Source: Pseudanabaena mucicola FACHB-723 (lineage in GTDB: Bacteria; Cyanobacteriota; Cyanobacteriia; Pseudanabaenales; Pseudanabaenaceae). Taken from it: a stretch of 58,992 nucleotides of DNA. The stretch lies in assembly GCF_014696385.1 (NCBI RefSeq), contig NZ_JACJQB010000021.1, positions 1-58,992 of the forward strand, given 5' to 3'. Both the position numbers and the translations under genes were made by a program. This document shows, piece after piece, positions 1 to 58,992 of the stretch. The number at the start of each line of letters is the position of its first letter. Positions within the stretch are counted from its first letter, which is position 1. The notes beneath the pieces were generated by a model. That model had not been told where the DNA came from. It saw nothing but the letters and a program-made list of their open reading frames with translations, and searched no databases.

Positions 1-85
1 GCTCTTGGGATTACTCTCTATAAATTCAGTTAATTCTTCCAAGTCTTTGCTTTGATTTCTTCTTCTCTATTTTTCCACAACTCAT
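1..85 (-). CDS. N-terminal fragment of a putative IS630-type transposase (cut by window edge)
   Basis: An open frame starts at ATG (complement of 83-85) and runs off the left edge after 28 codons. The residues before the edge, LEELTEFIESNPKS, resemble the start of the helix-turn-helix region of cyanobacterial IS630-family transposases, where a segment like FIxSNPxSRELKRAL is common. Only this short piece is visible, so catalytic residues and terminal repeats cannot be checked. The neighbouring damaged toxin-antitoxin pair fits a region disturbed by mobile DNA. It could also be another small helix-turn-helix protein. Confidence 0.4.
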
Positions 86-155
86 TTAGGTTTGCTATAG
101 CACAAGACATTAATTTATTTAGGAAATCTGCCAATTTGCAAATGGAGAATGATCA

Positions 156-410
156 ATGTCAATAATTACTAAGGAATCTCTCAAACAAGAGTTAGACCAC
201 TTCAATGACGAACAACTAAAACAAGTTGCAGATTTTATTGCATTTATCAAATTTCAGACCAAATTTAAGCGCCAAAAAACTGATGTTAGTCAATTTGCTG
301 ACCTCTACCAAGAATTTGCACAAGAAGATCGAGAACTTGCCGAAGCAGGGATTTCTGAATATGCCGAACTATTGAACAGTGAGGACAAAAATGCAAGTGG
401 AACGTGGTGA
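156..410 (+). CDS. Antitoxin-like protein of a MazEF-type module
   Basis: A small acidic protein of 84 residues. The N-terminal part (about residues 5-35) is a predicted amphipathic helix ending in QVADFIAFIKFQ, a pattern common in cyanobacterial antitoxins encoded just upstream of PemK/MazF toxins. The last 20 bases overlap the start of a MazF-like reading frame, a typical antitoxin-toxin overlap. By analogy it would bind and neutralise the toxin and repress its own promoter. Here the toxin is truncated, so the antitoxin is probably an orphan. No DNA-binding fold can be assigned with confidence from sequence alone; the call rests on gene order and the helix pattern. Confidence 0.6.
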   Translation: MSIITKESLKQELDHFNDEQLKQVADFIAFIKFQTKFKRQKTDVSQFADLYQEFAQEDRELAEAGISEYAELLNSEDKNASGTW

Positions 411-574
411 AATATGGTCAAGGCGGATTAAATCAAGACTCAGTTGCACTTTGTCATCAACTCCGCGTCCTTGATAAAACTCGCTTAATTAAAAGATTAG
501 GACAGCTAGACATAAATGCGATCGTAGAGTTAGAAAAAACTGTCCTATTTACGCTTGGATATCAAACGCCATAG
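391..574 (+). pseudogene. MazF/PemK toxin remnant with internal deletion
   Basis: The frame opens with MQVERGEIW, the usual MazF N-terminus, overlapping the antitoxin by 20 bases. After nine codons it leaves the family pattern and stops at 474. In another frame from about 422 the sequence reads GLNQDSVALCHQLRVLDKTR and continues to YQTP at the TAG at 572-574, a good match to the MazF C-terminus (helices after the SVVLCHQIRTLDKSRL-type motif). The roughly 50 residues that normally join the two parts, including most of the RNA-binding barrel, are missing. The toxin is therefore inactive. The join at about 420 looks like a single deletion that also shifted the frame. Confidence 0.75.
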
Positions 575-777
575 CAAAAAACATAAGCGTCATTGCCATT
601 GCAGAAATTACTTTTGGGCTTACCGTAAAAACTAACCCACCTATCCAAACATGTTTTCAAAAAGTTTTGAGAACATGTTTATCAATACAAATAACTTGAA
701 CCTTTTGACTAGTAGCAAATGTCTAAATCAGCGTAATTGTTAAACAGTTAATTAAGGCAATTGCCCAAGGTGACATC

Positions 778-1092
778 ATGAAAAGCTTCATTCTCCCAAT
801 CCTTGCAGCTACCTCAGTTCTCAGCACCCTCAGTCTTATAATTCCAAGTTCTGCATCCGCAGGAGCAATTCGCGATCGCCAGATCAATCAACAGGTGCGG
901 ATTTACAACGGAGTCCAACAAGGCACAATCAGCCAACAAGAGTACAAAAAATTAGAATTGCGAGAGGCAAAAATTGCCGCCCAACGTCGTGTTTATCTGA
1001 AGGATGGCGATTTAAGCGGTAAAGAAGCTGTGCGTTTGACTGCTGCCCAAAATCGCACTTCGAGAGCAATTTATCGCGATCGGCATGACTAA
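778..1092 (+). CDS. Small secreted protein of unknown function
   Basis: The 104-residue product has a clear signal peptide: a Lys near the N-terminus, a hydrophobic stretch to about residue 25, and an SASA-G type cleavage site near residue 28. The mature part is highly charged and helical. It carries a repeated plan of the kind GxxxGxISxxEYxxLExRE followed by DGDLSGKEAVRL and ends in SRAIYRDRHD. Similar small periplasmic proteins occur in many cyanobacteria and proteobacteria without a known role. The DGDLSxxE segment recalls an EF-hand-like loop, but this is inference. A palindromic repeat follows directly. Confidence 0.7.
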   Translation: MKSFILPILAATSVLSTLSLIIPSSASAGAIRDRQINQQVRIYNGVQQGTISQQEYKKLELREAKIAAQRRVYLKDGDLSGKEAVRLTAAQNRTSRAIYRDRHD

Positions 1093-1094
1093 AC

Positions 1095-1150
1095 AAAACC
1101 CAATAAGTAAGGAGGGGCACTTTGTGCCGTCTCTTAACTTATTGGGTTTT
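1095..1150. repeat. Nested palindromic element / possible terminator
   Basis: Outer arms AAAACCCAATAAGT (1095-1108) and ACTTATTGGGTTTT (1137-1150) are perfect complements. Inside, GGCAC TTT GTGCC (1116-1128) forms a second small hairpin. The AAAACCC/GGGTTTT ends are shared with other palindromes in the window, for example at 42449-42501. Confidence 0.7.
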
Positions 1151-1256
1151 ACCAGTAGCAACAGCTATAGGACAGGGTGAAATCCGAATAAAGAGAAAAG
1201 TTAGCTTTCATGACATATCAGTACAATATGATGAGAGTAAACCGTAAAGATTAACT

Positions 1257-1853
1257 ATGATCCCAACCGTAATCGAACAGTCTGGTCGTGGCGAAAGAGC
1301 CTTTGATATTTTTTCTCGTCTGCTACGGGAACGGATCGTATTTTTGGGGCAACAGGTTGACGACAATATTTCTAATATCATCGTTGCTCAGTTGCTTTTT
1401 CTCGAAGCCGATGATCCCGAAAAAGATATCTTCTTGTACATCAACTCCCCCGGCGGCTCGGTGACCGCAGGAATGGCTATTTACGATACGATGCAGCACA
1501 TTCGCCCTGATGTTTCCACAATCTGCGTGGGACTAGCGGCAAGTATGGGCGCTTTCTTGCTCACTGGTGGCGCAAAGGGTAAAAGACTATCTTTGCCCCA
1601 TACCCGCATTATGATTCACCAACCCCTTGGTGGCGCACAGGGACAAGCGACAGATATTGAAATTCAAGCCAAGGAAATCCTCTATCACAAGAATCGTCTC
1701 AATGAGTTGATGGCTTTCCATACAGGTCAACCCATTGAGCGCATTGCCGAAGATACCGATCGCGATTTCTTTATGGCTCCTGATGAGGCAAAAGCCTATG
1801 GATTGATCGATGAAGTGGTCACGCAGCGACCAAAATTTGACATTGCATCGTAA
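1257..1853 (+). CDS. clpP: ATP-dependent Clp protease proteolytic subunit ClpP
   Basis: Serine protease subunit that forms the two-ring proteolytic chamber of Clp proteases in the cytoplasm and degrades proteins fed to it by Clp ATPases. The 198-residue length is typical. The nucleophile is Ser96 in GLAASMGAF, and the active His121 lies in RIMIHQP. The conserved INSPGGSV segment (residues 62-69) lines the active site, and the [11 protein letters not shown] segment supplies the catalytic Asp. Cyanobacteria carry several clpP paralogues and the sequence does not show which number this is. No other Clp gene is adjacent, so it looks monocistronic, closed by the strong hairpin at 1874-1915. Confidence 0.97.
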
Positions 1854-1873
1854 TGTTTAAAATAAGATGACTC

Positions 1874-1915
1874 AAAATTTCATTAAGTAAGGGCGATCTT
1901 ACTTAATGAAATTTT
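1874..1915 (+). terminator. Long perfect stem-loop after clpP
   Basis: Eighteen-base arms (1874-1891 and 1898-1915) pair perfectly around the loop GGCGAT. The right arm ends in TTTT. It lies 20 bases after the clpP stop, which suits a transcription terminator, though the stem is AT-rich. Confidence 0.65.
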
Positions 1916-1965
1916 AGAACTATCATGAGTTTAAATACTTACTTTCTCTGCAAAATCTACGCTTT

Positions 1966-2406
1966 ATGCCTCGTATCAAACTTGAGCCTTTAGGAATCAC
2001 GATTAACGTCTCTACCCAAAATGCATTGTGGCGATCGCTAAAACATGCCAAGGTCGAGTTAGTTGCAGCCTGCGGGGGGCAAGGAACCTGTGGTACTTGT
2101 GCATTAAGAGTATTTGATGGTGCAGCTAGTCTTAGTTCGATGCAAACTTTAGAGAAAAATACTCTCAAAAATACACGTCGAGATGCGACTTTTTATCGTT
2201 TGACATGCCAAACTTCAGTTTTAGGTGATGGCGTTGTTTTTTATTTGGATAATAAAGCGGACAAGAAATTGATTCAAATTTTTGAGAGGCTCAAAAACCG
2301 TCTTGCACCACGCGCTATCTATCATCCCGTCACTAATGAGTTGCTTGTCCAAGAAGGAAATTTAATTACTCAAGAGATTTTAGAGCGCCTACTAAGTGAT
2401 TCTTGA
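1966..2406 (+). CDS. 2Fe-2S ferredoxin-like protein, counterpart of slr0148/slr0150
   Basis: A 146-residue soluble protein with an N-terminal plant-type ferredoxin fold. Cluster ligands are Cys36, Cys42, Cys45 (in ACGGQGTCGTC) and Cys81, giving the C-x5-C-x2-C-x35-C pattern. The C-terminal ~50 residues (LAPRAIYHPVTNELLVQEG...) are an extension not found in PetF and are shared with the second ferredoxin at 3645. That pair around one unknown gene matches the order slr0148-slr0149-slr0150 in the Synechocystis 6803 Pap operon, which has been linked to photosystem II assembly. An electron-transfer role there is inferred. A 370-base gap separates it from the next gene. Confidence 0.85.
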   Translation: MPRIKLEPLGITINVSTQNALWRSLKHAKVELVAACGGQGTCGTCALRVFDGAASLSSMQTLEKNTLKNTRRDATFYRLTCQTSVLGDGVVFYLDNKADKKLIQIFERLKNRLAPRAIYHPVTNELLVQEGNLITQEILERLLSDS

Positions 2407-2776
2407 TCAAGCCAATCAAGCAACAGGCATTTTTATTAGATATTCAGATTAATATTAAAAATTAAATATTTTTTTTAAATTTTTAATAGTTATTTGTGTG
2501 GGGCTATACACTGGATTGCAAGAATTACAGTTGTTCTCTCGAAGCAGCTTCTAGGCTTTATTCACTAACTAAGCTTTGTTATGACCTTAACTGAGAATGA
2601 CATTGCTATTCATAGTCGATGTACAGGGCGTTATGCTCTGTGTTGATGCGGGAACATTTGACTTTAATTTTGTTTTAAATTTTTTAATATTTTTTACTCG
2701 TTTATATATCACTTAAATTAAATCTTATATTTATAATATCAAAAAATTTTTATAAAAAACTATAAAAAATTGCACA
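2407..2776 (+). other. Long AT-rich leader with possible structured RNA
   Basis: No gene was found in these 370 bases. The outer parts are very AT-rich. The middle (about 2495-2660) is less so and contains small hairpins, for instance CTAT-TC-ATAG near 2610 and ACAGGGC-GTTAT-GCTCTGT near 2622-2640. The stretch could be a promoter plus structured 5' leader of the 2777 gene or host a small RNA. No known RNA family was recognised. Confidence 0.35.
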
Positions 2777-3637
2777 ATGCAAACATTAACAATGAATAAC
2801 TCAGATTCTTTTTTGGAAGAATTTGCGGATTATCAATATCCGCGAAAGCAGCTTATTCACTTGGCTTTAGCTGAGTCAAAGACCAATGTATCTCAATCTA
2901 TTCTCAAGGAGATAAAAAAGGATAATCGCTGGATTCCCGATCTTTGCTCTAATTATCAACAGTTAGTTCAGACCGTTACCCAACAATCTCCTGATCTGAT
3001 TTTGTTAGGTACTTTAGAAGACATCAATTGGTTAGAGGTTTGTCGTCGCTGTTTTAAGCAATGGCAAGACTTACCAATTGTTTTGTTGGTTGATCAGCCA
3101 GAAGTGAGTGATTTTTTTCGTCGATGGGCAATTGATCGAGGTGTTCATGATGTAGTTAGTATTCATCCACAAAATGTGCATTTATTTAGGAAGGCATTAA
3201 TACGGATCATTCTTAACAACACCATTCAAGCTTCGATTCATAATAAGCAGCAAAGTGCTGATGTCAATAATTATGAGCTGAGGATAGACACCCTAACTTG
3301 GGAGTCAACCCTAGTTGCCCTAAACCGCCTGACTAAGTACAGTTCTAGTTATTTGGGATTACTTGCGATCGCAAATTACTGGAAAAAAACCCATGCGAGT
3401 CTAGTCGCCCTGCATCCTTCCTTAGAATATTGGCAAGTTGACTATCAAGCCCAAATTAGTTGTCCGTTTATCTCTGAGCAGATAGAGCCGCTAACCCATG
3501 ACCAGTTACAGGATGTGCAAACATGGGTCAAAGCTTTTTTAAAGGAATGTGAGCGGGTCATCGTTGACTTCCCAAAGATCTTGCAGTCTAAGGCTTTATC
3601 TGCCGATGTTTCTAAACTAATTTCCTCCACTGAATGA
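2777..3637 (+). CDS. Receiver-like protein of the Pap cluster, counterpart of slr0149
   Basis: A 286-residue soluble protein of unknown biochemical role. Residues about 25-145 look like a degenerate response-regulator receiver domain, with strand-loop segments PDLILLG and LPIVLLVDQPE, but the usual acidic pocket and phosphorylated Asp are not clear, so phosphotransfer is doubtful. The C-terminal half is helical and matches nothing I know. It sits between two ferredoxins exactly as slr0149 does in Synechocystis. The downstream ferredoxin begins 7 bases after its stop, so they are probably cotranscribed. Start could also be the ATG at 2792. Confidence 0.7.
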   Translation: MQTLTMNNSDSFLEEFADYQYPRKQLIHLALAESKTNVSQSILKEIKKDNRWIPDLCSNYQQLVQTVTQQSPDLILLGTLEDINWLEVCRRCFKQWQDLPIVLLVDQPEVSDFFRRWAIDRGVHDVVSIHPQNVHLFRKALIRIILNNTIQASIHNKQQSADVNNYELRIDTLTWESTLVALNRLTKYSSSYLGLLAIANYWKKTHASLVALHPSLEYWQVDYQAQISCPFISEQIEPLTHDQLQDVQTWVKAFLKECERVIVDFPKILQSKALSADVSKLISSTE

Positions 3638-3644
3638 GCGCTAA

Positions 3645-4145
3645 GTGAAACAAATAAAATTACAACCTTTAAACCAAGATGTGGAGGTCGCAACTGACAG
3701 CACTTTACTCAGTGCTTTGCTGAGGCAAGAGATGAACGTACTTCAAGCCTGTGGTGGACAGGGGCGATGTGCAACCTGTCACGTCTATATTCAATCTGGA
3801 CAAGAGGCTCTGAGCCCCAAAAGCGAACAAGAAATACTAACTCTCAGCTTTATCACTTCCTCTCAGCCAAATTCGCGACTGGCTTGTCAGGCAAAAGTTT
3901 GGCAGGACGGTGTGGTGATAGAAGTTCCCCAAGGCATGTATATTGGCTCGCTTGGTGAATTGCAGCCTTTGGTTGGCAAACGCGCCCAACAAAATTTGAT
4001 CCATCCCCTGACTGGTGAAATTCTAGTTGAAGCAGGCAAGCTGATTTTGCGATCGGCCTTAGAAAAAATGGCAGCAATTGATTCTTCTTTTGCTACCGAT
4101 CTAAGCCAAATTTTATTGCCTACCGAAAAGTCTGTAGTTTCATGA
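3645..4145 (+). CDS. 2Fe-2S ferredoxin-like protein, second copy (slr0148/slr0150 type)
   Basis: A 166-residue paralogue of the ferredoxin at 1966. The cluster ligands fall at the same positions, Cys36, Cys42, Cys45 and Cys81, within ACGGQGRCATC and RLACQ. The C-terminal extension after residue 100 has the same plan (LIHPLTGEILVEAG). It starts at GTG (3645), 7 bases after the preceding stop. No ATG lies near, and the GTG places the conserved IKLQPL strand at the N-terminus as in the paralogue. By analogy with the Synechocystis Pap operon it may supply electrons or sense redox state during photosystem II assembly; this is inference. Confidence 0.85.
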   Translation: MKQIKLQPLNQDVEVATDSTLLSALLRQEMNVLQACGGQGRCATCHVYIQSGQEALSPKSEQEILTLSFITSSQPNSRLACQAKVWQDGVVIEVPQGMYIGSLGELQPLVGKRAQQNLIHPLTGEILVEAGKLILRSALEKMAAIDSSFATDLSQILLPTEKSVVS

Positions 4146-4238
4146 AGCTCACGATAGCAATATGAAAACTTTCATCTCTGCAAATTTATCTTCAATATCT
4201 ATCTACCCAAATCTAATAAGTCAACTCAAGAATTACCA

Positions 4239-4973
4239 ATGACTCAATCACCATTTCGCGATCATGAGGAAGCATTGTTTCCGTTAAGCCCTTTATCTAA
4301 AGTTTGTCACTACAGTCGCCATACATTTTTTAAGTTTGATCAGCACAAAGGACAAATTAGAGACTGGAACCAAAACCAATATGTCTTAGCTAGTGATGAC
4401 TTTATTGTGTCATTGCTTAAGGGGCTAGACCACGAAGTGGGTGAGGCTTCTGGCTGGTTGATGTATTTGATTGGCAAGGATTGGGGGACTGAAGATGCTA
4501 AGGATTTTAAGGTCTGGTTTGAGAGGGATTTTCAGTTCAGTGTCAGCAAAGCAAATCTAAGCTTTGCCCTAGAAACTTGGTGGTGGCCATTGACAGCACA
4601 AGGCTGGGGGAAATGGAGTGTCGATCTCAGTTCAATTCGTGAAGGTTTCATTTTTGTGGATTTATTTGACTCGGCAGTTGCTAAGTCGATGGGCAATATC
4701 GGTAAACCCGTATGTTTTCTGTATGCAGGTTTATTGGCAGGGTTCTTTTCGGTACTACTCAACCGAGGCTTAAGTAGTACCGAAATTCAATGCTACTCAA
4801 TGGGCAACAATTTCTGTCGTTTTTTGATTGGTTCAGAAAATCGAATTAAGGCTGCGGAATTTTGGCTAAGTTCTGGGGCTACAGCTCAAGAAATTGAGAA
4901 AAGGCTCTTAGATCAACAGCCTGATAGTTCTAATGGTCGAGTTAAGAAAAATACAGGAGGTATATTAAGTTGA
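4239..4973 (+). CDS. V4R-domain protein of the Pap cluster (slr0144/slr0147 type)
   Basis: A 244-residue soluble protein whose C-terminal half matches the V4R (4-vinyl reductase) small-molecule-binding fold. A hydrophobic helix PVCFLYAGLLAGFFSVLL is followed by the strand pair containing ECYSMG-like CYSMGNNFCRFLIG (residues about 186-200). V4R proteins of this sort bind porphyrin-like or other aromatic ligands. In Synechocystis, slr0144 and slr0147 are V4R proteins flanking slr0145-slr0146, the same order found here. The stop overlaps the start of the next gene, showing translational coupling. Ligand and exact role are unknown; chlorophyll-precursor handling during photosystem II assembly is a reasonable inference. 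Confidence 0.75.
   Translation: MTQSPFRDHEEALFPLSPLSKVCHYSRHTFFKFDQHKGQIRDWNQNQYVLASDDFIVSLLKGLDHEVGEASGWLMYLIGKDWGTEDAKDFKVWFERDFQFSVSKANLSFALETWWWPLTAQGWGKWSVDLSSIREGFIFVDLFDSAVAKSMGNIGKPVCFLYAGLLAGFFSVLLNRGLSSTEIQCYSMGNNFCRFLIGSENRIKAAEFWLSSGATAQEIEKRLLDQQPDSSNGRVKKNTGGILS
4956..4960 (+). promoter_or_regulatory. Strong ribosome binding site fixing a TTG start
   Basis: GGAGG lies 9 bases before TTG at 4970-4972. That TTG overlaps the TGA (4971-4973) of the upstream V4R gene. The site decides the otherwise doubtful start. Confidence 0.8.
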
Positions 4974-5350
4974 GAAAACGTCGTCACCGCTCTCGTTGGC
5001 AAGATTGGCTGCATGGTTTTAAGAGATTTTGGAGATCATTATTTAAAGCGATCAAGAGAGTCATTTTCGGAGAGCGATACTTTCAGCATTCACCGCATTT
5101 GCATGACCATGCTGAATTTGATTCAGATTTCCCTGAACTAGATCAACCAATTAGTAAACCTGCGATCGCAGTTCCTCGTCCCTCACCCTTTGTCTTAGGT
5201 CTAGAAGATATATCCAATTTAGAATTTTTAACCACCAAGGAATTGCTGGCAGAAATCGAATGGAATGTTGAAAGTCAGGATATATTGCCAGTTCAGGAGG
5301 AAGATCTAACTCTACTTGATGATTTGTTGATGAATTTTCCTGACGCTTAA
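4970..5350 (+). CDS. Small basic/acidic protein of the Pap cluster (slr0145 position)
   Basis: A 126-residue protein of unknown function. The first 35 residues are strongly basic with an amphipathic stretch (WQDWLHGFKRFWRSLFKAIK) that could sit on a membrane surface or bind RNA or acidic lipids. The remainder is acidic and includes ELLAEIEWNVE and an acidic tail. The start is TTG, supported by GGAGG at 4956-4960 and by overlap with the preceding stop. By position between two V4R proteins and before the phycobilisome-fold protein it corresponds to slr0145 of the Synechocystis Pap operon. No catalytic motif is visible. Confidence 0.7.
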   Translation: MRKRRHRSRWQDWLHGFKRFWRSLFKAIKRVIFGERYFQHSPHLHDHAEFDSDFPELDQPISKPAIAVPRPSPFVLGLEDISNLEFLTTKELLAEIEWNVESQDILPVQEEDLTLLDDLLMNFPDA

Positions 5351-5451
5351 CATCGCTAATATGTATAAAGTGAATAGAGTTGCTTAATCTATTCTTTGTA
5401 TCGAAGCCCTTATTTATTCAGTTTTTTATACTTATTTCAACCTTAAAAAAT

Positions 5452-5922
5452 ATGCTTACTCTTTTAGAAAATGTATTAGACCATGCTGATGGCTCCTACA
5501 TTAGCCCCGAAGATTTACGCACTTTGGATCGTACAATCGCCGCATGGCAACAGCGCCGTCAAGCCTATGACGAGATTCAAGCCAAGGAAAATGTGATTAT
5601 TGAGCAGGTCATGCTTCAGCTTCAATCGACTGCACCAGATATTGCGGCAAAAGTGAATGTCGATGGCGGTAATAAGTGCAATCGCGATATGGCTCTGGTA
5701 TTGCGTTACTGTGCGACAGCGATGTTATTGCAAGATGAAGAGTTGCTCAAAGATCGTTTGTTGTATTGGATGCAAAATATTATGTTGGCTCTCAAAAACC
5801 AACGGGTTAACGATTTTACCTATCGGGCTTTGCAAAAATCAGTTAAAGATAATCTTTCCAAGGAAAATGCTGCTTTGTTGCTGCCCTATATTGCGATCGC
5901 ACACCAATGGTTAAGCCAATGA
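5452..5922 (+). CDS. Phycobilisome-fold protein of the Pap cluster (slr0146 position)
   Basis: A 156-residue helical protein. Residues about 70-135 follow the phycocyanin/allophycocyanin pattern: GGNKCNRDMALVLRY corresponds to the chromophore-helix segment (ACLRDMEIILRY in phycocyanin beta), and the following AMLLQD...LKDRLLYWMQNIMLAL matches the next helices. Cys76 is at the place of the bilin-binding cysteine (Cys82/84). The start at 5452 is chosen because it gives MLTLLENVL; the upstream in-frame start at 5380 would add a hydrophobic leader absent from this family. It overlaps the next V4R gene. Whether a bilin is bound is unknown. Confidence 0.75.
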   Translation: MLTLLENVLDHADGSYISPEDLRTLDRTIAAWQQRRQAYDEIQAKENVIIEQVMLQLQSTAPDIAAKVNVDGGNKCNRDMALVLRYCATAMLLQDEELLKDRLLYWMQNIMLALKNQRVNDFTYRALQKSVKDNLSKENAALLLPYIAIAHQWLSQ

Positions 5923-6611
5923 TTTCCAACTCCATTCCTAGTAATTATTTCTCGCCCCGCTTTTATGTCAAGTCTGATCCTGCAACAGGTTTACTCTCTA
6001 CTCGTCAAGGCGATCGGCTTATAGCCATACCTAACTTCCTTCTAAAGAGCATTCACCGCGCCCTAGAATCTGAAGCTGGACAAGCAGGAACTTTGGCTCT
6101 CTATACCTTCGGCTGGGGCTGGGGCGGCTCCTTTTATGATCATATCCGTAGTGAGATCGAGTCCTATAAAGGAACTACGATTATGGAGACCAACGCTATA
6201 GAATTTTTGGCAACGATGCGACAGCTTTGGACTGTGCATGGTATGGGAACACTAACAATCGATTTTAGCTATCGTCAGCATGGGCTAATCATTGTGACTA
6301 CGGAAAACTCGGTACTAACGACAGGTAGTGAAATTGGTTTGCAGTCAGGAACAGTCCCTTGGCATCAATTGCAGGCAGGATTTATCGCCGCGTGGTTTTC
6401 GCGTTGGGCAGGTAAGGACATCTTTGCCTGTGCAACTGACTGGTCACCGCCGCCGACTGTCGAGGCTAGTGAAAGTTCCGATTCATCCGTTCAAGGAAGT
6501 TTTACCCGTTTTATTGTGGGTGCCACTAGCAAAGTGCAACAGGTAGAGCTTTGGGTGAAAAAAGGGATGCGAACTGCGGAAGTATTGGAAAATTTAGTGT
6601 CGCAAAATTAA
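5907..6611 (+). CDS. V4R-like protein of the Pap cluster (slr0147/slr0144 type)
   Basis: A 234-residue protein related to the V4R protein at 4239. Shared features are a Gly/Trp-rich segment (YTFGWGWGGSFYDHI), a hydrophobic helix LQAGFIAAWFSRWAGK, a strand with a paired aromatic (FTRFIVG), and an ending ELWVKKGMRTAEVLENL, like the AEFWLSSGATAQEIEK end of the first copy. It overlaps the preceding gene. The ATG at 5919 forms an ATGA overlap with the upstream stop and is an equally good start. The usual V4R Cys ligands are reduced to one Cys (ACATDW), so metal binding is doubtful. Role inferred from the Pap context only. Confidence 0.7.
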   Translation: MVKPMISNSIPSNYFSPRFYVKSDPATGLLSTRQGDRLIAIPNFLLKSIHRALESEAGQAGTLALYTFGWGWGGSFYDHIRSEIESYKGTTIMETNAIEFLATMRQLWTVHGMGTLTIDFSYRQHGLIIVTTENSVLTTGSEIGLQSGTVPWHQLQAGFIAAWFSRWAGKDIFACATDWSPPPTVEASESSDSSVQGSFTRFIVGATSKVQQVELWVKKGMRTAEVLENLVSQN

Positions 6612-6680
6612 GCAGAGGTGGCGCATTGCGCTACCTTTGCTATAGAGAAAGAGTGACGGCGCATTGCGTTTCCACTCTTT
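6612..6680. repeat. Two adjacent hairpins with GCGC-ATT-GCGC cores
   Basis: GCAGAGGT...ACCTTTGC (6612-6640) and AAAGAGTG...CACTCTTT (6648-6680) each enclose GCGC/GCG pairs around ATT. Related GCGCATTGCG-like words recur at 10492-10512 and 37864-37885. The first may terminate the Pap transcript. Confidence 0.55.
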
Positions 6681-6727
6681 TTGCGTGTTTGTGGTCTAAT
6701 GTTTAGCAATATTTATTGACAATACAT

Positions 6728-8233
6728 ATGCTTGAGCCAATATCTCTGCAATCCCTTAAGCAGGAAGCTGAAATGAATTCCTGTGACGATCAAGTCTGGC
6801 TCCGCTTAGCAAGATTTTATTATCAGCAAGCAAATTGGCAAGAGGCGATCGCAGCCTATGAGCGAGTAGTTGAGATTCGTCACCAGTATGCAGCAGAGCA
6901 TTATGATCCTAACAGTATATTAGTTGTGCCATCTTCTAGCGATCATGAAGAATGCCAAAATCAAATACTAGATCAGGCTTTTACTTATTACCAAGACACA
7001 TTAGAAGTCGAAATTGAATATGCAGGATTTTATCTGCAATATGGATATGTCCTGCGCGATCTCTTAGAGATTAGTGCTGCTGAATCAGCACTTCAAAAAG
7101 CCATAGAGATCAATCCAGAACTAGCTGAAGCCATTCTAGAACTAGGAAATATTGCATACAATCGCTGTAACTATTCCTTAGCTGTGCAATATTTTCAGGA
7201 GGCGATTGACCATAAACCAGAATATGCAGAAGCCTACTGCAATATCGGTAATTGTCTAGCACTACAAGGTCAGTTTGAAGATGCGATTGACTGTTACGAA
7301 AAAGCCTATTCACTCAATCCTGATTTGCCTGATTTGTCTCGGAAGCTGAACCAAATCTACAACAGATTTGTCCCGCGTTGGCATTTCCCAATGATGAATG
7401 ATACCTACCGCAATAACTGCTATGAGGAGGCTTTACAGAAAGCTGTCAAACCTGAATCTGTAGTTTTAGATATTGGCTCTGGATCTGGATTGCTAGCACT
7501 GATGGCGGCAAGGGCTGGGGCAAAGCAGGTGTATACCTGTGAGAAGGTGAAGGTTGTTGCAAATATGGCGCGGCAAATTGTAGAAGCTAATGGCTATAGT
7601 CAGCAGATTACTACCTTCAATAAGTTGTCTAATGACCTGCAAGTTGGTGCAGATTTAAGCGAACCTGCTGATATTTTAGTCAGTGAAATTTTTGATGTGG
7701 GGCTTTTGGCGGAGTACGCAGTTCCTTCAGTTCGGCATGCAAGGGAACATTTGCTCAAGCCCAATGCTCAAATTATTCCTAAGTCGGCAACTGTATATGC
7801 GGTGCTAGTGGATAGTAGTCAAGTATTTCATCAGGATCGCGTGAATATAGTGTCAGGCTTTGATCTGAGTTTGTTTAATGCCTTTTCCAAAAAAGCTGAT
7901 TACTTGCAATTATACTTACGAAACTTTGAGTACATCACTCTCTGTAAACCCTTTGAAGTTTTCGAGTTTGACTTTTGTGGCACGAATATTGAGCCTGAAT
8001 CTCGTAATATCTCCGTACAGATTACTGAAAGTGGCACTTGCCATGCGATTGTCTTTTGGTTCCGTTTGTGGTTAGATGACGAAATTTACCTAGATACTAG
8101 TCCATTTAGTCAGGATACTTGTTGGATGCAAGCTGTCCATGTTGTTGATCCGCCTCAGTGCTTAGAGTCGGGTCAGGAGACGGTAGTATTAGCCAGTCAT
8201 GATACCACCTACATTAATTTAAAGTTTGGCTAG
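6728..8233 (+). CDS. TPR protein fused to a PRMT7/9-like protein arginine methyltransferase
   Basis: A 501-residue soluble protein. TPR motifs occupy about residues 22-52 and 98-212. A class I SAM-dependent methyltransferase follows: motif I is VLDIGSGSGLLALMAARAG (residues 247-265), then an acidic residue at the end of strand 2 (YTCE). The double-E loop reads SEIFDVGLLAEYAVP, with Glu320 and Glu329, as in PRMT7 and PRMT9 (TELFDTELIGEGALP in human PRMT7). Near the C-terminus TCWMQAVHVVDPP sits where PRMTs have the THW loop, His being replaced by Cys. The layout resembles human PRMT9 but with one catalytic domain. The ATG at 6728 is preferred to an in-frame TTG at 6716. Substrate unknown. Confidence 0.8.
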   Translation: MLEPISLQSLKQEAEMNSCDDQVWLRLARFYYQQANWQEAIAAYERVVEIRHQYAAEHYDPNSILVVPSSSDHEECQNQILDQAFTYYQDTLEVEIEYAGFYLQYGYVLRDLLEISAAESALQKAIEINPELAEAILELGNIAYNRCNYSLAVQYFQEAIDHKPEYAEAYCNIGNCLALQGQFEDAIDCYEKAYSLNPDLPDLSRKLNQIYNRFVPRWHFPMMNDTYRNNCYEEALQKAVKPESVVLDIGSGSGLLALMAARAGAKQVYTCEKVKVVANMARQIVEANGYSQQITTFNKLSNDLQVGADLSEPADILVSEIFDVGLLAEYAVPSVRHAREHLLKPNAQIIPKSATVYAVLVDSSQVFHQDRVNIVSGFDLSLFNAFSKKADYLQLYLRNFEYITLCKPFEVFEFDFCGTNIEPESRNISVQITESGTCHAIVFWFRLWLDDEIYLDTSPFSQDTCWMQAVHVVDPPQCLESGQETVVLASHDTTYINLKFG

Positions 8234-8350
8234 TTTGGGGCACTTTTTATTGTTATCCCTCTATATGGCAATTACGGCAATCACATAATCGCTGTAAAGT
8301 GATCTGTAAAAATGACAAAAAGCTTCTCTAAGGTGTGTGGAGTTGGATTT

Positions 8351-9724
8351 ATGAAATTATTTGGGACAGATGGCATTCGTGGTCACGTTGGCAACTTTTT
8401 GACTGCGCCCCTAGCTCTAGAAGTTGGCATTAGTGCTGGCAAAATTTTACGGGAACGAGTTGATTGCGATCGCAATCATCAACCGAATGTAATTGCGATC
8501 GGCCAAGATTCGCGTACTTCTGGGGACATGCTCTCGGCGGCAATTTCCGCAGGACTGACCGCCGCAGGTTGGGATGTCTGGCACATTGGGCTATGTCCTA
8601 CCCCAGCCGTTGCCTATCTGACTGCTAATTCCCCAGAAATTTTTGGCGGTGTCATGATTTCCGCTAGCCATAACCCACCCGAAGACAACGGAATTAAGTT
8701 TTTTGGCGACAATGGTACGAAGCTATGCAGTGAAACGCAACAAGCGATCGAAGCCCTTTTAGAGTCCCGCATCCATGCTGATTTAGTTAATTCTTCAACC
8801 GATTGGGGAAAGTATCACGAAAAAGCCCATCTAATTTCTGATTATCAAGAATCTCTCCAAAACTCGATCGCAACGGATTTAAATGGTTTAAAGATCGTGC
8901 TTGATCTTGCCCATGGCTCGGCAACCCGTGTTTCCCTAGAAGTATTTCGCAACTTGGGTGCAGAGGTAATTTGTCTACACCAAGAACCCGATGGCGAGCG
9001 GATTAATGTCAATTGCGGCTCTACCCACCTTGAACCGCTCAGAGCTGCTGTCAAAGAATACAATGCCGACATGGGTTTTGCCTTTGATGGTGATGCCGAT
9101 CGTGTATTGGCAGTCGATAGCCATGGGCGCGTGGTTGATGGTGATTACATTCTCTATCTCTGGGGTCAGGAATTACTGGAGAATAATCAACTCCCCAATA
9201 GTGCGATTGTGACTACTGTCATGGCAAATCTTGGCTTTGAGCGAGCATGGCAAAAACTGGGCGGCAACTTTGTCCGCACACCCGTGGGTGATCAATATGT
9301 CCATGCCGAAATGGTGCGATCGGGCGCAATGCTTGGTGGTGAACAGTCTGGACATGTGCTTTGTCGTCACTATGCCGTGAGTGGAGATGGGTTGCTCGCA
9401 GCCTTACATTTAGCCGCCTTAGCAAAACAAAAAGCGCCTCTTTCCGAGTTGATGGATCAAAGCTTCCATCCCTATCCCCAACTCCTCAAAAATGTGCGGG
9501 TGGAAGATCGGGAACTGCGCCGCAATTGGCAAACCTGCGATGCCTTAGTGCAAGCGATCGCTTTAGCTGAACAAGATTTAGGTGATCGGGGTCGGATTCT
9601 AGTCCGAGCCTCTGGGACAGAACCATTGATGCGGGTAATGGTGGAGGCAGAAACTTTGGACTTGGCAACCCATTGGACAGACAGCCTGACAGGATTGATT
9701 GAAAAACAGTTGTTGCAAAACTAA
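8351..9724 (+). CDS. glmM: Phosphoglucosamine mutase GlmM
   Basis: Interconverts glucosamine-6-phosphate and glucosamine-1-phosphate in the cytoplasm, feeding UDP-GlcNAc for peptidoglycan and lipopolysaccharide. The 457 residues open with [11 protein letters not shown], the family signature. The phosphoserine loop is [13 protein letters not shown], metal binding is by DGDADR, and the C-terminal phosphate-binding loop is [15 protein letters not shown]. The start at 8351 is favoured because it gives the standard N-terminus and has GGAG eight bases upstream; an in-frame ATG at 8312 would add 13 unrelated residues. Followed by an exceptionally long stem-loop. Phosphomannomutase activity cannot be excluded but the sequence fits GlmM better. 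Confidence 0.93.
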
Positions 9725-9727
9725 GGC

Positions 9728-9782
9728 AATCTATACGAAAAACTTTCCCCGCCAAAAGCGGGGAAAGTTTTTCGTATAGATT
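9728..9782 (+). terminator. Perfect 25-bp stem-loop after glmM
   Basis: Arms 9728-9752 and 9758-9782 are perfect complements around CAAAA. The stem holds a GC-rich centre (CCCCGC/GCGGGG) flanked by A and T runs, so it can terminate transcription in both directions. Length and perfection exceed a usual terminator. Confidence 0.75.
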
Positions 9783-9834
9783 ACTTGAAAAGCGCTATAT
9801 GATGAGACATATATGAGTTTAGGAAGGTGCGCTC

Positions 9835-10425
9835 ATGTTAGTTCAAACTAAACGATTCACGATCGCAGAATATCAACGTCTTACTGATTTAGGAATGTTA
9901 CAAAACAGTGCTGAACGAGAGCGTACTGAACTAATTAGAGGAGAAATTACCTATATGGTTGCCAAGGGAATTCGGCATACATTTTGTTGTCGCAACCTGC
10001 TGGAAGAACTATCAAATTTAGTTAAAGGACATGCAAAATTACAGTGCCAAGATCCAATCTTTTTGCCACCTGATAGTTCCCCTGAGCCAGATTTTGTGAT
10101 TGTGCGCGATCGCGAAGATGATTACCTAACAGGACATCCCACCCCTGACGATATTCTCCTAGTCATTGAAATTGCCGATTCCTCTCTGAGCTATGACCGT
10201 GATGTTAAAGGCTTGCTCTATGCCGAAGCAGGAATTGCCAACTATTGGTTATTTAACTTGATCGACAATCGATTAGAAGTCTATAGCGAACCCTACCGTG
10301 ATGACCAAGGAAAAGGTAACTATGCCCAAAGAAGATATGTTCTCTCGCATCAGGTAATCGCCTTAAATTTATTTCCTGATCTCGATTTACATTTAGAACT
10401 CAGTAAAGTTTTACCAAAGTCTTAA
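9835..10425 (+). CDS. Uma2-family (DUF820) putative endonuclease
   Basis: A 196-residue protein of a family expanded in cyanobacteria, with a PD-(D/E)xK nuclease-like fold. Visible core residues are PEPDFVIV (residues 83-90), then ILLVIEIADSS with the catalytic-type Glu, and a Lys in DVKGLLYAEAGIANYWL. The N-terminal segment RFTIAEYQRLTDLG is the usual start. Biological role is unsettled; many copies lie near mobile elements, but none is obvious here. The ATG at 9835 follows GGAAGGTGC, a reasonable ribosome site. Confidence 0.9.
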   Translation: MLVQTKRFTIAEYQRLTDLGMLQNSAERERTELIRGEITYMVAKGIRHTFCCRNLLEELSNLVKGHAKLQCQDPIFLPPDSSPEPDFVIVRDREDDYLTGHPTPDDILLVIEIADSSLSYDRDVKGLLYAEAGIANYWLFNLIDNRLEVYSEPYRDDQGKGNYAQRRYVLSHQVIALNLFPDLDLHLELSKVLPKS

Positions 10426-10547
10426 ATAGTGCAACATAGTTAAGCGCGATAGCAGTGGTGATTAACTTAGCAAGCTAGGATAATGAGTTGAGACGACGCA
10501 ATGCGCCGCCGCTTAATTATTATGGCTTCTTAGCATTTGGTGGGTTA

Positions 10548-12833
10548 ATGCAATTAGGTTTACGGTTTCTCAAAATGCGACATTGGGTGAGATTCATCGC
10601 GCTTACCTTGTCAGCACTTTTATTAGTTCTATCAATAGGTGGACTGTTTCCCCAATCATCGGTGGCGCAATCTCAAGAAATTGCGATCGCAGTTTCAGTT
10701 CCCCTCAGTGGCGATGGCGCAAACGGCGGACAAGAAATAGTTGATAGCATCAAACTATATATTGATTCCACTAATCGAGATGGCGGGATCAACGGTCGCC
10801 CCCTCAAGCTTTTACTTTTTGATGACAAAGGCAGTGTGGAAACAGTCAAACAAGTTGCCCCCGAAATAGTTAAAAGTAACGCTGTGATTGTGTTGGGACA
10901 TCGTTCATCCGATGCCTCGATCACCGCAGGTAATATCTATCAAGAGGGTAAATTGCCCGCAATTACGGGAACAGCTAACAGCGAGAAAGTGACCAAAGAT
11001 CGTCCTTACTATTTTCGGATGGTCTATACCAATAATGCCCTCGCCCAAACCCTCTCAATCTATGCTCAACAGGTTTTGCAGTTCAAAACCGCTAGCATCA
11101 TTTACGATCAAGCCAGTAAAAATGAGCAGTCCCAGTCGGAAGTGCTCAAAGCTGCCTTTGAAAAAAATGGCAATGGCAAGATTCAACGCACTTGGGGGAT
11201 CGATTCCGATCCGAATAATCGCAAGCAATCAGTGCAAACAATCGTTGATGAATTGGCGGCTGAACCTGAAGCAGGCTTGATTTTCCTACCCTTAACCAAA
11301 GAGGATGTTGCCGAAGATTTTTTGGTTGCCCTCAAACGTAAGGGTATTAAAAATCCAATTTTTAGTGAACAAGCACTGGGCAGAGAATCCTTTGCCAAAC
11401 GCTTTGAGAAGTACGACGAGGAAAAGAATAATATTGGATTCTTTACGGATGGAATGTACGTCGCATCACCGATTCTGTTCGACAGTGCGGGTGCTGACGC
11501 TCAAGACTTCCTAAATGCCTACGAACAAGCCTACAACAAACCACCCTCCTATTTAGGAGCTAAGTTTTATGAGGCTGCCATCGCAGCAGTGGATGCCATT
11601 CGCAAGGTAAATCCGAAGGCAACAGCAGATAGTTTAATTAGCGATCGCGAACAGGTACGCGCCGAGCTAGAAAAACTGAACAATCGTAAAGTTGGTCTGC
11701 GGGGCTTAACAGGACTGCTCTATTTCAATGCCAATCGCAACAGTGATCAACCTGTGCGTCTTGCTCAGTTTGAAAACCATCGACTCGTTTCTGCGGCTCA
11801 ACAGTTCACCCCCATCTCTAACCCTGAGCGTCTGGAGTTGGCAAAGGAAACGCAAGCAGGAAATATTGTCCAATCAGGTGAGCAATATTTTTGGCGACAA
11901 CGGGTGGTCTATGCAGGGCTAGATCTCAATAAAATGAACCGCATTGATAAATCTAGTTTCACTGCCGATTTTTATGTGTGGTTTCGCTATAACGGCAATG
12001 ATGAACCAACGGAAATTCAATTCCCCGATGCCGTCAGCAACAGTGTCAACCCTAATGCCCCTGTATTTGACCCCAAAGCACCCATCAAAGCCGAACTAGT
12101 CAATGGTTTAAAATATCGCCTCTATCGGGTACGTGGTGAATTTCGGAATTCCTTTGACTTTCGTGACTATCCCTTCGACTCACAACGTTTAACGCTGCGC
12201 TTTGACAATCCCAATCTTTCTACAGATCGATTAATTTATGCGATCGATAGGGTCGGTCTCAAATTACCGAAACCTGAAGCCCTAGAGCGTCAACCCTTCC
12301 AAGGTCTACAACTCTGGAACTTCAAAGACATCACCTATTTTCAAGATTCCTCGCGCAGCACCTCTACCCAAGGCGATCCCGATTTACTCCAAGCCAATGC
12401 TCAGGTAGAGTACCCCGGTCTCAGTGTGCGGATGTCCTTTCAGCGTAAAACCCTAGTGTTTTTATCGAAGAATCTACTGCCACTGATTTTATTGTCGCTT
12501 TTAACCTACTGTTGCCTCTTTTTCCCCTATACGATGTTTGTACCGCGCACGATGGCTCCTGCCTCAGCGCTACTATCGGGAATTGTGTTATTGCTGTCCT
12601 TTAACAATCAATTGCCAGAGGTGGGATACACTGTCGCTTTAGAATATGTGTTTTATGTTTATTTCAGTTTGTGTTTATTGCCAATTGTGGTGACGGTGAT
12701 TGGCACAAAATTAGAAAGAGATGGGCGTACAAAAGCATTTCGCCTGTTAAATATCGGCTCATGGATTTTGTATCCCGCGATTATGATTGCCACAATCGCT
12801 AGTTATGCGATCGCATACGGCAGCCGTCTCTAA
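10548..12833 (+). CDS. Pentameric ligand-gated ion channel with N-terminal periplasmic-binding domain
   Basis: A 761-residue inner-membrane protein. A signal/anchor helix spans about residues 12-32. Residues 43-440 are a type 1 periplasmic-binding domain (LivK-like), from IAVSVPLSGDGANGG to the lobe ending near LRGLTGLLYF. Residues 450-635 form the channel's beta-sandwich domain, with the Pro-loop FRDYPFDSQ (538-546), almost the same as FRRYPFDSQ in Gloeobacter GLIC. Four membrane helices follow: about 641-662, 668-688 (pore M2), 694-719 and 732-756. Cys-loop cysteines are absent, as in other bacterial channels. Start at ATG 10548 has GGTGG upstream; an in-frame TTG at 10488 lies in repeat sequence. 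Ligand and ion selectivity unknown. Confidence 0.9.
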   Translation: MQLGLRFLKMRHWVRFIALTLSALLLVLSIGGLFPQSSVAQSQEIAIAVSVPLSGDGANGGQEIVDSIKLYIDSTNRDGGINGRPLKLLLFDDKGSVETVKQVAPEIVKSNAVIVLGHRSSDASITAGNIYQEGKLPAITGTANSEKVTKDRPYYFRMVYTNNALAQTLSIYAQQVLQFKTASIIYDQASKNEQSQSEVLKAAFEKNGNGKIQRTWGIDSDPNNRKQSVQTIVDELAAEPEAGLIFLPLTKEDVAEDFLVALKRKGIKNPIFSEQALGRESFAKRFEKYDEEKNNIGFFTDGMYVASPILFDSAGADAQDFLNAYEQAYNKPPSYLGAKFYEAAIAAVDAIRKVNPKATADSLISDREQVRAELEKLNNRKVGLRGLTGLLYFNANRNSDQPVRLAQFENHRLVSAAQQFTPISNPERLELAKETQAGNIVQSGEQYFWRQRVVYAGLDLNKMNRIDKSSFTADFYVWFRYNGNDEPTEIQFPDAVSNSVNPNAPVFDPKAPIKAELVNGLKYRLYRVRGEFRNSFDFRDYPFDSQRLTLRFDNPNLSTDRLIYAIDRVGLKLPKPEALERQPFQGLQLWNFKDITYFQDSSRSTSTQGDPDLLQANAQVEYPGLSVRMSFQRKTLVFLSKNLLPLILLSLLTYCCLFFPYTMFVPRTMAPASALLSGIVLLLSFNNQLPEVGYTVALEYVFYVYFSLCLLPIVVTVIGTKLERDGRTKAFRLLNIGSWILYPAIMIATIASYAIAYGSRL

Positions 12834-12840
12834 AATAAAA

Positions 12841-12871
12841 GTTGTGGCTCACGCTCCGCGTGAGCCACAAC
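12841..12871. terminator. Stem-loop between convergent channel and DUF4436 genes
   Basis: Arms GTTGTGGCTCACGC (12841-12854) and its complement (12858-12871) enclose TCC. It lies between two convergent stops and likely terminates both. Confidence 0.75.
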
Positions 12872-12885
12872 TTTGTTAGACAGGG

Positions 12886-13770
12886 TTAGACAGGCTTTTT
12901 ATAGCGAGTTAACCAACAGAAGAACAAAATTGGCAAGGAAATCGCCACTAATGACTCTGCCCAAAAGAAAGATAGAAAATCGGTCAAACTACCAAGGGGA
13001 GGCACACCCGGTTGCAGATTGCGTACCGCGGGCAAGGCAAATAACATACCCGCAATTAGGGTATACATCCCAAACTCAATAGGGCGTGGTTGCCAAACTA
13101 CAACCATCGTCATCGTGAAAATAATCAAGCCAATTAGCCACATCGCAATCATCAAAAAGATCGAGAATGATTTGGTAATCACTGATCGCGAAACCTGCAC
13201 ACGCAGTCCCATATAGTCATCGCTAGATTCAAACTCAGACTTGGGGATATAGTCAATATCAACGTTAAAGCCTGGAACTGCCCCGAAAAATCTGACTAGC
13301 ATCGGAATATCTTCTGTTTCATTTTTAGGGTTAGTGAAGAAGAGATAAAAATCAGAAGTATGTACATCAAATGGATAATCACTGACCTTACCAGTGGATA
13401 GAGAGATAGTCCCCGTTACAGCATCAGGAATACGGCCCTTGGCAAGGGTGACTTCAGCTTTACCACTTTCAATACCTGTGAAAAATCGTAAGTCTTCCGC
13501 TAACCTAGCATCTTTACTGAACTTACCTTCTGGGGTGGCATCAAAACGAAAGCCGAGTTCGCCTTTAATCGGATCGATGGATAGAAGGTTAATCTCCACA
13601 TCCATGCGATTTGGTATAGTTTCGTCACCAAAAACAATATCTGCCGCACGTTGAGTGCGATCGTTTTGATAGAGATAGAGTGCACCTGAGAATGATGCAA
13701 TGAAAAGCGCCACAAACAGAATAATGATCAGAAGCCTTTTTCTGAACAATTTACTAGACGTATCTTCCAT
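12886..13770 (-). CDS. DUF4436-family membrane protein
   Basis: A 294-residue membrane protein of unknown role. One N-terminal membrane helix (about residues 12-34) leads to a beta-rich outside domain (45-195) containing the segment SDYPFDVHTSDFYLFF. Two or more helices follow: 199-226, 231-250 and 266-287. The protein is convergent with the ion-channel gene and shares its terminator. The YPFD motif in a strand-turn and the beta-domain-then-helices plan recall the channel next door, but there is no M2-like sequence and homology is not shown. DUF4436 proteins also occur in actinobacteria without known function. Confidence 0.8.
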   Translation of the reverse strand: MEDTSSKLFRKRLLIIILFVALFIASFSGALYLYQNDRTQRAADIVFGDETIPNRMDVEINLLSIDPIKGELGFRFDATPEGKFSKDARLAEDLRFFTGIESGKAEVTLAKGRIPDAVTGTISLSTGKVSDYPFDVHTSDFYLFFTNPKNETEDIPMLVRFFGAVPGFNVDIDYIPKSEFESSDDYMGLRVQVSRSVITKSFSIFLMIAMWLIGLIIFTMTMVVVWQPRPIEFGMYTLIAGMLFALPAVRNLQPGVPPLGSLTDFLSFFWAESLVAISLPILFFCWLTRYKKPV

Positions 13771-14021
13771 TTAGTTTTTAGAGTTGAGAGCAATAATTCA
13801 ACAATTCAACTGAGATCATATAGCGATCGCAATGGCATTTAGTTTGCTAAAGACATGAGTAAACATTCTTTACATCGACAGTTTGAGGACAAGTTGATGA
13901 CGACCTTTCCGCAGAATCGTTTTATTAACGATCAATCATTGATAAAATTTGTAACGATTAGGTTGTGGGTTATGAAAATTCACTCTAGTCACTAAGCCCC
14001 TTAAACTTAACCTCAAAATTC

Positions 14022-15224
14022 ATGGCTCGACAAATCAAAAACATTGCACCGCATGGTGGTCAACTAATCAATCGCCTCGCCTCAGACGCGCAAAAAGAAG
14101 TTTTTTATAGCAAGGCTGACCACTTGCCAGTTGTGCAGTTGACTGAGCGATCGCTGTCGGATCTTGAGTTAATTGCGATCGGTGGATTTAGTCCTCTAAC
14201 TGGCTTTTTAGGTAAAGCGGACTATGAATCCGTAGTTTTAAACATGCGCCTTGCCAATGGCTTACCTTGGTCAATCCCGATCACTTTACCCGTCACCGAT
14301 GCAGTGGCAGACACCCTCAATGTTGGTGATTTGGTGCGATTAAATGATCCTAGTGGTGTATTTATTGGCGTACTCGAACTAAGTGAAAAATATAAATACG
14401 ACAAGCTAAAGGAAGCGCTCCATGTCTATCGCACCAACGAAGATCGCCACCCCGGAGTAAAGGTCGTCTACGCCCAAGGCGATGTCTATCTCGCTGGTGA
14501 CGTGTGGTTGCTAGAGCGACGCGCTCATCCACTTTTCCCCACCTATCAGATCGATCCCATTGATTCCCGTGAATTATTTATCGAGAAAGGCTGGAAAACT
14601 GTAGTTGGTTTCCAAACCCGTAACCCGATTCACCGCGCCCATGAATACATTCAAAAATGTGCGTTGGAAATCGTTGATGGTTTGTTCTTGCATCCTCTCG
14701 TTGGTGCAACTAAGAGCGATGACGTACCTGCGGATGTGCGGATGCGTTGCTATGAAATCATGCTAGAGCATTATTTCCCGCTCGATCGGGTCACCTTGGC
14801 AATTAACCCTGCGGCGATGCGCTACGCAGGCCCCCGTGAGGCAATTTTCCATGCATTGATTCGCAAAAACTATGGTTGTACTCATTTCATCGTCGGACGC
14901 GATCATGCTGGTGTTGGCGACTATTACGGAACTTATGACGCGCAATACATCTTTGATGAGTTTGAAGCAGGCGAACTCGGCATCATTCCTCTGATGTTTG
15001 AACATGCGTTCTATTGCAAGCGCACGCAGGGGATGGCAACCACTAAAACTAGTGCTAGCCTTCCTGAAGAACGGGTGCATCTCTCTGGCACAAAGGTACG
15101 CGAAATGTTGCGCCGTGGTGAATGTCCTCCTCCTGAGTTCTCGCGTCCTGAAGTTGCCGCAGAGCTAGCGAAGGTAATGCATCAAATGGCAGTCGAGGAA
15201 GCTTCTACAGGCTTTGAAATTTAA
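14022..15224 (+). CDS. sat: Sulfate adenylyltransferase (ATP sulfurylase)
   Basis: Makes adenosine 5'-phosphosulfate from ATP and sulfate, the first step of assimilatory sulfate reduction, in the cytoplasm. The 400-residue product is the homo-oligomeric Sat/MET3 type without a kinase domain. Active-site motifs are [15 protein letters not shown] (QxRNPxHRxHE), [17 protein letters not shown] and [14 protein letters not shown]. The DPSG...ELSE N-terminal domain is complete. The start ATG at 14022 gives the usual [13 protein letters not shown] opening. No APS-kinase or reductase gene is adjacent. A dispersed repeat follows the gene. Confidence 0.96.
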
Positions 15225-15230
15225 TCAATT

Positions 15231-15276
15231 TGCCCTCATCCCCCAGCCCCTTCTCCTGCTTTGGGAGAAGGGGAGT
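15231..15276. repeat. Dispersed cyanobacterial repeat with hairpin
   Basis: CCCTCATCCCCCAGCCCC followed by CCCCTTCTCC (15247-15256) pairing with GGAGAAGGGG (15264-15273). This word is familiar as a dispersed intergenic repeat in many cyanobacterial genomes. Here it separates convergent sat and csaB and may terminate both. Confidence 0.6.
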
Positions 15277-15282
15277 AAGAGT

Positions 15283-16335
15283 CTAGTAATTTAAAATTTC
15301 TTGGTGAATGAGGGCTTTTTGTTTGAGTTGCTGAATACGGTTTACGATCGCAATTTCCTGATTTAAACTTTGACTTAAATCATTAACCCAAACATCCGTA
15401 AGCATTTGAGCATCTTCTGGTAAATCTTCTAATTCCCATCCTGAAATTCCCAAATCTTCCATCAAATAGGAAACTTTAGGATCGTAGCTAATAGCGGAGC
15501 ATTGGCAACCCTCCGATGCTGCCATGATCAGCCCATGTAACCGCATGGCGATCGCTAAATCCACACCTCGGAAAATTCCTTTCAGTTTGCGGGGATCCTT
15601 TTGAATAATCACTTGACTTTGATTGGGGCGCTTGTCGTTGAGAGCATCGCCAATTGCCTGTGCGATTGACTTGTCCTGTGCAGGTTGAAAAGGAATTAAT
15701 AAAATATAGGCTTTGGTCTGATCCTGTAGCTTTTGCAATGCCTCGGTAATTGTGGCAAGGCGACAGGATGTTAACTGCGGATGCGATCGCAAAATTACGG
15801 CAACTTTAGGCGCAGAGGGATCACGGCTAAGATTCATATCGGTTGCATCTAAAGCCCAGACTGGATCGGGAGCCACAATACTTTCAATTTGCCAATCTGC
15901 TAATAACTGAGCCGAATTTTGATCGCGAACGGAGACGAGGTTACAACCCTGAAAAGCTCGTTTCGAGATCCATTTACTAAGCTTGCGTTTGATTGGCCCC
16001 ACCCCCTGCGCCCATGCTGCAGTCTGCAATCCCATCCCCTGCGCTAGCCCCATCAATCCACCATAATAAATTGGATTTCTGGCACTGGTGGCATCTTGCA
16101 TTAAGCTACCGCCGCCCCAAATAAAGATATCTGATTGCTTTAGAGCATTAATTAATGAAAATACGGAATAGCGATCGCAAGCTTCGACCTTGTGCAAAGT
16201 TTCCGTCGCCTTGGGACTGGCGGACAAGACCAATGGCTGCATATCGGGCGGTAACATCTGTAATAAAGTGGCAAGCAATGCTTCATCGCCACCATTACCC
16301 ATTCCGTAATATCCACATAACACCGCACGTCGCAT
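15283..16335 (-). CDS. csaB: Polysaccharide pyruvyl transferase CsaB
   Basis: A 350-residue enzyme of the family that transfers pyruvate from phosphoenolpyruvate to cell-wall polysaccharide. Pyruvylated polysaccharide anchors SLH-domain proteins; an SLH-domain porin is encoded at 45749, so a functional link is plausible although the genes are far apart. The N-terminus CGYYGMGNGGDEALL is the family signature, followed by FIWGGGSLMQD. The C-terminal AMRLHGLIMAASEGC holds the conserved Arg-His pair, and SYDPKVSYLMEDLG is also conserved. It starts at the ATG complementary to 16333-16335. Confidence 0.93.
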   Translation of the reverse strand: MRRAVLCGYYGMGNGGDEALLATLLQMLPPDMQPLVLSASPKATETLHKVEACDRYSVFSLINALKQSDIFIWGGGSLMQDATSARNPIYYGGLMGLAQGMGLQTAAWAQGVGPIKRKLSKWISKRAFQGCNLVSVRDQNSAQLLADWQIESIVAPDPVWALDATDMNLSRDPSAPKVAVILRSHPQLTSCRLATITEALQKLQDQTKAYILLIPFQPAQDKSIAQAIGDALNDKRPNQSQVIIQKDPRKLKGIFRGVDLAIAMRLHGLIMAASEGCQCSAISYDPKVSYLMEDLGISGWELEDLPEDAQMLTDVWVNDLSQSLNQEIAIVNRIQQLKQKALIHQEILNY

Positions 16336-16416
16336 AGTCGCTTGCCCTATCTGCTCTATATCTTGTAGCTAAGTGAAGATTTACTTCACTTTCTTTTGCC
16401 CTTAATTGTCTCGCAT

Positions 16417-16935
16417 TTATCGCGCTGAAATCGCACCAATCAACATTAAGAAGCCAATCCCCATACCCACAGGCAAGTAATATTCAGAACTAATAAAAAC
16501 ATTGCCAAATTGAATTAATGCGATCGCAATACCAGTGACGATTGCCAACATAATCGCAAGTAGCAATAATCTGCGTGATTTTTTGACCCGCAAAGATTGC
16601 CTAGTCAGCCTTTGCGTATTTATTTGCGTATTTATTCGAGTATTTAAGGGTTGCTGATACAGTCTGGTCTGGGTTTTGCTATGACTAGGATGCTTAGACT
16701 TTGGGGCATGACGCTGACGATTAACGGAGGTGGCAACCAAGGTTTTTGGTAGATTATTTTGGACATATATTTGATTGATTTGGTTTGTCCTCAGCTTGAT
16801 CATTTTTTGTAATTTCATCACTCGTAGCGACAAAACAATAACCAGCATAATTAAGAGCACAATTAGCGCAACACAAAACACAACCAAGTTTATTGGCAGA
16901 GGTATAGATTCTTGAGTTGCGATCACCAGTGCCAT
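16417..16935 (-). CDS. Hypothetical membrane protein
   Basis: A 172-residue protein that I do not recognise. It has a membrane helix at about residues 15-41 (LVVFCVALIVLLIMLVIVL), a basic Gln/Thr/Asn-rich middle (50-120) with NTRINTQINTQR-like repeats, and two further hydrophobic stretches at about 124-142 and 153-170. The composition of the middle suggests a flexible cytoplasmic linker. It lies 82 bases before csaB in the same direction and could be cotranscribed. Function unknown. Confidence 0.6.
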   Translation of the reverse strand: MALVIATQESIPLPINLVVFCVALIVLLIMLVIVLSLRVMKLQKMIKLRTNQINQIYVQNNLPKTLVATSVNRQRHAPKSKHPSHSKTQTRLYQQPLNTRINTQINTQRLTRQSLRVKKSRRLLLLAIMLAIVTGIAIALIQFGNVFISSEYYLPVGMGIGFLMLIGAISAR

Positions 16936-17025
16936 GGATAGAGATCCTTAGCAAAATTTCATTTTGACTGCGGCTTATTGTTTCACTTCGTTTTTAAAGG
17001 CACAACCTAGAAATCATCAGCAAAA

Positions 17026-17127
17026 ATGTCTGCAAAAACATGTATAGCTGTCGCCAGTCTTGTGATAGGCTTTGCGGCGCTTCATGCCGCAATTCTCTTT
17101 TGGGGTGATGCAAGTGACTACAGCTAA
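17026..17127 (+). CDS. Possible 33-residue membrane peptide (doubtful)
   Basis: An ATG-to-TAA frame encodes 33 residues with one hydrophobic helix (IAVASLVIGFAALHAAILFWG). It resembles small thylakoid subunits in shape only. The segment 17080-17100 is a REP-like palindrome (TTGCGGC...GCCGCAA), which argues that part of the frame is repeat DNA, and the stop lies at the edge of a MITE-like element. No strong ribosome site. Treat as unproven. Confidence 0.2.
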   Translation: MSAKTCIAVASLVIGFAALHAAILFWGDASDYS

Positions 17128-17216
17128 GTAGCTAAAAATCAGAATCGTGAGTTGCCCGCGAAGTGGACGACTCACGATTCTGGGTTTTCAGGTTATTTAT
17201 GCTGAACTACTTAGCT
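17122..17216. mobile_element. MITE-like palindromic element, copy 1
   Basis: Ends AGCTAAGTAG (17122-17131) and CTACTTAGCT (17207-17216) are inverted. Inner arms CAGAATCGTGAGT (17140-17152) and complement (17170-17182) follow. The right part GGTTATTTATGCTGAACTAC (17191-17210) is repeated exactly at 52541-52560 and closely at 45675-45694. The left half lacks the matching inner segment. Confidence 0.6.
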
Positions 17217-17269
17217 ATATTTAAAAAAGATAATTCTCTGTCCCCAAAGGTCTCAATCCAACAACTATC

Positions 17270-18055
17270 ATGAGTGAAAACCAAATCCCCGAAGGCTTAG
17301 AGAGGGAAGTTAAAACAATGGGCGGCGCGGCAATCGATGGCGCACCCATCGCCTATGTGATTGTCCTTGCTGCGGTTGTCACCGTTTTGGCATTTATTCC
17401 TTTTTCAATTGTGTTAGGCTCTGGAAAAGGAATTCCATTAAGTCAGAGCATCTATCCTCTGCTTGGTTGGTTACTCGGCCCATTAGCAGGGGCAATGGCT
17501 AGCGGTATCGGTACTTTGATTGGGGTATTTCTTGCTCCCTATACCGCAGGAGTACCTGCGATCGCAATTTGGGGTGCGGTCATTGCCAGTTTTGCCGCAG
17601 GCGCAATGGTAATCACTCAAAGGCGACAATATTGGTATTTGGGCTTAACGGGTTTATTTGCGATCGAGCTTGGGGCATATGCGTATCTCGCCTTCCGTAA
17701 TGGCATTCCCGTAAATACTTTTATCGCAGGCGCATTTATCGACTGGTCGGCACTATTGCTGTTTCTATTCCCCACCCGCACATTATTTGCCAAGCTGATT
17801 CACAGCAGTAACTTTGTGAAGGTGGCAATCGGCATATTTGGCGGCACTTGGACAATTTGTGGACTTGCCCACCTCAGTCAAGTTCCCTTCACTTACTATC
17901 TCTTCAACTGGCCAGAGCCAATTTGGAATGCACTAATTCCGATTATTCCTGTGGAAAATGTGATGCGTGGATTATCGGGAGCCGTAATTGGTACAGGTGT
18001 GATTTCAGGACTACGCGCGATTAATTTGGTCAAGCCCAAGGAAGCGATTTATTAA
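17270..18055 (+). CDS. Multi-spanning membrane protein, unknown (ECF S-component-like)
   Basis: A 261-residue protein with about six membrane helices (roughly residues 25-48, 60-85, 92-112, 117-138, 143-168 and 180-200, with a last one near 235-255). The segment IYPLLGWLLGPLAGAMASGIGTLIGV resembles the GP-rich second and third helices of substrate-binding components of energy-coupling-factor transporters, but no EcfA or EcfT gene is near and the match is weak. Function not assigned. The gene begins 54 bases after a MITE-like element and ends in a strong terminator. Confidence 0.65.
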   Translation: MSENQIPEGLEREVKTMGGAAIDGAPIAYVIVLAAVVTVLAFIPFSIVLGSGKGIPLSQSIYPLLGWLLGPLAGAMASGIGTLIGVFLAPYTAGVPAIAIWGAVIASFAAGAMVITQRRQYWYLGLTGLFAIELGAYAYLAFRNGIPVNTFIAGAFIDWSALLLFLFPTRTLFAKLIHSSNFVKVAIGIFGGTWTICGLAHLSQVPFTYYLFNWPEPIWNALIPIIPVENVMRGLSGAVIGTGVISGLRAINLVKPKEAIY

Positions 18056-18066
18056 CTACACCAGTC

Positions 18067-18103
18067 AAGCAAATTGCCCCTCCTTCGGCGGGGCAATTTG
18101 CTT
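18067..18103. terminator. Terminator between convergent genes
   Basis: AAGCAAATTGCCCC (18067-18080) pairs with 18090-18103 around TCCTTCGGC. It lies between the membrane protein and the HAD phosphatase, which converge. Confidence 0.75.
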
Positions 18104-18116
18104 TGGTTGACAATTA

Positions 18117-18953
18117 CTACAGCACAAATTTGGCGATCGCAGCCGCAACACCATTTTCTTCAACGGTCGGTGCAACCCAGTCACCAAAGTCTTTTAAGCC
18201 ATCGGGGGCATTGCCCATGACCACGCCCGTACCTGCATACTCGATCATTTCGAGGTCATTGAAGTTGTCACCAATGGCTAAAACTTGCGATCGTGAAAAG
18301 CCTAAAATGTTTTCCGCGAGATGCTTAACTGCCGTACCTTTATTTGCGATCGGATTAGTTGCCTCAAAAAAAGTCGCCACTGACTTCGTGAGATACAGTT
18401 GTTGCGGTGTATAGCGTCCCTTTAGCACCCGCAGCATTTCCGTCACCAGTTCCGCCGTATCACTTAAAGCCAAAATCTTGGTAGGTGGATGTTCCGTCGT
18501 CTGACTAGTTAAAAATTCGCGTAAATCACCAACCACCTTAACCCCCACTTTCGAGCGCTCGGCATAGGCTTCAGTCTGAGCAGTCATTTTACGGACGTAA
18601 AGTTCATCATTGACATAGATATGAATCGAAAGCTGATCATTAGTGGCAAATTCACCGAGATCATCCAGCAATGACAGGGCTTGCTCAATATCCACTGGCC
18701 AATGCCCTACCAACTCCTCAGTTTTGGGATCTTTAATAAATGCCCCCTGATAGGAAATTAAGGGCATATCCGAGCCAATTAATTCATGGAATCTGACCGC
18801 CGATCGATACATTCGTCCCGTGGCGATCGCCACATTTACGCCCTTTGCCTGAGCCGCCTTGATTGCTTGTTTAACAGGCTCATTAACCTGATTGGCATCA
18901 CCGCTAATCGTGCCATCAATATCCACCACGATCAGTTTAATGTCTTGCGCCAT
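18117..18953 (-). CDS. Cof-type HAD-superfamily phosphatase
   Basis: A 278-residue cytoplasmic hydrolase of the Cof subfamily (HAD class IIB), usually acting on sugar phosphates or related metabolites. Motif I is VVDIDGTIS with nucleophile and acid Asp; motif II is IATGR; motif III Lys lies in the cap-proximal SVATFFE...NKGTAVKHLA region, and motif IV is IGDNFNDLEMIEYAG. The cap domain (about residues 85-190) is the alpha/beta C2B type. Substrate cannot be read from sequence; such enzymes in cyanobacteria are often annotated as sucrose-phosphatase-like, but the SPP-specific features are not evident. Confidence 0.88.
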   Translation of the reverse strand: MAQDIKLIVVDIDGTISGDANQVNEPVKQAIKAAQAKGVNVAIATGRMYRSAVRFHELIGSDMPLISYQGAFIKDPKTEELVGHWPVDIEQALSLLDDLGEFATNDQLSIHIYVNDELYVRKMTAQTEAYAERSKVGVKVVGDLREFLTSQTTEHPPTKILALSDTAELVTEMLRVLKGRYTPQQLYLTKSVATFFEATNPIANKGTAVKHLAENILGFSRSQVLAIGDNFNDLEMIEYAGTGVVMGNAPDGLKDFGDWVAPTVEENGVAAAIAKFVL

Positions 18954-19024
18954 GATTTTTTGCCTGTTTGGTTGATTGGCAATAGTCTAGCGAAAATCGT
19001 CCCAATTCGGCTGTAGTAATAGCA

Positions 19025-19077
19025 AAAACCAGAAGAGGAGTTGCGGTGCTTCGCGCCGCAACTCCTCTTCTGGTTTT
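19025..19077. repeat. REP-like palindrome, 25-bp arms
   Basis: Arm 19025-19049 pairs with 19053-19077 with one G-T pair. The core AGTTGCGGTGC TTC GCGCCGCAACT lies inside AAAACCAGAAGAGG/CCTCTTCTGGTTTT. The same core occurs at 20787, 42449 and 47660. Confidence 0.75.
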
Positions 19078-19080
19078 ATA

Positions 19081-19962
19081 TTATTCGGCGCACTTTACGC
19101 CGCCCGATAAATTGCGGCATTGGTCTCGAATTTCGGAAAGCAGACTAGGATTCATTTGGTTCGATTTGCTGAGAGCCAATTCAAAAAATTTCTTGGCTTC
19201 AGCCGTACTGTTACCACCCTGCATCCAGAGGATCTGTCCCTTTAGATAGTGCAGTTCAGGATTATTCGGTGCTGATGCTAGAGCCTTATTTACCGCATCA
19301 ATCGCCAAATCTGGTCTCCGTGCATCACGATAGGCAAGGGCAATACCGCGCCATTTGAGGTAATCAGGCGCAGCAAATTGACGTAAGCTTTGTAATGCTG
19401 ATTCGAGATCAGAGAGTGGCAATACTGAGGCGATTAGCATATCCACATAGCCCTTAATCAAGTTCAACTCGGGATCATTAGGATCGATATCCTTGGCTTT
19501 TTGAAGATAGTCAAGAACACTTTGCACAAGGGGTAAGGCTCTAGGTGCACTCGATATTCCCTGTGTTTTGACAATATATCCTGCCTCAATGAGATCACTT
19601 GCCGCGAGGTAAATATAGGCGCGTAGATTATCCTTCCCTCTGAGGCTTTCTGCATTTTTACGAACTCGTTGCCCCGCCACCTGCATTCCCAAATAGTCTT
19701 CGGTAGCAAAAAATGTAGAAGCTCTAAGAGCAAATAGTAACGGCTCATTGGCTTCCGTTGCGACTGCGGCATTTAGTTGTTTAACCGCAGCATTGTAATT
19801 TCCCTCCTTAAACATCAGTTCAAAGGCTTTTTGGGTCTCACTGCCGATGGGTCTAGCATTTTTACTGCGGAATGGGTCAGCCGCAAAGCTAGGCATAACA
19901 GTTGCGACGCTGACTAATGCTGCCAACAGAGATGTCGATAGGATTTTCAAAGATCGTTTCAT
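19081..19962 (-). CDS. Periplasmic TPR protein (Sll0314/Alr1548 type)
   Basis: A 293-residue exported protein. The signal peptide (residues 1-28) ends at SFAADP. TPR-like helices fill the rest, for example AFELMFKEGNYNAAVKQLNAA and LAIDAVNKALASAPNNPELH, with the sheet-free helical repeat pattern to the C-terminus. A Cys pair near the end (QCRNLSGGVKCAE) may form a disulfide. The start at 19962 is chosen because it opens the signal peptide and has GGGGA five bases upstream; the longer frame to 20001 adds residues without family support. It resembles a conserved cyanobacterial TPR family of unknown role. Confidence 0.8.
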   Translation of the reverse strand: MKRSLKILSTSLLAALVSVATVMPSFAADPFRSKNARPIGSETQKAFELMFKEGNYNAAVKQLNAAVATEANEPLLFALRASTFFATEDYLGMQVAGQRVRKNAESLRGKDNLRAYIYLAASDLIEAGYIVKTQGISSAPRALPLVQSVLDYLQKAKDIDPNDPELNLIKGYVDMLIASVLPLSDLESALQSLRQFAAPDYLKWRGIALAYRDARRPDLAIDAVNKALASAPNNPELHYLKGQILWMQGGNSTAEAKKFFELALSKSNQMNPSLLSEIRDQCRNLSGGVKCAE

Positions 19963-20391
19963 AATATTCCCCGAAAATATCAGGCTGTGGGAGATTCGCA
20001 AGGTTGAGAGCGTATTTCTGAATGTTCTGACAAATTCTAATCAGACTTTATCTAAATACGTTATCTAAATTTAATCTGATCTATTAAATTGTCCGTAACA
20101 TCATATATTGATGCACTTAATTAATGCACTTATAAGGACGCTTGTAATTCATAAAAAGTTTCTGACTTTCACTCAGATAACAGCATTATTTCTATCGCTT
20201 AATAGTGATGCATAGAGTCAATACTTCTTAACTAAATTTATTGTTTGACGGGCTGTCTTTTGACTGCCAGAGCAACTAAGGTCATCATAAACCCAGACTA
20301 AAATTCAACTCGACTTTGCGGCTAAGCCGCGTAGGGCATCAGCTAAGGCTTTGCCCTTATTTTTCGTAAATATTTTAAGAGACTGATAACC
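19963..20391. other. Divergent intergenic region upstream of petJ
   Basis: About 430 bases separate two divergent genes and no gene was seen. Close to petJ are a small hairpin GCGGC-TAA-GCCGC (near 20317-20329) and AGGGCA...TGCCCT followed by TATTTTT (near 20333-20362), which looks like an attenuator-type stem-loop in the petJ leader. No clear PetR or other operator could be recognised. Confidence 0.4.
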
Positions 20392-20733
20392 ATGAAACGC
20401 ATTTTTTCTATTTTTGCGATCGCAATGACCATGTTGCTGAGTCTGACTTTCACTCAACCAGCTTTTGCCGAAGTATCTGAAGGCGCAAAGATTTTTAATA
20501 ACAACTGCGCTCAATGCCATGCAGGCGGACGAAATAACGTTGTTGCTGCCAAAACTTTAAAAGCCGACGCATTGGCAAAGTATGGCAAAGACACGGTTGA
20601 AGCCATCACCCTCCAAGTGACCAAAGGTAAAGGTGCAATGCCTGCTTTTGGTAAAAAGCTTAGCGCCGATGAAATTAATCTCGTCGCGAATTATGTTCTC
20701 GAACAAGCTCAGAATGGTTGGGCAAAAGGCTAA
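20392..20733 (+). CDS. petJ: Cytochrome c6 (lumenal electron carrier)
   Basis: Soluble c-type haem protein that carries electrons from cytochrome b6f to photosystem I or the terminal oxidase in the thylakoid lumen, replacing plastocyanin when copper is short. The 113-residue precursor has a signal peptide cleaved after AFA (residue about 26). The haem site is NCAQCHAGG (Cys-x-x-Cys-His) and the axial Met lies in GAMPAFGKKL. The ending NYVLEQAQNGWAKG is typical for cytochrome c6. The leader carries a possible stem-loop (see 19963-20391). Confidence 0.96.
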   Translation: MKRIFSIFAIAMTMLLSLTFTQPAFAEVSEGAKIFNNNCAQCHAGGRNNVVAAKTLKADALAKYGKDTVEAITLQVTKGKGAMPAFGKKLSADEINLVANYVLEQAQNGWAKG

Positions 20734-20786
20734 GCCCTAAGTCCTACATTCATTCCCAGTCTAAAAATAGGCATTAAAAACCGAGA

Positions 20787-20821
20787 ATTAGCGTTGCGGC
20801 GCTTCGCGCCGCAACGCTAAT
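20787..20821. repeat. REP-like palindrome after petJ
   Basis: ATTAGCGTTGCGGCGC (20787-20802) pairs perfectly with 20806-20821 around TTC. It shares the GTTGCGGCGC-TTC-GCGCCGCAAC core with the elements at 19025 and 42449, and may serve as the petJ terminator. Confidence 0.7.
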
Positions 20822-20973
20822 CTTTCGCTGGGAAGGCAGTAATTTCGATCAGAGTATGTTTGAAAAGTTTTGCTTCTAATCCTAAAGCCACAATTCTGCG
20901 GTTAATTGTAGCTTTAGGTGGAAAACAAACCACAAATCACAGTTATGTTATTTTTTAATCAAGTAAATAGGTC

Positions 20974-21564
20974 ATGATTCAGCCAAATCATCTTCCATCT
21001 AAATTTGCGTCTAAATTTGCAGTCATATTTTCTTGCATCACCATGGCGACAGCGACGACGGCAGCCTCTGCGCTCGCCCAAAATGCAACGGCGCGTATTT
21101 TTAACATCAAAGGCGAGCAAGTTGGAACTGCGACATTTCTCCAAACGACTCTAGGTGTAAAGGTTTCACTGGAAGTCAACAACTTGGCAAAGGGTGAGCA
21201 TATGGTGCATATTCACGAAAATGGCAAATGTGATTCACCAGAGTTCACAACATCGGGGCATCACTTTGATCCTAAAGACGACGATGATGGTGATCATCAC
21301 GAGCAGATGCACATGATGCATAACAAACATGAGCAGTCAAAACATATACCTGCGGGTGATTTGCCAAATATTATTGTTCAACAGAATGGTAAGGGAACTC
21401 TGACGGCAATACTATCAAAACTGAGTTTGGGAACAGGGAAAAATTCCTTACTTAAACAAGGCGGCACATCGATTCTGATTCATGCAGGCGCAAATGGAAA
21501 ATCCACAATTCCCAATGTCGATTACAAGACTCGCATTGCCTGTGGAATTATCAGCAATCCATAA
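20974..21564 (+). CDS. sodC: Exported Cu/Zn superoxide dismutase-like protein with His-rich loop
   Basis: A 196-residue exported protein of the SodC family, which dismutates superoxide in the periplasm. A signal peptide spans about residues 14-35. Copper ligands are His79 and His81 (VHIHENGKC), His97 (SGHHFDP) and His170 (ILIHAG). The Cys86-Cys190 disulfide and active-site Arg187 (RIACG) are kept. The zinc loop is unusual: it is long, rich in Asp, His and Met (residues 101-123), and reads PAGDLPN where HxGD is expected, so the last His zinc ligand is replaced or moved to His124. Activity may be altered, or the loop may bind extra metal. Confidence 0.88.
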   Translation: MIQPNHLPSKFASKFAVIFSCITMATATTAASALAQNATARIFNIKGEQVGTATFLQTTLGVKVSLEVNNLAKGEHMVHIHENGKCDSPEFTTSGHHFDPKDDDDGDHHEQMHMMHNKHEQSKHIPAGDLPNIIVQQNGKGTLTAILSKLSLGTGKNSLLKQGGTSILIHAGANGKSTIPNVDYKTRIACGIISNP

Positions 21565-21572
21565 ATATTACC

Positions 21573-21603
21573 GTTTTCATTTTGCCTACGGCAAAATGAA
21601 AAC
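21573..21603 (+). terminator. Perfect stem-loop after sodC
   Basis: GTTTTCATTTTGCC (21573-21586) pairs with 21590-21603 around TAC. It begins 8 bases after the sodC stop. A longer in-frame start for the next gene lies within this hairpin and was therefore rejected. Confidence 0.6.
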
Positions 21604-21658
21604 CGCCCCCCATCATTTTTCATTTGTAAGAATCACTTTTGAGAATTATCTTGAATCA

Positions 21659-22114
21659 ATGCTTGAATTAGCCTCGATCCTCCTAAATTTAAACGTATCT
21701 ACTACTTCTAATCTAGATATTCCCTATTCAGAAAAAGTCTTACCACCCATTCGCATTGCCCATGAAGTAAAAACCTCTAACTCTGTTGGCGGTACAATAC
21801 ATATCGAACCGAACGATCGCCCAATTGCAGGAAAAAAATCAAGGGTTTGGATTGCGCTCACCAAGCGCGGCGGCGAGATCATCCCCTACGAAAAATGTAA
21901 TTGTCGTTTGGAAGTACGATCACTCACCAATAAAGCTATTAAATTTATAGTCCCTAAATCAACATCGATCATTGATCTCTATTTGGGATTACCGAGCCTC
22001 GAAGTAACTTTTCCAGAGGTGGGCAGATATGAACTGCGATTAAATGGATCTGCGAAAAGGGCTGCTGATTTCCCAGACTTTGAATTGACCTTTACAACCA
22101 ATGTTGGTAGATGA
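21659..22114 (+). CDS. Unknown protein with a beta-sandwich-like (YtkA/FixH-like) domain
   Basis: A 151-residue protein. The pattern PIAGKKSRVWIALTKRGGEIIPYEKCNCRLEV followed later by LEVTFPEVGRYELRLNGSA is like small copper- or redox-linked periplasmic domains (YtkA/FixH-type) in which a PxAG...VxxxLTxxGG strand pair precedes a TFPxxGxYxL strand. No signal peptide is evident with the start at 21659; frames starting upstream overlap sodC and a hairpin. It is followed 27 bases later by a SafE/ferric-reductase-like membrane protein, a common pairing in cyanobacteria, so both may act on metal or reductant at the membrane. Function inferred only from context. Confidence 0.55.
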   Translation: MLELASILLNLNVSTTSNLDIPYSEKVLPPIRIAHEVKTSNSVGGTIHIEPNDRPIAGKKSRVWIALTKRGGEIIPYEKCNCRLEVRSLTNKAIKFIVPKSTSIIDLYLGLPSLEVTFPEVGRYELRLNGSAKRAADFPDFELTFTTNVGR

Positions 22115-22141
22115 GAACGCAATTTGCGCTATGTGTGAAGA

Positions 22142-23344
22142 ATGTTAGATTTATTGCTTGTTGCCGCTTTGGGGTTTTTAGGGAGTTTTGGTCACTGTGT
22201 GGGAATGTGTGGACCATTGACCGTTGCGTTTTCGCTTTCTGGTAAAAACAATTCCTCAAGTTCCCCACAGGACAAGCAAAACTGGCAACAGCATTTATAT
22301 TTTCATACCCTACTCAACTTGGGCAGGATTTTGAGCTATGCGATCGCAGGTGCGGCAATTGGTGCAATTGGCTCAGTATTAGTAGCTAGTGGGCAATTAG
22401 CAGGACTAGAGAGCGATCTACGGCGTTGGCTTGCTATTTTTACAGGCATTTTACTGGTATGGATGGGAATTGTCCAGATTAAGCCAGAATTTTTACCCAA
22501 TCTTCCATTCCTGAATCCGATGGCGCAAGTGGGATTACACCAAAGGCTGAGCAATGCCATGATGCGACTATCACTACATTCGCATCCACTGACTCCTGCT
22601 TTATTAGGAATGACATGGGGATTGATTCCCTGCGGGTTTCTGTATACGGCTCAAATCAAAGCGGCGGAAACCAGCGACATGATGCAAGGAGCTTTGACAA
22701 TGCTTGCCTTTGGTTTGGGGACTTTGCCATCAATGCTGGGAATTGGTGTGTTTGCGGCAATGCTGAGCCGCGATCGCCGCAGTCAACTCTTCCAAATGGG
22801 AGGTTGGATCACTCTTACCATCGGTATCGTCACGCTATTACGCACTAGCGATATGGTTGATTACACAGGTCATGCAGGTTTATTTTTATTAATGCTTGCC
22901 CTCGCAGCTCGTCCTCTCAGTCAGTTTTTTAAATTTGGCAAAAATTTACTGACCTATCGCCGAGTGATTGGTGTGGGTGCATTTGTGCTATCCCTCGCCC
23001 ATGCGTTTCACAAAATTGAACATACTTTTCAATGGAATTTTGAGGCAATATCCTTCATGATCCCCCAACATCAGATTTCGATCTGGCTAGGTGCGATCGC
23101 AATTGTTTTGATGACTCCCGCCGCAATTACCAGCTTTGACATGATGGTGACTAAGCTTGGCAAAGCTTGGCGATATTTACACTTATTATCTGTACCTGCC
23201 CTAGTGCTAGCATCGGTACATACGATTGCTATCGGCTCGAACTATCTCGGCGTAGTTGATTTGACTCCGAAAAACTGGATTTTATCAAGCCTATGTGGTG
23301 CAATTACGGTAATTATATTGGGGTTAAGAGTCCTCAAAAAATAA
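22142..23344 (+). CDS. SafE/UreH-type transporter fused to a ferric-reductase-like domain
   Basis: A 400-residue membrane protein with two parts. Residues 1-240 are a TauE/SafE-type (UreH_2) domain, recognised by GFLGSFGHCVGMCGPL near the N-terminus and the second half-repeat GMTWGLIPCGFLY, in which cysteines lie in paired membrane helices. Residues 255-395 contain four helices with His residues (LAHAFHKIEH, PQHQ, LHLLSVPALVLASVHTIA) spaced like haem ligands of YedZ/MsrQ ferric-reductase-like domains. Copper or sulfite/thiol export joined to transmembrane electron transfer is the likely theme. It follows sodC and the 21659 gene in the same direction. Confidence 0.75.
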   Translation: MLDLLLVAALGFLGSFGHCVGMCGPLTVAFSLSGKNNSSSSPQDKQNWQQHLYFHTLLNLGRILSYAIAGAAIGAIGSVLVASGQLAGLESDLRRWLAIFTGILLVWMGIVQIKPEFLPNLPFLNPMAQVGLHQRLSNAMMRLSLHSHPLTPALLGMTWGLIPCGFLYTAQIKAAETSDMMQGALTMLAFGLGTLPSMLGIGVFAAMLSRDRRSQLFQMGGWITLTIGIVTLLRTSDMVDYTGHAGLFLLMLALAARPLSQFFKFGKNLLTYRRVIGVGAFVLSLAHAFHKIEHTFQWNFEAISFMIPQHQISIWLGAIAIVLMTPAAITSFDMMVTKLGKAWRYLHLLSVPALVLASVHTIAIGSNYLGVVDLTPKNWILSSLCGAITVIILGLRVLKK

Positions 23345-23378
23345 AGAAGCACCACGCTAGGCGCGGCACTTCTTTATT
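23340..23378. terminator. Stem-loop between convergent genes
   Basis: AATAAAGAAG (23340-23349) pairs with CTTCTTTATT (23369-23378), with GC-rich imperfect pairing between. It separates the SafE fusion gene from purM. Confidence 0.6.
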
Positions 23379-23389
23379 GAAGATAACAA

Positions 23390-24427
23390 TTACGCAAACA
23401 CTAAAGAGCGATCTCCTGCGATAACTTCACCGATGCGATTAGTTGTGAATCCTTGAGCTTGGAAATTTGCGATCGCAATATCGACTTTACTGGGATCAAC
23501 AATTATTGCCATACCGATCCCCATATTGAAGGTATTAAACATATCGGTTTCAGGAACTTCACCTTCAGAGGCAAGCCATTGAAATAGGGCAGGAATTTGC
23601 CAGCTATCGCGATTAATCCTCACAGCTTGACCATCACCGAGGCAACGGGGCAAGTTTTCGGGCAGTCCCCCGCCTGTGATGTGGGCGAGTCCATGAATAC
23701 CCAAATCTGCCTTTAACGCTTCTAAAACAGGCTTAACGTAGATCTGCGTCGGAGTGAGAAATATTTCCGCTAGGGTTAAATCTTGGGTTTCGGCAGAGAT
23801 GGGAACTGATAGCTTCTCACTCCATTGATAGCCCTTAGTTTCAATAATCTTGCGAACTAAACTATAGCCATTGCTATGGATACCTGAACTAGCCAGCCCA
23901 ATCACTACATCACCGATATTCACCTGTGTGCCGTTCAGCATTTCCGACTTTTCGGCGATTGCCACACAAAAGCCTGCCGCGTCATATTCGCCAACACCAT
24001 AAAATCCGGGCATCTCCGCCGTTTCGCCACCAAGCAATGCACAGCCTGCCATCTGGCAACCATCGGCGATCCCCTTCACCACTTCCGCCAATTGATCGGG
24101 TTCGAGCTTTCCTGTTGCCAAATAATCTAGAAAAAACAACGGTTCTGCACCAGAGGTAAGCACATCATTCACACACATCGCCACCAAGTCAATGCCGATT
24201 GTGTCATGCTTATTTGCCGCCTGAGCAATCTTAAGCTTTGTGCCAACACCGTCTGTTCCTGAAACGAGGACGGGTTGTCGGTAGCCTGTGGGTAATTCAA
24301 AACAACCACCAAAACCACCGAGATCGCCCAATACACCTAGACGATGGGTTCTTGCGACGGAATCGCGAATTTTTTCAACGAAGGTACGACCTGCTTCGAT
24401 GTCTACACCCGCTTGACGATAATCCAA
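23390..24427 (-). CDS. purM: Phosphoribosylformylglycinamidine cyclo-ligase (AIR synthetase)
   Basis: Catalyses the ATP-dependent ring closure giving 5-aminoimidazole ribonucleotide, the fifth step of purine synthesis, in the cytoplasm. The 345-residue length is normal. Motifs visible are the N-terminal [12 protein letters not shown], the [12 protein letters not shown] phosphate-binding loop, [36 protein letters not shown], and the C-terminal [13 protein letters not shown]. Only 25 bases separate it from the upstream proC gene on the same strand, so the two may be one transcript. Confidence 0.96.
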
Positions 24428-24452
24428 AACCTCTAACTCCCAGTTTGATCAG

Positions 24453-25250
24453 TTATTGCTTGCCCAATTCCTGAGCGCGATGGGTTGCAGCAAGCACGGC
24501 TTCTATCATAGCGGAACGTAAGCCCGCTTTTTCTAATTGGGCAACTGCGGCGATGGTCGTTCCCGCAGGGCTAGTGACCTGATCCTTGAGTTGAGCTGGG
24601 TGTAGCTTGGTTTCACTGAGTAGTTGAGCTGTACCTAAAACTGTTTGCATGGCTAGTTGCATGGCGATGGCTCTCGGCAACCCTGCCGCGACCCCACCAT
24701 CTGCCATCGCTTCGATCACCAAGGCGACATAGGCGGGACCAGAACCCGATAGCCCTGTTACTGCGTCCATTAGCGATTCGGCAACTTCAACAACTGTACC
24801 AATCGCCTTAAAAATTTTTCGCACTGCTTCAAGCTGAGTGCTATTGACCAATGCATTAGCTGCGATCGCAGTTACACCTGCGCCCACCTGAGCGGGAGTA
24901 TTGGGCATGGCACGGACGATGGGCTTATTAGGAAACATCGTTTCTAACTGCGCCAAGGTGACCCCAGCCAAAATCGAGACAATACAGCTCGCAGGAGCAT
25001 TACTAAGACCAATTGCGGCGGCACTAAGAGATTGCGGCTTGACTGCTAACAGCATGATTTCCGCTTCGGCTGCCACCAGATTATTGGGTGTAACTTGGAC
25101 TCCGTACTTTTGCGCTAAGAGATCGCGGCGTTCGGGCATCGGATCGCTCACACAAACATCGGCGGGCACATAGATATGACTAGCGACAAGGCGAGACAAA
25201 ATTGCCTCACCCATGACACCGCCACCGATAATACTGAGTTGAAATTTCAA
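24453..25250 (-). CDS. proC: Pyrroline-5-carboxylate reductase
   Basis: Reduces pyrroline-5-carboxylate to proline with NAD(P)H, the last step of proline synthesis. The 265-residue protein has the N-terminal Rossmann motif IGGGVMGEAIL (residues 7-17), the conserved AVKPQSL and RAMPNTPAQVGAG segments, and the C-terminal signature SGSGPAYVALVIEAMADGGVAAGL that forms the substrate pocket, then VTSPAGTTIAAV. It lies downstream of sepF on the same strand, an order conserved in many cyanobacteria (pipX-pipY-sepF-proC). Confidence 0.96.
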   Translation of the reverse strand: MKFQLSIIGGGVMGEAILSRLVASHIYVPADVCVSDPMPERRDLLAQKYGVQVTPNNLVAAEAEIMLLAVKPQSLSAAAIGLSNAPASCIVSILAGVTLAQLETMFPNKPIVRAMPNTPAQVGAGVTAIAANALVNSTQLEAVRKIFKAIGTVVEVAESLMDAVTGLSGSGPAYVALVIEAMADGGVAAGLPRAIAMQLAMQTVLGTAQLLSETKLHPAQLKDQVTSPAGTTIAAVAQLEKAGLRSAMIEAVLAATHRAQELGKQ

Positions 25251-25380
25251 GACTCACCAAATAACCTAGATAATATTGGGTAAAGTATTGGGTAAAAAAT
25301 TTCCCTACAACTTTATCTGCCCACTTTGGGCAGGAGTTAACACAAAACTAGTCAACAAACATAAGCATCGAGGGTAATGC

Positions 25381-25971
25381 TTACTGAGCAAAACGGCTCA
25401 TAGGTGCAGCTTCAGCCGCCCATGCTGGTGCTGGTGCTGCGGTAGGACGGGCAACACGAGGCTGAGGCATTGGTACTTCGTTCAATACCGAAGACTGCGA
25501 TGTTACTTGTACGCAAGAAGGGGCAAACAAGAAAATACTATCGCCAATGCGTTCTTGATGACCATCAAGGGCATAGGTTCCACCTGCAACGAAGTCAACG
25601 GCACGCTGTGCTTGGTCAGGATCCATCATGGTAAGGTTCAATACCACTGACTTACGCTCACGCAATGCTTGGATCGCTTGAGGCATTTCTTCAAAAGTGC
25701 GAGGTTCCATCACCATCACTTGGGACAAACCATTTGCAGCACCAGGCAGACCAATTACATTGCTCATATTTTCAGATGATGTAGCTCTCAAAGCGGTGGG
25801 ACGTTCACGGGTGCGGCGAGTTTGTGGCTCTTCTTGCTCTTGAGCAATCGCACCATTTTCCTCTTGGTAAATATCTTGATATTCACGGCTAGAGGCTTCA
25901 TCATACTCGTAATCGTATTCTTCAGCTTCAGATAGACCAACAAAATCCTTGAGCTTTGTAAAAATTCCCAT
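25381..25971 (-). CDS. sepF: Cell division protein SepF
   Basis: Links FtsZ filaments to the cytoplasmic membrane at the division ring; cyanobacterial SepF was also described as Cdv2. The 196-residue protein begins with a short amphipathic helix [13 protein letters not shown] that targets the membrane. A disordered acidic linker (residues 15-75) and the SepF core domain (about 85-165) follow, with [42 protein letters not shown] and [15 protein letters not shown]. The C-terminal Pro/Ala-rich tail is a cyanobacterial trait. A promoter must lie in the 700-base gap upstream. Confidence 0.95.
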
Positions 25972-26679
25972 CGTAGATTAACTCCTAAGTGTTGTCTCCT
26001 CAGTTTTGGCTCGGACACCGCAACATAACTTTATCTAGATTAGATGAGGATTGGATCTAATTAAGTAAAATCTTGCTTTGTCTAGATAAGCCAAATTGCT
26101 TTTACTGACTAAAACAGCATTGACTAAATGTTTATCCGCAGACTTTAACCGATAACTGCAAAAAAATCTAGATGCATTTGTTAAGTTTTTGTATACGACA
26201 AAATCTGACAATTGTCTTTTAATAACTTAACTAGCAATAGGAAGCCATCAATCAGTAATTTGATTAGTGAAGTATAGAATTAGTTCTGAAGCTTAATATT
26301 TCTTTAAATGCTATAGATGCTCATGCCGACTGGATTTGCAGCTATTACTGGCAGACTAGCTGATCAGGTTCTCACAAAGATATATCAATAATGAATGATT
26401 TCAGATTAACAATGTCTATACCTTAGTTACTCTAGATTTCTTACTATTTAGTTCGCTGTCATATTCATTTTGGAAACTGATAGGAACTATCCAAATTATT
26501 GCCCTATAACTTTTGCGATATGGATATTATGTATTCTGCGAAAGTATCCCAAAATACATAACAAGCTGTTTTTTGGCAAACATATTAAGTCTTTAATGCA
26601 TTTTTACAGTTCCAGTACAGAACTGTGCATAGTAATAGGCAGAAGATATATATCAGGTTTGGGTGACTCTCGCAAGTCT
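25972..26679. other. 700-base AT-rich gap between pipY and sepF
   Basis: No convincing gene. An 82-codon frame at 26470-26718 on the plus strand lacks family resemblance, has poor coding character and overlaps the end of pipY. Several A/T-rich segments could hold the sepF promoter. I see no strong hairpin, known RNA or repeat. The gap is long for genes that are close together in many other cyanobacteria. Confidence 0.5.
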
Positions 26680-27360
26680 TTAAAGCGAAAAGATTTGACT
26701 GCCAACACGAATCATTGAAGCTCCAGCTCTCACTGCGATCGCATAGTCCGCTGACATGCCCATCGATAGCTCTCGAACATTTTGCCACCCCTGAGATCTC
26801 AATAGTTCAGCTAGTTCCCCAACCCGACAGAATACTTCATAGGATTGTGCCTCGTTTAATCCAAGGGGCAGAATCGTCATTAGACCAACAATTTTCAAGT
26901 GTTGCAGCTTTTCTAATTTAGGTAAATCCGCTAAAAGGCTTGCTTTTGTCCAGCCTGATTTACTGGGATCATCTGCCAGCTTGACTTGCAGTAATAATTT
27001 CGGTGATTTGTGAGTTTCCGCAATAATGCGATCGCATTGTTCGGCAAGGCTGAGGCGATCGATCGAGTGAATCCAATCAAACTGAGCAATCGCCTGTTTG
27101 GCTTTGTTACTTTGCAAAGAACCAATCATGTGCCAAGTGATATCAGTGAGATCTGCTAATTCCGTTTGCTTGATTTTTGCATCCTGCACTCGCGATTCGG
27201 CAAAGTCGCGCACACCTGCGGCGTAGGCGGCGCGAATTGCTTGAGTAGTCGTATATTTACTGACAGCAACCAGTTTTACCTGCGGCGGAATATTGGTACG
27301 AATTTGATTTAGACGATCGGTGATATTTTTTGCGATCGCATCAGGATTAACTTCAGACAT
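26680..27360 (-). CDS. pipY: PLP-homeostasis protein YggS/PipY
   Basis: Pyridoxal-phosphate-binding protein with a single TIM barrel that controls vitamin B6 and amino-acid pools without known catalysis. In cyanobacteria it is called PipY and is often next to pipX. The 226-residue product shows LVAVSKYTTTQAIRAAY with the PLP-bearing Lys, FAESRVQDA, WHMIGSLQSNKAK and the phosphate-binding ELSMGMSADYAIAVRAGASMIRVGSQIF. The start at 27360 is preferred because the longer frame (to 27504) overlaps divergent pheT. No pipX gene lies in the window. Confidence 0.94.
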   Translation of the reverse strand: MSEVNPDAIAKNITDRLNQIRTNIPPQVKLVAVSKYTTTQAIRAAYAAGVRDFAESRVQDAKIKQTELADLTDITWHMIGSLQSNKAKQAIAQFDWIHSIDRLSLAEQCDRIIAETHKSPKLLLQVKLADDPSKSGWTKASLLADLPKLEKLQHLKIVGLMTILPLGLNEAQSYEVFCRVGELAELLRSQGWQNVRELSMGMSADYAIAVRAGASMIRVGSQIFSL

Positions 27361-27447
27361 GGGATGCTGTGGGCAAGTTTGCAGTGCGGATTTTGCTAAA
27401 CTACTATAACCTGAATATTTCTTAATACTTTTCCCTAGAAACTCCCA

Positions 27448-29859
27448 ATGCGTATCTCTTTGAATTGGCTCCGCGAACTTGTTGACTGCGATCTCTCGCC
27501 CCAAGAGCTAGAAGAAAAACTGACGATGGCAGGCTTTGAAGTGGAGTCCATCGAAGACCGTAGAACATGGGCTGAGGGAGTTGTCGTCGGTCATATTCTC
27601 ACGGCAGAGCGTCATCCTAATGCCGATAAGCTCCAAGTCTGTAAAGTTGACATTGGCGCACCTGAACCATTGCAAATTGTTTGCGGTGCCGCCAATGCCA
27701 GACAGGGTTTGTTTGTACCCGTCGCCACAATTGGTACTTATTTGCCCACAATTGATCTGAAATTGCGCCCAACCAAATTACGGGGTGAGCGTTCTGAAGG
27801 GATGATTTGCTCCCTAGCCGAAATTGGACTAGCCAAAGAATCAAGCGGCATCCATGAATTTCCTGATAACGTGACCGTTGGCGCAGATGTCCGTCCATTA
27901 CTAGGTTTAGATGACGCAATCCTCGATGTCACCTCGACCGCTAACCGTGCCGATGCCCTCAGTGTAGTGGGAATCGCCCGTGAAGTGGCAGCTTTGTTGG
28001 GTAAAGAAGTACGTTTACCCTTAGCTACTAACGATTTTCAACCCAAGACCGCGAATTGGGTGACCGTAGAAGATCCTAAATCCTGTCCCGCCTACATCGG
28101 CACATTGATTAAAGGAGTACAGGTTGCGGAGTCTCCCGAATGGCTCAAGCAGCGCTTGGAAGCCGCAGGAATGCGATCAATCAATAATATTGTTGATATT
28201 ACCAATTACATTTTGTTGGAATGGGGACAGCCGCTCCATGCCTTTGATGCGGATACTTTGGCGGACGGGATCAAGATCGGCGTGCGTTTTGCCAAATCTG
28301 GCGAAAAAATTAAGACCCTCGATGATTGCGATCGCAATCTCACCAGTCAAAACTTCTTGATTACCTCTGGAGACAAACCAATTGCGATCGCAGGGGTGAT
28401 GGGTGGCGCTGAAACCGAAGTTTCCGAAAAAACTAGCAATATTGTCCTCGAAGCGGCATTATTTACCCAAGTGACCACAAGGCGATCGGCACGCGCTCAA
28501 GGCTTACGCACTGAGGCATCGGCACGCTATGAACGCGGTGTTAACCAAGCAGCCATTGAATCCGCTTCAGCCAAAGCAATTCAGATGATTGTGGAACTAG
28601 CTGGCGGTGAAGTTGTCGAGCAAAGTATTGTTGATGCTCGTTCTAAGGAAGTGCGGGTGATTGATTTGCGCTTGACTAAGGTTTGGCAAGTATTAGGTGA
28701 AGTCGAACGCGAAGATGATGACACATTGGCGCTACTGTCAGAAGCCGAGGTCGAACAAACTCTCAAAGTTTTATCCTTTGAGCTAGAAAAGCAACCGATT
28801 GAAGAAGGCAGCTATGCCACATGGAAAGTCACCGTGCCGCCCTATCGCTATGCCGACATTGAGCGGGAAATTGACCTTGTGGAAGAAGTAGCCCGCATCT
28901 ATGGCTATGATAAATTTGTCGAAACCCTTCCCGCAAGAACCGAGTTTGGTTTCCTCTCCGCCGATCAAGAAGGTGGACGGATGATGAGGGCAGCTTTCCG
29001 TGCGGTTGGGCTCACCGAAGTTATGCACATGTCACTATGTCCTCCTACTGAGGCACATCAGGTGAAAATTAATAACCCTGTGGCGATCGAGTATGGAGCG
29101 CTCAGAGGCGATTTACTGACAAATTTGATTGACGCTTGCGCCTTCAATATCAATCAAGGTAACGGCATTTTGAATGGTTTTGAAATTGGGCGTGTATTCT
29201 GGCTCGACGAAGCAGGTAGCGATGAGACCGATCGGATTGCAGGTATTTTTGGCGGCGATCGCACCGTCGGCACTTGGCAGCACAACTCGAAACCATTGGA
29301 TTTCTACGAAGCTAAAGGGATTCTAGATTCTGTATTCCATAATCTCAGTGTAACGGTGGAATACCAACCCGATCAAAAGGATACTCGTCTCCACCCTGGA
29401 CGCACTGCGTCGCTCTGGATTTCAGGTGAACGCCTTGGCACATTTGGACAGTTACATCCACAACTACGTGCCGAGAAGGAATTGCCTGATGAAATTTATG
29501 TCTTCGAGCTAGATTTCTATACATTGCTAGACGCAATGATGAAAAAGTCGATCCCAACTTTTCATCCATTTTCTACCTACCCTAGCAGCGATCGCGATAT
29601 TGCCTTCTTTGCCCCCCTCAAGTTCACGGTTGCCGATATTCAGCGCTCGATTACCCATGTCGGTGGTGAATTACTCGATTCTGTGACTCTCTTTGATCAA
29701 TATATTGGTAAAGGTGTACCCGAAGGTTCGCGCAGTCTTGCCTTCCGTCTAGTCTATCGAGCTTGCGATCGCACTCTAACGGATGTTGATATAAATCCTA
29801 TACATCAAAAAGTTCGTGAGTTACTGGAAGAGAAATTTCAAGCCACTCTCAGAAGCTAA
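27448..29859 (+). CDS. pheT: Phenylalanyl-tRNA synthetase beta subunit
   Basis: Large subunit of the alpha2-beta2 enzyme that charges tRNA-Phe. The 803-residue bacterial-type chain has all regions in order: N-terminal [13 protein letters not shown], the EMAP/tRNA-binding domain ([24 protein letters not shown], about residues 38-150), B3/B4 editing domain (about 200-400, with NIVDITNYI and [10 protein letters not shown]), B5 domain ([25 protein letters not shown]), the catalytic-like core, and the C-terminal anticodon-binding domain ([19 protein letters not shown]...). pheS is not adjacent. The start overlaps nothing; pipY diverges 87 bases away, so promoters for both lie in 27361-27447. Confidence 0.97.
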
Positions 29860-29871
29860 AACCTAAATACT

Positions 29872-29902
29872 AAATAGGGAGTCGCAAAGCAACTCCCTAT
29901 TT
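29872..29902. terminator. Stem-loop between pheT and tlyA
   Basis: AAATAGGGAGT (29872-29882) pairs with ACTCCCTATTT (29892-29902), followed by TATTTTTTT. It closes pheT and probably also the convergent tlyA transcript. Confidence 0.75.
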
Positions 29903-29940
29903 TATTTTTTTGGTTCAGCACAAAGCACTGTATTTGGGTT

Positions 29941-30735
29941 TTAATTTGTCGTCATCTTCAGAATTTCCTCAAAGGTCGGCGCAATTGCTTCTGAAGGTTG
30001 CTCACCTAGCCATAGCCAATATTCATAATTGCCAGTCCGACCTTGAATCGGCGAAGGGGTTAGTCCCTGAAACTGCCAACCTAATGATTGAGCCGTATCT
30101 AAGACCTGTGCGATCGCCTCAGCCCTAGTTTTTGGGTCACGCACAATGCCATTTTTGCCAACCTGTCCTTTACCAGCTTCAAATTGAGGCTTGACTAGGA
30201 GTAAAGTTTCACGGGGTGATCGCAATAAATTCCACAACGAAGGCAAAATTTTGGTTAGCGAAATAAACGATAGATCCAATACGGCAAAGTCGGGAACAAC
30301 ATCTTCAGGTGCATATAAGTCCTCAGCCGTGAGATGCCTTAAATTAGTGCGCTCTCGCAATACGACTCGTTCATCACTGCGAATTTCCCAAGCTACTTGC
30401 CCATAGCCCACATCAATACCATAAACCTTAGCGGCTCCCTGTTTGAGCATACAGTCCGTAAAGCCACCTGTCGAGATGCCGCCATCAAAACAAATGCGAT
30501 CGCAAACGTTTAAACCAAATTTTGCCAATGCACCAGCGAGTTTCTCACCACCACGGGACACAAAAGGCGATTGTTGCTTCACTAAAATTACGGCATCTTC
30601 TTTGACCGCAGTACCAACTTTATCAATCACCTGCTGATTGACCTGTACCCAGCCAGCCCGAATAAATTTTTGGGCTTGCTCCCGCGATGGTGCTAGCCCT
30701 AAGTCAACCAATAAAACATCTAAACGTTTTTTCAA
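29941..30735 (-). CDS. tlyA: TlyA-family rRNA 2'-O-methyltransferase (S4 domain)
   Basis: A 264-residue RNA methyltransferase with an N-terminal S4 RNA-binding domain (KRLDVLLVDLGLAPSREQAQKFIRAGWVQVN) and a C-terminal Rossmann-type SAM domain of the FtsJ/RrmJ type (ICFDGGISTGGFTDCMLKQGA, DLSFISLTKILPSL, LLVKPQFEAGK). Family members methylate 16S and/or 23S rRNA ribose and were earlier named hemolysins. The expected DxGxSTGGF appears here as DGGISTGGF. The start is TTG (complement of 30733-30735), three bases after the higA stop, so translation may be coupled to the toxin-antitoxin genes. Confidence 0.92.
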   Translation of the reverse strand: MKKRLDVLLVDLGLAPSREQAQKFIRAGWVQVNQQVIDKVGTAVKEDAVILVKQQSPFVSRGGEKLAGALAKFGLNVCDRICFDGGISTGGFTDCMLKQGAAKVYGIDVGYGQVAWEIRSDERVVLRERTNLRHLTAEDLYAPEDVVPDFAVLDLSFISLTKILPSLWNLLRSPRETLLLVKPQFEAGKGQVGKNGIVRDPKTRAEAIAQVLDTAQSLGWQFQGLTPSPIQGRTGNYEYWLWLGEQPSEAIAPTFEEILKMTTN

Positions 30736-30738
30736 ACT

Positions 30739-31050
30739 TTACGCAACCGTTAATACTTTTTCATATTCTTCTTCATATTTCTGTAAAGAATCCCAAAGAT
30801 CAACCTTCTGCTGAAGATTCAGCCATAGCTCAGGACCATTTCCCAAAGCTTTACCAATCCTAATTGCCATATCCACAGTAATTGGTCTATGACCCTGAAT
30901 TATTTGATTAACCGTTCGCCGCGATACTCCCAACATTTTGGCAAACTGAGTTTGAGAAATTTCTACATCTTCTAAAATGTCTAGGATAACTTCTCCAGGA
31001 TGTGAAGGTCTAATTTTCCTATCTTTTAAACTTTCTAATAAGTTATTCAT
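30739..31050 (-). CDS. higA: HigA-type antitoxin
   Basis: A 103-residue helix-turn-helix antitoxin of the HigA addiction-module family. The N-terminal RKIRPSHPGEVILDILEDVEISQTQFAKMLGVSRRTVNQIIQGHRPIT covers the family signature (HPGEVL...LGVSRxTxxxIxxGxRxI). The rest (MAIRIGKALGNGPELWLNLQQKVDLWDSLQKYE) is the usual C-terminal part that contacts HigB and DNA. It would bind HigB and repress the promoter at 31504-31532. It is the second gene after higB, as usual for higBA. The tail runs directly into tlyA. Confidence 0.93.
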   Translation of the reverse strand: MNNLLESLKDRKIRPSHPGEVILDILEDVEISQTQFAKMLGVSRRTVNQIIQGHRPITVDMAIRIGKALGNGPELWLNLQQKVDLWDSLQKYEEEYEKVLTVA

Positions 31051-31130
31051 ATTATTTACCTCGTCTTTTCGTCATATATACGCCACTTCTAGAAGCAAGG
31101 ATGTGATTACACACAACCACATCCTTAGCT

Positions 31131-31409
31131 TTATTTTTTGTGATAATCTTCGTGATTTACTTCATAAGCGTGACCATCTTCAAACCTAAATGTAATTCGC
31201 CAATTTCCAGTTGTTTTTATCGACCAAATACCTTTTTTGTTTCCTTTTAGTTCATGTAAATCATATCCCGGCAATCTAATATCCTCTAATTTTGAAGCTG
31301 AGCTTATAACATCAAGTCTTTTTCGTATTTTTTTATCTTCCTTAGTAGTTGCCTGTATGTCACCATTTAGCAACCTTTCGAGTAGTTTATTTTTAAAACT
31401 TTTAATCAT
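31131..31409 (-). CDS. higB: HigB-type toxin (RelE superfamily)
   Basis: A 92-residue ribosome-dependent mRNA interferase-like toxin. The chain follows the HigB/plasmid-killer plan: N-terminal helix MIKSFKNKLLERLLNG, a second helix with RKRLDVISSASKLEDIRLPG, then strands LHELKGNKKGIWSIKTTGNWRITFRFEDG and the end VNHEDYHKK. The conserved Trp-Arg-Ile-x-Phe strand (NWRITFRF) is the catalytic/ligand strand in this family. It lies 80 bases upstream of higA on the same strand, toxin first. No damage is visible, so the pair looks functional. Confidence 0.93.
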   Translation of the reverse strand: MIKSFKNKLLERLLNGDIQATTKEDKKIRKRLDVISSASKLEDIRLPGYDLHELKGNKKGIWSIKTTGNWRITFRFEDGHAYEVNHEDYHKK

Positions 31410-31503
31410 TATTATTTGTTTTACTCCTAGGTGTGATTGATTGATGTATTCATTAAAACCTCCGATTCAGAAATAGTTAACTAAGTATTTGAATATAGAT
31501 GCA

Positions 31504-31532
31504 ATTGTAACCTATAAGATTACAGGTGTCAA
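31504..31532 (-). promoter_or_regulatory. Sigma-70-type promoter with dyad, upstream of higBA
   Basis: On the minus strand TTGACA (complement of 31527-31532) stands 17 bases before TACAAT (complement of 31504-31509). The spacer and -10 hold TGTAA-N9-TTACA, an inverted repeat that could be the HigA operator. The spacing is ideal and higB starts about 95 bases downstream. Confidence 0.75.
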
Positions 31533-31545
31533 CACTAAAAAATAA

Positions 31546-31572
31546 AACAAGGTGAGATAGTCTCACCTTGTT
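31546..31572. terminator. Stem-loop after rps1
   Basis: AACAAGGTGAGA (31546-31557) pairs perfectly with 31561-31572 around TAG. It lies just beyond the rps1 stop on the minus strand, and also insulates higBA. Confidence 0.8.
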
Positions 31573-31604
31573 GATAGAAAATATTAACTTTCCTTGGAGC
31601 TTAA

Positions 31605-32639
31605 CTAAGCTTCAGCAATAACTTCTTCTACGGCTTTAGCGACAACTTCTTCAGGAATTTCGGGCTCTTCCATCGCATCAGGAACTTCAAATTCTTCCTC
31701 TTCAACTGCTGCTACGGGAATTTCCATCACTGCAGGCGCTGCATTGAGTTGTTCACGATATTTTGCCGCCATCTCTTCAGCCTTAGCATAAACGAGTTGA
31801 GGGTCACGCACCATGTCACCTGGTTCAGCTTCAAGCTGCTTGGTGGAGAGAGAGATCCGTCCGCGCTCAGCATCGAGATCAATAATCATCACCTTCACTT
31901 CGTCATTAACATTGAAGACATTGTGAGGAGTTTCGATGTGTTCGTGGGAGATTTCTGAGATGTGAAGTAATCCACTGACACCACCGATATCGATAAATGC
32001 GCCGTAAGGCTTGATACCACGGACGACACCGATGACGACTTCGCCAACTTCGAGCTTGTTCATCTTGCGCTCGACGAGGGCGCGGCGATGGCTGAGGACA
32101 AGACGGTTACGGTCTTCATCCACTTCCAAGAACTTGAGTGGTAGTTCCTCGCCAACCAATTCTTCCTTCGGCTTGCGGGTGCTGATATGAGAACCAGGGA
32201 TAAATCCACGTAGGCCTTCGATTCTGACCAATGCACCACCACGGTTGGTCGCAAAAATGAGAGAACGGACAGTTGCGTCTTCTGCTTGCAACTGACGTAC
32301 ACGTTCCCATGCTCTCATGTACTCGATGCGACGAATCGAAAGGGTTAGCTGACCTTCTTCGTTTTCATCAGCAAGAATGAAAAATTCACGAGTTTCATTA
32401 TTTTGTAATACTTCTTCAGGTTGATCAACGCGGTTGATCGACATTTCCTGAATCGGGATATAGGCTGCTGTCTTTGCCCCAATGTCAATAAGTGCGCCCC
32501 TAGGCTCAATGCTAAATACTGTACCCGCAACAATGTCGCCAGGGCTGAAGTGATAATCGTACTTATCTAAGAGTTTCGCGAAGTCTTCATGGGTGAAGCC
32601 GACATTGATGGCTGTAGCAGTTTTTGCCCGATTGATCAT
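31605..32639 (-). CDS. rps1: 30S ribosomal protein S1
   Basis: Ribosomal protein that binds mRNA during initiation. The 344-residue cyanobacterial form has three S1 (OB-fold) domains: about residues 35-105 (GDIVAGTVFSIEPRGALIDIGAKTAAYIP), 120-190 and 205-275 (GVVRGIKPYGAFIDIGGVSGLLHISEIS). A Glu/Ala/Val-rich acidic tail (from about 300) is typical. This is the shorter type found in cyanobacteria and chloroplasts, unlike the six-domain enterobacterial S1. A 185-base leader separates it from rsmB, which lies upstream on the same strand. Confidence 0.96.
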   Translation of the reverse strand: MINRAKTATAINVGFTHEDFAKLLDKYDYHFSPGDIVAGTVFSIEPRGALIDIGAKTAAYIPIQEMSINRVDQPEEVLQNNETREFFILADENEEGQLTLSIRRIEYMRAWERVRQLQAEDATVRSLIFATNRGGALVRIEGLRGFIPGSHISTRKPKEELVGEELPLKFLEVDEDRNRLVLSHRRALVERKMNKLEVGEVVIGVVRGIKPYGAFIDIGGVSGLLHISEISHEHIETPHNVFNVNDEVKVMIIDLDAERGRISLSTKQLEAEPGDMVRDPQLVYAKAEEMAAKYREQLNAAPAVMEIPVAAVEEEEFEVPDAMEEPEIPEEVVAKAVEEVIAEA

Positions 32640-32824
32640 AACTAAATTTTTCCTTGTACCTGTTTTGAATTTATCTGGATTTCCTCCCAGAAATGTAAGA
32701 GCAGTAGCTATTTACAGCTTGGTGCGGTTTACATCCTACGCCTATCTGTATTGTTAATATTTTTAGTAAAACCTATAGGCATAGGTTTGCAATTATAGCG
32801 CAATTCAGCTGTATCGCAAAACTG

Positions 32825-34186
32825 TCAACAAATATTTTTTTGGAGTTTCACCATAAAAAATCCGTCCATGTCGTGTTCATGGGGCAGAACCTTCACCCAA
32901 CCAGCATCACAAGCAAAATGAGCAGCAGGATTATCGGCATCGGGTGGCACAATTTGCCAATCGGGATGATTTTGTAAGAACTGGGTAATCACTTCTTCAT
33001 TTTCCGCAGGATGGATGGTGCAGGTGCTATACACAATTACGCCATCAGGTTTGACCCATTGGATAGCACGCTCAAGGATTTCCGCTTGAGTTTTGGCTAA
33101 TTTATAAGGCTCTTCGGGAGTTTGTCGCCAGCGAGCATCGGCATGACGATGCAATGTCCCTAGTCCAGAGCAAGGCACATCTAGTAAAACGCGATCGCAT
33201 TTGCTCCCTAATACTTTTTCCGCATCAAACTCACGGGCATCAACTTCAACAGTTTGGACATTGGTGATCCCCAAACGCGCCGTATTTTGATCAACTTTTT
33301 TGAGGCGATTGGCAAGGCGATCAAGCGCATAAACTTTACCTGTATTTTTGAGGCGATCACTTATATGTGTGGTCTTGCCACCAGGAGCCGCGCAAGCATC
33401 AATGATGATTTCGTTGGGTTGGGGATCTAATAGATAGGTCACTAACTGAGCGCTTGCGTCCTGTACTGACCACCAACCTTCTTTAAACTTGGGCAATTGA
33501 CTAACATCTCCTGACCCTTGAGCGACGCGAATGCCATCGGGTAAGTTGGGGATTGGTTCCGCTTTGATATCAGCTTCAGCAAAGGCGGCTAAAACTTGAT
33601 CCCTTGTGGCATGTAAAAGATTGACGCGCAAATCGAGATGCGGCGTTTGATTAAACCAATTACAAATACTTGCGATCGCATCTTGCCCAAATTCCTGTTG
33701 CCATAGCTCGATTAGCCATTCAGGATAACTATAAAAACTCGCGGGATCGCTAATTTTGGCAAGAATATCTTCCTTCTCTTTGGCTCTGAGTATGGATCGC
33801 ATCACCCCATTCGTAAAACCTGACAACCCTGTTAAATTATTCGCCTTGGCTAATTCCACAGTGGTATGCACAACTGCCGATGGTTTTATGCGATCAAGAA
33901 AACATAGTTGATAGATGCCAATCTGTAGGATTATTAATAAATCTGGTGGTAATTTTGTGGTTGGTTTTTGTGAGAAGTTTTGCAAAACCGCTTGCAGGGT
34001 TTTTTGGCGGCGCGTACAACCATAAACTAACTCTGTAATTAGACGGCGATCGTTTTCTGGGAGGGTGATGTTTTCTTGTCGCGATCGCGAAAGCGTACAG
34101 TCAAGTGCTACATCAGCATAGGCATTGCGTCTTTGAATTAAGCGCAATGCTTCCAGTGCAATTTGTCGAGAATTCTTGCTCGTCAT
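32825..34186 (-). CDS. rsmB: 16S rRNA (cytosine-967-C5)-methyltransferase RsmB
   Basis: Methylates C967 of 16S rRNA using SAM. The 453-residue protein has an N-terminal NusB-like RNA-binding domain (RQIALEALRLIQRRNAYADVALD, then LITELVYGCTRRQKTL) and a C-terminal Fmu/Sun methyltransferase domain: motif I IDACAAPGGKTTHISD, catalytic motif IV DVPCSGLGTLHRHAD and motif VI VYSTCTIHPAENE with the nucleophilic Cys. Starting at ATG 34186 gives the standard MTSKNSRQIALEAL; an in-frame TTG at 34207 lies in TTGACTCTATAT, which looks more like promoter DNA. Confidence 0.95.
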   Translation of the reverse strand: MTSKNSRQIALEALRLIQRRNAYADVALDCTLSRSRQENITLPENDRRLITELVYGCTRRQKTLQAVLQNFSQKPTTKLPPDLLIILQIGIYQLCFLDRIKPSAVVHTTVELAKANNLTGLSGFTNGVMRSILRAKEKEDILAKISDPASFYSYPEWLIELWQQEFGQDAIASICNWFNQTPHLDLRVNLLHATRDQVLAAFAEADIKAEPIPNLPDGIRVAQGSGDVSQLPKFKEGWWSVQDASAQLVTYLLDPQPNEIIIDACAAPGGKTTHISDRLKNTGKVYALDRLANRLKKVDQNTARLGITNVQTVEVDAREFDAEKVLGSKCDRVLLDVPCSGLGTLHRHADARWRQTPEEPYKLAKTQAEILERAIQWVKPDGVIVYSTCTIHPAENEEVITQFLQNHPDWQIVPPDADNPAAHFACDAGWVKVLPHEHDMDGFFMVKLQKNIC

Positions 34187-34443
34187 CGGCAATTTATATA
34201 GAGTCAAACTAAAGGGCTATGTGTAAAGATCTGATTAGCGGTTGCTCAATGAAATCAAACAACATTTAAATAACAGTCAAAATAAGATGTTGGCACTGTA
34301 GACAAATGCGGTCATTATTTGGTATTTAAGAGCGTATATTGAGACGGCTTTTAATTATTGGTTACAAAGCTGTAAAAAGAATTGTAATTTAATCTTAGTC
34401 TGAATCCAGAGTGTGAAGTTTGCTGAGGGTATGAGGAGAGACA

Positions 34444-35547
34444 ATGGTTGATACTGGTGTAAGAGTTAGAAAAGCAAAATTTCCAACAGGAAGTAGCCTA
34501 GCACTTGGTTTAGCGATCGGTTTAATAAGTTTAATTATTGGTGTTGATCTTGTCTTACATCCTAATATAAGTTCCAGTCTGCTACTGCCCTTTACCTTTG
34601 GGAGCGTGGCTGTCGCCATGTTGGGAACTTTTGCCGTGCCAGCCCTGCGTCGCCTGAAAGCAGGACAGATCATTCGCGAAGATGGGCCGCAAGCTCACCT
34701 CAAGAAACAAGGCACACCAACCATGGGGGGGATATTCATTGTACCCGTGGGTATTGTTCTGGGAATTATCTGGTCTGGCTTTGATGGCAAAGTAATTGCC
34801 TGTAGTTTACTAACTCTCTCATTTGGCTTTATCGGTTGGCTCGATGATTGGAAAATTTTGCGTCGTCATTCCAACAAAGGCTTATCTCCTCGCGCTAAGT
34901 TACTGTTGCAAACATTTTTTGCCGCCTGTTTTTGTGGTTGGCTTGTTTTAACCCAAGATTGGCAGTCGATTTCCTTGGTGAATTTGCCCCTAAAATTGGT
35001 AATCCCCTGTGGTTTATTGGCTTTTCCTCTATTTCTTTTTGTTTTTCTCGGTAGCAGTAACGCCACAAACCTTACTGATGGCTTAGATGGTTTAGCTGGT
35101 GGTACAGGTGCAATCGCCTTGTTTGGGATGTCTCTCTTACTATTTCCGAAAAACCCTGAATTAGCAATTTTCTGTATGTGCCTCAGTGGTAGCTATCTAG
35201 GATTCCTTTGGCATAATCGCTATCCTGCACGAGTATTTATGGGCGATACAGGTTCCCTTGCCTTGGGTGGTGCATTAGCCTCGACAGCGATCCTCGGTAA
35301 CTTACTTTGGGCTTTTGTAATTATTGGGGCAATCTTCATCTGGGAATCGATTTCTGTGATTGCACAGGTAGGCTATTACAAAGCCACTAAAGATGAAACT
35401 GGTATGGGCAAGCGTCTTTTCAAAATGGCTCCCTTTCACCACCATCTCGAACTCAGTGGTTGGCATGAGCTGCATGTCGTCAGATTCTTTTATCTCACAG
35501 GTGGTTTTCTGGTGGGCTTTGCAATTTTGATAAGTAAGCTTGCATAA
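34444..35547 (+). CDS. mraY: Phospho-N-acetylmuramoyl-pentapeptide transferase MraY
   Basis: Integral membrane enzyme that transfers phospho-MurNAc-pentapeptide to undecaprenyl phosphate, giving lipid I in peptidoglycan synthesis. The 367-residue protein has about ten membrane helices. Signature segments are DGPQAHLKKQGTPTMGG, the Asp-rich NLTDGLDGLAG and FMGDTGSLALGG that bind Mg2+, and KMAPFHHHLELSGW with the HHH motif near the C-terminus. GGAG stands just before the ATG (GAGGAGAGACAATG). It is alone rather than in a division-cell-wall cluster, as in other cyanobacteria. Confidence 0.97.
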   Translation: MVDTGVRVRKAKFPTGSSLALGLAIGLISLIIGVDLVLHPNISSSLLLPFTFGSVAVAMLGTFAVPALRRLKAGQIIREDGPQAHLKKQGTPTMGGIFIVPVGIVLGIIWSGFDGKVIACSLLTLSFGFIGWLDDWKILRRHSNKGLSPRAKLLLQTFFAACFCGWLVLTQDWQSISLVNLPLKLVIPCGLLAFPLFLFVFLGSSNATNLTDGLDGLAGGTGAIALFGMSLLLFPKNPELAIFCMCLSGSYLGFLWHNRYPARVFMGDTGSLALGGALASTAILGNLLWAFVIIGAIFIWESISVIAQVGYYKATKDETGMGKRLFKMAPFHHHLELSGWHELHVVRFFYLTGGFLVGFAILISKLA

Positions 35548-35565
35548 TCATACAAAAAGCGCTTT

Positions 35566-35590
35566 AAAAGCTCGGCTAAGCCGAGCTTTT
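35566..35590. terminator. Intrinsic terminator of mraY
   Basis: AAAAGCTCGGC (35566-35576) pairs with GCCGAGCTTTT (35580-35590) around TAA, followed by T-rich sequence. It also faces the convergent pentapeptide gene. Confidence 0.85.
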
Positions 35591-35599
35591 ATTTTGATT

Positions 35600-36130
35600 T
35601 TAGTCACATTCTAGGGAATCTCTGGTACTAATACCTGTTTTAGAATTGATACCTTTAGCTTTAGAGCATAGCCATTTGCGCTGTCCACCATCCATGATTG
35701 CGTCCGTGAAATCGGCTCCGTCAATGTTTACGAAATCAAAGGTACTGCGTAACAGGATTGCTTCGATTAAGAGAGCATCACTGAGATCGGCTTTGGCAAA
35801 ATCCGCTTGATCGAGCAATCCTCCTGAAAAGTCTGCCCCTTTGAGCTTGGCATTTCGCAAAATTGAGGCACTAAATACAGTTCCGCGCAGATCGGCATTT
35901 TCAAAAATTGCTCCTTCCATGTTGGCATTCGCAAATCCTGAACCAGTCAGCACTCTGCCTGAAAAATCTCTACCTTTTAACTGGGCATGACTAAAGGATA
36001 GAGTTTCGGCTGCGGCGTTGAGGGGATTGCTGCATAAACAGGTCAGGCTGATCAAGATTGCGATCGCAAAGATGTAACAGATTCGCAGATAGGAAAATAA
36101 TTTTAAAAATGGCATAGGGATCATACGCAA
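35600..36130 (-). CDS. Exported pentapeptide-repeat protein, probably thylakoid lumenal
   Basis: A 176-residue protein with a signal peptide ending near NAAAETL (about residue 42) and a quadrilateral beta-helix made of A(D/N)LxX repeats: FENADLRGTVFSASILRNAK, LKGADFSGGLLDQADFAKADLSDALL. The ending WLCSKAKGINSKTGISTRDSLECD with two Cys is shared with lumenal pentapeptide proteins of cyanobacteria and plants. Their function is not settled; some are linked to photosynthetic complexes. Starts at Met3 or Met6 (36124, 36115) are possible as well. Confidence 0.85.
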   Translation of the reverse strand: MRMIPMPFLKLFSYLRICYIFAIAILISLTCLCSNPLNAAAETLSFSHAQLKGRDFSGRVLTGSGFANANMEGAIFENADLRGTVFSASILRNAKLKGADFSGGLLDQADFAKADLSDALLIEAILLRSTFDFVNIDGADFTDAIMDGGQRKWLCSKAKGINSKTGISTRDSLECD

Positions 36131-36159
36131 AGATCATGCCTTTATCTTATCTGGTCTAC

Positions 36160-36194
36160 ACAAGAAGAGCCTCGCATTGCGAGGCTCTTCTTGT
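36160..36194. terminator. Perfect 16-bp stem-loop after psaI
   Basis: ACAAGAAGAGCCTCGC (36160-36175) pairs with 36179-36194 around ATT. It lies downstream of psaI on the minus strand, 85 bases from its stop, and is the likely end of the psaL-psaI transcript. Confidence 0.75.
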
Positions 36195-36278
36195 AATGTA
36201 ATAAAAATAAGATAGGGAGGCCGATTTAAAAAAATTGGAGATTATGGCTATGAATAGCCTAGTTTCCCAATTGACAGA

Positions 36279-36389
36279 CTAGTTCTCGATGTAGTTGAGA
36301 AGTAGCCCCATGGTGGCGATCGGGAGTATTACACCAACAAGAGGTACGAAGATGAAAGAAACGTAGTAATGTGCGTAGTATCCAGTCAT
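36279..36389 (-). CDS. psaI: Photosystem I subunit VIII (PsaI)
   Basis: A 36-residue single-helix thylakoid protein, below the usual size cut for gene finding. The helix YYVSFIFVPLVGVILPIAT is followed by MGLLLNYIEN, matching the PsaI ending (MGLLFLYIE). PsaI helps PsaL bind and supports trimer formation of photosystem I. AAGGAA lies 10 bases before the ATG (complement of 36387-36389). It is 101 bases downstream of psaL on the same strand, the usual psaL-psaI pairing. Confidence 0.93.
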   Translation of the reverse strand: MTGYYAHYYVSFIFVPLVGVILPIATMGLLLNYIEN

Positions 36390-36490
36390 GGTCGTGGTTT
36401 TCCTTGAAAAAGCTATAAGTTATTGACGGATTTGATTTGGCTGAAATTAATGTTAGTAGCTGCTGCGGTTAGCAACACCAAGATCATCAA

Positions 36491-36964
36491 TTAAGACCAA
36501 AGTAAACCAAGGAATTTTTGGAATGGCTCTAGATAGTTGAGGAAGTATGCAAATGCAGCACCACCAGCACCACCAAGCAAGAAGCTGCTCGCAAATTCGC
36601 TCCAACCAGCAGGTGTACCCAATTCAGCAGGTGCTTCCACCGCAGAGCTAGACTGCAAGTTAGTTACGGTTTGACCATGCAAAGATAAACCAAGAGTCAA
36701 CAGGACTACAGCGGCGATAGTTGCCAACAAACCAGCGAGGCTAGCCAATTCTGTATTTCTGAGAGGTCCTAGCAATGCGAAAGGTCCGTAAATGAAGTAG
36801 CCATGCGCCATGCCGATTTCGAGGCCACGACGGCTAGGGGACAAGCCTGCACGGTAAGCGGGAAGGTTACCGATAAAAGCTTTAACGATCGCAGAATCGC
36901 TAACGGGTGTAGACAAATTCCCTAATTGGGGATCGTTCTTGAAAGGTTTTACAAAATCTGTCAT
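36491..36964 (-). CDS. psaL: Photosystem I reaction centre subunit XI (PsaL)
   Basis: A 157-residue thylakoid membrane protein at the centre of photosystem I trimers or tetramers. The N-terminal KPFKNDPQLGNLSTPVSDSAIVKAFIGNLPAYR is the typical stromal part. Two or three helices follow: about 66-90 and 117-150, with RRGLEIGMAHGYFIYGPFALLGPLR and GGAGGAAFAYFLNYL. Length is close to the cyanobacterial norm. psaI follows directly, so they are probably one transcript, and expression should be high and light regulated. Confidence 0.97.
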   Translation of the reverse strand: MTDFVKPFKNDPQLGNLSTPVSDSAIVKAFIGNLPAYRAGLSPSRRGLEIGMAHGYFIYGPFALLGPLRNTELASLAGLLATIAAVVLLTLGLSLHGQTVTNLQSSSAVEAPAELGTPAGWSEFASSFLLGGAGGAAFAYFLNYLEPFQKFLGLLWS

Positions 36965-37100
36965 AAGTCTTTATTAATTTAAAGATTGCAGGGAGAATTT
37001 TGTCTTCATTTTAGGGAATAAGCGCGGATGTCACTGCATAAAGAGGAATTATCTTTAGAAAACTTCACAACTGACACAAAGACATCGGTTGGATTACGCC

Positions 37101-37139
37101 AGAGAAATTTTTACAAGCGGCGCTTGTAAAAATTTCTCT
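37101..37139. terminator. Long palindrome between psaL and nth
   Basis: AGAGAAATTTTTACAAGCG (37101-37119) and its complement (37121-37139) meet around a single G; in practice a 17-bp stem with a five-base loop. It follows the nth stop on the minus strand. Confidence 0.7.
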
Positions 37140-37145
37140 AATTTA

Positions 37146-37802
37146 TTAGGTTTTGGGCGCTGAAGGACATAAATCAGCGAGATCGCAGCGATCGCAGGCA
37201 GGTTTACGGGCATTACAAACTGCTCTGCCATGATAAATAATCCGAATTGACCAGTTTTCCCAATCGCGTTGGGGCAAGAGGGACATTAAATCTCGCTCAA
37301 CCTTGAGTGGCTCATCAAATTTGGTGAGTCCCAAGCGTTTGGTCAGGCGCTTAACATGGGTATCCACGGTCACCCCTGCATTGATCCCATAAGCGTGGGC
37401 AAGTACCACATTGGCAGTTTTGCGAGCTACACCCGGCAACTTGAGTAGACTGTCCATGGTGTTGGGGACTTTGCCATCAAAGTCACGCATGATCATTTCA
37501 CAGGCTCCGCGAATATTTTTGGCTTTATTGCGATAAAAGCCTGTGGAATGCACTAACTCCATCAGTTCATCAAGATCGGCATTTGCCATGGCGATCGCAT
37601 CGGGAAATCTGGCAAATAATTTTGGGGTGACCATATTCACCCGTTCATCGGTACATTGTGCTGAGAGGATCACCGCCACCAATAACTGCACAGGGGTTTC
37701 GTAATCAAGGGAGCAGACAGCATCTGGGTAAAGACGTTTGAGGCGAATCAGGATTTCGTTAGCTCTTACTTTTTTAGACGAACGTTTGGTGATAATTCCC
37801 AT
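37146..37802 (-). CDS. nth: Endonuclease III
   Basis: DNA glycosylase/AP-lyase that removes oxidised pyrimidines in base-excision repair. The 218-residue chain has the helix-hairpin-helix LLKLPGVARKTANVVL with the catalytic Lys, the catalytic Asp in GVTVDTHVKRL, and the iron-sulfur motif C-x6-C-x2-C-x5-C (CNARKPACDRCDLADLC) near the C-terminus. N-terminal VILSAQCTDERVN is also typical. It lies 96 bases downstream of lptC on the same strand and may share its transcript. Confidence 0.96.
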   Translation of the reverse strand: MGIITKRSSKKVRANEILIRLKRLYPDAVCSLDYETPVQLLVAVILSAQCTDERVNMVTPKLFARFPDAIAMANADLDELMELVHSTGFYRNKAKNIRGACEMIMRDFDGKVPNTMDSLLKLPGVARKTANVVLAHAYGINAGVTVDTHVKRLTKRLGLTKFDEPLKVERDLMSLLPQRDWENWSIRIIYHGRAVCNARKPACDRCDLADLCPSAPKT

Positions 37803-37898
37803 GGGTAGCGGCAGAAACCGATGATTCGCAATTGTTAATCAACTATAGCAAAACATGAAATTAGTGGCGGCGCGATGCGCCACCACCAACTTTAGACT

Positions 37899-39056
37899 TT
37901 AGGGACTCAGAGTGGAAAAAACATCTGTACCTGTGACGGTAATTGTCTGTTGCTCAAGGTTTGCCACAGCGCGATCGCCGCTAACATTCAAGCTTTTATC
38001 AGGTTGTTGATATCTGATATTGCCCTCAGCCGTAATCGTCTTGGTGGGAATCAGCCATTCCACCCGATCGGCGCTGACTACTCCCTGTGTCGAGCTAAAG
38101 CTAGCCAACACTTCTCCCGTCAGATTAATTTGCTCTTTTTCGAGTTGAGCCTCTCCTTTGGAAGCGGTGACAACAATACCGCGACTTTTGCTTGTACCTG
38201 TGAAGCTAGATGGCAAAGTTACGACCTGTTTCTCAAGATTCCAGATTGCTTGGGATGTGTCAATTTCTAGATCAAGCTTAGGATCTTTGGCTTGAATATC
38301 ACCCGTAAATGTGACTTCTTTTTTATCGATATTCCAGTCACCACGCTGGGCATTAAGCTGTAATTTGTCTTTGACTTGAATTACCTCAATTTCTGCCTCA
38401 GTGAACACACGACTATTTTTAGCATCCCAAGTCACCTTTTCACTTTTCATCTCCACGGGTGGTTCTACCGCATTAACGACAACTCCTTTTTCGAGACTAT
38501 AGATATTGTTGCTAGGTTTGGCTGTCATCTCTGCGCCCCGCATCGTGAGTTTGTCATCAGGCTTGTTGATCACAATGTTACCTGTGGCTTTGAGCAGATC
38601 CTCCTCCGATTTCCAGACCATACGATCCGCCTTGAGATCAATTTTTTCTTGAACTGCGATCGCATCGATATTGCCCTGTAATGAAATTTCTTTGGTGCTT
38701 TGATCGATCGTTCCGCGATCGCCTGTGGCTTCCATCAGCAAATCCCCATCACGATAAAACTTACCCTTAACCACTTCAATATCGGCAATTTTACGATCTT
38801 CACGATAGTTAGCATTCTCCGCCGTAATTTCCCAGAGTAGTTTGCCATTGACATCAAACTCAGTGAGGGTAATATTTTGGAGATTAGAACCTGCGGTGGT
38901 AGCTGTTTTATTGAGAGTAGTAATTTCAGGGCGCAAAAATATAAACCATCCGAGCGCAAACATTAGCACTGTTGCCACAAAGAGGATGATAAACAGGCGC
39001 AGATTTCGGCGGCTAAATAGTTGCATGATGCTCTTCGATGACTTGTTCTCTAACAC
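37899..39056 (-). CDS. LptC-like lipopolysaccharide transport protein
   Basis: A 385-residue periplasmic protein with an N-terminal membrane anchor (LRLFIILFVATVLMFALGWFI, residues about 20-40) and a long run of beta strands, LptC/OstA jelly-roll repeats (for example LTEFDVNGKLLWEITAENANYRED, then GTIDQSTKEISLQGN). It is about twice the length of Escherichia coli LptC, as is usual in cyanobacteria. It would guide lipopolysaccharide from the inner-membrane ABC transporter to the outer membrane. It starts 5 bases after the dus stop, so the genes form an operon. An internal Met at 39026 is an alternative start. Confidence 0.85.
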   Translation of the reverse strand: MLENKSSKSIMQLFSRRNLRLFIILFVATVLMFALGWFIFLRPEITTLNKTATTAGSNLQNITLTEFDVNGKLLWEITAENANYREDRKIADIEVVKGKFYRDGDLLMEATGDRGTIDQSTKEISLQGNIDAIAVQEKIDLKADRMVWKSEEDLLKATGNIVINKPDDKLTMRGAEMTAKPSNNIYSLEKGVVVNAVEPPVEMKSEKVTWDAKNSRVFTEAEIEVIQVKDKLQLNAQRGDWNIDKKEVTFTGDIQAKDPKLDLEIDTSQAIWNLEKQVVTLPSSFTGTSKSRGIVVTASKGEAQLEKEQINLTGEVLASFSSTQGVVSADRVEWLIPTKTITAEGNIRYQQPDKSLNVSGDRAVANLEQQTITVTGTDVFSTLSP

Positions 39057-39061
39057 AGATA

Positions 39062-40141
39062 TTATTGCTGCATGGCAATCATTTCTGCCATATCTTCAGG
39101 CGAGATTGGCTGCATACAATTTTGGGATTGATATTCGGCAATTTGCGCGATCGCAAAATCTAGGCAATCAAAACCATCCTGCACGGACTCAATCCGACAG
39201 AGGCGATCGCGTAGAGCCGCCGCCCCCATAAATCCCTTGGCATACCAAGTCATATGTTTACGAGACTGCCGAATGCCGCGGATACCTTTGTAGTCCCAGA
39301 GTCCTTGTAAATGTTCCTTGGCAACCTGCAAACATTCAATCGGTGATGGCTTGGGTAAATATTCACCCGTTTGTAAAAAATGATCAACTTGCCCCACTAA
39401 AAACGGATAGCCCAACGTCCCCCGTGAACACATTACTCCATCTGCGCCTGTCTCCTCTAAGCAAGCAACTGCTGCCTCGACCGAGAAAATATCACCATTG
39501 GCAATTACAGGAATCGTCAGCACCTCTTTGACTTTACGAATCCACTCCCACTTAGCATTACCCGTGTAGCCTTGCGATCGCGTTCTGGCATGGACAGTGA
39601 TCATCTTTGCTCCAGCGTCCTCCATACGCTTGGCAAAGTCCAAGATCGTGATTTCGGCATCATCCCAGCCGATGCGCGTCTTGACTGTCACAGGAATATC
39701 CACCGCATCCACCACCGATCGCACAATTTGGGCGGCGAGTTCAGGTTGGCGCAATAGCGATGAGCCGCCACCTTTTTTGGTAATTTTGTTAACGGGACAA
39801 CCCATATTGATATCAACAGTATCCGCGCCCTCGATTGCCGCCTTTTGGGCTGCCTCCGCAAGGAAATCGGGACGACAATCAAACAGTTGGATGCTGATCG
39901 GTGTTTCATGACGATCGATCTCCATCAGTTTTGGTAATGCTTTCATATGATGTAGATCGGTCGCGCTGATCATCTCTGTATAGAGCATGGAGTGAGGAGC
40001 ATAGCGGCGCACTAACCGCCTAAACACAAGATCGGTTACTCCCGACAATGGCGATTGAAACACCCGACTTTTGACTGTGACATTGCCAATGGTGAGCGGT
40101 TCGGTGAGGTGTGCTAGGAGTTTTGAGGGGTTGGCGACCAT
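39062..40141 (-). CDS. tRNA-dihydrouridine synthase (DusB type)
   Basis: FMN-dependent enzyme that reduces uridine to dihydrouridine in tRNA. The 359-residue chain has the TIM-barrel motifs QSPLSGVTDLVFRRLVRRY, DINMGCPVNKITKKGGGSSLL with the catalytic Cys, VTVKTRIGWDDAE, HARTRSQGYTGNAKW and VIANGDIFSVE, GADGVMCSRGTLGYPFL. The C-terminal helical domain is complete. The ATG at 40141 gives a standard start. The subfamily (DusB rather than DusA/C) is judged by the NMGCPVxKI motif and length. lptC follows in the same operon. Confidence 0.93.
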   Translation of the reverse strand: MVANPSKLLAHLTEPLTIGNVTVKSRVFQSPLSGVTDLVFRRLVRRYAPHSMLYTEMISATDLHHMKALPKLMEIDRHETPISIQLFDCRPDFLAEAAQKAAIEGADTVDINMGCPVNKITKKGGGSSLLRQPELAAQIVRSVVDAVDIPVTVKTRIGWDDAEITILDFAKRMEDAGAKMITVHARTRSQGYTGNAKWEWIRKVKEVLTIPVIANGDIFSVEAAVACLEETGADGVMCSRGTLGYPFLVGQVDHFLQTGEYLPKPSPIECLQVAKEHLQGLWDYKGIRGIRQSRKHMTWYAKGFMGAAALRDRLCRIESVQDGFDCLDFAIAQIAEYQSQNCMQPISPEDMAEMIAMQQ

Positions 40142-40322
40142 GGCTCTAAATTTTTGCTCTGAAAATTTGCTCTGAAAATTTGCTTTTAGGGGCGCTATAT
40201 ATATAAAGGTATATACAACGGTATAGTAGTTTTAATATTTTTTGTGGTTCTTCGGCTGCGAGCGATCGCATTCACGTTAATAAAAACCCATTAACACAAC
40301 TAAAAAATTAAGGAGAAAAAAT
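40142..40322 (+). promoter_or_regulatory. Leader of prk with direct repeats and strong ribosome site
   Basis: TTTGCTCTGAAAA is repeated in tandem near 40153-40180. GGTATATAC and GGTATAG lie near 40208-40224. AGGAG (40311-40315) stands 7 bases before the TTG start of prk and fixes that start. No CbbR operator could be recognised. Confidence 0.6.
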
Positions 40323-41225
40323 TTGTCTAAGAAACATCCAGTTATTGCAGTCACAGGTTCATCGGGTGCGGGGACTAGCACTGTTAAAAGGGCTTTTGAG
40401 CATATCTTTTTGATGGAAAAAATCAAGGCAGCGATCATCGAAGGCGATAGCTACCACAAATACAACCGCGCCGAAATGCGAGCCATGATGAAAGAGGCAT
40501 CTGAGCAAGGACGCAACTTGAGTCACTTCGGCTTAGAGGCAAATGTTTTAGATAAGTTGGAAGCACTCTTCCGTGAATATGGCGAAACAGGTAGTGGGCA
40601 AAGACGTTACTATTTGCACAGCCCCGAAGAAGCGGAGTACCACAATGGCCGCTTAGGAACAAGTAACCAACCTGGTGAATTTACCCCTTGGGAAAGCATT
40701 GAGTCTGGAACCGACATGCTATTTTACGAAGGTTTGCATGGTGCGGTTGTGAATAAGGATATTAACCTTGCGCAATATGCCGATCTATTGGTGGGTGTAG
40801 TTCCTATTGTGAACTTGGAATGGATTCAAAAAATTCACCGTGATAATGCTGAGCGTGGCTACAGCGCTGAAGCAATTGTGGATACCATTTTGCGTCGGAT
40901 GCCTGACTATGTAAATTACATCACGCCTCAGTTCTCTAATACGCATATCAATTTTCAGCGCGTTCCTACCGTTGATACTTCCAATCCTTTCATTGCTCGT
41001 GATATTCCTACCCTTGATGAAAGCTTTGTAATCATTCATACCAACCGTTGCTTCCATGAGAAGTTCCACATTGATTTCCCATACTTGCTAAGTATGATCA
41101 ATGGTTCCTTTATGTCTCGCCACACTACTTTAGTTGTCCCTGGTGGCAAAATGGGCTTTGCAATGGAATTGATTCTGCAACCACTCATTGACTCGATGCT
41201 AGTTGAATCGAACAAGTTGCGATAA
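40323..41225 (+). CDS. prk: Phosphoribulokinase, proteobacterial class I type
   Basis: Phosphorylates ribulose-5-phosphate to ribulose-1,5-bisphosphate, the CO2 acceptor. The 300-residue sequence matches the octameric class I enzyme of proteobacteria: P-loop VTGSSGAGTSTVKR, IEGDSYHKYNRAEM, FTPWE, DMLFYEGLHGAVV, VGVVPIVNLEWIQKIHRD, RRMPDYVNYI and FQRVPTVDTSNPFIARDIPT. Standard cyanobacterial PRK is a longer class II protein whose N-terminal cysteine pair is redox-regulated with CP12; those cysteines are absent here. The start is TTG with AGGAG upstream. Ends at a classic terminator. This may be a second, transferred prk. Confidence 0.93.
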   Translation: MSKKHPVIAVTGSSGAGTSTVKRAFEHIFLMEKIKAAIIEGDSYHKYNRAEMRAMMKEASEQGRNLSHFGLEANVLDKLEALFREYGETGSGQRRYYLHSPEEAEYHNGRLGTSNQPGEFTPWESIESGTDMLFYEGLHGAVVNKDINLAQYADLLVGVVPIVNLEWIQKIHRDNAERGYSAEAIVDTILRRMPDYVNYITPQFSNTHINFQRVPTVDTSNPFIARDIPTLDESFVIIHTNRCFHEKFHIDFPYLLSMINGSFMSRHTTLVVPGGKMGFAMELILQPLIDSMLVESNKLR

Positions 41226-41230
41226 TCATT

Positions 41231-41257
41231 AAAAAAGGGCGCTTAGCGCCCTTTTTT
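41231..41257. terminator. Intrinsic terminator of prk
   Basis: AAAAAAGGGCGC (41231-41242) pairs with GCGCCCTTTTTT (41246-41257) around TTA. The run of T makes it a standard terminator, usable also for the convergent glycosyltransferase. Confidence 0.9.
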
Positions 41258-41258
41258 G

Positions 41259-42407
41259 TTAGCGATCGCACCAAGATTGTTGGACAAACTTCAAAAATTC
41301 TGCTTGAAATCTCTCGGTGGAGAAGCGCAGGGCATTTTCGCGACAGGCGATTGGGGTAATGCGATCGCAATTTGTCTCAAACTCAATCACGGCATTGCAA
41401 ATACTGGAAACTGTTTGCTCTGTAAAAAAGACACCCGTGGGTTGAGCGTGATCTAAACCATGAACTGACTCGCATACACCACCTCGACCATAGGCAATTA
41501 CAGGTGTACCGCAGGCTTGAGCCTCAACGGGCGTAATCCCAAAATCCTCTTCTGCGGCAAATACAAAGGCTTTAGCATTTTGCATATACTGCCGTAGTTG
41601 TTCAGGAGCAAGATGTCCTAAAAATTGGATATTGCTGGCGGCTTTATCTCTGATTTTTGCCATTTGTTCGCCATCACCAATCACAATCAATTTGCGATCG
41701 CGCATTTGCGAAAAAGCTTCCACAATTAAATCGATGCGTTTGTAGGGAACTAGTCGCGATGCAGTGAGATAAAAATCCTGCTTTTGTTCGCAAAGTTGAT
41801 AATTGTGTAAATCTACGGGCGGATAAATCACCGTTGCCGAGCGTCGATAAGCCTTCTGAATCCGACGGGCAATAAATTGGGAATTCGCAATAAATAGATC
41901 AACCCCATGTGCTGTGCGCGTATCCCATATTCTGATTTTGTGCAAAATCCACCGTGCAATCCAGCTTTTCAATCCTTGTTCTAAATTTGATTCCTTTAGA
42001 TATTGGTGCTGCAAATCCCACGCATAGCGAATCGGGGAATGGACATAGGAAATATGTAATTGATGTGGTGAAGTTAACACGCCTTTAGCAACGGCATGGG
42101 CACTAGAAATAATCAGGTCATAGGCTGATAGATCGAGCTGCTCGATGGCGATGGGCATAAGTGGCAAATACTGCCGAAACTTGGTTTTCGCAAAGGGTAA
42201 TTTTTGGATAAAAGTAGTGGTTACTTTTTTATTTTGGATAAATCCGCGCTGTGAATCCTCCAAAAAATCTACCACCGCAAACAGATCGGCATGGGGAAAT
42301 AAATTTAAGATCTGCTCCACTACCCGCTCTGAACCTGCGTAGTTCACAAACCATTCGTGGACGATCGCAATTCGTAATTTCTCTGGTTTAATTTCTCGAT
42401 CTGACAT
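41259..42407 (-). CDS. GT4-family glycosyltransferase
   Basis: A 382-residue GT-B enzyme of the family-4 type. The N-terminal IAIVHEWFVNYAGSERVVEQI is the acceptor-domain start. The C-terminal donor domain has ASRLVPYKRIDLIVEAF, LIVIGDGEQMAKIRDKA and the EDFGITPVEAQACGTPVIAYGRGG motif, with the E-x7-E pattern contacting the nucleotide sugar. This variant is common in cyanobacterial clusters for surface polysaccharide. It probably transfers mannose or a similar sugar; acceptor not known. No other polysaccharide gene is adjacent. It converges on prk, sharing the terminator. Confidence 0.9.
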   Translation of the reverse strand: MSDREIKPEKLRIAIVHEWFVNYAGSERVVEQILNLFPHADLFAVVDFLEDSQRGFIQNKKVTTTFIQKLPFAKTKFRQYLPLMPIAIEQLDLSAYDLIISSAHAVAKGVLTSPHQLHISYVHSPIRYAWDLQHQYLKESNLEQGLKSWIARWILHKIRIWDTRTAHGVDLFIANSQFIARRIQKAYRRSATVIYPPVDLHNYQLCEQKQDFYLTASRLVPYKRIDLIVEAFSQMRDRKLIVIGDGEQMAKIRDKAASNIQFLGHLAPEQLRQYMQNAKAFVFAAEEDFGITPVEAQACGTPVIAYGRGGVCESVHGLDHAQPTGVFFTEQTVSSICNAVIEFETNCDRITPIACRENALRFSTERFQAEFLKFVQQSWCDR

Positions 42408-42745
42408 AATTACTTAATCAACTGCCTGCATTATCGCCATTCTTGGGAAAAACCCAAAAGAGAGTTGCGGCGCGAAGCGCCGCAACTCTCTTTTGGGTTT
42501 TGACACATCTTTAAATTTTTATGGCTAGAATAGCAGCGTTGAACTCCCAAAAACATTGCCGATATCTCTAAATGTCGCGACAGGTTGTAAATAAATTTTG
42601 CGTCTGGTGTGTTTTTCCCTTACTAAAAATTAGTAATTTTTTGCATAAACATTGTATATAGGTTAAGAAGGTATTTAATAAGCGCTTGATTTTGCTTGTT
42701 GATATTTGCTAACTGTTTTGATTACCGCGAGCCTTGCAGGTCAAT
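42408..42745. other. Divergent promoter region between GT4 gene and topA
   Basis: About 340 bases without a gene. It contains the REP-like palindrome 42449-42501 and AT-rich promoter-like DNA before topA (for example TTGCATAAACATTGTATATA near 42640). Nothing else was recognised. Confidence 0.5.
42449..42501. repeat. REP-like palindrome, 25-bp perfect arms
   Basis: Arm 42449-42473 and complement 42477-42501 enclose GAA. The core AGTTGCGGCGC / GCGCCGCAACT lies inside AAAACCCAAAAGAG / CTCTTTTGGGTTTT. Same family as 19025 and 47660. Confidence 0.75.
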
Positions 42746-45487
42746 ATGTCTACCCTTGTCATTGTCGAATCGCCCACGAAAGCCCGCACCATTCGCAACT
42801 TTTTGCCCTCTGGATATCGAGTAGAGGCATCAATGGGGCATGTACGCGATTTGCCACAATCCGCTAGCGACATTCCTGCGGAATTAAAGGGGACTGAGTG
42901 GGCAAAGCTGGGGGTGAATGTAGATTCAGAGTTTGAGCCACTTTACATTGTGCCAGACGATAAGAAAAAAATCGTTCGGGAACTTAAATCTGCGCTCAAA
43001 GGTGTAAAAGAACTAATCCTAGCCACTGACGAAGATCGTGAGGGAGAAAGTATTTCATGGCACTTATTGCAAATTTTGCAGCCCAAAGTGCCGATTAAGC
43101 GCATGGTATTCCATGAAATTACCGCCGAAGCTATTAAGGGGGCGCTGCAAAATTGTCGCCAGATCGACGATCGCCTAGTCCATGCCCAAGAAACTCGCCG
43201 CATTCTCGATCGACTTGTGGGCTATACCCTATCGCCTTTGCTGTGGAAAAAAATAGCATGGGGCTTATCGGCAGGGCGGGTACAGTCCGTGGCTGTGCGC
43301 GTAATCGTTAACCGTGAGCGTGAGCGTCGCGCTTTCAAATCAGGCAGTTATTGGGATTTGAAGGCAAATCTATTTGCGCCAAAACAAGAATTTCCTGTGC
43401 AGCTAGTCTCGGTCGGTGGCGTGAATGTTGCCACGGGCAAAGACTTTGATGAGGCAACGGGCAAAATTGCCAAAGGACGCAAGGTTTTATTGCTAGATGA
43501 ACCATCGGCGATCGCCCTTAAAGAGCGACTCAATGGCAAGGTTTGGTCGGTTAGCAACCTTGATGAACGTCCTGCCACACGCAAGCCTTCACCACCCTTC
43601 ACCACCTCAACGATGCAGCAGGAGGCCAACCGCAAACTACGCTTATCAGCGCGGGACTCGATGCGGGTTGCCCAAGCTCTCTATGAGCAAGGCTTTATTA
43701 CCTATATGCGGACTGACTCGGTGCATTTGTCGCAACAAGCGATTGTGGCGGCGCGGAACTGTGTTACCACCATGTACGGTAGCAACTTCCTCAGTAAAGA
43801 GCCTCGCCAGTATGTAACCAAATCTAAAGGCGCACAGGAAGCCCACGAAGCAATCCGTCCCGCAGGTGAGACTTTCCGTACTCCTCAAGAAACAGGTTTA
43901 TCAGGTCGCGAACTGGCACTCTATGACCTGATCTGGAAGCGCACTGTGGCTTCTCAGATGGCAGATGCTCAGTTAACCATGCTCAGCGTGCAGTTAACCG
44001 TTGAGGATGCGTTATTCCGTGCTTCGGGCAAGCGGATCGATTTCGCAGGATTTTTCCGAGCCTATGTTGAAGGGTCTGATGATCCCGATGCGGCGCTCGA
44101 AGAAAAAGAGGTGATGTTGCCACCACTCAGGGTTGGTGATCATCCCGTTTGTCGGGAATTAAATACGGTCGGACATGAAACTCAACCTCCTGCAAGATAT
44201 ACCGAAGCGGCGCTTGTGAAAATGCTGGAAAGTGAAGGCATCGGTCGCCCTAGTACCTACGCCAGCATCATCGGCACAATTTGCGATCGCGGTTATGTGC
44301 AGTTAGTAAATAATGCTCTCATTCCCACCTTTACCGCCTTTGCGGTTACCAGTCTTTTGGAAGAACATTTCCCCAACCTCGTCGATCCTAGTTTCACTTC
44401 CAAAATGGAACAAACCCTTGATGATATCTCCACAGGTAGTGTGGACTGGTTGCCCTATTTGAAAAAATTCTATTCAGGAGAGCAGGGATTGAGCGGTCAG
44501 GTAAAAGCCCGTGATAGCTTGATTGATGGCGAATCTGCGAGGACTGTGCATCTCGAAGGTTTAGATGATGATGTTAAAGTCAAAATTGGTAAATTCGGTG
44601 CATATATCCAAGTTGGTGAAGGCGATCGCACGGTTAATTCTTCCATTCCCCAAAATCTAACTCCTTCCGATTTAGTTCCTGAAAAGATTGAACTCCTTCT
44701 GAAACAGAAGCTAGAAGGGCCTGACCAAATTGGGATTCATCCAGAATTTAATGAACCAATCTTTATGATGATGGGGCAGTATGGCCCCTATGTGCAGCTT
44801 GGGCAAGCCACAGAAGCAGTGCCAAAACCCAAACGCGCCTCTTTGCCCAAGGGAATGCAACCTGAAAACGTGACCCTCGATCTCGCAGTGAAGCTGCTTG
44901 CCTTACCACGCACCTTGGGCGCACATCCCGACACTGGCAATCGCGTGTTTGTGAATACGGGACGCTTTGGACCCTATGTTTGTCACACTAAGGGCAATGG
45001 TGACAAGGATGATAATCGCTCACTCAAGTCCACCGATGATCCTTATACAATCACCTTTGAGCGTGCCTTAGAGCTTTTGGCTCAACCCAAAACTTTGCGC
45101 GGGGCTGCCGCAGCCAAAGTATTAAAGTCCCTCGGTAATCATCCCGATGATGAAGATGCGATCGAAATTCTCGATGGGAAATATGGCCCCTATGTAAAGC
45201 ATGGCAAAGTCAATGTCTCACTTACTAAGGAACAAACTGTCGAAGGTTTAACATTGGAAGAGGCTGTCGCCATGTTGGCAGCTAAGTCGAAAACCACAAA
45301 AGGTACCGCTAAACGTGCCACAAAAGCGACGACCAGTAAAACCAAAGCAACTACTGAAACCAAGAAAACTACTACCAAAAAATCTACAACCAAAGCGACG
45401 ACAAATAAAACCGCAGCCTCTAAAACTGCTGCCAAGACCACCACAAAAGCCACGACTACTAAAAAAGCTGCCGTCACTAAAAAATAA
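42746..45487 (+). CDS. topA: DNA topoisomerase I (type IA)
   Basis: Relaxes negative supercoils by breaking one strand. The 913-residue protein has the Toprim domain (STLVIVESPTKARTIRNFL, ATDEDREGESISWHLL), the catalytic Tyr in FITYMRTDSVHLS, and domain signatures SAGRVQSVAVR and EGIGRPSTYASIIGTI. In place of zinc fingers the C-terminus carries about four Topo_C repeats (IGKFGAYIQ, MGQYGPYVQ, TGRFGPYVC, DGKYGPYVK). It ends with about 65 residues rich in Lys, Thr and Ala, like histone H1 tails. The start ATG at 42746 opens the standard MSTLVIVESPTKA; the in-frame TTG at 42734 is less likely. Confidence 0.96.
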   Translation: MSTLVIVESPTKARTIRNFLPSGYRVEASMGHVRDLPQSASDIPAELKGTEWAKLGVNVDSEFEPLYIVPDDKKKIVRELKSALKGVKELILATDEDREGESISWHLLQILQPKVPIKRMVFHEITAEAIKGALQNCRQIDDRLVHAQETRRILDRLVGYTLSPLLWKKIAWGLSAGRVQSVAVRVIVNRERERRAFKSGSYWDLKANLFAPKQEFPVQLVSVGGVNVATGKDFDEATGKIAKGRKVLLLDEPSAIALKERLNGKVWSVSNLDERPATRKPSPPFTTSTMQQEANRKLRLSARDSMRVAQALYEQGFITYMRTDSVHLSQQAIVAARNCVTTMYGSNFLSKEPRQYVTKSKGAQEAHEAIRPAGETFRTPQETGLSGRELALYDLIWKRTVASQMADAQLTMLSVQLTVEDALFRASGKRIDFAGFFRAYVEGSDDPDAALEEKEVMLPPLRVGDHPVCRELNTVGHETQPPARYTEAALVKMLESEGIGRPSTYASIIGTICDRGYVQLVNNALIPTFTAFAVTSLLEEHFPNLVDPSFTSKMEQTLDDISTGSVDWLPYLKKFYSGEQGLSGQVKARDSLIDGESARTVHLEGLDDDVKVKIGKFGAYIQVGEGDRTVNSSIPQNLTPSDLVPEKIELLLKQKLEGPDQIGIHPEFNEPIFMMMGQYGPYVQLGQATEAVPKPKRASLPKGMQPENVTLDLAVKLLALPRTLGAHPDTGNRVFVNTGRFGPYVCHTKGNGDKDDNRSLKSTDDPYTITFERALELLAQPKTLRGAAAAKVLKSLGNHPDDEDAIEILDGKYGPYVKHGKVNVSLTKEQTVEGLTLEEAVAMLAAKSKTTKGTAKRATKATTSKTKATTETKKTTTKKSTTKATTNKTAASKTAAKTTTKATTTKKAAVTKK

Positions 45488-45532
45488 AAAAACATGATGT
45501 GAGCTGTATAGCAATTCACATCATGTTTTTTT
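45486..45532 (+). terminator. Terminator of topA
   Basis: Arms 45486-45502 and 45516-45532 pair and end in a run of T. The loop itself can form a small GCT/AGC stem. Confidence 0.85.
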
Positions 45533-45596
45533 TAGAGAATGATAAAAATCATGTAGCTATTTGACTAATACTAGATAGAATCTGTATACATGATAG

Positions 45597-45694
45597 GTAG
45601 TCCAGCATAGTTAAAAGCCAAAATCAGATCTTGTGCTGCCCGCTACGCGGGCAGCACAAGATCTTAGACTTTCAGGTTATTTAAGCTGGACTAC
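45597..45694. mobile_element. MITE-like palindromic element, copy 2 (most complete)
   Basis: A 98-base element with inverted ends GTAGTCCAGC (45597-45606) and GCTGGACTAC (45685-45694). The centre is an 18-bp perfect stem (45626-45643 with 45647-45664) around TAC. GGTTATTTAAGCTGGACTAC at the right end matches the copies at 17191 and 52541. Confidence 0.65.
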
Positions 45695-45748
45695 TTATAC
45701 AGTATTAAAAATTTAAAAAATTTTAAGTTTTTAAGTTTCTTAGGGTAC

Positions 45749-47629
45749 ATGTCACAAAAGTGGTTTAAGGATTTAAACATGTCAAGAAAATTTCAAACCC
45801 AGATGATAACGACTGGGAATAGTCGTTTTAAGATACTTTTGGGAACTGCGATCGCATCTTCCCTGATGGTTGGCGGCATTGCTCAAGCCGAGAATACGAC
45901 TACTTTCGTAGATACTGGGGCAAATTTCAATGCAAATCAGATTGATAAAAGTGTCCCATCACAAGATGTTTCTGGTAGATCGTCCAGCACAGATACTGCA
46001 ACTGCAACGTCAGTAGCTACCAGTGAATCCATACTGATTAACCAGATTAATCAAGAAGTTAATCCTGTCAGCGACATCGCGCAGAATGTTACATCGGTTT
46101 CACAGTTAAGTGATGTCAAACCAACAGACTGGGCTTTTACAGCCTTGCAGTCTTTAGTTGAGCGCTATGGTTGTATTGCAGGCTATCCCGATAGCACCTT
46201 TCGAGGCAACCAAGCAACTAGCCGCTATGAGTTTGCCGCAGGGCTGAATGCTTGTTTAGATAAGATCAATGAAATTATTTCTGCGGGCTTGTCAGACAAA
46301 GTTAGCCAAGAAGATCTTGCTACCCTACAAAAACTTCAAGAGGAATTTGCTTCTGAGCTAGCGATTCTGCGTGGACGTGTTGATGCGCTCGACGCAAAGA
46401 CCGCAAAGCTTGAAGCTCAGCAATTTTCAGTAACCACTAAGTTGTTTGGTCAAGCAATTTTTGGTCTCCAAGGAAGGGCTAACAACTCTCCTAGTATCTT
46501 TGGGGCAAAGACTCCTGACAATGCCACTAATGTGACCTTTGGCGGCAATGTTCAATTGAGTCTGTTTACACAGCTTGATCCTCGGAGCTCACTACTTACT
46601 GGTCTGAGTATTGGCAATCTATCTACAGCTGCAACTGGCAACAATGCGCTCAACAACTCATTTACCAGACTAGGCTATGAGTTTTTCACAGGAGCTAATG
46701 GTAATTCAGTTGTACTGAGCGACCTTAGCTATCGTTCTCTTATTGCTGACAACTTTGCGATCATTGCAGGACCAGTAGGAGTTAGCCCAGTTACAGTTTT
46801 CCGTGGGCCAGATCGTTATCAGAGCGCAGGTCAAGGTGCAGTTTCACTATTTGCTCAGCGAAATCCGATTCTAAATCTGGGCAACACTACAAGTGGTGTT
46901 GGCTTTGACTGGCAAATTGCTGAAAGAACCAGTTTGCAAGCAGTTTACTCGGCTGGAAATGCTCAAACTGCGGCTGGCAATGGCGGATTGTTTGGCGGTA
47001 ACTATACCCTAGGTGCTCAATTTGTATTTGCACCTGTCAAGCCTGTGGATGTCGCTTTGTACTATCTACGCTCCTATACAAGCAATGCTGGTACAACTAA
47101 CACCCAATTGGGACTGCTAGGTACAGGTGTGGGTGATGATATTGTGGCAATTAGCCCTGGAGGCGGTGCAGTACCAGTAAGCACGGATGCTTTTGGTAGT
47201 ACCATCAACTGGCGAGCTTTGCCAACACTCAATTTAGGCGGATGGGTTGGTTTTACATCTTCAACTGTTAGTGGTTTAACAGGTAGTGTACAGACTTTTA
47301 ACTGGATGTCTTATTTGACTTTTCCTGATTTATTCAAAGAAGGAAACTTGGGTGGTATCTATGTCGGTCAACTGCCTAAAATCACAGGTAGTAGCTTGAG
47401 TGGCAATAGCAACGTACCTGACTTTTTTGGTAACCCTCTGTCGCCCACTTCAGGAACTACAACTGGTGGACAAAGCACTAGCACAACCCAATTAGAATTG
47501 TTCTATCGTCATCGTATTTCCAACAACATCAGTATTACTCCTGGGTTGATTTTCCTCTTCAATCCTGGCAACCGTGTAGGTAGCGATACGACAACGATTG
47601 GCGTTCTGCGTACTACATTTTCCTTCTAA
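45749..47629 (+). CDS. Outer-membrane porin with SLH domain (cyanobacterial iron-uptake/OprB type)
   Basis: A 626-residue outer-membrane protein. A signal peptide is cleaved near GIAQAEN (about residue 50). An SLH domain at about 125-190 (LSDVKPTDWAFTALQSLVERYGCIAGYPDSTFRGNQATSRYEFAAGLNACLDKI) would bind pyruvylated cell-wall polysaccharide. A coiled coil (SQEDLATLQKLQEEFASELAILRGRVDALDAKTAKLEAQ) and a C-terminal beta-barrel (about 230-626) ending in VLRTTFSF with a terminal Phe follow. This is the major porin type of cyanobacteria, SomA/SomB-like; solute preference cannot be read. csaB at 15283 may make its anchor. An internal start at 45779 is possible. Confidence 0.92.
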   Translation: MSQKWFKDLNMSRKFQTQMITTGNSRFKILLGTAIASSLMVGGIAQAENTTTFVDTGANFNANQIDKSVPSQDVSGRSSSTDTATATSVATSESILINQINQEVNPVSDIAQNVTSVSQLSDVKPTDWAFTALQSLVERYGCIAGYPDSTFRGNQATSRYEFAAGLNACLDKINEIISAGLSDKVSQEDLATLQKLQEEFASELAILRGRVDALDAKTAKLEAQQFSVTTKLFGQAIFGLQGRANNSPSIFGAKTPDNATNVTFGGNVQLSLFTQLDPRSSLLTGLSIGNLSTAATGNNALNNSFTRLGYEFFTGANGNSVVLSDLSYRSLIADNFAIIAGPVGVSPVTVFRGPDRYQSAGQGAVSLFAQRNPILNLGNTTSGVGFDWQIAERTSLQAVYSAGNAQTAAGNGGLFGGNYTLGAQFVFAPVKPVDVALYYLRSYTSNAGTTNTQLGLLGTGVGDDIVAISPGGGAVPVSTDAFGSTINWRALPTLNLGGWVGFTSSTVSGLTGSVQTFNWMSYLTFPDLFKEGNLGGIYVGQLPKITGSSLSGNSNVPDFFGNPLSPTSGTTTGGQSTSTTQLELFYRHRISNNISITPGLIFLFNPGNRVGSDTTTIGVLRTTFSF

Positions 47630-47659
47630 TGCAGCAAGGTAAGAGTTAGTTTACAAACT

Positions 47660-47713
47660 AAAACCAAAGAAGTAAGTTGCGGTGCTTCGCACCGCAACTC
47701 ATAATCTGGTTTT
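47660..47713. repeat. REP-like palindrome after the porin gene
   Basis: Core AGTTGCGGTGC (47675-47685) pairs with GCACCGCAACT (47689-47699) around TTC. Flanks AAAACCAAAGA and TAATCTGGTTTT pair imperfectly. Possible terminator. Confidence 0.7.
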
Positions 47714-47782
47714 ATTTCTTAAAAAAAGCTTGCATTACTACACACTAACAAACCAATACATTGTTATGGAGCTAAATCGATC

Positions 47783-48067
47783 ATGCTAAAAAAATCACTT
47801 TTCGCTATGGCAATCGCTCTAGCTAGTTGCAGTTTGGTTCATCTTCCTGCGGCGGCTGAGTCAGAAGAGAACAAGCCAGAATTTCCTCCAGTTAACTTTA
47901 TCAATTCTAATGGCACTGGTGAGCTGACCTCGTTTATAACCATGACTATCAACGGTATTTCGATTAAATCCAACACTCCCTTCCCTGTAAGTGGTGAAAT
48001 ACCGAATTTCATTTTGCCAACACCTCCAGAACCAGAACACAAGGGATGCGGATGGAACCCTAGTTAA
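47783..48067 (+). CDS. Small exported protein, copy 1 (possible lipoprotein)
   Basis: A 94-residue protein of unknown function. The N-terminal MLKKSLFAMAIALASCSLV fits a lipoprotein signal (LASC box, Cys16), but cleavage after PAAA (about residue 25) by signal peptidase I is also possible. The mature part has a central conserved block, PPVNFINSNGTGELTSFITM then NGISIKSNTPFPVSG, shared exactly with copy 2 at 48919. The tails differ: PEPEHKGCGWNPS here, Thr/Ser/Pro-rich there. A ribosome site (TATGGAG) precedes the ATG. No known domain. Confidence 0.65.
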   Translation: MLKKSLFAMAIALASCSLVHLPAAAESEENKPEFPPVNFINSNGTGELTSFITMTINGISIKSNTPFPVSGEIPNFILPTPPEPEHKGCGWNPS

Positions 48068-48082
48068 ACTATATTAATCGCC

Positions 48083-48126
48083 AAAAAATAGGATAGCTGT
48101 ACAGTAGTACAGCTATCCTATTTTTT
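48083..48126. terminator. Perfect 20-bp terminator, unit 1
   Basis: AAAAAATAGGATAGCTGTAC (48083-48102) pairs with 48107-48126 around AGTA. It separates the convergent secreted-protein and coiled-coil genes. Confidence 0.85.
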
Positions 48127-48137
48127 TGGCTGCATAG

Positions 48138-48692
48138 TTAGCCCATGGCAGGCATCACTCTTGGTAACTCAATGCGGTGTTGCTGAGCAGCAGGGCGACG
48201 AGTACGACCAGAGAGACGGAAACTTAGGCTTTGCAATTCAATATGTAGCTGACGGTTTTCCTTTTGCAAAGCTTCGATTTTTTGCTTGATTGGCACAATC
48301 CGCTCCGCAAACTTGGCGCGATAAATATTTGGCAATTCTTGAACTACTTGCTCAAGCATTCGATTGCGATCGCTCATTTCTTGAATCGTCTGTCGTAAGT
48401 CGATAGCTTCGCGATCGCGTTCTTGAACTTGGGCTTGGGTAAGCACTAGTTGATTTTCGACCAATGCCAATTTCTCGGCTAAAAGACGCATTTCCTCAGA
48501 ATGTTGTTCATGAATTTCAGCATTAGGCAAAAAAGCGGTGTTTCCCTTCACCAAACGAAAAAGCTCTTCGGAAAGCTGTTGTACTAGCAGATCCTTTTGT
48601 TCTAAATCGACCTTAAGTAAATTTATTTCCTTCTGAAGAGTCTCTGTAACATTTTCGGAAGGGTTGACGGGAGCATTTACTGTGGCATTCAT
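48138..48692 (-). CDS. Coiled-coil protein, copy 1 (Npun_F5560-like)
   Basis: A 184-residue cytoplasmic protein made mostly of coiled coil (residues 12-155, for example LLKVDLEQKDLLVQQLSEEL and QVQERDREAIDLRQTIQEM) with an FRLVKGN segment after the first coil and a basic C-terminus (RLSGRTRRPAAQQHRIELP). The QLSxELFRLVKGN pattern recurs in a conserved cyanobacterial family of unknown role that I recall as Npun_F5560. It differs from copy 2 (49326) at one residue (Ala versus Val after RRPA). Division or envelope scaffolding is possible but unproven. Confidence 0.75.
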   Translation of the reverse strand: MNATVNAPVNPSENVTETLQKEINLLKVDLEQKDLLVQQLSEELFRLVKGNTAFLPNAEIHEQHSEEMRLLAEKLALVENQLVLTQAQVQERDREAIDLRQTIQEMSDRNRMLEQVVQELPNIYRAKFAERIVPIKQKIEALQKENRQLHIELQSLSFRLSGRTRRPAAQQHRIELPRVMPAMG

Positions 48693-48783
48693 AGGTGCAA
48701 CTTGATTAGGGAATTTAGGCTAAGATACACATCACACAAGTACCTGATTAGCAATTTATTCAACCCACAAAGCATAATCGCGC

Positions 48784-48879
48784 ATGAATTTCCCCAAGAG
48801 CAACGCTCAACAGCTAGCACATAGTCATTTAGACGTTGTGCCTTTGCAAGTTGATCTGGAAGAACATATTATTTACTAA
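48784..48879 (+). pseudogene. Truncated GAF gene start (31 codons)
   Basis: MNFPKSNAQQLAHSHLD...QVDLEEH matches the first 28 residues of the GAF protein at 49972, with a few substitutions, and then stops at TAA after IIY. It marks the end of duplication unit 1. The promoter region in front is also duplicated, so it may still be transcribed. Confidence 0.85.
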
Positions 48880-48918
48880 CAAAGTACACAAATCAACTGT
48901 TATGGAGCTAAACCGACC

Positions 48919-49233
48919 ATGTTAAAAAAATTTTTTTTCGCTATGGCGATCGCCATAGCTAGTTGCAGTTTAGTTCATCTGCATGCGGTTGCGGAGTCAG
49001 ATGATGACAAACAAGAGTTTCCCCCAGTTAACTTTATCAATTCCAATGGGACTGGAGAACTAACCTCTTTTATCACCATGACTGTCCACGGTATCTCGAT
49101 TAAGTCTAATACACCTTTCCCTGTAAGTGGTGACATTCCGAATTTTACTCCACCAGCTCCAAAACCTTCTCCAACAACCAGGGCAACATCTTTCCCAACA
49201 CCTTTTGCAACATTTTCACCTCAGCCTAACTGA
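48919..49233 (+). CDS. Small exported protein, copy 2 (possible lipoprotein)
   Basis: A 104-residue paralogue of the protein at 47783. The signal sequence keeps the IASC lipobox. The block EFPPVNFINSNGTGELTSFITM is identical, followed by VHGISIKSNTPFPVSGDIPNF. The C-terminal tail is different and rich in Pro, Thr and Ser (KPSPTTRATSFPTP), typical of a flexible surface stalk. Divergence between these copies contrasts with the near identity of the coiled-coil copies beside them. Function unknown. Confidence 0.65.
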   Translation: MLKKFFFAMAIAIASCSLVHLHAVAESDDDKQEFPPVNFINSNGTGELTSFITMTVHGISIKSNTPFPVSGDIPNFTPPAPKPSPTTRATSFPTPFATFSPQPN

Positions 49234-49269
49234 GGCTCATTGTAGTTCTTAACCTGTAGCTAAAACCGC

Positions 49270-49315
49270 AAAAAATAGGATAGCTGCACAGAGTAGTACA
49301 GCTATCCTATTTTTT
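49270..49315. terminator. Terminator, unit 2
   Basis: AAAAAATAGGATAGCTG-C-AC (49270-49289) pairs with 49296-49315. Nearly the same as the unit-1 terminator, with one mismatch and a larger loop. Confidence 0.8.
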
Positions 49316-49325
49316 TGCAGAACAG

Positions 49326-49880
49326 TTAGCCCATCGCAGGCATGACTCTTGGTAACTCGATGCGGTGTTGCTGAACAGCAGGGCGACGAGTACGACCAGA
49401 GAGACGGAAACTTAGGCTTTGCAATTCAATATGTAGCTGACGGTTTTCCTTTTGCAAAGCTTCGATTTTTTGCTTGATTGGCACAATTCGCTCCGCAAAC
49501 TTGGCACGATAAATATTTGGCAATTCTTGAACTACTTGCTCAAGCATCCGATTGCGATCGCTCATTTCTTGAATCGTCTGTCGTAAGTCGATAGCTTCGC
49601 GATCGCGTTCTTGAACTTGGGCTTGGGTAAGCACTAGTTGATTTTCGACCAATGCCAATTTCTCGGCTAAAAGACGCATTTCCTCAGAATGTTGTTCATG
49701 AATTTCAGCATTAGGCAAAAAAGCGGTGTTTCCCTTCACCAAACGAAAAAGCTCTTCGGAAAGCTGTTGTACTAGCAGATCCTTTTGTTCTAAATCGACC
49801 TTAAGTAAATTTATTTCCTTCTGAAGAGTCTCTGTAACGTTTTCGGAAGGGTTGACGGGAGCATTTACTGTGGCATTCAT
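49326..49880 (-). CDS. Coiled-coil protein, copy 2 (Npun_F5560-like)
   Basis: A 184-residue protein identical to copy 1 (48138) except Val for Ala in RRPAVQQHR. It shares a 91-base divergent promoter region with the complete GAF gene at 49972, so this copy has the ancestral context. Coiled-coil content and a basic end suggest a structural or scaffolding role; no catalytic motif is visible. Confidence 0.75.
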   Translation of the reverse strand: MNATVNAPVNPSENVTETLQKEINLLKVDLEQKDLLVQQLSEELFRLVKGNTAFLPNAEIHEQHSEEMRLLAEKLALVENQLVLTQAQVQERDREAIDLRQTIQEMSDRNRMLEQVVQELPNIYRAKFAERIVPIKQKIEALQKENRQLHIELQSLSFRLSGRTRRPAVQQHRIELPRVMPAMG

Positions 49881-49971
49881 AGGTGCAACTTGATTAGGGA
49901 ATTTAGGCTAAGATATATATCACACAAGTACCTGATTAGCAATTTATTCAACCCGCAAAGCATAATCGCGC

Positions 49972-50613
49972 ATGAATTTTCCCAAGAGCAACGCTCAACA
50001 GCTAGCACATAGTCATCTAGACATTGTGCCTTTGCAGGTCGATCTGGAAGAACACACATTGCTACTCGTGGCACAAGCAGCTCTCGAATTACAAACAAAC
50101 TTACTTAAAAGCTCAATTTCTCACGCTCAAACAGTTACTGGGAGCTTAGTTCTTAAGGCTACACTCAAACATACATTACAATCACTCATTAAATATACAG
50201 AGGCTGAAGAGGGGAGTATTTTTTTGATTGATGAGGATAGGGTAATCATGGAGAGTATTTTGGCTCGTGGCCCCGTCACTCGTGATATTAAAGATTTATT
50301 GATTTCTCAAGTTTTAGATGATGGTCTAGCGGGGTGGACATTACGTCATCGGCAAATTGGGTTAGTGACTGATACGGTACTTGATAATCGCTGGGTACAA
50401 TTGCCGAACCAACCCTATGTTACTCGGTCAGCACTGGCAGTTCCTTTAATTTATGGCATTGATCCGATTGGGATCATTACGCTCACCCATGCACAGCCTC
50501 ATCATTTTGATGAGGCGATCGCAGTGATGTTGCAATGCAGCATGGAATCAATCACGGCAATTATTGTCAATGCTCGACTCCATGCTGAATATAACCCTCT
50601 AGGCGCAAAATAG
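49972..50613 (+). CDS. GAF-domain protein
   Basis: A 213-residue cytoplasmic protein with one GAF domain (about residues 50-205). Visible features are LKATLKHTLQSLIKYTEAEEGSIFLIDEDRV at the start, LARGP, the DGLAGWTLRHRQIGLVTDTVLDNRW loop and SALAVPLIYGIDPIGIITLTHAQPHHF. No Cys is found in a bilin-binding position, so it is not a phytochrome-like sensor; it may bind a small ligand or act in protein contacts. No output domain is attached. It is divergent to a coiled-coil gene and may work with it. Confidence 0.85.
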   Translation: MNFPKSNAQQLAHSHLDIVPLQVDLEEHTLLLVAQAALELQTNLLKSSISHAQTVTGSLVLKATLKHTLQSLIKYTEAEEGSIFLIDEDRVIMESILARGPVTRDIKDLLISQVLDDGLAGWTLRHRQIGLVTDTVLDNRWVQLPNQPYVTRSALAVPLIYGIDPIGIITLTHAQPHHFDEAIAVMLQCSMESITAIIVNARLHAEYNPLGAK

Positions 50614-50656
50614 CCCCAGTAATGCCCCGAATTTAAAGTTACTTGGAATCTCTAAA

Positions 50657-52273
50657 TTATGAAGAGGGAGCAATGGAAATAGGGCTTAGTTTCAGATCAG
50701 GATGATCGGATTTAATTTGGTCTAAATTCCAGTCATTTCTAAATAGCAATACTGGTTGCTCCCAACGGTCTTTGACAACAAAGGTATTAAATAGCCGTCC
50801 CACTTTTTCCAGAGCCTCCCAGCCGTCAACCACCCATCTTGCTACGGAATAGGGCAGGATATCTAAATAGGTTTCTACGCCATATTCTTGGGCGAGACGA
50901 AACTGGACAACTTCAAACTGCAACTGTCCGACCGCAGCAAGGACAGGATCACGCTTGCTTTCATCAACGGAATTAAGAATTTGTACTGCACCTTCTTCTT
51001 GTAACTCCGATACGCCTTTATTAAAGCTTTTGTATTTGGTGGGGTCGGTATTTCTGAGATAAGCAAATAGTTCTGGGGAAAAGGAAGGAATTTCGGGATA
51101 GCGCAGCCTTGAACCGACACAAACTGTGTCCCCAATCACGAAACTTCCCGGATTATTTAAGCCCACGACATCCCCTGCATAGGCAGTCTCGACGGTTTCA
51201 CGGTCTTGAGCAAACAGCTTTTGCGGACGCGATAGGCGCATTTGCTTTCCTGTCCGCGCATGAGTAACGACCATATCCTTTTCAAACTTGCCCGAACAAA
51301 CTCGCAAAAAGGCGATGCGATCGCGGTGTTTGGGATCCATATTTGCTTGTAGCTTAAAGACAAAGCCTGTGAATTCAGGATGAGTGGGGGCAATTTCACC
51401 ACGATCGCTGTTATGGATGGTGGGTTTGAGGGCATATTCGAGGAATGCTTCGAGGAATAGTTCTACGCCAAAGTTATTCATGGCACTACCAAAGAATACA
51501 GGGGTGAGCTGTCCTGCATGAATGGCGGCAAGGTCGAGGTCAACGCCAATACCATCGAGTAACTCTAAGTCTTCGAGTAACTGGATGTACAGGTGGTGTG
51601 GAATTAAGGACTCAATATCAGGATCATCGAGAGGAATACTGTTATCTGCGGCTTTTTGACTACCGTGCGAGCCTGTTTTTTGGAACAGATGCACTCGTTG
51701 GAGGCGGCGATCGTATACGCCTTGGAATTGATCGCCTGTGCCGATCGGCCAGTTGACGACATAGGTGGCTAGTCCCAATTCTTGCTCAATTTCATCAATC
51801 AGTTCTAGAGGGGTCATGCTCGGACGATCAAGTTTGTTGATGAATGTAAATATGGGTAGCGATCGCATTCGACAAACTTCAAATAATTTGCGGGTTTGCG
51901 TTTCTAATCCCTTTGCCGCATCGATGAGCATGACAGCATTGTCTGCCGCCGCAAGGGTGCGATAGGTGTCTTCACTAAAATCTTGGTGACCAGGGGTATC
52001 GAGCAAATTTAGTAAATGCTTTTGATATTCAAATTGCATCACCGTTGAGGTAATGGAGATACCGCGTTGCTGTTCCATTTCCATCCAGTCAGAGGTGGCA
52101 CTGCGTTGCGAGCGCTTAGCTTTGACTGCGCCCGCTTCTTGGATTGCACCTCCGTACAGCAATAATTTTTCGGTGAGGGTAGTTTTACCTGCGTCAGGGT
52201 GAGAAATGATCGCAAAATTACGGCGGCGATCAACCTCTAATCCTAACTCAGCGGCAACGGGATCAATTTGCAT
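50657..52273 (-). CDS. prfC: Peptide chain release factor 3
   Basis: A 538-residue GTPase that recycles release factors RF1/RF2 from the ribosome. G motifs are [12 protein letters not shown] (G1), [12 protein letters not shown] (G2), [14 protein letters not shown] (G3), NKLDRPSM (G4). Domain II and III signatures such as [31 protein letters not shown] separate it from EF-G. The ending ([26 protein letters not shown]) is typical of RF3. It starts at the ATG complementary to 52271-52273. Confidence 0.95.
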
Positions 52274-52619
52274 AGGTATTTGTGGCTTGAGTATTTATGG
52301 CTTGGATATATTGTGGATATATTTTTTAAGTCGTTAATTCTATTTACGCATAGCGCAGGGCTAGATGTTGAATTGCCTATTAATTTGCTTGAATTTGCTT
52401 GGTGTAGTTTTACCAATTGGGCGTTGGATTCACTCTAAAAATTGCGATCGCAATTGATAATGCTAAAACTTTGTGAGGAGCTAACCATAATTAAAACCAA
52501 AAATCAGAGCGTGAGTCGCCCGCTTCTGGTTTTTAAGGTTGGTTATTTATGCTGAACTACGTTAATGCTAAAACAAGGAGTAATTGTTTTACATCATTTA
52601 GGCATTTCCGCACAAACCA
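52274..52619. other. Intergenic region with a MITE-like element
   Basis: About 345 bases without a gene, between divergent prfC and the DUF4332 gene. It holds a HIP1 site near 52444 and the repeat described at 52477-52560. Nothing else was recognised. Confidence 0.5.
52477..52560. mobile_element. MITE-like element, copy 3 (degraded left half)
   Basis: The right end GGTTATTTATGCTGAACTAC (52541-52560) equals the copy at 17191-17210. Left of it lie AAAACCAAAAATCAG and TTCTGGTTTTT around GTGAGTCGCCCGC. The palindrome is broken here, suggesting decay. Confidence 0.55.
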
Positions 52620-53069
52620 ATGAAACCTTCTCAAACCTCTCAAACTTCTATCTCATCTTTAAACTTTCCCATTGAAAAGTTACCGGGGTTGAGTGCGGAA
52701 GATTGCCAAAAGCTCAAAGATCACGGTATACAGACAACTCGCAGTTTAATCAAAAAGGCTGGGTTTAAAAGATCTGAAAAAGAAGCTTTTGCGATCGCAA
52801 TTGGGGTAAGACTGCAACTATTGACTAAATGGTTAGCCTTTGCTGATTTGGCGCGTATCCCTGCGGTGGGTTTACAGCATTGCGGAATCATCGTCCATAG
52901 CGGCATTGTTTCCCTAGAGCAACTGTCCCAAACTCCTCTGGACAAGCTGCACAAGCAAATTCTCCGCCTGCAAGTGCAACAATTTCGGCGAGCCGATCTT
53001 TGCCCCGACATAGCAGAAATGGCAATTTGGGTTAAGCAAGCTCAACAATTGCTGAGAAGTTCAGTATGA
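52620..53069 (+). CDS. DUF4332-domain protein
   Basis: A 149-residue cytoplasmic protein. The domain has helix-hairpin-helix-like repeats: EKLPGLSAEDCQKLKDHGIQTTRSLIKKAG and FADLARIPAVGLQHCGIIVHSGIVSLEQLSQTPLDKLHKQI, in which GL/VG turns would contact DNA or RNA backbone. DUF4332 proteins are widespread and probably bind nucleic acid, but the function is not established. It is transcribed toward der and separated from it by a palindrome. Confidence 0.85.
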   Translation: MKPSQTSQTSISSLNFPIEKLPGLSAEDCQKLKDHGIQTTRSLIKKAGFKRSEKEAFAIAIGVRLQLLTKWLAFADLARIPAVGLQHCGIIVHSGIVSLEQLSQTPLDKLHKQILRLQVQQFRRADLCPDIAEMAIWVKQAQQLLRSSV

Positions 53070-53076
53070 GTAAACT

Positions 53077-53127
53077 AAAACCAGAATTTGAGTCGCTAGC
53101 GTAGCTGGCGACTCAAATTCTGGTTTT
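53077..53127. repeat. Palindrome with 20-bp perfect arms
   Basis: AAAACCAGAATTTGAGTCGC (53077-53096) and its complement (53108-53127) enclose TAGCGTAGCTG. Ends AAAACCAGA/TCTGGTTTT match the elements at 19025 and 17140. Likely also terminates the DUF4332 gene. Confidence 0.75.
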
Positions 53128-53177
53128 GATAAAAATAATTATCAAAATAATTGACGATTGGACTAGCTTAAAGTTAG

Positions 53178-53183
53178 TATAAT
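53178..53183 (+). promoter_or_regulatory. -10 box upstream of der
   Basis: TATAAT in GTTAGTATAATG overlaps an in-frame ATG at 53182. Transcription should start near 53190, so that ATG is unlikely to be translated and der starts at 53212. No good -35 is seen at normal spacing. Confidence 0.55.
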
Positions 53184-53211
53184 GAGTTCTGAATCCAAAA
53201 ACTGTAAAGCC

Positions 53212-54570
53212 ATGCCGCTCCCGATTGTTGCCGTTGTCGGTCGCCCCAATGTGGGCAAATCCACGCTCGTAAACCGCCTGTCGGGAGAGCAATATGCGAT
53301 CGTCTTCGATCAACCAGGAGTAACCCGCGATCGCGTCTATCGTGAATGTTTTTGGGGAGCGCATGAGTTCCAAGTCGTCGATACTGGCGGACTGGTATTC
53401 GATGACGAGACTGAATTTTTACCGATGATTCGGGAACAAGCAGAAATTGCCATCCGTGAGTCAGTCGCCGTCATTTTTGTAGTTGATGGTATGGCAGGCA
53501 TTACCGATGCTGATGAGCAGTTGGGTGGCTGGTTACGCCGCCAAAATATTCCTGTACTACTTGCCGTTAATAAGTGTGAAGGCTCTAAGTATGGACTTTC
53601 ATTAGCCGCAGAATTTTGGAATTTAGGCTTAGGTGAGCCAATTCCCATGTCGGGAATCCATGGCAACGGCACGGGCGAATTATTAGATGAGTTAATTAAG
53701 CATTTACCACCCCCCGAAGAAGTCATTAAGGAAAGCGATGAAATTAAAGTCGCCATTATTGGTCGTCCTAATGTCGGTAAATCGAGCTTACTCAATGCTT
53801 TCATTGGCGAAAATCGCAGTATCGTTAGTCCCATCTCTGGCACTACCCGCGATGCAATCGACATGTCAGTCGAGCGCGATGGCAAAAAATATCGCTTGAT
53901 CGATACCGCAGGTGTACGCCGCAAAAAGAATATTGACTACGGTATTGAATTTTTTAGTATTAACCGTGCCTTTAAGGCGATCGGTCGTTCCGATGTAGTG
54001 TTATTGGTAATTGATGCCCTTGATGGTGTTACCGATCAAGATCAAAAGCTGGCTGGCAGAATTAACGATGAAGGTAAAGCCTGCGTCATCGTTGTCAATA
54101 AATGGGATGCGATCGAAAAGGATTCATATACCATTTACGACTACACTGCCGAGGTCAAAAATCGCCTCATGTTTGTCGAATATGCGCCGATTATATTTGT
54201 CAGTGCGCTTACAGGTCAGAGGGTTACACAAATCCTCGATCGCGTTGACATCGCCGCCGAGCAACACAAGCGCCGCGTCCCTACGGCAATTCTCAATGAA
54301 GCTCTCACGGAAGCAATCACATGGCACGCACCACCGACCAGTCGTGGCGGCAAACAGGGCAAGGTCTATTACTGCACCCAAATCTCCGATAGTCCTCCCA
54401 CGATTATTCTGTTTGTTAACGATCCCCATCGCTTTAACGACAACTACAAGCGCTACATCGAAAATCAATTCCGCAAATCTCTTGGTTTTGAAGGTACGCC
54501 CCTCAGATTTATCTGGCGCGGCAAAAAAGACCGCGAAGTCGAGAAGTCCAAAAATTCAGCATTAAGATAA
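53212..54570 (+). CDS. der: Ribosome-assembly GTPase Der (EngA)
   Basis: A 452-residue protein with two GTPase domains and a KH-like domain, needed for 50S subunit assembly. Domain 1: [24 protein letters not shown]. Domain 2: [31 protein letters not shown]. The C-terminal KH-like part (residues about 350-440) follows. The start at 53212 gives [17 protein letters not shown] as in other cyanobacteria and lies downstream of the -10 box. It ends at a strong terminator whose stem begins in the stop codon. Confidence 0.96.
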
Positions 54571-54601
54571 AGAAAATGGGCGCGTTGCGCCCATTTTCTT
54601 T
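54569..54601 (+). terminator. Intrinsic terminator of der
   Basis: AAAGAAAATGGGCGC (54569-54583) pairs perfectly with 54587-54601 around GTT, followed by T. Confidence 0.88.
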
Positions 54602-54669
54602 TTGAATACCAAGGCTAAATACTAAAATTGCAATACAGTGAATAAACCTAATTAAGGATGACAACGCTT

Positions 54670-55422
54670 ATGTCTCGTTTACCTCTTTCCCTCGCAACCG
54701 CTTTTAGTCGCCGTAACGCTCTCAAAATTATTAGCGGTCTGCACAATTTCGATCGCAATTCCGTAAAAATGGTGGTGCAAGCCGCCGAGCACGGTGGTGC
54801 AACTTTTGTTGACATCGCGGCTGATGCTGAGTTAATTGCGATCGCAAAGGCTAACTGCTCGTTGCCCATTTGTGTATCGGCAGTCGAAGCACAGAAACTC
54901 GCAGAAGCTGTTGCTAATGGCGCAGATCTGGTCGAAATCGGTAACTACGATAGCTTCTACGCTCAAGGTCGTGTATTTACTGCCGATGAAATCATTGCTC
55001 TTACCACAGAAACTAGAGCCTTGTTGCCTCGCACCGCTATTTCGGTAACCGTTCCCCATACCTTGCCTCTCGATGAGCAAGTCACCCTTGCGGAAAAGCT
55101 CGAATCAATCGGCGCTGACATCATCCAAACTGAAGGTGGTACAAGCTCTGCGCCAACCCATGCTGGTGTACTTGGCGCGATCGAAAAAGCATCGCCAACC
55201 CTCGCTGCCGCCCATGCTATTAGCCGCGCAGTTTCCATTCCTGTAATGTGTGCTTCTGGTTTGAGCAATATTACCGCTCCAATGGCGATTGCTGCTGGCG
55301 CGTCAGGTATTGGTGTTGGTTCTGCTGTTAATCAATTGAATGATGTGGTTTCGATGATTGCGACTGTTCGCTCTCTTAGAGAAGCAATCGATAGTAATGT
55401 TGCGAACCAAGCAGTTGTGTAA
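54670..55422 (+). CDS. ycf23: Ycf23/DUF561 protein
   Basis: A 250-residue TIM-barrel-like protein conserved in cyanobacteria and in red-algal plastids. The start MSRLPLSLATAFSRRNALKIISGLHNFDRNSV, the GATFVDIAAD segment, NGADLVEIGNYDSFY, and the C-terminal phosphate-site-like VMCASGLSNITAPMAIAAGASGIGVGSAVNQL are family features. The function is not established; a role as a phosphosugar or related enzyme is suggested only by the fold. The ATG at 54658 is too close to AAGG (54654-54657) to be used, so 54670 is preferred. Confidence 0.88.
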   Translation: MSRLPLSLATAFSRRNALKIISGLHNFDRNSVKMVVQAAEHGGATFVDIAADAELIAIAKANCSLPICVSAVEAQKLAEAVANGADLVEIGNYDSFYAQGRVFTADEIIALTTETRALLPRTAISVTVPHTLPLDEQVTLAEKLESIGADIIQTEGGTSSAPTHAGVLGAIEKASPTLAAAHAISRAVSIPVMCASGLSNITAPMAIAAGASGIGVGSAVNQLNDVVSMIATVRSLREAIDSNVANQAVV

Positions 55423-55579
55423 TCGATATTTGCTTAACTTTTTGTAAGTAAATTAGCAAAATCAATAAACAAAAAGGCGATCGTGATGAATTTTCAACAG
55501 TTCATTGCGATCGCCTTTCGCCACCAGAAGACAATGAACAGCCTACAAATAGCTATAGATTACATTCAGGAGATTGCTG

Positions 55580-56251
55580 ATGGCGCAAATTAGCACTCGC
55601 CTTTACTGGTTGTTCCAATCACTCATTACTTTTGCTCCCTATCTGCTGGGGGGATTGCTAGCGGGTACGCTCGTTTTAGCGCTAGGTGTTTTCATCGCCC
55701 GCTTCCTTCTATGGGATTGGTTACTACCTTTTGAAGAGTCATGTTTGCTAACTCTCAAAGAATGGACTAATCCAACCCTAGATAGATATATGATGGCTCT
55801 AACTTGGATGGCTCAGGGCGAAATTACCATTCCTATACTTATTGCGATCGCAGGAATTCTTATTTATCGCAACGAGGAGGTTCCAGCTCTGATCTTAGCG
55901 ATCGGACTAAGCGGTTCATGGTTGCTTAATGGCATTTTCAAGTCTTTCTTCCGCCGCAAACGACCTGATCTATGGGCATCTTCTAAACGTCCGATGGATT
56001 ACAGTTATCCTAGCGGTCATTCCATGAGTGCCATTTCCTTTTACGGTTTATTAGCAGCGATCTTCACGCAGTCTCTAGGTATTTCTCTATGGCTTACTGC
56101 TCCCTTGGCAGTGTTTTTAACCTTGGGTGTTGGCTTTAGTCGAATGTATTTTGGTGTACATTGGCCAACAGATGTCCTGAGTGGATGGGTTGCTGGCGGC
56201 ATCTGGCTTACCTCATGCTTGTACGGACTAGTTCAAATTAGTGGAATTTAA
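55580..56251 (+). CDS. PAP2-family phosphatase
   Basis: A 223-residue membrane phosphatase with about six helices. Active-site motifs are K-x6-RP (KSFFRRKRP, about 130-138), PSGH (SYPSGHSMS) and SR-x5-H (SRMYFGVHWPTD), with the nucleophilic His in the last. It could dephosphorylate undecaprenyl pyrophosphate, phosphatidic acid or a similar lipid. The start ATG at 55580 has AGGAG 7 bases upstream. Its stop overlaps that of the convergent lipid-kinase gene by 4 bases, an interesting pairing of a lipid kinase with a lipid phosphatase. Confidence 0.92.
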   Translation: MAQISTRLYWLFQSLITFAPYLLGGLLAGTLVLALGVFIARFLLWDWLLPFEESCLLTLKEWTNPTLDRYMMALTWMAQGEITIPILIAIAGILIYRNEEVPALILAIGLSGSWLLNGIFKSFFRRKRPDLWASSKRPMDYSYPSGHSMSAISFYGLLAAIFTQSLGISLWLTAPLAVFLTLGVGFSRMYFGVHWPTDVLSGWVAGGIWLTSCLYGLVQISGI

Positions 56252-57234
56252 ACTGAGATTGATGGGCGATCGGTGGAAATGCTCTCATCCTGCTCTGGCA
56301 AACCATAGCTGTTGTTTTCGTCAGCGAACTTTAATAGCAACTCAGGCGTAGGTACACAAATCCAAAGGGCATCTGGAATTACTTCAACAGTGATGGGGGT
56401 AACACCTAGGCACTGTCCATCGGCATGAACTTCTAATGGTGGATAACTCTTAATTTCAATCTTAGCGGCTCGATGAGTATTAAGCCGTTCATGGGGAAGT
56501 CGTTCACCTCGCATAGCCGTAAAAAAGTGACGCATATGATCCCATTTAGAAGGGTTATCAATATACACTACGTCAAGCTTGCCGTCATTCATTTTTGCAT
56601 CAGGCGCTAAGGCAAATTGCACTCCATAGCGAGGACTGTTGCAGATATTGACTTGCAAGATGCGTAAACGACGCATCCGTCTGCCATCAAGGCGCAAGAC
56701 CAAGCGGTGCTGTTTAAATTGCCAAAAAGCTTGAATACCTGAGAAGAAACTTTTAAAAGCCGCCCAATAATTGTTCTTGATTCCTTCTTTGAGTTCATCT
56801 CCCCAAGGAAAGAGGGTCGCTTCTAGCCCCACGCCTACCACTTCCACAAAGTAATGATTGTTTGCCTTACCCATATCAAACCGACCACGCACTCCCTCTA
56901 CCAGAGTCTGAATGGCTTGAGATAAATCGTTGGGAATATCTAAGCTAGCGGCAATGTTATTACGTGTTCCCATCGGAATAATGCCTAGCACAGTTTGAGT
57001 ATGCATTAACCCTCTTGCTACAGCTTCAATCGTGCCATCGCCTCCCGCTACAATCACAAGTTCAGCACCTGCTTTAGCAGCCTCAGCGGATAGACCCTCG
57101 CCATCTTCATCGGGTGAAGTTGCACATAGTTCAGCTTCAATGCCTTGATTTTGCAAAGCCTCGACAATTTCCGTTGACAGATCAGGTTTGTCAGCAGGGC
57201 CAGAAGTGGGATTGATGATGAGGCGGGTATGCAT
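56248..57234 (-). CDS. Diacylglycerol-kinase-like lipid kinase (YegS/BmrU family)
   Basis: A 328-residue cytoplasmic, membrane-associated kinase. The N-terminal IINPTSGPADKPD, the nucleotide loop VIVAGGDGTIEAVARGL (GGDGT) and GIIPMGTRNNIAASL are family hallmarks. Later NDGKLDVVYID and the strand-rich end (about 200-310) complete the two-domain fold. It would phosphorylate diacylglycerol or a related lipid. Stops tail to tail with the PAP2 gene, sharing 4 bases (TTAA). Confidence 0.9.
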   Translation of the reverse strand: MHTRLIINPTSGPADKPDLSTEIVEALQNQGIEAELCATSPDEDGEGLSAEAAKAGAELVIVAGGDGTIEAVARGLMHTQTVLGIIPMGTRNNIAASLDIPNDLSQAIQTLVEGVRGRFDMGKANNHYFVEVVGVGLEATLFPWGDELKEGIKNNYWAAFKSFFSGIQAFWQFKQHRLVLRLDGRRMRRLRILQVNICNSPRYGVQFALAPDAKMNDGKLDVVYIDNPSKWDHMRHFFTAMRGERLPHERLNTHRAAKIEIKSYPPLEVHADGQCLGVTPITVEVIPDALWICVPTPELLLKFADENNSYGLPEQDESISTDRPSISV

Positions 57235-57741
57235 CTCTGTCGTTTTCCGATTGGTTTGAAGTTGAAACTATTGTAAACACTCAGGATAAGAGCCTTCTCA
57301 TGCACGCTTACTTAGCAAAAGATCTACAGTTCAATAATTTAGATGGGTTCAATAAGCGAGCCAAGAGAACTCAAGTTTTAGAACTATAGCAGTTAGTTAA
57401 GACTTTCCCTTCCCTCCATAAGCTGATCTATCAAACTGAAGAGATTACCCTACCGACCCATAATACCAAAACACAAAACGGCTATGCCGTTTTGTGTTTT
57501 TAAAATCCTTGCTAGGTCTGGTTTTCAATCCACAAAAGTGTTGTCACACTTTTGTGGATTGGTATTAAGAGAGTGCTTGCGAAGCTAAGGGAGACGATTG
57601 AAGTGAAAGTTCTATTAAGGTTTTACTACAGTTTGTTTCGTAATAAATCAGGTTAATCAAATCACTCACAAACTCAAATATTCCCTTGTCATGGTGTTTA
57701 CATAGATAACTTCTCTTATTAACTATTCAAGGAGTATTTAA
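57235..57741. other. Intergenic stretch with two long palindromes
   Basis: About 500 bases without a gene. Contains perfect stem-loops 57468-57500 (15-bp arms AAAACACAAAACGGC, loop TAT) and 57526-57561 (16-bp arms CAATCCACAAAAGTGT, loop TGTC). They are separate in sequence. A promoter for the 57742 gene is expected near 57650-57730 but no clear boxes were picked. Confidence 0.6.
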
Positions 57742-57968
57742 TTGAAGCTTGTCATGGAAATCTTCCATCGTTTAGAAAACCTCCTCCAAGATGCTGAGAA
57801 GAACTTTGAAATCATTAACACAGTAATCGTTTAGGATGAAATCAAAACGCTGAGACGAAGCTAAATGTCCAAAAGATGATCGAAAAAGCAACTGAATTAA
57901 TAGAAAATTCAGCGCTTGTAAGAACAAAATTCAAACTAACTGCCCAAAATAACAGGAAAAAATCATGA
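57742..57968 (+). pseudogene. Broken small helical-protein gene
   Basis: GGAG (57731-57734) precedes TTG at 57742, which opens MKLVMEIFHRLENLLQDAEK...VIV and stops at TAG (57832-57834). The following bases continue a similar helical, Lys/Glu-rich protein in another frame: NQNAETKLNVQKMIEKATEL...RTKFKLTAQNNRKKS, ending in TGA at 57966-57968, which overlaps the ATG of the next gene as ATGA. A single missing A near 57839 plus one stop would explain the break. The intact form would have about 75 residues. Sequencing error cannot be excluded. Confidence 0.55.
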
Positions 57969-58675
57969 TTCGTACTAATCAGACAGAAGAAGTTTTTACA
58001 GAGCGTCGTAGTAATAATGGTAATGGTGTTACAGAGTTTAGCGATCGCATTCATTGGGGCGCAATCATCGCAGGATTAGTGATAGCCATAAGCTCTCAAT
58101 TATTGCTAAGTGCGATCGGTGCAGCAATGGGATTTGGTAATATTGCGGGTTCGGGCGCACCTCGCTCTGACTCAGGTGATGTTGCTGGAGCCGTTGGCAT
58201 CTGGACAATCATTAGTCTATTTATTTCTTTATTTATCGGTGGTTGGATAACCGCAAGATCTTTCGGATCGGTAAATCGGAGTACGGCTGCTCTCAATGGA
58301 GCGATTCTCTGGGCAACAACTCTAGCAATTAGCTCTTTTTTATTAGCTATTGGAGTCACTGGTGCTTTTGGTTTAGCAGCCGCTAATGCCGATAGGATTG
58401 CTAATCAGGCCCAACAAAATGGAATTACTATTCCTGATGTAAGAAATAGTATTCCTTCTGGAGGAGAGGCTCCAAATGCTGGAGTAACACCAAGTCCGAT
58501 TCCTACTCTGAGCGCTCAACAAACCCGTGAGGTTGCTTCTAATGGATCTAAGGCTAGCTGGGGTTTTACTTTTGGCTCATTGTTAGGACTTGCGGCGGCA
58601 ATGGCTGGAGCAACCGTTGGCGCTCGTAGTCTACATATTCAAAGAACCAACTATAACGGTCATAGCCAAGCATAA
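57965..58675 (+). CDS. Conserved membrane protein (PhnA-like / TIGR04086-like type)
   Basis: A 236-residue protein. The N-terminus holds the conserved RIHWGAIIAGLVIAISSQLLLSAIGAAMGFG, and a second hydrophobic block IISLFISLFIGGWITARSFGS is followed by AALNGAILWATTLAISSFLLAIG; a final helix lies near 210-225. A Pro/Asn/Gln-rich loop (150-195) is between. Bacterial homologues are common, named PhnA-like, and have no proven role; some are stress-induced. The ATG overlaps the stop of the broken gene upstream (ATGA). Confidence 0.75.
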   Translation: MIRTNQTEEVFTERRSNNGNGVTEFSDRIHWGAIIAGLVIAISSQLLLSAIGAAMGFGNIAGSGAPRSDSGDVAGAVGIWTIISLFISLFIGGWITARSFGSVNRSTAALNGAILWATTLAISSFLLAIGVTGAFGLAAANADRIANQAQQNGITIPDVRNSIPSGGEAPNAGVTPSPIPTLSAQQTREVASNGSKASWGFTFGSLLGLAAAMAGATVGARSLHIQRTNYNGHSQA

Positions 58676-58737
58676 GTAAAGTGTTAGATATAATTTCTTA
58701 TCGCTAACATCACTACAATAATGAACTTTGTTTATGT

Positions 58738-58776
58738 AAAAACACCCTGTTGAAAATGTTTCAACGGGGTGTTTTT
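58738..58776 (+). terminator. Terminator after the membrane protein
   Basis: AAAAACACCC-T-GTTGAAA (58738-58755) pairs with 58759-58776 around ATG, one T-G pair, ending in TTTTT. Confidence 0.85.
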
Positions 58777-58914
58777 ATATGGCACTGGTTTTGTGAGATG
58801 GTTCAGACATAAGCATAAAATCAGCTAATCAAAAGCGCGATCGCCTAATCTTGTAGCTAAAATCTAAGTACAGGACAAAAATTTAATAGAGTTAAAGAAG
58901 GCTTGAGAATTGAG

Positions 58915-58992
58915 ATGAAGGTCAAAGATAATATGCCGAAGAAAATCAAAGCCAAGCCGAAAGATACTCTTAGGAAAGTGACCATGCTTTTT
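58915..58992 (+). CDS. Start of an unidentified gene (open at right edge)
   Basis: ATG at 58915 opens a Lys-rich frame of 26 codons (MKVKDNMPKKIKAKPKDTLR...) to the window edge. It is too short to identify. A start at the internal ATG (58933) is as likely. Such basic N-termini occur in small antitoxins and DNA-binding proteins, but there is no proof. Confidence 0.35.
   Translation, partial: MKVKDNMPKKIKAKPKDTLRKVTMLF

Follow-up and report, generated by a model that had tools for sequence, protein, structure and literature searches.

The locus studied here raises the question of how an intact relative of the nerve-receptor ion channels, with a nutrient-binding-type protein in front of it, functions in a freshwater cyanobacterium; genes of this kind were first noticed twenty years ago. 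The gene lies in a stretch of 58,992 nucleotides from Pseudanabaena mucicola FACHB-723 (the window), in which an uninterrupted frame on the + strand extends from a TTG at position 10488 to position 12833, with 781 residues when counted from this first TTG. The sequence-only reading of the window had placed the start at 10548, where an in-frame ATG is indeed present; however, the ATG at 10575 is preferred as the better-supported start. In alignment A4, 11 of the 16 other rows have their first residue one or two positions ahead of this ATG, with four rows having longer frames and one being truncated. From the preferred ATG, the gene (10575–12833, + strand, as for all of its features given below) encodes 752 residues, in which a type-I periplasmic binding domain (PBP-I) is fused to a pentameric ligand-gated ion channel (pLGIC). 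A probable signal peptide or N-terminal hydrophobic helix occupies 10575–10673, as judged by eye and from the AlphaFold model (helix at residues 2–24), and these N-terminal 33 residues are the least conserved part of the protein (median dN/dS of 0.185).

The head that follows (10677–11774) is a two-lobed type-I binding domain, as shown by the full-length match of the Pfam family Peripla_BP_6 (residues 64–429, profile positions 1–339 of 343, E value 1.5e-31) and by Foldseek matches to 3hut and 4gnr; the Pfam family ANF_receptor also matches the head (E value 7.7e-16). Its fold is that of the LivJ-type substrate-binding proteins (Foldseek E value of about 1e-15). The 50 listed PDB fold matches are of the PBP type by title, except for four 7ylt chains with an uninformative title, and among them are proteins that bind branched-chain amino acids, aromatic acids, urea and amides. 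With such a mixed set of binders, and with the LivJ pocket residues mostly changed, the earlier suggestion of an amino acid or similar solute as the ligand received no specific support. Compared with Escherichia coli LivJ, Ser79 is retained, Leu77, Thr102 and Tyr202 are replaced by Arg, Asn and Thr, respectively, and the Cys53/Cys78 pair is lost. Glu226, which we take to be a LivJ contact, is replaced by Gln, with a Glu one residue away, so that this position may be either changed or shifted in the alignment. The pocket is thus not that of a branched-chain amino-acid binder, and an amino-acid ligand argued from identity with the LivJ pocket, for which the contact residues were taken from a docking study (PMC6983066), was rejected as unsupported. 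Position 77 varies widely among the relatives, and their ligands therefore probably differ too. The head shares its fold with the LivJ-type proteins but differs from them in being part of a membrane channel chain.

The replacement of most of the LivJ pocket residues would also suit a PBP-I that binds no ligand and acts as a regulatory or assembly cap, with the channel answering to a signal sensed elsewhere, such as pH as in GLIC or calcium loss as in DeCLIC. We regard such a cap as quite unlikely, since the GHRSSDAS stretch at the pocket positions corresponding to LivJ 77–80 is nearly invariant in the close A4 relatives, as expected of a ligand site, and since the PBP-I is under strong purifying selection. 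The median dN/dS values were 0.061 for the PBP, 0.036 for the extracellular domain (ECD) and 0.057 for the TMD (12 genes of the window group, 66 pairs, with pairs of saturated dS omitted from the ratio; dS is high and the ratios are rough), which indicates, at the level of coding sequence, purifying selection on every folded domain, with both halves of the protein kept.

The channel half begins with the pLGIC extracellular β-sandwich, which was located at approximately 11865–12449 from alignments and the profile. No Pfam match to Neur_chan_LBD or Neur_chan_memb was obtained in the window protein at an E value of 0.1, and TIGR00860 gave 28.1 bits against a cut-off of 280.2; these curated Pfam and NCBIfam scores were missed owing to the strong divergence of the channel half, and a score is not a defining biological feature. 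As a single sequence, the channel half matched ELIC- and GABAA-type chains in the PDB (best E value 1.8e-8), and none of the best 60 of the 80 matches covered both halves of the protein. A 14-row channel profile matched GABAA receptors (2.9e-18), GLIC (5e-13) and DeCLIC (3e-13) among the best 60 of 318 matches, and the GABAA and GLIC matches establish the homology of the pore helices with the pLGIC (Pro-loop receptor) superfamily. The term 'GLIC-like', which had been applied to the channel, is appropriate at the superfamily level, but only at that level.

Focusing on the seven residues that are conserved across pLGICs (the F/Y-P-x-D motif, the β9 Trp, the pre-M1 Arg, the M1 Pro and the M2–M3 Pro; PMC4795631, Table 1), all seven are present in the window protein. 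The FRDYPFDSQ motif on which the original assignment had drawn was found as described, and its YPFD (12168–12179) forms the tip of the Pro-loop, the partner of which, the pre-M1 Arg, is encoded at 12444–12446. The M1 helix (12453–12518, with its kink Pro at 12480–12482) was placed from the diagnostic residues and a low-confidence model, the M2 pore helix from −2' to 23' (12540–12617; V−2', P−1', R0', L9' and P23') from the profile alignment, and the M3 helix (12624–12719) from the model and alignment; the M4 helix (12729–12821) is expected to end in the periplasm. Among the fused rows, the Tyr, Pro and Asp of the Pro-loop, the β9 Trp, the pre-M1 Arg and the M1 Pro are conserved in 16 of 16, and the M2–M3 Pro in 14 of 16. 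The AlphaFold model of the whole monomer had a mean pLDDT of 59, with much of the PBP being good and the channel mostly below 60; since the channel half is poorly modelled, its assignment is based on the profiles and the diagnostic residues and not on the model. A complete PBP-I ahead of a channel in a cyanobacterial host, as had been proposed, is therefore confirmed by Pfam, the profiles and the diagnostic residues, and the architecture is not a product of chance, since the 16 examined proteins that share it come from several cyanobacterial families.

M2 aligns without gaps with the GABAA receptors in the profile alignment, and R0', L9' and P23' are kept, which speaks against the possibility, named as a refutation in the sequence-only reading, that this helix cannot line a pore; from −2' to 23' it is identical in 15 of the 17 rows of A4. 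A non-conducting sensor that signals by conformation or via a partner protein could be imagined from the signalling genes that lie beside some relatives, such as a CHASE2-cyclase gene (L072) or the dCache–HAMP gene described below, but this is very improbable in view of the conserved M2 and of the chain itself, in which the open reading frame and Pfam show no cytoplasmic signalling domain.

Cation conduction in animal channels is accompanied by an acid near −1', and their anion signature at −2'/−1' is Pro-Ala. The window protein and the six rows nearest to it have V-P at −2'/−1', and four sister rows have K-E; an acid is present at −2' in 13 of 24 unfused comparators, and the pair falls in an alignment gap in most of subclade B (defined below). 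The window group thus looks anion-like at the pore mouth and the sister group cation-like. A figure legend in Tasneem et al. (2004; PMC549065) marks Glu for cation channels and Arg for anion channels, and Arg or Lys occurs at 0' in 79% of pLGICs, so that R0' alone is not diagnostic (PMC4795631). With R0' present and no acid at −1' or −2', an anion-permeable pore is more likely. The window protein resembles the GABAA and glycine receptors in that these gave the best profile matches over the pore among the PDB chains listed, and in sharing R0' and the lack of an acid at −1', whereas it differs from them in having V-P at −2'/−1' and no Cys-loop cysteines, and the receptors have no PBP.

The reading towards which we lean, with slightly better than even confidence, is that of a ligand-gated homopentameric channel of the cytoplasmic membrane in which each subunit would carry one secreted PBP-I as a periplasmic Venus flytrap. 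A small polar solute would close the flytrap, the movement would pass to the β-sandwich ECD beneath it and would be relayed by the YPFD of the Pro-loop and its salt-bridge partner, the pre-M1 Arg, to the M2–M3 loop, and the M2-lined pore would open; the opening may then alter the membrane potential or the anion balance in response to the external solute. While the domain observation is confirmed, this mechanism is plausible for the window channel.

When 388 cyanobacterial genomes were searched with the channel half, a match at an E value of 0.001 or below was obtained in 69 and a strong match (>150 bits) in 30, including 21 of the 26 genomes of the same genus; these 30 were counted by channel homology, with the PBP-I confirmed by Pfam or alignment in a subset. 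One of the remaining five same-genus genomes (G022) has only fragments (L077) and four have none; of the 21, the gene is cut by a contig end in G006, and G010 (L035) encodes the N-terminal part in a frame of its own. The fusion is therefore dispensable, which counts against the reading preferred here: five of the 26 same-genus genomes lack it or have it in pieces, and in G010 it is divided between two frames. The named relatives are mostly Pseudanabaena. A tree built on the channel alone from 39 selected rows places the 16 fused ones, split into subclades of 11 and five (the latter being subclade B), on one side of a branch with support of 100/98, and 23 other cyanobacterial pLGICs on the other side. 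What is new here, as far as sequence can tell, is one cyanobacterial clade of PBP-I–pLGIC fusions that is well preserved and contains subtypes.

One subtype carries a second binding domain. Three of the five subclade B proteins (L039:3597–7361, L051:166–3726 and L054:4553–8101; 1183–1255 residues, mutual identity 41–59%) have a PBP-I, a pLGIC and a C-terminal type-II binding domain (PBP-II; SBP_bac_1) that begins after the M4 helix and would be periplasmic because M4 should end outside. Having a PBP-I before the channel, as in the window protein, and both a PBP-I and a PBP-II in the chain of these three relatives, the group recalls the ionotropic glutamate receptors, but the pores are unrelated: the pore of the window protein consists of pLGIC-type M1–M4 and is not inserted in a PBP-II, and the PBP-II of the relatives follows M4 instead of surrounding the pore helices. 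Their relative L071 is without the C-terminal PBP-II, but immediately upstream of its fusion gene lies a separate SBP_bac_8 gene (L071:5305–6726), the product of which is distant from the fused domains (22% identity to L054, E value 5e-7, with weaker or no match to L039 and L051). As separate observations, a C-terminal SBP_bac_5 domain (peptide/nickel-type PBP-II) follows a pLGIC in a cyanobacterium (L055:2487–5114) and in a protein from the Myxococcota search (L139:1–3036), and an N-terminal NMT1_3 domain (PBP-II) precedes the pLGIC in two more proteins from that search (L136:1426–3492 and L142:7–2169).

The free-standing PBP-II gene adjoining L071 would fit a delivery role, and Tasneem et al. 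(2004; PMC549065) proposed for PBP-I, PBP-II and Cache partners that the binding domain only collects or concentrates the solute, which then binds between the subunits, at the classical ECD site, and opens the channel. We consider this unlikely for the window protein, the ECD of which lacks the WxPD motif of loop A and has few aromatics in the loop C stretch, as judged by eye, but the loop A argument is a weak one, since WxPD seems to be missing from unfused relatives as well, L059 being one example. Gating driven directly by the flytrap is still preferred.

A head related to that of the window protein was also found on a different pore. Four proteins carry a PBP-I and a pLGIC-type ECD on an MscS pore (MS_channel_2nd), three from Azospirillum (L116:3747–6812, L117:2597–5800 and L125:867–4370) and one from a genome covered by the Myxococcota search (L134:1–2895); L125 has an additional cNMP-binding domain. 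L116 is annotated as an ABC transporter substrate-binding protein and is adjoined by type I secretion genes. The channel profile A1 detected the ECD of all four, with E values of 9.9e-26, 6.9e-25, 8.1e-23 and 1.9e-11. In a tree of the PBP domains, the 17 pLGIC- and MscS-fused PBP-I domains were separated from seven others with support of 93/90 on the PBP columns alone and 95/92 with the linker included; the outsiders are few (five from the own genome, one of them in a longer frame, together with LivJ and LivK), and the four MscS heads were not resolved as one clade. In these heads, the Asp of the Pro-loop is replaced by Gly in four of four (by both MAFFT and hmmalign), the Pro of the Pro-loop is replaced by Ala in two and kept in two (L117 and L125), and by MAFFT the β9 core Trp is retained in all four and the pre-M1 Arg is missing from its column in all four. 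One residue before that column, L134 has Arg and L116 has Lys, of which hmmalign places only L134 there. The Asp–Arg pair is thus lost without a pLGIC pore while the ECD core is kept, which suggests that this salt bridge serves in coupling in those proteins that do have a pLGIC pore, the window protein among them. MscS channels are heptameric and pLGICs are pentameric, and the head may therefore not always act as a pentamer.

Together with the PBP-II-bearing branch, this related PBP-I and ECD head on an MscS pore is new. We put forward tentatively, with a little less than even confidence, that the PBP-I and the pLGIC β-sandwich form one inherited sensor head mounted on two unrelated pores, with the Asp–Arg pair missing on MscS and a C-terminal PBP-II added in one cyanobacterial branch, and that the window protein, a flytrap-gated and probably anion-selective pLGIC, represents the simple form in an intact state. 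The MscS and PBP-II variants amount to natural domain swaps with which the driving of a pore by a flytrap can be tested.

GLIC, ELIC and DeCLIC have the pLGIC core in common with the window protein, as the profile matches show for GLIC and DeCLIC. Neither GLIC nor ELIC bears an additional domain, whereas the N-terminal lobes of DeCLIC are of another kind than the PBP-I (PMC12664993). That fusions of this kind had already been noted in genome surveys, as the sequence-only reading had stated, is correct: Tasneem et al. (2004; PMC549065) described PBP-I-fused pLGICs in the alphaproteobacteria Magnetospirillum and Bradyrhizobium, with the cyanobacterial members being simple. Like the window protein, in which the PBP-I lies directly N-terminal to the ligand-binding domain and four helices, these fusions have an N-terminal PBP-I followed by the ECD and four helices in one chain; compared by description only, the window protein differs in belonging to a cyanobacterial clade with subtypes. 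Another study discarded the terminal domains and refers to such domain associations as known only at the genome level (PMC4795631), and many N-terminal domains are said to resemble PBPs (PMC9221113). Among the titles and abstracts listed from the literature searched, which was mostly open, with subscription papers largely outside it, none described a PBP-fused pLGIC with its structure or its ligand, nor the MscS or C-terminal PBP-II fusions. The clade provides intact, strongly conserved, single-gene examples, some of them from strains that are cultured, to judge by name, and thereby reopens at the bench the question of what PBP-fused channels sense.

Regarding the neighbouring genes, seven of the 13 close-relative loci in which 2.7 kb or more follows the fusion gene have a dCache_3–HAMP-type gene on the same strand and then a second pLGIC, as in L024 (6248–8672, directly after the fusion gene); the gene types were set by likeness to the genes of L024, on which alone Pfam was run and in which the second pLGIC is a Neur_chan_LBD protein (2.9e-21). 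The dCache_3–HAMP-type gene is shortened in L078, and of the remaining six loci, one retains a remnant of the second pLGIC, while both genes are missing from the other five. The window fusion has neither beside it, and no second pLGIC was found in its genome by a homology search that was run without a positive control; a PF02931 search gave no match in this genome or in 14 control genomes and is therefore uninformative.

The fusion gene of the window converges instead with a DUF4436 gene on the − strand (12886–13770; Pfam E value 2.7e-41), and a terminator-like hairpin of 17 pairs (12838–12874, scored on the − strand) lies between the two. A functional partnership argued from this adjacency was rejected, given the hairpin and the finding by blastp of DUF4436 beside none of 27 loci, the gene being located elsewhere in other genomes where it is found. 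The DUF4436 protein itself has a YPFD motif and a β domain followed by three helices, with one additional N-terminal helix. The two best PDB matches of its profile, which were not significant (E values 0.07 and 0.11), were octopus sensory/chemotactile receptors, which we take to be pLGICs. By HHalign, DUF4436 matched the 24 unfused pLGICs with a probability of 96.6 and a score of 74.8 over 242 columns, and the highest score among 100 block shuffles was 30.7; the probability was 53 against five classical rows, 24 against A2 and 10 against the fused clade alone, where the score of 30.5 was not significant and shuffles with the similar alignment A1 reached 33.6. The pLGIC HMM gave 7.8e-5 for one of 12 DUF4436 proteins and 0.01 or worse for the other eleven, and the DUF4436 HMM found nothing better than 0.93 among the pLGICs. 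DUF4436 is thus read as a distant pLGIC relative with M1–M3 and no M4, which is a strong lead and not proof, the relation being clear only against the broader pLGIC alignments. An AlphaFold model from the single sequence had a pLDDT of 46, a viral scan found no DUF4436 relative, and the full-text literature searched contained nothing on DUF4436 beyond an Aspergillus paper. DUF4436 scored above the cut-off in 23 of 242 genomes, many of the same genus, and in three of 19 hand-picked genomes. Elsewhere in the genome of the window (C18:6334–7371), another PBP-I is fused, apparently to a nucleotide-cyclase-like domain as judged by eye (L145).
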